Source of the DNA: Candidatus Poribacteria bacterium
GTDB taxonomy: Bacteria; Poribacteria; DTPJ01; WJIO01
Assembly: GCA_014730235.1 (NCBI GenBank)
Contig: WJIO01000354.1
Coordinates: 1 to 22,403, forward strand
Direction: 5' to 3'
Length of the DNA stretch: 22,403 bases
Shown here: positions 1-22,403 of the stretch, one piece after another
How the letters are laid out: each line of letters starts with the position of its first letter
How positions within the stretch are numbered: the stretch's first letter is position 1
Position numbers and translations under genes: made by a program
Notes under the pieces: model-generated
The model's database searches: none
What the model was told of the DNA's origin: nothing
What the model saw: only the letters and a program-made list of their open reading frames with translations

Positions 1-26
1 CGCGGTGACCGCGTGCCTTTTTTATA
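1..26 (+). terminator. Partial hairpin plus T-run, probable intrinsic terminator of an upstream gene
   Basis: The window opens with CGCGG-TGA-CCGCG followed by TGCC and six T. The left arm is probably cut by the window edge, because the GTGCC after the right arm has no visible partner. The T-run is on the plus strand, so it would end a plus-strand transcript arriving from outside and converging on the NifU-like gene. Only a 5-bp stem can be seen. Confidence 0.4.
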
Positions 27-45
27 TAGGTTTTTTTATGAAAAT

Positions 46-276
46 TTATAATTTAACTGGAACTGCTTCTACTTTTTCTATTTCAGGTATAGCATTTCTA
101 AGCTCTTTTTCCACAAAATTCTTAATAGTCATCTGAGAAAATGGGCAACCTGCGCATGAACCTTTCAACCGAACTTTAACGACATTATCTTCAATATCTA
201 CTAATTCGATATCCCCGCCATCCCTTTTCAGAGCTTTTGCCACGTCTTTCAAAATTTCTTCCACTTGTTCTCTCAT
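46..276 (-). CDS. NifU-like C-terminal domain protein (Nfu-type Fe-S scaffold/carrier)
   Basis: Small stand-alone protein of 76 residues that matches the NifU C-terminal domain over almost its whole length. The fold-defining CxxC is C41-A-G-C44, inside the family stretch KGSCAGCPFS, and would bridge a labile Fe-S cluster between two subunits. Members carry assembled clusters to apo-proteins in the cytoplasm. There is no N-terminal IscU-like or ferredoxin domain. The ATG is well supported: on the minus strand CGGAGG lies 8 bases upstream (complement of 285-290). No other Fe-S assembly gene (iscS, sufBCD) is visible nearby, so it may act as a housekeeping carrier. The family is clear; the exact partner is unknown. 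Confidence 0.9.
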   Translation of the reverse strand: MREQVEEILKDVAKALKRDGGDIELVDIEDNVVKVRLKGSCAGCPFSQMTIKNFVEKELRNAIPEIEKVEAVPVKL

Positions 277-391
277 AATATTATCCTCCGTTATTATATT
301 AATCAGGTTTGTAAAAACCAGAAATCCCCAAATTTAGTATTAGTTAACCTCTTTGTAATAACATGAAAAATACCATTAAAATTCCTGCATC

Positions 392-1702
392 CTAACTTCT
401 TGTAGCGAATTTAGTCGCGAATATACTAACCAGACCACCCAGCATAACATACCCGCAAATTACTTCAATACCAACCACAAGCCGAGCTTTGTTTGTCAGA
501 GGAACTATATCACCATAACCCAGAGTTGTCAAGGTTACTACGCTATAATACATATAGCTTCGAAAGCATAATCGATCTTCACTAAGGTCACCAACGCTGT
601 ATGCGATTTTATCCGGGAAAAATCGCCAGTATATAATACCAAATATAAATGCTATAATAGCAGACCAACCCGCCCAGAGTTCTATGCTTCTACCGCAGTG
701 AGATGATGCTTCCCATAAAATAAACAGCAATTCCCTCCACCATATGCTTTTTCTCCATGACCTTATCCATTGTTCATCATTAATATATCTTTTAAGGTAA
801 GGGTTGGTTGAGCTATCCAGAATTATCCCGGTATCCAGTTGGTAAAAATCTGTAACCGTTCGTCTTGGTAAATTCAACTTATCCCGGGTTATGAAACTAA
901 TAATATTGCATATTACGTCGTTCCAAAAACCTGATATAACTGTATTTTCGTGATAATTAACACCCTCAAAGTTCGCAGGTAACTCAAGAGAAGCTCTACG
1001 GAAGTATAAACCGAGAGTAAAGGTAGTGTCCATGAAGTCGGTAAATCTACTCATGGTTGAGTTGGAAAAATCAGCATTTTTTCTAAAAACCGCGGAAGTA
1101 AAAAACGCCTCTTTGTCAAAAACAGAAAACTTAAAATCGGCATCACCGTGAAATTTTGCCGATATAAAATGGGCGTTATCATAAAATCTAGCACCGGTAA
1201 AATCAGCATATCCATGAAAGGATACAGCACTGAAAGCAGCGTAATTATTAAACACAGCACCAAGGAAATCGGCATCACCCTTAAACCTTGTGGAGTCAAA
1301 ACTGGATTCTCCGGCAAAATTGGTTGAGCTAAACAAGGTATAACCTTCAATATCACAGGAACGAATAACCACATCTGAGTAAATTATAAAGTTTCCTTTT
1401 TCATCCAGATTCAACTCACCGGCAGACATAACTATATCCAGATCACCTTCTATAAGCGCATTTTCAATGTTAATATCTCTTTCGGATACTATTGCAGATA
1501 GAATATCTTCGGCAGAAATTCTGGGGGGTGTTTCATCGGGCATGCCAAACAATACAAGGGGTTCTGGCTTTTGTTCATAGGTGGGAATTTGGCCCTGGCT
1601 TTCCAGTATTTCTTCTAATGTTTCCTGTGCAAGTATACTGGTGCTAAATATTAATAATAAACATATAATAATTAAACATTTTTCAAAAAATGCTATAGGC
1701 AA
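392..1702 (-). CDS. Pentapeptide-repeat protein fused to a two-helix K+ channel pore
   Basis: The protein has 436 residues from a TTG codon. An in-frame stop lies two codons upstream, and no earlier start or clear Shine-Dalgarno is visible. Residues 1-25 look like a signal peptide (hydrophobic core, then SILA before QE). Residues about 120-250 are roughly twelve A(D/N)F-type pentapeptide repeats (DADFLGAVF, YADFTGARF and similar), expected to form a right-handed beta helix. The C-terminus has a hydrophobic helix at about 342-360, a pore loop with the selectivity filter T393-L-G-Y-G-D398, and a last helix at about 405-428, as in Ion_trans_2 channels. This predicts a K+-selective pore with a large helical-solenoid domain. 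The amphipathic WWRELLFILW stretch (321-330) may be a slide helix. It lies 61 bases after the cohesin gene on the same strand and may be co-transcribed. The topology is odd; see findings. Confidence 0.82.
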   Translation of the reverse strand: MPIAFFEKCLIIICLLLIFSTSILAQETLEEILESQGQIPTYEQKPEPLVLFGMPDETPPRISAEDILSAIVSERDINIENALIEGDLDIVMSAGELNLDEKGNFIIYSDVVIRSCDIEGYTLFSSTNFAGESSFDSTRFKGDADFLGAVFNNYAAFSAVSFHGYADFTGARFYDNAHFISAKFHGDADFKFSVFDKEAFFTSAVFRKNADFSNSTMSRFTDFMDTTFTLGLYFRRASLELPANFEGVNYHENTVISGFWNDVICNIISFITRDKLNLPRRTVTDFYQLDTGIILDSSTNPYLKRYINDEQWIRSWRKSIWWRELLFILWEASSHCGRSIELWAGWSAIIAFIFGIIYWRFFPDKIAYSVGDLSEDRLCFRSYMYYSVVTLTTLGYGDIVPLTNKARLVVGIEVICGYVMLGGLVSIFATKFATRS

Positions 1703-1763
1703 TTTCTAAAAAGTTTCTGTATTTTTCCGGGGAAATAAAGTCACAAATAAACTTTTTGGGTAA

Positions 1764-2933
1764 CTATTTAAAGGACTTAATTTTCCCCCATGAAATCATG
1801 GTGTTTCTCTTTGGATTGATATTGGTAGTTCCTACTATACTGACCCGATAATCAACCACTCCTTCAGCATCAAAGAATGTCGTTTCTGTGGATTCATTCG
1901 TACCTGTCACAGGTACGAATGAATCATCTATGTAAATTGATTTTAATATATATTCGCCATCAGTAATCTGTATGTTATCCACATATAACCTGAATATACC
2001 ATCCAGATTATCCTGACTGGCTGTGGCAATGGTTATGCCTTTTAAAACTTTACCAGCAAGGGCATCCAGTGAAATTTTACGATGATACCAATTATCCCTG
2101 GCATAATTACTGAGATCAGATTCTGGACTGGTGCTGATACCATTTTGATCAACTGACTCTGACAGGTTGAGATTGCTTCCATCGCTGGTATGCAGTTCAA
2201 CTGAACCCTGAAAGGACGGATTTCCGGAGAACATTATCATCTGATACTCCAGAAACTGACCTGTTTTAATTTCCATCTCGCCGATCCAGACGTCAACATA
2301 TACACTACCCGGAGTATTCTGATAATCAGCTTGAAGCACCAGCATTGGGCTTCCATCAGAATATTCTTTTATCACTGAAGGTAAATCAGGCGAATATAGA
2401 ATCTCACCATTTTGAATATTAAAAGGTATGAGTTGAGCATCATCAGAGTTTGCAAGAATAACATCTTGTAATTTCACAGAACAATTTTCAGTATCCTTGA
2501 GTTTGAACTGAAGATCAATAATGCTTCCTGTTCCAGACACTCCGGAATTACTGCCTAATCTGGTATTGAGAATATTTATAATACCGGTTTGTTTAATGCT
2601 GTTAATAATGTTGAAGTTTGTTTCACCAAATTTTACCGCATCGGAATCATCATCCCCTGATCTAATCATGGGAAATGTTTCAGTTCCATCATCCTTCAGG
2701 AAATCACCTTCCCGGATTCCTGCAAAATCCAGAACCTCAGGATCAAAAACCAGGGTAAACTGGTAGGCAAATAAATCTTCAACATCATCAATACTAACTC
2801 CAACAACCAGCCTATCACCAACAGATTTTATTTCCTGCTGAGAAGGATCAATGAAAACATTTGCGGAGTATGAGGGAAAAACCCGGATTGTAATAATAAA
2901 GAGCAATACCGAGAAGCAAAACCTCTGCTTCAT
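1764..2933 (-). CDS. Secreted cohesin-domain protein with a carbohydrate-binding-like C-terminus
   Basis: The start is placed at the second ATG (MKQRFCF), because GGGAG sits 7-8 bases before it. The upstream ATG at 2946-2948 has no Shine-Dalgarno and nearly touches the previous stop. The product has 389 residues. A signal peptide covers about 1-24 (numbered from this start). A cohesin-like beta sandwich follows at about 25-180, with the family pattern FAYQFTLVFDPEVLDF and later SGTGSIIDLQFKLKD. The second half (about 195-370) is all-beta. Its WYHRKISLDALAGK and RLYVDNIQITDG stretches resemble galactose-binding jelly rolls attached to glycosidases, but I cannot name the family. It follows the 951-residue cohesin/dockerin gene by about 20 bases and is probably in the same operon. 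No catalytic domain is seen, so a structural or binding role is inferred. A perfect 35-bp palindrome lies in its 3' part. Confidence 0.8.
   Translation of the reverse strand: MKQRFCFSVLLFIITIRVFPSYSANVFIDPSQQEIKSVGDRLVVGVSIDDVEDLFAYQFTLVFDPEVLDFAGIREGDFLKDDGTETFPMIRSGDDDSDAVKFGETNFNIINSIKQTGIINILNTRLGSNSGVSGTGSIIDLQFKLKDTENCSVKLQDVILANSDDAQLIPFNIQNGEILYSPDLPSVIKEYSDGSPMLVLQADYQNTPGSVYVDVWIGEMEIKTGQFLEYQMIMFSGNPSFQGSVELHTSDGSNLNLSESVDQNGISTSPESDLSNYARDNWYHRKISLDALAGKVLKGITIATASQDNLDGIFRLYVDNIQITDGEYILKSIYIDDSFVPVTGTNESTETTFFDAEGVVDYRVSIVGTTNINPKRNTMISWGKIKSFK
1891..1925. repeat. Perfect 35-bp palindrome inside the cohesin gene
   Basis: The 17-base arm GATTCATTCGTACCTGT (1891-1907) is followed by a single C and then its exact reverse complement (1909-1925). 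It is read in frame as part of the cohesin protein, spanning the residues DSFVPVTGTNES. It would form a very stable hairpin in DNA or mRNA. Confidence 0.9.
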
Positions 2934-2952
2934 TATATATTCTCCCATTTAT

Positions 2953-5808
2953 TTACTGGACTATTGTCATTTTCCTTACAGAACTATATTTATCTGTCTT
3001 TATGTTATAGAAATATATACCACTGGAGACCTTTTCTCCGCTATCATTCAAACCATCCCAATAAGCTGCCCGATCTCTGCTTGTGTACGTTCCAGCGGCT
3101 TTGCTCCCCAGATCCAGTTCCCGAACCAGTATTCCCAGCGCGTTGTATATGCTAATTTTAACCTCGCTCTGTTCTCTAAGCTGGAATGGTATCCATGTTT
3201 CCGGGTTAAATGGATTGGGATAATTCTGGAACAAAATGGTCTTTTCTGGTGCTAAAGCCCACGATTCAAAACTTCCATTTACTGCAACAGCGTTCATAGG
3301 AATTCCATCAAGAGAATACAAACCTATATCCCTGATGGATATTTCTGAACTGCTGTCATCCAGTATTTCAAATTCCAGATTAATTATATTTCCCGATTTC
3401 ATCATTTCAGCGCCTGCGAAAGATATTCTGATAATTCCGGAATCGTTTATTCTGGATGCCATCAGAAGTCTGTCAGATACCGAATTAACTTCAACAGCCT
3501 GAAGCACATTGGGATCATAAACAATAGACAGATCACCACCGCCAAGGACGGATTTCCTGTCAATATTCAACGGAACGCTGATCCTTGATCCAGCTAAACC
3601 ATATGCTTCCTCAAGTTTAATATTTACAATACCTGCCGCTTGTCTTTTTATATCTGGAGCGGCGAGACCGGCTGCTATCCTTAAAACTAATATAGCATCG
3701 TTAGATCTTATGTTGCCGTCCTGATTGACATCCGCTGCCAGTCTCTGGGAATCAGTAGGAGTCATTAGTCCGGCAGCTATTCGCAGTATTAAAATAGCAT
3801 CATTGGAACGGACTGTACCATCACCATTGACATCGCCTAATAATACTGTAGATTCAACGGTAAAGGTTACTTCATCGCTGTCATTCAAGCCATCTGGATC
3901 TGTGGCGGTAAACGTGATAGTTTCACTGCCTGTCCAGCTTGCATCTGTGGTTATTGCAGCAATATTATCGGTAATTTCGATATTAACGTCAACGTTTCCT
4001 GTGAATGACCATGTTATTTCTGCATCCTCATTATCCACATCGGTTACATAATCATTCAAAGCTATATCCGCAAATGTTTCTCCCTGCTGTATGGTTTGAT
4101 CAGGTATATCCGAAACTACAGGAGCGTCGTTTACATTGGTAACGGTAAATGTTACATCATCACTGTCACTGAGACCTGATGGATCTGTTGCTGTGAAGGT
4201 AACTGTTTCGCTGCCTGTCCAATCTTCCTCAGGTATATTAACATTAACTACATTATCGGTTATTTCTACAATGAGGTCGGTATTTCCGGTATAAGACCAT
4301 GTAATTTCATCTGTTTCATTATCCACATCAGTAACGTAATTATCCAGGAATATACCAGTGAATATTCCACCTTCTTCAGTGGTCTGATCAGGTATATCTG
4401 AAACTACAGGAGCATCATTAACATCGGTTACGGTAAAGGTAACATCATCACTATGGCTTAGGTTATCTGGGTCTGTTGCTGTGAAGGTTATAGTCTCACT
4501 GCCGGTCCAGTTTTCATCTGTAACAGTGATAGAAGCTACATTTTCAGTAATTTCCAGGCTGAGATTGGTGTTTCCTTCGTATGACCATATGATTTCCGTT
4601 AAATCGTTATCCACATCAGTCACATAATCGTTAAGTGGTATATCGGTAAAGTTTTCCCCTTCTTGTATTGTCTGGTCTGGTATATCCGAAACTACAGGAG
4701 CATCATTAACGCCTGTAACAGTGAAGGTTATATCTTCACTGTCGCTTAGGTTACCCGGATCAGTAGCTGTTATGGTTATAGTTTCACTTCCATTCCAATC
4801 CACATCAGGCCCGGTAACAGTCATCACGCGGTCTGGACTGATTTCAACAACCAGATCAACATTACCGCTAAATGTCCACTCTATCTCTTCATTATCGTTG
4901 TCAATATCATTTACGATGTCATCCAGTGGGATAGAAAATGTAAATACAGAATCAGATTCTTCCACAGTAACATCATCTACAGCGGAGATTACCGGTGCGT
5001 CATTGACCGGGTTGACTGTAAATACCACCTCGTCACTGTCTGTTTGGTTATTTGGATCTGTTGCTGTAAATGTTATGGTTTCACTGCCGTTCCAATCTTC
5101 ATCAGGGGTTGTAACAGTAGCAGTCCTGTTATTGATAGCAATATTAAGATCGGTGCTTCCGCTATATGTCCAAGTTATTTCAGCATCTGTGTTGTCATCA
5201 TCAGTGACAAAATCATCCAGGGATATATTGGTGAAATTTTCACCTTCCTGTATAGTTTGATCGGGGATATCCGAAACTACTGGTTTTGATAATCCAACAT
5301 TTATAGTAGCGTTCTGAATTGTAAAATCCAAATTAACAAGCTCTTCATTAACGAATTTAACCTCAACTGCCCCCAGATCATTGACACTTATTTGACTTTC
5401 ACCAACATCCAGAGCTTTAAAGGTTATAGTACCAACAGTTCCATCGCCGTTTACAGAATTTGCTCCTAATGCTGTACATGCGATATTCCCTACCTGACCG
5501 GCAACAGTCAAATTCAGGGGTACACAGGTTTTATTTTCAGCAGGTAGAAGTGTTCCCTCTTCAACGGAAACAACTTCCAGAATTTCAGGATCATAAAATA
5601 CATTTACCTGATAACCCATTAAATTACTTACATCGTATACATTTATGTCTACAGTAAAAATTTCGTCTTTAATAACGTCAGTTTTCTCCGGTTCTACTTT
5701 AACTTCGATTATAGCTACTGCATCCAATGTTATGGTTACAAATATTAAAGCTATGAAAAGTATTAAAAATCGGTGTTTTTTATATAAATCATTCATATTC
5801 TTCCCCAT
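2953..5808 (-). CDS. Large secreted cohesin/dockerin protein with five cadherin-like repeats and a C-terminal sorting-type domain
   Basis: 951 residues, apparently complete. Order: signal peptide about 1-32; cohesin-like domain 35-172 (MGYQVNVFYDPEILEVV); five tandem repeats of about 96 residues from 176 to 653, each opening with a VVSDIPDQTIQEGE-like stretch and closing with GSETITFTATD and VNDAP; type I dockerin 656-716; second cohesin-like domain 727-847; and a FlgD/type-A sorting-like module 855-951 with NYPNPFNPETWIPFQL and a YWDG/GIYFY tail. Both dockerin calcium loops are intact (DVNGDGTVRSND and DVNQDGNIRSND). The sorting-like tail suggests export and surface attachment, possibly by a type IX-like route; no such machinery is in the window. 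Cohesin and dockerin in one chain imply homotypic or partner assembly. An ATG four codons in (5794-5796) follows GGGGAAG and is an alternative start. A consensus promoter lies 79 bases upstream. Confidence 0.9.
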   Translation of the reverse strand: MGKNMNDLYKKHRFLILFIALIFVTITLDAVAIIEVKVEPEKTDVIKDEIFTVDINVYDVSNLMGYQVNVFYDPEILEVVSVEEGTLLPAENKTCVPLNLTVAGQVGNIACTALGANSVNGDGTVGTITFKALDVGESQISVNDLGAVEVKFVNEELVNLDFTIQNATINVGLSKPVVSDIPDQTIQEGENFTNISLDDFVTDDDNTDAEITWTYSGSTDLNIAINNRTATVTTPDEDWNGSETITFTATDPNNQTDSDEVVFTVNPVNDAPVISAVDDVTVEESDSVFTFSIPLDDIVNDIDNDNEEIEWTFSGNVDLVVEISPDRVMTVTGPDVDWNGSETITITATDPGNLSDSEDITFTVTGVNDAPVVSDIPDQTIQEGENFTDIPLNDYVTDVDNDLTEIIWSYEGNTNLSLEITENVASITVTDENWTGSETITFTATDPDNLSHSDDVTFTVTDVNDAPVVSDIPDQTTEEGGIFTGIFLDNYVTDVDNETDEITWSYTGNTDLIVEITDNVVNVNIPEEDWTGSETVTFTATDPSGLSDSDDVTFTVTNVNDAPVVSDIPDQTIQQGETFADIALNDYVTDVDNEDAEITWSFTGNVDVNIEITDNIAAITTDASWTGSETITFTATDPDGLNDSDEVTFTVESTVLLGDVNGDGTVRSNDAILILRIAAGLMTPTDSQRLAADVNQDGNIRSNDAILVLRIAAGLAAPDIKRQAAGIVNIKLEEAYGLAGSRISVPLNIDRKSVLGGGDLSIVYDPNVLQAVEVNSVSDRLLMASRINDSGIIRISFAGAEMMKSGNIINLEFEILDDSSSEISIRDIGLYSLDGIPMNAVAVNGSFESWALAPEKTILFQNYPNPFNPETWIPFQLREQSEVKISIYNALGILVRELDLGSKAAGTYTSRDRAAYWDGLNDSGEKVSSGIYFYNIKTDKYSSVRKMTIVQ
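3661..3843 (-). other. Dockerin type I module (two calcium loops)
   Basis: Residues 656-716 of the 951-residue protein. The two loops have D-x-N-x-D-G-x-(V/I)-x-x-x-D geometry (D659, N661, D663, D670 and D693, N695, D697, D704). Each is followed by an AILxLRIAAGL helix, giving the classic duplicated F-hand. Positions 10-11 of both loops read RSND, so the two halves are nearly symmetrical, as in dockerins that can bind cohesin in two orientations. The binding partner is not known. Confidence 0.85.
3850..5283 (-). repeat. Five tandem ~290-bp coding repeats (cadherin-like/tandem-95)
   Basis: Units of about 96 codons start near residues 176, 273, 370, 466 and 562 of the large protein. They are similar at the DNA level too: near-identical blocks encoding GSETITFTATD recur once per unit. 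Such arrays expand and contract by recombination, so copy number is likely to vary between strains. Confidence 0.85.
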
Positions 5809-5886
5809 TCCCTTCTAAATTACAGATAAATTTAGTATGAAGTGATATTTAATTATAAACTGTTGCCTATATTTTCAAGTATAATC

Positions 5887-5915
5887 AATATATCACACAA
5901 AGTTATAAAAGTCAA
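5887..5915 (-). promoter_or_regulatory. Sigma70-type promoter for the cohesin/dockerin operon
   Basis: Read on the minus strand: TTGACT, 17 bases, TATATT, which is 5/6 matches in each box. Transcription should start near 5880, giving a leader of about 70 bases before the ATG at 5808. It would drive the cohesin genes and possibly the channel gene. Confidence 0.7.
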
Positions 5916-6055
5916 AGGAAACCTATCCAGTAAAAAGTTGTCCTAACCTAATGATTTTAAGCCTTTGCCAAACAATGCAATCTTTATTATTTCGTAATCG
6001 TTAAAAGATGAAACATATGTGGTTCTTACGGATTTAGTGTGGTAAATATAAGTGA

Positions 6056-7813
6056 CTATTTTACACTGTCATTCCTGCTTTTGCAGGAATGAAAGTTAAG
6101 TGATATGGATTTTTTAGCAATTACTATTTCGTAAAGTTTCCATAGGGCTTTTGAATTCTTATCATTTGATGTATATACCTCAATTTCATTAAGTAAAATC
6201 CACCGATAATTATTCCATATTTGTTTTTTTTCTGCAACAGCTACGCTTTCAGGTATGAAATATATTACCTGTCGTCCATTTTCCAGGAATTTGTCTATCA
6301 AATCCTGCTTTTTTTCTTGAAGATTCTCATCAGTTAGCTTTGAATAGAATTCCCGAAATCTTTTATTCCTTACAGGTTGACGTTTTGGCTGAACCCCTTC
6401 TTTAAACGCAGAATTACCATATGCAGATGTAAATATATTCAAATCATAAAAACGGAAATTTTCTACCGTACCAATATAACAAAATACAGGACGCTGGGAG
6501 AAAATTACGGCGTCGTCTTCCAGTTGATCTGCCATTATTTCTGCCGAATACGCAAGACTCTGTGACGGTAAATCAGCCAGAGTACCTTTTAGCCGACCCT
6601 TCATAAAATCCTTCTGAACAAAAAAAATCATGGAAACTATAATAATAAACGTAAAAATCTTCCGGATGTTTGAATTTTTTACAGTATCTAGCAAAGCACA
6701 TGCTGCACCGATGAAACATGGGAAAGTTACTATAAGAAATCGATAATAGGCCATGTTTCCAAAAGCCCAGTAATAGGATGTATAAAGAAGGTATACAGGT
6801 AATACCCAGAGAATCTGCATTATCGAATCACCCATAGAACCCGAAAGCAGTATGCCAGCTATGCCCAATGGAAATAACAGGAATAGTCCCTCTGTATTAA
6901 GTCCAGACGCTAACATACGGGCATTTTTTGATATACTTGCCAGCTTAAATGCTCCCTGCTCCTGGCTAAGACCATAACCTGTCACAAAAGGAGATTCAAA
7001 GACCGCATAATTATAAACCATAAGTATAAAGGGAAATACGCAGTATGCACCAAAAAGAACAAGTACAGGCTTTAAGATTTCATTATATGGTTTTCCATTA
7101 TTATAATGCCGCCATAATTTAATTAATATAGCCGCGATTAACACACTCACCATTAAAACCGAGGTATGCCTTATGGTCATGCTTGCACCCAAAATTAATC
7201 CACCAAACAAACCGGACATGGTGTTATTATCCCTTAACCATCGCCATATAAAAGACATACCCCAGACAACGAAACAGGTATTGGAAGCATGAGTGAGTAA
7301 ATAGCCTGAGTATACCAGAAACATGGTGTTGGCGGCTATTAAAAGCACCCCGGCAGTAGCAGCTATTCTGGACATCCACAATCTGAAAAGAAAATAGCAC
7401 CCGATAAGTCCCAAAAAACCCATAATCGGGCTTACGATAAACATCGCCCTGTCTCCACCAATATTATAGGCTATGGACATCAAGGCGGGATAACCAGGGG
7501 CGAATTTTGGCGCAATTTCACCTCTGCTGTTTTCAACCCATACATGGCTTTGATACATAAAGGGATCGTTGTCTTTAATAGCAAGGGGTTTGAATTTTGC
7601 CATACGTTTGGCCAGGATCAGGTAACCGTCGGGATCTACCTCCTGATAAGCGGGGGTAAAGTAGTTAATTTGAATCCATATATAAGGTGATGTAGCCAGA
7701 AGCAAAAAGAGTAATGTAAATATTCTACCATATTTACTTACAAACCTTATACAAATTTCATAAAGTTTCTTCAGCATATTACAAAAAGACAAAAAAACCT
7801 CAGTGTTTCGCAT
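6056..7813 (-). CDS. Polytopic membrane protein, GT-C/PMT-like glycosyltransferase
   Basis: About 585 residues with roughly ten hydrophobic helices and a C-terminal soluble part. It begins with a helix at about 30-48, then a loop carrying the acidic motif EVDPDGYLILAKRMA (D60, D62). This matches the catalytic Asp-containing first loop of lipid-phosphate-sugar-dependent GT-C enzymes. APKFAPGYPALMS (about 101-113) fits the PxGYP motif of the PMT_2/ArnT-like group. It probably transfers a sugar from a polyprenyl-phosphate donor on the outer face of the inner membrane; the acceptor is unknown. Two oddities. The first ATG (7811-7813) lies in the loop of an intrinsic terminator, so translation may start at M13 (7775-7777); neither has a clear Shine-Dalgarno. 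The last dozen residues, SCKSRNDSVK, are encoded by a dispersed palindromic repeat. Confidence 0.7.
   Translation of the reverse strand: MRNTEVFLSFCNMLKKLYEICIRFVSKYGRIFTLLFLLLATSPYIWIQINYFTPAYQEVDPDGYLILAKRMAKFKPLAIKDNDPFMYQSHVWVENSRGEIAPKFAPGYPALMSIAYNIGGDRAMFIVSPIMGFLGLIGCYFLFRLWMSRIAATAGVLLIAANTMFLVYSGYLLTHASNTCFVVWGMSFIWRWLRDNNTMSGLFGGLILGASMTIRHTSVLMVSVLIAAILIKLWRHYNNGKPYNEILKPVLVLFGAYCVFPFILMVYNYAVFESPFVTGYGLSQEQGAFKLASISKNARMLASGLNTEGLFLLFPLGIAGILLSGSMGDSIMQILWVLPVYLLYTSYYWAFGNMAYYRFLIVTFPCFIGAACALLDTVKNSNIRKIFTFIIIVSMIFFVQKDFMKGRLKGTLADLPSQSLAYSAEIMADQLEDDAVIFSQRPVFCYIGTVENFRFYDLNIFTSAYGNSAFKEGVQPKRQPVRNKRFREFYSKLTDENLQEKKQDLIDKFLENGRQVIYFIPESVAVAEKKQIWNNYRWILLNEIEVYTSNDKNSKALWKLYEIVIAKKSISLNFHSCKSRNDSVK
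6068..6092. repeat. Palindromic repeat unit overlapping the 3' end of the glycosyltransferase gene
   Basis: CATTCCTGC, TTTT, GCAGGAATG gives a perfect 9-bp stem at 6070-6091. The same arms recur at 8911-8980, 18008-18030, 19136-19158 and 20211-20257. Here the repeat is translated as the C-terminal tail and precedes the TAG stop at 6056-6058. Confidence 0.85.
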
Positions 7814-7827
7814 GAAACAGACTGAGG
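7791..7827 (-). terminator. Strong intrinsic terminator after the cyclophilin gene
   Basis: On the minus strand: CCTCAGT, CT bulge, GTTTC, ATGC loop, GAAAC, ACTGAGG, then TTTTTTT, and five more T after a short gap. The 12-bp stem spans 7798-7827 and the U-tract is the complement of 7791-7797. It lies 34 bases beyond the cyclophilin stop. Its loop contains the first ATG of the glycosyltransferase frame. Confidence 0.88.
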
Positions 7828-7860
7828 CATTATTAAAAGTGCTAAATTCTATAAAGGTAT

Positions 7861-8658
7861 TTATTCAGCTTTAACAGTATCCTTATGGACAATGGTAACG
7901 CTCTTCATCTTATCGCCTTTTTCGATACCATGAACCACGTCCATGCCTTCCATCACCTGACCAAATACGGTATATTCGTTATCAAGGTGTGGTTGACGAG
8001 CTAGGCAGATATAGAATTGACTCCCTGCTGAATCCGGATGATTTGATCTGGCCATTGATAACGTACCTTCAAGATGCTTCTGAGAATTAAATTCAGCTTT
8101 GATCTTGTATCCTGGTCCACCAGTTCCATCACCGATGGGACAACCACCCTGGGCTACAAATCCGGGAATTACACGATGAAAGGTTAGTCCATTATAAAAA
8201 CCTTTATTAGCTAATTTTATAAAATTATCAACTGTATTAGGTGCATCATTTGGATAAAACTTCAGAACGATTTTACCGCCTTTTTCCATTTCTATAATAG
8301 CAGCGGCATTATCCTTTGTTACAGGTTCTGATGCTTTAGCTGGTTCTTCCTTTTCTGGTTTTTCTTCCACAACGCTTTCCTCCATTGTAGTTATAGGCTC
8401 TTTTTTCAGAATTTCTTCTGGTGTATCAGATTTGGCAGGCTCTGTTTTTTCTACAGTTGCTTTGACATGTTCCATAACATCTGCTTTTTTGGCTTCAGGC
8501 TCTTCTTTGTTTGTCAGAATTTCTGTATCTTTCATAACTTCAGTAGTTTCTTTAGTTTCAGTAGTTTTTGACTGATCCACCTTTTTCTGGCATACTACAA
8601 GGGAAAACACAAGACCCACAACTATAAGCCATAAAGTATATCTTTTCCATTTCTCCAT
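7861..8658 (-). CDS. Membrane- or lipid-anchored cyclophilin (peptidyl-prolyl cis-trans isomerase)
   Basis: 265 residues. The N-terminal hydrophobic segment (7-22) ends SLVVC23, an imperfect lipobox, so it is either a lipoprotein or a signal anchor. A Lys/Glu/Thr-rich low-complexity linker runs from about 25 to 115. A full bacterial cyclophilin domain follows at about 117-263. Catalytic-site residues are present: [13 protein letters not shown] gives R162, F167 and Q170, and SQFYI gives Q214 and F215. The tryptophan of cyclosporin-sensitive enzymes is H224, as often in bacteria. It should speed prolyl isomerisation during folding of exported proteins in the periplasm. AGGAGT sits 5 bases before the ATG. 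It has its own promoter and terminator, so it is probably a single-gene unit. Confidence 0.9.
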
Positions 8659-8716
8659 ATTATACTCCTATTCTATCATTATAAAAGTCAAATGTTTTTG
8701 CTAAGCTGTTAGGCAA

Positions 8717-8745
8717 ATTCTAACATATTGAACACTTGCTGTCAA
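8717..8745 (-). promoter_or_regulatory. Consensus sigma70 promoter of the cyclophilin gene
   Basis: On the minus strand: TTGACA, 17 bases, TAGAAT. The -35 box is perfect and the -10 is 5/6. The leader is about 50 bases. A second possible set (TTGACT with TATAAT close to the ATG) lies downstream but is too near the Shine-Dalgarno to be convincing. Confidence 0.75.
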
Positions 8746-8753
8746 GAATCAAC

Positions 8754-9055
8754 ATAATCAACAAAGCATAAATTTTACATCCCTGTGTTATTGCGAAGAA
8801 CGGAGTAAAAAATAAAGTTTTTAGTCTGTATCAGGAGTTTTGGCTCATCCAGTTTGAATGTGAAGGTGTAAAAGACATTGTCCAATTAAGAAAAAAAATA
8901 TCCTCCATTTGTCATTCCTGCGAAGGCACGAATAAAGTCTTTATGCGGATCTAATGTATTCCTGCCTTCGCAGGAATGACAAGCTGATGGATAACCACAC
9001 TTAAACCGGAAGAAGCTCATATATAAAAACGGACATGAGAAGTATACAGCAAATG
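8754..9055. mobile_element. ~300-bp MITE-like element, family B copy 1
   Basis: This segment aligns along its length with 20053-20345. Shared blocks include the stretch starting TGTGTTATTGCGAAGAACGG, a TTTTTAGTCTGTATCAG block, and an ATTGTCCAATTAAG block followed by an A-run. The shared ends are AACAAAGCATAAA on the left and an ACGGACAT block on the right. The right terminal inverted repeat is degraded here and clearer in copy 2. The centre carries an 18-bp inverted repeat (8911-8928 with 8963-8980) around a 34-base loop. No transposase is encoded. It fills most of the 517-bp space between the divergent cyclophilin and ABC promoters. Confidence 0.72.
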
Positions 9056-9107
9056 GCATTTTTTTGTAACCCACTAATTTGGGACAGGTTCAATATACTC
9101 TTGCACC

Positions 9108-9146
9108 TTGATATAAAGTTAATCGTTATGTTATAATCTAAACATA
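9108..9146 (+). promoter_or_regulatory. Sigma70 promoter with Fur/Zur-like operator for the metal ABC operon
   Basis: TTGATA (9108-9113), 18 bases, and a perfect TATAAT (9132-9137) precede the ABC ATPase gene. The dyad TATGTT-N8-AACATA (9127-9132 and 9141-9146) sits on the -10 box. Its ATGTTATA...AACAT core resembles the Zur consensus half-sites known from gamma-proteobacteria. A metal-loaded Fur-family repressor bound here would block RNA polymerase. The promoter is seen; the regulator identity is inferred. Confidence 0.6.
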
Positions 9147-9175
9147 GATTTTCTATCCACGCCAGAAACTTTAAA

Positions 9176-9970
9176 ATGAAGCGGATAAATATGAAAAAAA
9201 GGACTATAGTAAAATTACAGGATGTATTTTTTTCCTATGATGAAGCTCCTGTTTTGGAAAACGTCAGCTTTGAGATTAAAGAACAGGATTTCCTGGGTAT
9301 TATTGGCCCCAACGGTGGAGGGAAAAGCACCCTATTAAAATTAATTCTTGGTTTATTAAAACCTGACAGTGGAACTATAAAGGTATTTGATACTTCCCCA
9401 AAAAAGGGAAGAAAATCTATAGGATACATGCCCCAGATATTCAAATCTGATTTTGATTTTCCCATAAGCGTTATGGAAGTTACCCTTATGGGCAGATTGG
9501 GAAAAAAAAGTCTGGGAAGAAAATACTCCCAGGAAGATATAGATATATGCCTTGATGTCCTTGAAAAGGTGGATATGAAGGATTATAAAGACCGACAGAT
9601 AAATAACTTATCCGGTGGTCAAAGGCAAAGGATATTCATCGCCAGGGCTTTGGCCACAGAGCCTAAGTTATTATTGCTTGATGAACCTGTTTCCAGTATT
9701 GATCAAAAATGGCAGCAGTCTTTTTATGAGCTTTTACACAAATTAAGTGAAAAATTGGCTATAGTTCTGGTATCCCATGATATAGGTGTTATTTCTACAT
9801 ATATAGATAAAATCGCATGTGTCAGCGGCAGCATATATTATCACGGTTCTACAAAAGATGGTTTAAGCAAAATCTCTGAGATGTATCAATGCCCCATAGA
9901 GTTATTGGTTCACGGAGTTCCTCATTCCTCTATACCGCATAGGTTGCTGGAAAGCAGAAAAGATGATTGA
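9176..9970 (+). CDS. Metal ABC transporter ATP-binding protein (ZnuC/TroB/MntB type)
   Basis: 264 residues. Walker [10 protein letters not shown] (44-52), Q-loop Q87, signature LSGGQRQR (145-152), Walker B LLLLDEP (165-171), D-loop SSID and switch H201 are all present, so the ATPase should be active. The C-terminal [10 protein letters not shown] stretch is characteristic of the zinc/manganese-uptake subfamily. It energises import of Zn2+, Mn2+ or Fe2+ through the permease encoded next, whose ATG overlaps this stop. ATG 9191 (MKKRTIVKL) is an alternative start; neither has a strong Shine-Dalgarno. No periplasmic metal-binding protein gene is in the window, so it must be elsewhere. The metal cannot be told from sequence; the Zur-like dyad favours zinc. 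Confidence 0.88.
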
Positions 9971-10784
9971 TGTCCTGCAATATGGTTTTATGAGAAATGC
10001 CCTTATGGCTGCTGTGCTGGTAGGTGTGGCTTGTGGTATCATGGGTACTTTTGTTGTGGTAAAACGAATTGTATTTATCAGCGGCGGTATAACTCATGCT
10101 GCCTTTGGTGGCATAGGTCTGGGATATTTGTTAGGAATAAATCCTGTTTTGACGGCTATACCATTTAGCATCCTGTCCGCCATAGGCATAGGACTGGTAA
10201 GCAAAAAGACCAGGATAAGCGAAGATTCAGCCATCGGTATATTATGGGCTGTGGGAATGGCCCTGGGAATACTGTTTATCGGCCTTGCACCCGGATATGC
10301 ACCGGATTTATTCAGCTACCTTTTTGGGTCTATACTGACTGTGCCTTTTTCTGATATAATTATTATGCTGGTGCTGGATGTAATCATAATTCTTGCTGTG
10401 ACGTTTCTATTTCGAGAGTTCCAGGCTTTGTCTTTTGATGAAGAGTTTTCCGAAATAGTCGGTCTGCCTACAAAATTCATTTATCTTTTATTATTATGCC
10501 TCGTGGCATTAAGTGTAATACTGCTGATTCGGGTAGTCGGCATAATTCTTGTCATTGCTCTCCTTACGATCCCCACTTCTATTACCCGGCAGTTTGTCAA
10601 AGGATTAAGAAAATTGATTTTTTATTCTACAATAAACGCCGTTATTCTTACAGTGTTGGGTTTATGGTTTTCATATATGTTTGATTTGCCATCTGGTGCA
10701 ACTATTGTTCTGGTCTTGGCTTTTGCATTTTTTCTGTCAATTTTATTCCGGCGTTTTGTCTACCAAAAGCTTCAAAAAGGATAA
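9963..10784 (+). CDS. Metal ABC transporter permease (ZnuB/TroC type)
   Basis: 273 residues, ABC-3 permease family, about eight hydrophobic helices. Family segments are in order: [20 protein letters not shown] (29-48), [17 protein letters not shown] in the middle, [15 protein letters not shown] as the cytoplasmic loop that meets the ATPase, and [17 protein letters not shown] near the C-terminus. It forms the homodimeric channel for divalent metal import. The ATG lies inside the end of the ATPase gene (8-base overlap), a classic translational-coupling arrangement that fixes the start. The next gene begins 6 bases after its stop. Confidence 0.9.
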
Positions 10785-10790
10785 ATACTT

Positions 10791-11381
10791 ATGTCTAAAA
10801 ATAAAATCACTTCTCCCTTAATAAGCGAAGCCTATTTTTCCCTTAATAAGAGGATGCGGGGGATTTTTAGCGCATTTGAAAACTTAAGTATAATTATTAA
10901 AAACCACTTAGTTTTAGTTATTATTATTATTTTTACATTCAATTTAACAGCATTATCCCAGACCCCTTACGGCCGGGGGGAAAGATACGGTGATCGGGAA
11001 GAAGCAGCTGTTCAGCAAGAAGAATACAAGGAAAGCCCTTTGCGCAGGTTTGAGATAATTTTCACCATATCCTTACCTTTTACTGCACTTCACAGCTATT
11101 TTAGTGTAAGAGGGGTAGAGATGATCCGACAGCAGAAAGTTTCACCCAATTTCAGCGATAGTCACTGGCAAATTATCGGTGGTCTTACTGTTTTATATTC
11201 AGGGTTTGTTGCCTTCTGGGATTACATGCACAACAGGGATAAGGAAATAAACAATTATCATATACCCGATGATGATTATTTCCAGGATGATCTCATGTCG
11301 GGAATCTTGAATCAGCATGAGATGTTATGCTTTACAAAGGATAATATATCTTTTCCAGTGTTAAATATGAGTTTTGATTGA
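10791..11381 (+). CDS. Unknown membrane or secreted protein with a repeat-derived N-terminus
   Basis: 196 residues; I do not recognise the family. A hydrophobic segment at 39-55 ends TALSQTP and could be a signal peptide or anchor. Two weaker hydrophobic stretches follow at about 87-105 and 126-144 (WQIIGGLTVLYSGFVAFW). The tail is Asp-rich. Residues about 16-38, ahead of the hydrophobic segment, are encoded by a dispersed repeat that recurs inverted at 15745-15815. The N-terminus may therefore be an insertion, with the ancestral start lost or replaced; M22 lies within the repeat. It is placed 6 bases after the permease stop and its own stop overlaps the next Shine-Dalgarno, so it is part of the cluster. 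Position alone does not make it a transporter subunit. Confidence 0.6.
   Translation: MSKNKITSPLISEAYFSLNKRMRGIFSAFENLSIIIKNHLVLVIIIIFTFNLTALSQTPYGRGERYGDREEAAVQQEEYKESPLRRFEIIFTISLPFTALHSYFSVRGVEMIRQQKVSPNFSDSHWQIIGGLTVLYSGFVAFWDYMHNRDKEINNYHIPDDDYFQDDLMSGILNQHEMLCFTKDNISFPVLNMSFD
10836..10903 (+). repeat. Dispersed repeat, copy 1 (in-frame in the 196-residue ORF)
   Basis: Contains CCCTTAATAAG, GGGGATTTTTAGCGC, TTGAAAACTTAA and TATAATTATT. The same blocks occur in the same order on the minus strand at 15745-15815. The left hairpin half is degraded here: a second TCCCTTAATAAG lies at 10813-10824. Confidence 0.75.
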
Positions 11382-11385
11382 GGAG
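11380..11385 (+). promoter_or_regulatory. Shine-Dalgarno of the four-cysteine micro-ORF
   Basis: GAGGAG lies 6 bases before ATG 11392. It overlaps the TGA stop of the preceding gene (11379-11381), so ribosomes finishing there are placed to reinitiate. Confidence 0.75.
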
Positions 11386-11391
11386 AAAAAT

Positions 11392-11508
11392 ATGTGTCAA
11401 TATTGTGGTGGTCCTTGGTGTTACCTTGCCGGTACCGCTTTTCTGGCCAAGATATGTCATTGGCTTATGATTAAGTGGAAGGCCAGGAAAAAATCAGTAA
11501 CAAAGTGA
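11392..11508 (+). CDS. 38-residue four-cysteine small protein
   Basis: ATG to TGA gives 38 residues. The start MCQYCGGPWCYLAG has C2, C5 and C10. The rest is amphipathic to hydrophobic (TAFLAKICHWLMIKW, with C22 and H23) and ends in a Lys/Arg-rich tail. CxxC plus two more cysteines and a histidine suggests metal (Zn or Fe-S) or redox chemistry at a membrane; this is inference only. Support for coding: the best Shine-Dalgarno in the cluster at ideal spacing, overlap of that site with the previous stop, and the nusB Shine-Dalgarno starting 2 bases after its stop. No family is recognised. It could instead act as a leader peptide coupling nusB translation. Confidence 0.65.
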   Translation: MCQYCGGPWCYLAGTAFLAKICHWLMIKWKARKKSVTK

Positions 11509-11525
11509 TCAGGAGAAATCTTAAA

Positions 11526-11969
11526 TTGAGAAGGCGGACTCAAGCTCGGGAATACGCTCTTCAGATTGTATATCAACTCGATATAGTAGGCGTATCCATT
11601 GCTGGTATATTAAAAAGATTCTGGGAAGAACAAAAGGTAAGTCAGGACATTCAGGATTTTTCTGAGGAACTGGTAAAAGGGACATGGAAAAATCTGGATC
11701 ATATTGATAAGCTTATCACCAAATATTCAGAACACTGGAATCTGGAGAGGATGGCCGTTATTGATCGCTCAATTCTGAGATTGGCGGCTTATGAAATACT
11801 CTACAGATATGACATCCCACCAAAGGTAAGTATAAACGAAGCTGTGGAAATATCCCGTAAGTACAGCACGCCTGATTCCAGTAAATTTATAAATGGTATT
11901 CTGGATAAATTAATATCTCATAGAAAAGATCTATTTAACGAAAACAAGGCAAGTAATAATGAAGAATAA
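11526..11969 (+). CDS. nusB: Transcription antitermination factor NusB
   Basis: 147 residues from TTG 11526, where the family's usual N-terminus begins (RRRTQAREYALQIVYQLD). AGGAG at 11511-11515 lies 10 bases upstream. A longer frame from GTG 11475 would overlap the micro-ORF and add an atypical 17-residue leader. NusB is all-helical and, with NusE (S10), binds boxA RNA to assemble the antitermination complex on rRNA operons. Family hallmarks are ARExALQIVYQLD, LDHIDKLITKYSEHW and the C-terminal block from AVIDRSILRLAAYEI through VSINEAVEISRKYS to FINGILDKL. Length is normal. Its 3' end overlaps the next gene by 11 bases. Confidence 0.92.
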   Translation: MRRRTQAREYALQIVYQLDIVGVSIAGILKRFWEEQKVSQDIQDFSEELVKGTWKNLDHIDKLITKYSEHWNLERMAVIDRSILRLAAYEILYRYDIPPKVSINEAVEISRKYSTPDSSKFINGILDKLISHRKDLFNENKASNNEE

Positions 11970-13761
11970 ATTACTCCTGCTGTTGTTGACAGGATTATTT
12001 CTTGTTTCAGCAAACATCTCTCGAGCATACAAAACAATTAAATTTAACGTTACCTTCGGTGGAAAAGGTGAAACAGAAGGTAAAATATCATCTAAAACAA
12101 GGTTTGCATTTGACAAAAAAGGCGGGATATACATACTGGATATAGATAATCTGAGAGTCCAGAAATTCGATGAATATGGAAATTTCGTTATGCAAATTGA
12201 ATCGGGGGAGGATTTTATTTTCAGCCGCCCCATGGATTTAACCCTTGATGGTGATATGAATATATATGTGATTGACTGGAAATCCCTATACATAAACGGC
12301 TCAGATGATCCGAAGATATTTAATTATGGTCTGTGTATCCACAAATTTTCCAGTGAAGGTAAATTTATAAAAACACTTACATTGCACGATCTAAGTCAGA
12401 AAAATATTGACATGGAAAATGCAGTTCCAGCCGTTGATACCGATGGGAATTTTGCATTGATGATCGTACAGAAGGATGTTGACAGAGATGTTCTTTTGTC
12501 CGCCGATTCCGATGGGAATTTGTATATACTGGATCAGAAAAAAATTTACAGGCTTTCAGAATCAGAAAAAGCGAAGTTGATATACCCGGGTTCATCAGAA
12601 TATCAAATGGTGGATCCTACAGCCATAACAGTAGGAATAAATAACAATATATATGTAGCAGATTCAGGTATACAGCAAATATTTAAATTCGATACAAAAG
12701 GTAATTTCCTCACATACTTTGGAAAAAGAGGTGATGATGACGGCCAGTTTATCGGTGATATTTATATATCTACACTGCTTGATGGCTCTTTGATGGTGGC
12801 TGATTCATCCGAGTATAAAAAGCGTCTGAATACGGTCATCAAAAACCGGCAGATCATTGATTCCACTACTACCATTGTCACTGGTCAGAATGATCCCATA
12901 ATACCTGATACAAAGGATTTTTATACCATAATAAAGCGCGTGCAGAAATTTGATCAAAACGGCAAGTTTATTGAAAAAATTCTATACCGGTTTGATATGT
13001 CAGATCCTGATTCAAAGGAGCTTAACCTTAAGGCAATAGATCCCACTGGCAATATATACATGGTTCATAAAACCGATCTTACCATTAACAAATACCAATT
13101 GGAATCACCCATTAGCTGGTCCCAGGTGGATAAAACTTTCTCATGTCGCGTGTTGAGCAGCGAAAGTCGTCTTAAAATTGATAATTTTTATGACCTGAAT
13201 TCATATACCGATTTCGATGAAAGGGAGAAATATACACAAATTACGGCAACTGCGCAACTGAATTATAACGTTACCGAGAAATTCCGGGTAACCTGGACAG
13301 GCGCGATTACCAGGTTTCTGGGTAAAACCTATAATAACTATCCGGGTGAGTATGATGATCCGTATGGATATATACAGGATGATGAAACTACCGATGACTA
13401 TACTGCCGGTAGAATAAGAATTGATCTTGGTCTTGTTCTGGATCACAATCCGTTTAGATACAGGATGGGTAATTTTTTTGTTTACCTTGCCGGCGGTAGA
13501 TATAAATTTGATATCAGGGCAACGGATTTTCAGAACAGGAGAGAACTTGATGAAGATCTATGGTGGCTGGTATGGGCATCGGGATTCCAGTATGACATGG
13601 GTAGAGCCATGCGCCTTTCCATGATAGTGGCTCAACACCGACCGCCGGGTTTTATGAACTATGAGTATAAATACTGGGATGAGCAGGGGGAGTTATACAA
13701 CACAGGCTACGGAAATGGGTCATCAACTGAGATTTCCTTAATACTCGATGGCGTCTTTTAA
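11959..13761 (+). CDS. Exported beta-propeller (NHL-type) protein with a probable outer-membrane beta-barrel tail
   Basis: 600 residues. Signal peptide about 1-23 (LLLLLLTGLFLVSANISRA). Residues about 30-385 hold six or so NHL-like units, with repeated patterns such as DKKGGIYILDIDNLRVQKFDEYGNF, INNNIYVADSGIQQIFKFDTKGNF and DPTGNIYMV. This forms a propeller suited to binding protein, peptide or glycan. From about 400 the composition changes to alternating aromatic beta strands separated by Asp-rich turns. The chain ends ...SLILDGVF, with the terminal Phe that marks many outer-membrane beta-barrel proteins. The gene starts inside nusB (AAGG 9 bases before ATG) and nearly touches the phosphatase gene, so the three are probably co-translated. 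No enzyme motif is seen. The barrel assignment is inferred from pattern, not from a recognised family. Confidence 0.7.
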   Translation: MKNKLLLLLLTGLFLVSANISRAYKTIKFNVTFGGKGETEGKISSKTRFAFDKKGGIYILDIDNLRVQKFDEYGNFVMQIESGEDFIFSRPMDLTLDGDMNIYVIDWKSLYINGSDDPKIFNYGLCIHKFSSEGKFIKTLTLHDLSQKNIDMENAVPAVDTDGNFALMIVQKDVDRDVLLSADSDGNLYILDQKKIYRLSESEKAKLIYPGSSEYQMVDPTAITVGINNNIYVADSGIQQIFKFDTKGNFLTYFGKRGDDDGQFIGDIYISTLLDGSLMVADSSEYKKRLNTVIKNRQIIDSTTTIVTGQNDPIIPDTKDFYTIIKRVQKFDQNGKFIEKILYRFDMSDPDSKELNLKAIDPTGNIYMVHKTDLTINKYQLESPISWSQVDKTFSCRVLSSESRLKIDNFYDLNSYTDFDEREKYTQITATAQLNYNVTEKFRVTWTGAITRFLGKTYNNYPGEYDDPYGYIQDDETTDDYTAGRIRIDLGLVLDHNPFRYRMGNFFVYLAGGRYKFDIRATDFQNRRELDEDLWWLVWASGFQYDMGRAMRLSMIVAQHRPPGFMNYEYKYWDEQGELYNTGYGNGSSTEISLILDGVF

Positions 13762-13774
13762 CAGGAGGCTAATC

Positions 13775-15622
13775 ATGGATGATTCAGCCGGTAAAAAATA
13801 TGAAATGCCAATACTGAAACAGTGGCGAGTTCGTCAACCAACCGATCTATCCCCGGAAAAAGCCTACCAAATTCCCAAGCTATCTGAATTGCTGGATGTT
13901 TCTGTATTACAACAGATACAGGATTGGGCAGCGAAAACCGCAGGTATTTCCATACTTATAAGAGATGCCGAAGGCTTTCCCATTACCAAACCAAGCCAGA
14001 GCAACGAATTTTGTAACCTGCTGGCTGGTGAAGGCCATATGAACGAAAAATGCAGAATTTCAAATATCAAAGCCGCCGCTGTGGCCCGAAATACAGGCAG
14101 ACCTCAAAAATATACATGTCATGCAGGTTTAACACAGTTTGCCGCCTCTATAAAGATAGAAGACCAGTTTATGGGAACAATCGTAACAGGTGATAGACCT
14201 CTGGAACCTCTGACAAAGGATCATGTTATAAGATTAGCTCATGAATTTGATATTGATGAAGATAAGCTGCTTAAGGCGGCTGAAAAGGTAGAGATATGGT
14301 CGGAAAAAACTATGAATTCCACTATCCATTTTCTATATTCATTAGCCAATACACTATTTACAGTATGCTACCAGGGGTACGCTTTGAGAAGGAGAGTCCG
14401 GGAGCTTACAGCACTGCTGGAAACAAGCAGGCTTCTTTCATCAGCTTTGGGTCTACAGGAAGTGCTGGACAGTATTGCAGAGGGAATGGTAAAGGCCCTG
14501 GATGTTAAAGCATGTACCATAAGATTACTGGATGAAGAAGACAAGAATCTGGAACTTATGAGCAGTTACAATCTCAGTTCAGTGTATCTGGAAGAAGGGC
14601 CTGTTTTGCTTGATGAACACCCAATTTGCCAGGAGGCCATGAAGGGTAAAAGCACAACAATTTCTGATGTTTCATCAGATCCCCGATTTAGCTATCCAGA
14701 CGTAGCCCAGAGCGAGGGTTTGCGATCAATGCTTTGTGTGGGCATTATGAGCAGGGACGGGGCAATCGGCACAGTGCATCTATACACCAACGAAGTCCAT
14801 GACTTTACAGAAGATGAGATAACTCTTGTTGAATCCATCGCCAATCAGGCTGCTGTCGCTATACAAAGCGCAAAATTTTATGAAGAAAGTATAGAAAAAC
14901 AAAGGATAGAGAGGGAGTTAGAATTGGCCGGAGAGATTCAATCCGCCCTTATGCCTACTACAGCTCCTGTTATAGATTCCTATGACATAAAAGCTAAAAT
15001 CGTTCCATGCAATCAATTAAGCGGCGATCTCTACGATTTTATAAATCTGGGTGAAGGTCGTCTGGCTCTGGTCATTGCTGATGTATCGGGCAAAGGTGCT
15101 CCCGGGGCGATATTGATGGCAACTACAAGGGTAATAGTAAAAGCAGAAGCAGAAGGTGTAAATACAGCCCAGGTAGTTGACGCTACAAACAAGGCCCTTT
15201 GTGCAGATACCAGAGCGACTGAGTTTGTTACCATGTTTTACAGCGTGCTGGATGTGGAAACCAGCAGTCTTACATTTACAAATGCTGGACATAACCCTCC
15301 AATATTATTCCGGGAAGATGAGACCAAATTTCTGGAATCGGGAGGAATTCCTCTTGGAATACTTCCTAAGGCTTTGTATGATCAGGATCGCACAAGGTTG
15401 ATGAAAGGCGACATAGTGTTATTCTACACTGATGGTGTTACGGAAACCATGAACTCGAACAGGGATATATTTGGTTTGGATAGATTGATAGAGTTAGTTC
15501 AACGGTATAATTTTATGGATTCCAAAAGCCTGATCGAAAAACTATATGATGAGGTAATAAATTTTTCTGATGGCGAACCTCAAGCGGATGATCTTACACT
15601 TATAGCCTTGAAGGTTATGTAA
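13775..15622 (+). CDS. PocR-GAF-SpoIIE/RsbU-type protein phosphatase
   Basis: The start is set at ATG 13775, six bases after AGGAGG, giving 615 residues. An earlier in-frame ATG (13748) lies inside the previous gene and has no Shine-Dalgarno. Numbered from 13775: PocR sensory domain about 36-145 with the family cysteines C80, C93 and C115-H116; helix or coiled coil about 170-215; GAF about 215-365; SpoIIE-type PP2C domain about 385-615. The metal-binding motifs are intact: GDLYDF (D418), ADVSGKGAPGA (D436), NAGHNPP, LFYTDGVTE (D553) and ADDLTLIAL (D605, D606). It should be a cytosolic phosphatase acting on an anti-sigma-antagonist or similar phosphoprotein, tuned by ligands of PocR and GAF. 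No RsbV/RsbW-type partner is present here. Confidence 0.9.
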   Translation: MDDSAGKKYEMPILKQWRVRQPTDLSPEKAYQIPKLSELLDVSVLQQIQDWAAKTAGISILIRDAEGFPITKPSQSNEFCNLLAGEGHMNEKCRISNIKAAAVARNTGRPQKYTCHAGLTQFAASIKIEDQFMGTIVTGDRPLEPLTKDHVIRLAHEFDIDEDKLLKAAEKVEIWSEKTMNSTIHFLYSLANTLFTVCYQGYALRRRVRELTALLETSRLLSSALGLQEVLDSIAEGMVKALDVKACTIRLLDEEDKNLELMSSYNLSSVYLEEGPVLLDEHPICQEAMKGKSTTISDVSSDPRFSYPDVAQSEGLRSMLCVGIMSRDGAIGTVHLYTNEVHDFTEDEITLVESIANQAAVAIQSAKFYEESIEKQRIERELELAGEIQSALMPTTAPVIDSYDIKAKIVPCNQLSGDLYDFINLGEGRLALVIADVSGKGAPGAILMATTRVIVKAEAEGVNTAQVVDATNKALCADTRATEFVTMFYSVLDVETSSLTFTNAGHNPPILFREDETKFLESGGIPLGILPKALYDQDRTRLMKGDIVLFYTDGVTETMNSNRDIFGLDRLIELVQRYNFMDSKSLIEKLYDEVINFSDGEPQADDLTLIALKVM

Positions 15623-15744
15623 TAAATATTATTGCTGATATTTCTAAAATTAACTAAAACCAGATGTTGCAATGCTTAAAGAGACAATAGCAAATGAAAC
15701 TTCTTTATCACACTAAACCCGGAAAAACCAAGTATTTTAAGTAA

Positions 15745-15815
15745 TTTTCAATAATTATAATTAAGTTTTCAACCGCGCTAAAAATCCCCTATTCCCCCTT
15801 AATAAGGGGGAATAG
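15745..15815 (-). repeat. Dispersed repeat, copy 2, with a 12-bp-stem palindrome
   Basis: This is the inverted counterpart of 10836-10903. CTATTCCCCCTT (15789-15800), AAT and its exact complement (15804-15815) form the hairpin. Flanking blocks TAGCGC and TTGAAAACTTAA match copy 1. No T-run follows on either strand, so it is not an ordinary terminator. The rest of the 388-base gap from 15623 to 16010 shows only the promoter at 15938-15966. Confidence 0.8.
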
Positions 15816-15937
15816 TCTTCGCCCATTAGAGAAAAAAAGTGAGCTTAAAGTTATCTGTTGTGCCAATACTGTGAGGAATAGATTTTTTGATAATATAATA
15901 AGATATGGATTTTATGCTTGGATAAGAATTTGCTGTC

Positions 15938-15966
15938 TTGACTATATATATTAATAATGATAGACT
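15938..15966 (+). promoter_or_regulatory. Probable sigma70 promoter of the oxidoreductase gene
   Basis: TTGACT, 17 bases, TAGACT. The -35 is 5/6 and the -10 is 4/6. It would give a leader of about 38 bases ending in AGGAGG (15999-16004). Confidence 0.55.
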
Positions 15967-16010
15967 AGACGCAGCAAAATTTGTTATTGTTTATTATCAG
16001 GAGGAATAAA

Positions 16011-16976
16011 ATGGCCGAAAAAGTAAACATCGGATTTATTGGTTGTGGTGGAAACGCCAGAGGACATATGAACAGCCTTAAGGGCATGAAAGACGTGGAT
16101 ATCGTAGCGGTTTGCGATCTTAAGGAAGAATTATCCAAGAGTGCCGCCGAGATGTGTCAGGCTGAAGCATATACAAATCACAAGAAAATGCTGGAAAGAG
16201 ACGATCTGAATGCAGTATATATAAGTATTCCGGTTTTTGCTCATGGCGCACCGGAAATGGATACAATGGATCGCGGTCTTCCCTTTTTTGTGGAAAAGCC
16301 AGTGGCTATAAATATGGAACTGGCCCAGCAAATTCTGGAACAGGTGGAAAAAACCAAAACCATAACCTGCGTGGGTTATCAACTCAGGTATATGGGCACT
16401 GTTGATATGGCCAAAGAGACGCTTCAAGGCAAAACCATGAATATGATGGTGGGTAAATACTGGTGCAACACCGGTATTGGAGATCCTAACGCGTGGCTGA
16501 GACAGATGAATAAATCCGGTGGTCAGATAGTTGAACAAGCCACCCATACTGTTGATATGATGCGATATATGGGCGGTGAAATTACTGAGGTGTTTGCTCT
16601 TCAGGAAAACAGAGCGCTTAAAGAAACTGATTGCCCGGATGTAAACGCTTTGTGCGTTAAATTCGCCAGCGGAGCTATCGGCTCTCTTACGGCTACATGG
16701 GCTTATGCCGGTGATTGGTCAAACGCAAATGTTCTAGATATTATGTTTGAGAATTCCATGATTCACTGGTATCCCGGTGGCATAGAGATAAAACCCGATC
16801 CGGAAAACCCGCCGGAGGAAAAAGCCGGTCAGTCTATTGATAGGGTATTTGTGGATGCTGTTAAATCCGGCGACGGATCAAATATCCGAAGTCCTTATAC
16901 TGACGCGGTAAAAAGCCTGGCCGTGTCTCTGGCAGCTAATCGCTCGGGTAAATCTGGAAAGATAGAATCTGTGTGA
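16011..16976 (+). CDS. Gfo/Idh/MocA-family NAD(P)-dependent oxidoreductase
   Basis: The start is ATG 16011 (MAEKVNIGFIGCGG), with AGGAGG 6 bases upstream; a TTG 30 bases earlier has no ribosome site. 321 residues, normal for the family. The N-terminal Rossmann fold shows GCGGNARGH (11-19), VCDLKEE as the second strand with an acidic residue for the cofactor ribose, and the EKP signature (95-97). The C-terminal domain has GGQIVEQATHTVD (170-182) with the catalytic-type H179. Members oxidise or isomerise sugars, inositols and similar polyols. The substrate cannot be told from sequence. It has its own promoter and is followed by transposase debris, so it is probably a single-gene unit. Expansion of this family is typical of Poribacteria-like genomes (recalled, not checked). 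Confidence 0.88.
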   Translation: MAEKVNIGFIGCGGNARGHMNSLKGMKDVDIVAVCDLKEELSKSAAEMCQAEAYTNHKKMLERDDLNAVYISIPVFAHGAPEMDTMDRGLPFFVEKPVAINMELAQQILEQVEKTKTITCVGYQLRYMGTVDMAKETLQGKTMNMMVGKYWCNTGIGDPNAWLRQMNKSGGQIVEQATHTVDMMRYMGGEITEVFALQENRALKETDCPDVNALCVKFASGAIGSLTATWAYAGDWSNANVLDIMFENSMIHWYPGGIEIKPDPENPPEEKAGQSIDRVFVDAVKSGDGSNIRSPYTDAVKSLAVSLAANRSGKSGKIESV

Positions 16977-17047
16977 ATATAATCTGAATCATGGTCTGTT
17001 TTAATGAAGGTTGATAATTTTCGGTATGGTGCAATTGGCAGGCGTAG

Positions 17048-17746
17048 TGCCCCTATAGGTTGCGCGGTATTAACGGGAAGCAATATGAACCAGATTCCCT
17101 TGAACCACTTCTGAATGATGTGGTGGAGAAGCGTCCTGAGTTGGACATAGAGAAAGTGAATGCAGATGGCATATTCAACAGCCAGCCTTGTCGGGATAAG
17201 GTCCGAGAGATTCTGGGAGAGGACGTGGAGTTGTTCTCTTCGGTAAATGCGAGAAGGAAAAAGGACATTGAGAATCCTGCCCGTGGGATCGCCAAGATCA
17301 CAAAGCATGGCAATGTGCAGTGCATCGCTGGTTACAACATGGTATTTTTGTCGAAGGATTACAGCCTGGATGCCTATATCTTTGGCTTTCCTGTTCTGAA
17401 TGCGGAAGCGCGGAAGAAACTTGAACACATGGACATGGAAGTTCCAGAGCAAGGTGAATGTGAAAAGAAAACAGAATGCAGTCCGAATTCTGAGATCGGC
17501 AGGATATATCGTATCAAAAGGGAAGTATTATCTCAGATAGATTGGGACAACTCTCAGTTCAGTTATCGCTTCAGACTGGTTTACTCCCTTCGGACAAAGA
17601 TAGAACGATTATTTTCCCGAATAAAAGAACGTTTCAAGATGCGGCGCTTTTACAAACGAGGGATGAGCAATATTCAGGGGCACATACTCAAGTTCATGAA
17701 TCTTATCCATATTCTCGCGAATGTAACGGGAACCTATGGGGTTTAG
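17048..17746 (+). pseudogene. Truncated DDE transposase (C-terminal part)
   Basis: The open frame begins after a stop at 17045-17047 and has no proper start (only TTG 17060, without Shine-Dalgarno). About 230 residues remain. The C-terminal pattern RTKIERLFSRIKERFKMRRF, then RGMSNIQGHILKFMNLIHILA, is the hallmark of IS4/IS5/IS1182-like DDE transposases around the catalytic Glu. Upstream, KVNADGIFNSQPCRDKV corresponds to the region after the second Asp. The first catalytic Asp and the DNA-binding domain are missing, so it should be inactive. I found no terminal inverted repeats. The 171 bases after it hold only a 30-codon frame and a hairpin (17847-17875). Confidence 0.72.
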
Positions 17747-17846
17747 GATTCAGAACGCGGAGGTGACGTAAATGGAAAAGGCATTAGGGCGAAGTCTGCC
17801 TCAAAGGAGGAAATTTGCAAGAAAAGTGAGGATTTTTGTTGACTCG

Positions 17847-17875
17847 ACAGCAACGGTTTGGTAGAATGTTGCTGT
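17847..17875. repeat. Hairpin downstream of the transposase remnant
   Basis: ACAGCAAC (17847-17854) and GTTGCTGT (17868-17875) form an 8-bp stem with a 13-base loop, followed by TTTAAG. It could be a weak terminator or a decayed insertion-sequence end. Nothing decides between them. Confidence 0.4.
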
Positions 17876-17917
17876 TTAAGTTCATAAAATGAGTAGCTTG
17901 CGCTGCTGAGCTTTAAT

Positions 17918-18092
17918 TAGTATTCACTGATTTTATATTTTTGATTGTAGAATTCATAATTCTTACAAAGGCAGTAAACCAGAAAACATTTTATTTTGGA
18001 AAACTGGATTCCTGCCTTCGCAGGAATGACAAAAATTTATGTTTATTTTTGCTACAAAAGTTTCATTATTCATATAAAATCAGTGGATACTA
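17918..18092. mobile_element. 175-bp MITE-like element, family A copy 1
   Basis: The ends TAGTATTCACTGATTTTATAT and ATATAAAATCAGTGGATACTA are 20/21 inverted repeats. If the outer TA at each end is a target duplication, this fits Tc1/mariner-IS630-type transposition. The interior carries the shared hairpin ATTCCTGC-CTTC-GCAGGAAT (18008-18027). Copy 2 at 19046-19220 has the same length and orientation, with about 10 differences counted by eye. No coding potential. Confidence 0.88.
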
Positions 18093-18159
18093 TTTAGACC
18101 ATGTTTAATCATTTCCACACTTAACGGATGAGCCAATTTGTTTTGGGGGAACAAAAACA

Positions 18160-18747
18160 ATGAATATCCAATTACCACCTAAAATAAAAACAATTGATAA
18201 CTTTGATGATAGTTATGATGGTGATTTAGAAGGTCTGGCAAACGAAATATCAGTATTTATTGCAAAGATGACCAGAGAACAGAACAAAATTTGCAAGGCA
18301 TATTCTGCAGAAGAGATAGAAGCCATTTATAAAGATTATCAATCGCCAGAGGTTATTCTGGGTTTTTTAAAGTGCGGCTATCTTGCATATGCAGAAGATA
18401 AGGGAGCAATTGTCGCCCTTCGTATGATTATAAAGGAAAATGATAAGTATATACCCCGACTTTTCTTTGTATTGCCAGGATACAGAAATAACATATATAT
18501 ATCAATTTCTCTATCCCGGCACATTGCAAGAAAACTCAACAAATTAGGGGTCAAAAGTTATGAGTTTCCTGCCATGAAATTTCCTGAAACTCTGAAACTC
18601 TACAGGTCGCTTCCAAGTATAAAGGAGATTGGCCCTTCTAAGGACGGATTAGGTATTATTTTCAGAAAAGAAATTATGTGGTCGAAGAATATATCTGAGT
18701 TGACTATATTATCGTTGAAGGAACTTAGCAAACAACTAATAAGTTGA
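18160..18747 (+). CDS. Possible GNAT-fold acyltransferase, otherwise unknown
   Basis: 195 residues, GGGGGA 9 bases before ATG. I do not recognise a specific family. The centre reads like GNAT motif A: strand RLFFVLPGYRNN (about 95-106), then a helix SLSRHIARKLNKLG. It is followed by KLYRSLPSIKEIG, which resembles the motif B LYxxLGF region. The normal R/Q-x-x-G-x-G/A pyrophosphate loop is replaced by GYRNNIY, so activity is uncertain. The gene lies alone between the two family-A MITEs, and its stop is 6 bases from that of a truncated ABC ATPase on the other strand. That setting suggests acquired or rearranged DNA. Confidence 0.45.
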   Translation: MNIQLPPKIKTIDNFDDSYDGDLEGLANEISVFIAKMTREQNKICKAYSAEEIEAIYKDYQSPEVILGFLKCGYLAYAEDKGAIVALRMIIKENDKYIPRLFFVLPGYRNNIYISISLSRHIARKLNKLGVKSYEFPAMKFPETLKLYRSLPSIKEIGPSKDGLGIIFRKEIMWSKNISELTILSLKELSKQLIS

Positions 18748-18753
18748 AGTAAA

Positions 18754-19045
18754 TCACATAGCGCGGGACATGATTTTCTCCTGTGTTGCTTCATCCCGGT
18801 TGAATTCACCGGTAATTTTGCCCTGGGACATTACCAGTATACGGTAGCTCATGCCCAGTATTTCCGGCATTTCTGATGAGATCATAATTATTCCTATGCC
18901 CTGTCCTGCGATCTCTGACATCAGGGCATGGACTTCCGACTTGGCCCCTATGTCTATACCCCGGGTTGGTTCGTCCAGTATCAACACCCTGGAGTTAAGG
19001 GCAAGCCATTTTGATAATACCACTTTCTGCTGGTTACCGCCGGAT
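18754..19045 (-). pseudogene. Fragment of a sugar ABC transporter ATPase (RbsA/MglA type), C-terminal end
   Basis: On the minus strand the frame runs from the MITE edge: [39 protein letters not shown], then [27 protein letters not shown], to a TGA at 18754-18756. These are the signature loop, Walker B and tail of the second ATPase half of ribose/galactose-type importers. Full-length proteins have about 500 residues and only about 97 remain. The coding similarity begins exactly where MITE copy 2 starts, and the codon formed across the junction is TAA. No remaining part is found beyond the MITE. It is a dead remnant. Confidence 0.85.
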
Positions 19046-19220
19046 TAGTATTCACTGATTTTATATTTTTGATTGTAGAATTCATCATTTTTATGAAGGC
19101 GGTAAACCAGAAAACATGTTATTTTGGAAAACTGGATTCCCGCCTTGGCAGGAATGACAAAAATTTATGTTTATTTTTGCTACAAACGTTTCATTATTCA
19201 TAGAAAATCAGTGGATACTA
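19046..19220. mobile_element. 175-bp MITE-like element, family A copy 2
   Basis: Same length and orientation as 17918-18092. The left terminal repeat is identical; the right has one more change (ATAGAAAATC). The internal hairpin is damaged (ATTCCCGC with GCAGGAAT). It truncates the ABC ATPase fragment and lies 66 bases before the SDR start. Confidence 0.88.
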
Positions 19221-19285
19221 ATTATCAAGCTTCATTAAAGCGGACCATGATTCGTTAGATAGGTTTGAGAATAACGGAGAATATA

Positions 19286-20050
19286 ATGGGAAACAGACTT
19301 GAAGAAAAAGTCGCTGTTGTTACTGGAAGTACAAAAGGCATAGGCCGGGGTATAGCTGTTATGTTGGCCCAGGAAGGAGCCAGGGTCGTTGTATCCGGAA
19401 GGGACTTACATGCCGGTCATGAAGTCGCCCAGGAGATAAGAGACACTGGTGGCGAAGCTGTGTTTATTCAGACTGATGTTACAAAAGAGGACAACTGTGA
19501 GCGATTAATTCACACCGCAGCCAATAATTATGGTTCTGTAGATATACTGGTTAATAACGCCGGGATTTTCCCCAGAGGTGATATACTGGAAACCACCGAA
19601 GAATTATGGGATGAAGTCATGTCTGTAAACCTTAAAGGTGCATTTTTTTGCAGCAAACATGCCATATCGATTATGAAAGCTCAGGGGAAAGGTTCTATAA
19701 TCAATATTGGTTCTGGACATGGTTACGGCGGCGGATCGAATTTGTTTGCCTATTCAGTTTCAAAAGGTGGATTACTTACCATGACCAAAAGCCTGGCAAA
19801 GGCTTATGCAAGGGATGGAATCCGGGTCAATTGGATCATTGTTGGATGGGTTATAACCCCTGGTGAAATAGCTGTAAGAGAGGCCGAAGGGCATGATGAG
19901 GAGTGGTTAAAACAGCAGGGAAAACGTAATCCCTTTGGTCGCCTGCAAACACCTGAAGATATTGCCCATGTTGTTGTATTTTTATCCTCAGATGAGGCAT
20001 CCCAGATCAGCGGCGCTGAAATTCCTGTGTCTGGTGGTTGGGTTAAGTAA
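19286..20050 (+). CDS. Short-chain dehydrogenase/reductase (SDR), classical type
   Basis: The start is ATG 19286 (MGNRLEEKVAVVTG), with CGGAGA 5 bases upstream; a TTG seven codons earlier has no ribosome site. 254 residues, the classical SDR length. Motifs: TGSTKGIG cofactor loop (13-20), D64 of the adenine pocket in TDVT, NNAG (90-93), N115, and the catalytic S143, Y156 and K160 (YSVSK). The C-terminal SGAEIPVSGGWVK resembles 3-oxoacyl-ACP reductase or glucose-dehydrogenase relatives, which end in the pattern DGG. VGWVITPGE replaces the usual PGxxxTP loop, so the substrate pocket may differ. It is an NAD(P)-dependent alcohol/ketone oxidoreductase with unknown substrate. A MITE begins right after its stop. 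Confidence 0.88.
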   Translation: MGNRLEEKVAVVTGSTKGIGRGIAVMLAQEGARVVVSGRDLHAGHEVAQEIRDTGGEAVFIQTDVTKEDNCERLIHTAANNYGSVDILVNNAGIFPRGDILETTEELWDEVMSVNLKGAFFCSKHAISIMKAQGKGSIINIGSGHGYGGGSNLFAYSVSKGGLLTMTKSLAKAYARDGIRVNWIIVGWVITPGEIAVREAEGHDEEWLKQQGKRNPFGRLQTPEDIAHVVVFLSSDEASQISGAEIPVSGGWVK

Positions 20051-20052
20051 AA

Positions 20053-20345
20053 TTTATAACACCAAGCATAAATCTTACATACCTGTGTTATTGCGAAGAA
20101 CGGAGTAACAAAGAAAGTTTTTAGTCTGTATCAGAAGTTTTGGTTCATCCAGTTTGAGTGTGGAAGTGTAAAAAACATTGTCCAATTAAGAAAAAAAATA
20201 TCCTCCATTTGTCATTCCTGCTTCAAGCTTTTTCAAAAAGCTTGAAGCAGGAATGACAAGCTGAGAAAATTTTCAAATTATTACCATACTCAAACCAGAA
20301 GAGCCAAAGTTTTCACGGACATAGATTTTATGCTTTGTTTATAAC
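20053..20345. mobile_element. ~300-bp MITE-like element, family B copy 2
   Basis: Begins 2 bases after the SDR stop. The left end TTATAAC..AAGCATAAATC is matched by the inverted right end GATTTTATGCTTTGTTTATAAC (20325-20344), giving an imperfect terminal inverted repeat. The interior aligns with 8754-9055 except at the hairpin. It occupies almost the whole gap to dprA. No coding potential. Confidence 0.75.
20211..20257. repeat. Perfect 47-bp palindrome in the family-B MITE
   Basis: Two exactly complementary 23-base arms surround a single C at 20234. The outer part is the shared GTCATTCCTGC/GCAGGAATGAC. The inner part, with TTCAAGC and TTTTT, differs entirely from copy 1. As RNA it would fold into a very long hairpin. 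Confidence 0.92.
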
Positions 20346-20353
20346 AAACATAT

Positions 20354-20382
20354 TTGACAAATACGTAAACATGTTGTAATAT
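20354..20382 (+). promoter_or_regulatory. Promoter of dprA, implying a leaderless or near-leaderless mRNA
   Basis: TTGACA (perfect), 17 bases, TAATAT (4/6). The -10 ends only 11 bases before ATG 20394, so the predicted transcript starts within a few bases of the start codon. No Shine-Dalgarno is present. Confidence 0.6.
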
Positions 20383-20393
20383 CCATTATAAAC

Positions 20394-21308
20394 ATGGGTG
20401 CTGAAGTATATTCAAACGTTAGTTATTGGCTAGCTCTCAGTTCCGTTACAGGGGTAGGGCCTAAAAGAGCCCGCGTTCTGGCCAAGCGATTTGGTTCTGT
20501 GCGGAATGTATTTTCTGCTGATATTATAGACATATCCATAATTCTTGGTGGTAATATTTATCTGGCCCGGGAGATTTTAAATGTCGGGCAAGATATAGAT
20601 AAGCATCAAAAATTTTCCCAGAATCTTCGAAAGAACGGAATTCAAACCTTATGTCCTGAAGATACGGAATATCCTGATTTACTGGCATCTATAGATAATC
20701 CTTCACCTGTGCTTTACCGAATTGGTAAGGCTTTAGAAAATAATCGGCTTAGTATAGCTATAGTTGGAACACGTTCTCCTACCCGTGAGGGACGGGAAAT
20801 TGCGGAATGTCTGGCAGGACAATTGTCAACCAGAGGTCTTACAATTGTCAGCGGTCTGGCAAAAGGGATTGATACCGCTGCCCATAAGGGAACACTAAAA
20901 GCCGGAGGAAAAACAATAGCGGTACTTGGCTCCGGTTTAAAGATGATTTATCCAGAGCAGAATATTGAACTTGCCAGAAAAATTTGCAAAGATGGAACCG
21001 TTTTATCCGAATGTCACCCAAACGAAGTAGTTTCCAGCAAGGGATTAATGCAGAGAAACAGGATTATCAGTGGTTTATCTCATGGTGTTGTACTAATAGA
21101 ACCAAAAATGGGTGCAATGAATACGGCTAAATGGGCTTGCAGGCAAAACAGACATATTTTTATTTACAAAAATCAAAAAACAGTTGACTTATCTCTTCCA
21201 CTTTCTTATAATTCTGTATGTTTTGAGTCTGATCAGCTTGATATGATTCACAAAAAATTGCAAACCCTAAAGGACACAAATAAACAGATGGAATTTATTC
21301 AGGATTAA
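20394..21308 (+). CDS. dprA: DNA-processing protein DprA (Smf), short form with divergent C-terminal part
   Basis: 304 residues. N-terminal helix-hairpin-helix-like segment YWLALSSVTGVGPKRARVLAKRFGS (11-35), then the Rossmann-like DprA core: AIVGTRSPTREG (122-133), IVSGLAKGIDTAAHKGTLKAGG (151-172), TIAVLGSGL, YPEQN and RNRIISGLS (221-229). DprA loads RecA onto incoming single-stranded DNA during transformation. The core is complete up to RNRIISG, but the following segment is unusual: IEPKMGAMNTAKWACRQNRHIFIYKN stands where the family has EAxxxSGAL.TAxxAxxxGR.vfavPG, so the PG turn is missing. The usual C-terminal winged-helix is also absent. No Shine-Dalgarno precedes the ATG, and the promoter position suggests a near-leaderless message. 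Function as a DprA is likely but may be modified. Confidence 0.88.
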   Translation: MGAEVYSNVSYWLALSSVTGVGPKRARVLAKRFGSVRNVFSADIIDISIILGGNIYLAREILNVGQDIDKHQKFSQNLRKNGIQTLCPEDTEYPDLLASIDNPSPVLYRIGKALENNRLSIAIVGTRSPTREGREIAECLAGQLSTRGLTIVSGLAKGIDTAAHKGTLKAGGKTIAVLGSGLKMIYPEQNIELARKICKDGTVLSECHPNEVVSSKGLMQRNRIISGLSHGVVLIEPKMGAMNTAKWACRQNRHIFIYKNQKTVDLSLPLSYNSVCFESDQLDMIHKKLQTLKDTNKQMEFIQD

Positions 21309-21719
21309 TTTTGACGATTTTCTTTCAAAAAATCTTTGATTTAAAAATCCCTTCAACTCCCTTTTGGAAAGGGAAGAAACAAAAATTTATTTTTCACAAA
21401 TGTTGCTGATTTTTTTCTTTACAAAAGACTTCAAGTTTGGTAAACTATTAGCATCATTTGGTCTGTAATACTCGTAAATCCAGATACATAGACCTTTTAC
21501 GCAGTTTTTTTAAATATTTGGCGTTGATTATTATGTTTTTTTGAAAAAACTTCTGGACATGGAAAAAAGGAGGTGTTATACTAAGGAATCTTTTGGAATA
21601 TTTAATTCTACATCCTAATGTAAGTATATTGTCAAGAATTCACTTTTAAGGCCTTTGTTTATACAATATTTAACAATAAATGGCACTGGGAAAGTGATTT
21701 TGTAGGATAAATAAGCAAG
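21309..21719. other. AT-rich intergenic stretch without recognised genes
   Basis: The only structure I can support is a 7-bp hairpin TCCCTTT-TGG-AAAGGGA (21358-21374) after AAAAATCCC, about 50 bases past dprA. It resembles the 15745-15815 repeat type and could end dprA transcription, although the T-run after it is broken. A weak promoter-like pair TTTACA-N17-TAAACT lies at about 21420-21450. Nothing else stands out. Confidence 0.4.
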
Positions 21720-21889
21720 AAAGGGGGGATAGGAGCCGCTGATTCTTGTTTAGCTCGCGCAACGTTGACGTGAGTTCACGTTCCGTTAGAACCATCTTGG
21801 CAGAGATGGGTGATATCTTTTATGGATAATAGCTTTTGATGTGACTTGTTATGAGATAACAAAAGCTTAGCAAAAGGAGAGGTAGTAAG
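21720..21889 (+). promoter_or_regulatory. Structured 5' leader before the lipoprotein gene
   Basis: Three hairpins follow one another. At 21761-21787, AACG and ACGTG pair with CACGT and CGTT around an AGTT loop. At 21792-21809, CCATCT pairs with AGATGG around six bases. At 21846-21862, TTGTTAT-GAG-ATAACAA forms a perfect stem. The third competes with AGCTTTTG (21831-21838) pairing to CAAAAGCT (21860-21867), directly before the Shine-Dalgarno AGGAG (21875-21879). I do not recognise a known riboswitch. Confidence 0.45.
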
Positions 21890-22403
21890 ATGAAAAGATT
21901 TCTGCGAATCTTTGCTTTGCTGATGGCTGCTTCAATGTTGATTTGGCTTGTTGGCTGTGGTGGAGACGATGAAGAAGAAGAGGAAACAGGTCCAGCTCCA
22001 ACCGTTACAAGTGTTAGTATAACAGAAGGCGCTCAGGTTGCAGGTAACCAATCAATTACTGTAACATTTAGCAAAGCTGTGGCTTCAGCAACAATAACCG
22101 TTACAGGTGCTACTGGTACAACAACTGTTGCCGGTAAAACCGCTACTTGGACACCAACAGGTGAAATTCCTCCAGGCGCACATACCATGACCGTTTCCGC
22201 TGAGGATTCTGCTGGTCAGGCCCTGGAAGGTGCTGTACCAATTAACTTTACCGCTGTTGCTCCGGATAACACTCCTCCAGATCTTGATGCTGGAAGCTGC
22301 GATCCCGAAGACGGCGCTGATGGTGTAGATCCTGCTGACTATCCAGAAACACTTACCGTGGTCTTTACCGAAGACCTGGCAGAAGCTACAGTAACAGCAA
22401 AAG
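21890..22403 (+). CDS. Surface lipoprotein with Ig-like (Big_5/SbsA-type) domains, 5' part only
   Basis: The open frame runs from ATG 21890 past the window end (171 codons visible). AGGAG lies 10 bases upstream. The N-terminus MKRFLRIFALLMAASMLIWLVGC23G is a lipoprotein signal with the lipobox LVGC. Mature protein starts CGG, then an acidic cluster DDEEEEE, then beta-rich sequence. The first unit, TVTSVSITEGAQVAGNQSITVTFSKAV and onward with GEIPPGAHTMTVSAEDSAG, matches the bacterial Ig-like group in which an extracellular sandwich domain has VTFSK. A second unit begins after NTPPDL (SCDPEDGADGVDP, TLTVVFTEDL). It is probably anchored in the outer membrane and is a modular surface or adhesion protein. 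The remaining domains are outside the window. Confidence 0.8.
   Translation, partial: MKRFLRIFALLMAASMLIWLVGCGGDDEEEEETGPAPTVTSVSITEGAQVAGNQSITVTFSKAVASATITVTGATGTTTVAGKTATWTPTGEIPPGAHTMTVSAEDSAGQALEGAVPINFTAVAPDNTPPDLDAGSCDPEDGADGVDPADYPETLTVVFTEDLAEATVTAK

Follow-up and report, generated by a model that had tools for sequence, protein, structure and literature searches.

A probably translated 38-codon open reading frame, without detected relatives, ahead of nusB in a poribacterial operon

In this work we describe a small ORF of 38 codons (MCQYCGGPWCYLAGTAFLAKICHWLMIKWKARKKSVTK) at 11392–11508 on the forward strand of the window, the whole 22,403-nucleotide stretch of a Candidatus Poribacteria contig (WJIO01000354.1) that was analysed. 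On balance we favour the explanation that it is a lineage-specific orphan, probably translated and perhaps relaying ribosomes to nusB; the evidence comes from the sequence, from shuffles of the gap in which it lies and from its codon choice. The ORF runs from an ATG at 11392 to a TGA at 11506–11508, and is preceded, with a spacer of 6 nt, by an AGGAG ribosome site (11381–11385, forward strand) that has one A in common with the TGA stop (11379–11381) of the upstream gene. The predicted peptide contains a CxxC motif (C2 and C5), two further cysteines (C10 and C22), a histidine (H23) and the basic tail KWKARKKSVTK, and 2 nt past its stop begins a second AGGAG (11511–11515, forward strand), the likely ribosome site of nusB. 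The initial annotation had read all these features correctly: the ORF and its length, the ribosome site overlapping the previous stop, the four cysteines and the histidine, the basic tail and the position of the nusB site. Its remark that such an ORF is too short for usual ORF callers was not quite right, as common callers accept ORFs of 90 nt.

The size of the gap depends on where nusB begins. A mechanical ORF list places the start at GTG 11475, which overlaps the small ORF and lacks a ribosome site. Judging from the encoded residues, nusB probably starts instead at TTG 11526, 10 nt after the AGGAG, and extends to 11969 on the forward strand (TIGR01951, E 9e-46; PF01029), because the NusB profile alignment begins at residues encoded just past this TTG and because nusB starts in relatives match the residues found there. 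With this start, 144 nt lie between the upstream gene and nusB; the small ORF occupies 117 of them, and its stop is followed by 17 nt before nusB begins. Ribosomes finishing the upstream gene would then restart at the overlapping AGGAG/ATG of the small ORF, and would finish it just ahead of the nusB start, beside the nusB ribosome site; given the position of this end, the most likely effect would be that ribosome flow to nusB is maintained. The small ORF had been described as coupled to nusB: the tight placement stands, and translation is plausible and moderately supported, while coupling itself is possible. Simple translational coupling requires only the observed spacing.

An open frame and a ribosome site could also both have arisen by chance, remaining untranslated or translated as noise, in a gap left over from a rearrangement. 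We consider this the less probable course, and one to be taken seriously, as an ORF of 35 or more codons with an ATG start occurs in 5.8% of dinucleotide-shuffled 144-nt gaps when no ribosome site is demanded. When a 4-base ribosome site is required, this frequency is 0.7% (20,000 dinucleotide shuffles), and the tight architecture, for which the ORF had to start no more than 25 nt from the upstream stop, to finish no more than 30 nt from nusB and to have a 5-base site, is found in 0.1% of 60,000 gap shuffles. The close fit to both neighbours therefore argues against chance, and the ribosome site, the spacing and the filling of the gap argue for a translated ORF. In support of this idea, in a 660-kb sample of the genome comprising 116 co-directional gaps of 80–400 nt each, the sense strand carried two ORFs that were 35 codons or longer and had a ribosome site, compared with 0.4 in shuffled gaps and none on the antisense strand. 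Both look like real genes: the first resembles the N-terminal part of ClpC, and the second is presumably a small basic ribosomal-type protein, for which there was no Pfam match. The small ORF itself was left out of this count because the caller took the longer nusB start. The shuffle rate in the same survey implies that about 3–4 chance ORFs of such quality, with a site, are expected in the 5.5-Mb genome, which weakens the case for translation.

Codon statistics point in both directions. The synonymous codons of the small ORF are gene-like (z 2.38), with a likelihood ratio for coding of 1.6 against intergenic sequence and 3.0 against wrong frames; synonymous codon choice is thus weakly in favour of coding, and counts against a chance frame. 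The codon score as a whole is close to neutral, and the G+C content by codon position (0.37, 0.50, 0.42, compared with 0.50, 0.36, 0.38 in genes) is as skewed in only 1.3% of gene pieces. These two properties weaken the translated reading, and the atypical G+C is what a chance frame might show; it arises in part from the second-position G of Cys, Trp and Gly codons. Taken with the architecture, we judge it probable that the small ORF is translated.

The peptide occurs once in its own genome, in a region that is not a genomic repeat there, and no relative was found in the other genomes of the phylum (84 phylum genomes searched), in which matches at E up to 1 were scattered pieces within unrelated frames and the pattern MCxxCGGP did not occur a second time. 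Several hundred further genomes, phages, plasmids, PDB, Pfam, NCBIfam and PHROGs yielded no credible relative, with no family match in Pfam or NCBIfam at E 1 or in PHROGs at E 10. The candidates that did appear were rejected: a PDB match at E 0.03 was apparently spurious; the top protein match elsewhere, with E 0.009 in a single genome out of 386, was a frame whose N-terminus does not match, and was taken as chance; a DNA-pattern scan of genome contigs for MCxxCGGPW gave 29 stretches, about the chance number, none of which is a similar short protein; three matches to MCxYCGGP in viral contigs were all longer unrelated proteins; and the remaining MCxxCG starts of the source genome have no relation to the small ORF. 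Among the genomes searched, the source genome is the sole member of its family, and its nearest relative, from another family, has a NusB of only 50% identity. A 38-residue protein could escape detection at such a distance, so neighbourhoods were inspected as well. In the relatives' loci examined, no small CxxC ORF in a similar setting adjoined the upstream gene, nusB or the permease gene, and the peptide that the initial annotation suggested seeking upstream of nusB in related genomes was not found in them. With homologs in no second genome among those searched, the small ORF is not supported as a member of a conserved bacterial microprotein family. The absence of relatives in the phylum and beyond is the first reason for calling the ORF lineage-specific, and it is equally what a chance frame would give.

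The second reason is the gene order. The small ORF lies in an operon whose genes are closely packed apart from this one sizeable gap; the operon is composed of genes for a metal ABC transporter ATPase (9176–9970; PF00005 and metal-type profile models), an ABC-3 family permease (9963–10784; PF00950, E 2e-78) and an uncharacterised protein conserved across the phylum (10791–11381), all on the forward strand, followed by the small ORF, nusB and an NHL-repeat gene. A promoter-like TTGATA-18-TATAAT sequence on the same strand, 5' of the ATPase gene (9108–9137; 11 of 12 consensus positions), is a candidate operon promoter. No substrate-binding protein gene adjoins the metal ABC genes (9176–10784); two relatives (L215 and L217) appear to carry one just 5' of theirs. 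The upstream protein has 196 residues, belongs to no Pfam or NCBIfam family and is conserved in 81 of the 84 phylum genomes, with the family core ...ESALRRFEI...SLPFTAIHS...FIGxWDWLHTR.... In the relatives' loci read, its gene is usually followed by peptide deformylase (def) or methionyl-tRNA formyltransferase (fmt) and never adjoins nusB, which is preceded by lumazine synthase (ribH) in three relatives, including the nearest, and elsewhere by non-coding DNA. Synteny around the small ORF is thus not conserved in relatives, and the different neighbours indicate that the order importer, upstream gene, ORF, nusB is, for the loci examined, private to the source genome. This private order supports a lineage-specific ORF, and also agrees with a chance frame in a leftover gap. 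A degenerate dispersed repeat of about 100–130 bp, of which the genome has at least 32 copies, covers the beginning of the upstream coding sequence (10800–10916, forward strand); this suggests a rearrangement without proving one, and we count it in favour of a lineage-specific ORF. Since the N-terminus of the upstream protein is encoded within this copy, the true start of its gene may lie further in. Another copy lies at 15738–15828 on the reverse strand.

Elsewhere in the window, 17060–17746 encodes a partial DDE transposase and 18754–19023 (reverse strand) resembles the C-terminal part of a sugar-type ABC ATPase, with no Pfam match at 0.01; these fragments are possible signs of local gene decay. 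At 392–1702 (reverse strand), pentapeptide repeats and an ion-channel domain are combined in one protein.

It had been proposed that the peptide is a membrane metal-binding protein tied to the importer. Such a protein, at the membrane or its edge, would use its cysteines and histidine as metal ligands and serve the metal ABC importer, and the CxxC with C10, C22 and H23, the co-direction with the importer genes and a helix predicted at residues 15–35 are in line with it, the helix coming from a single-sequence structure model with a mean pLDDT of only 69. We nevertheless find it improbable. The hydrophobic middle that had been noted is there, but it is only moderately hydrophobic: the best 19-residue Kyte-Doolittle mean is 1.27, with K20 and H23 inside the stretch. 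The octanol-scale sum for residues 9–27 is −5.3, and membrane insertion is uncertain. The peptide has no family or PDB relative, no homolog with conserved cysteines was found, and a match to a known metal-binding family, as for a small zinc-ribbon-like protein, was absent from Pfam, NCBIfam, PHROGs and PDB. No such ORF lies near the importer permease genes in the relatives' loci examined, and in these relatives the importer genes, the upstream gene and nusB do not adjoin one another, so that the link to the importer is positional only, in an operon that is not conserved in them. Metal binding, proposed from the four cysteines and the histidine of one sequence, is unsupported. What the model suggests is a peptide that may form a short basic helix, with cysteines at its N-terminal end; translation, coupling and this helix are what we infer for the small ORF. 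That it is a newborn functional four-cysteine microprotein of the membrane edge, fixed in this lineage after a rearrangement and co-expressed with the importer and nusB, is an idea to which we give little credence.

The other function put forward was that of a leader peptide or attenuator, controlling nusB through attenuation or stalling. The stop of the small ORF 2 nt before the nusB AGGAG is the feature that would fit, and we hold this role to be very improbable. RNA folding is no better than in shuffles (z +0.40), there is no Rfam match, a scan found no terminator-like site between the small ORF and nusB, and only 17 nt lie between the two. In relatives, moreover, nusB is found without the ORF ahead of it.

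Escherichia coli MntS is a protein of about 40 residues. The small ORF is like MntS in size and in its importer context. MntS is tied to manganese import by regulation and genetics (PMC4361602), whereas the small ORF is tied to a metal importer by operon position alone. It also resembles the intergenic microproteins of 15–70 codons described by Fesenko et al. (PMC11188072), being short, intergenic, hydrophobic to basic, minimally structured and without a known domain; unlike their clusters, reported to be under purifying selection, it is a single known copy. It is also like the singleton smORFs of the GMSC catalogue, in which about half of the families consist of one sequence (PMC11364881), since it is known from one genome. 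For annotation, our observations suggest that nusB begins at TTG 11526 instead of GTG 11475. Should the small ORF be translated, it would add an orphan microprotein whose origin can be followed: an operon rearranged in one lineage, and the resulting gap now occupied by a coupled ORF.
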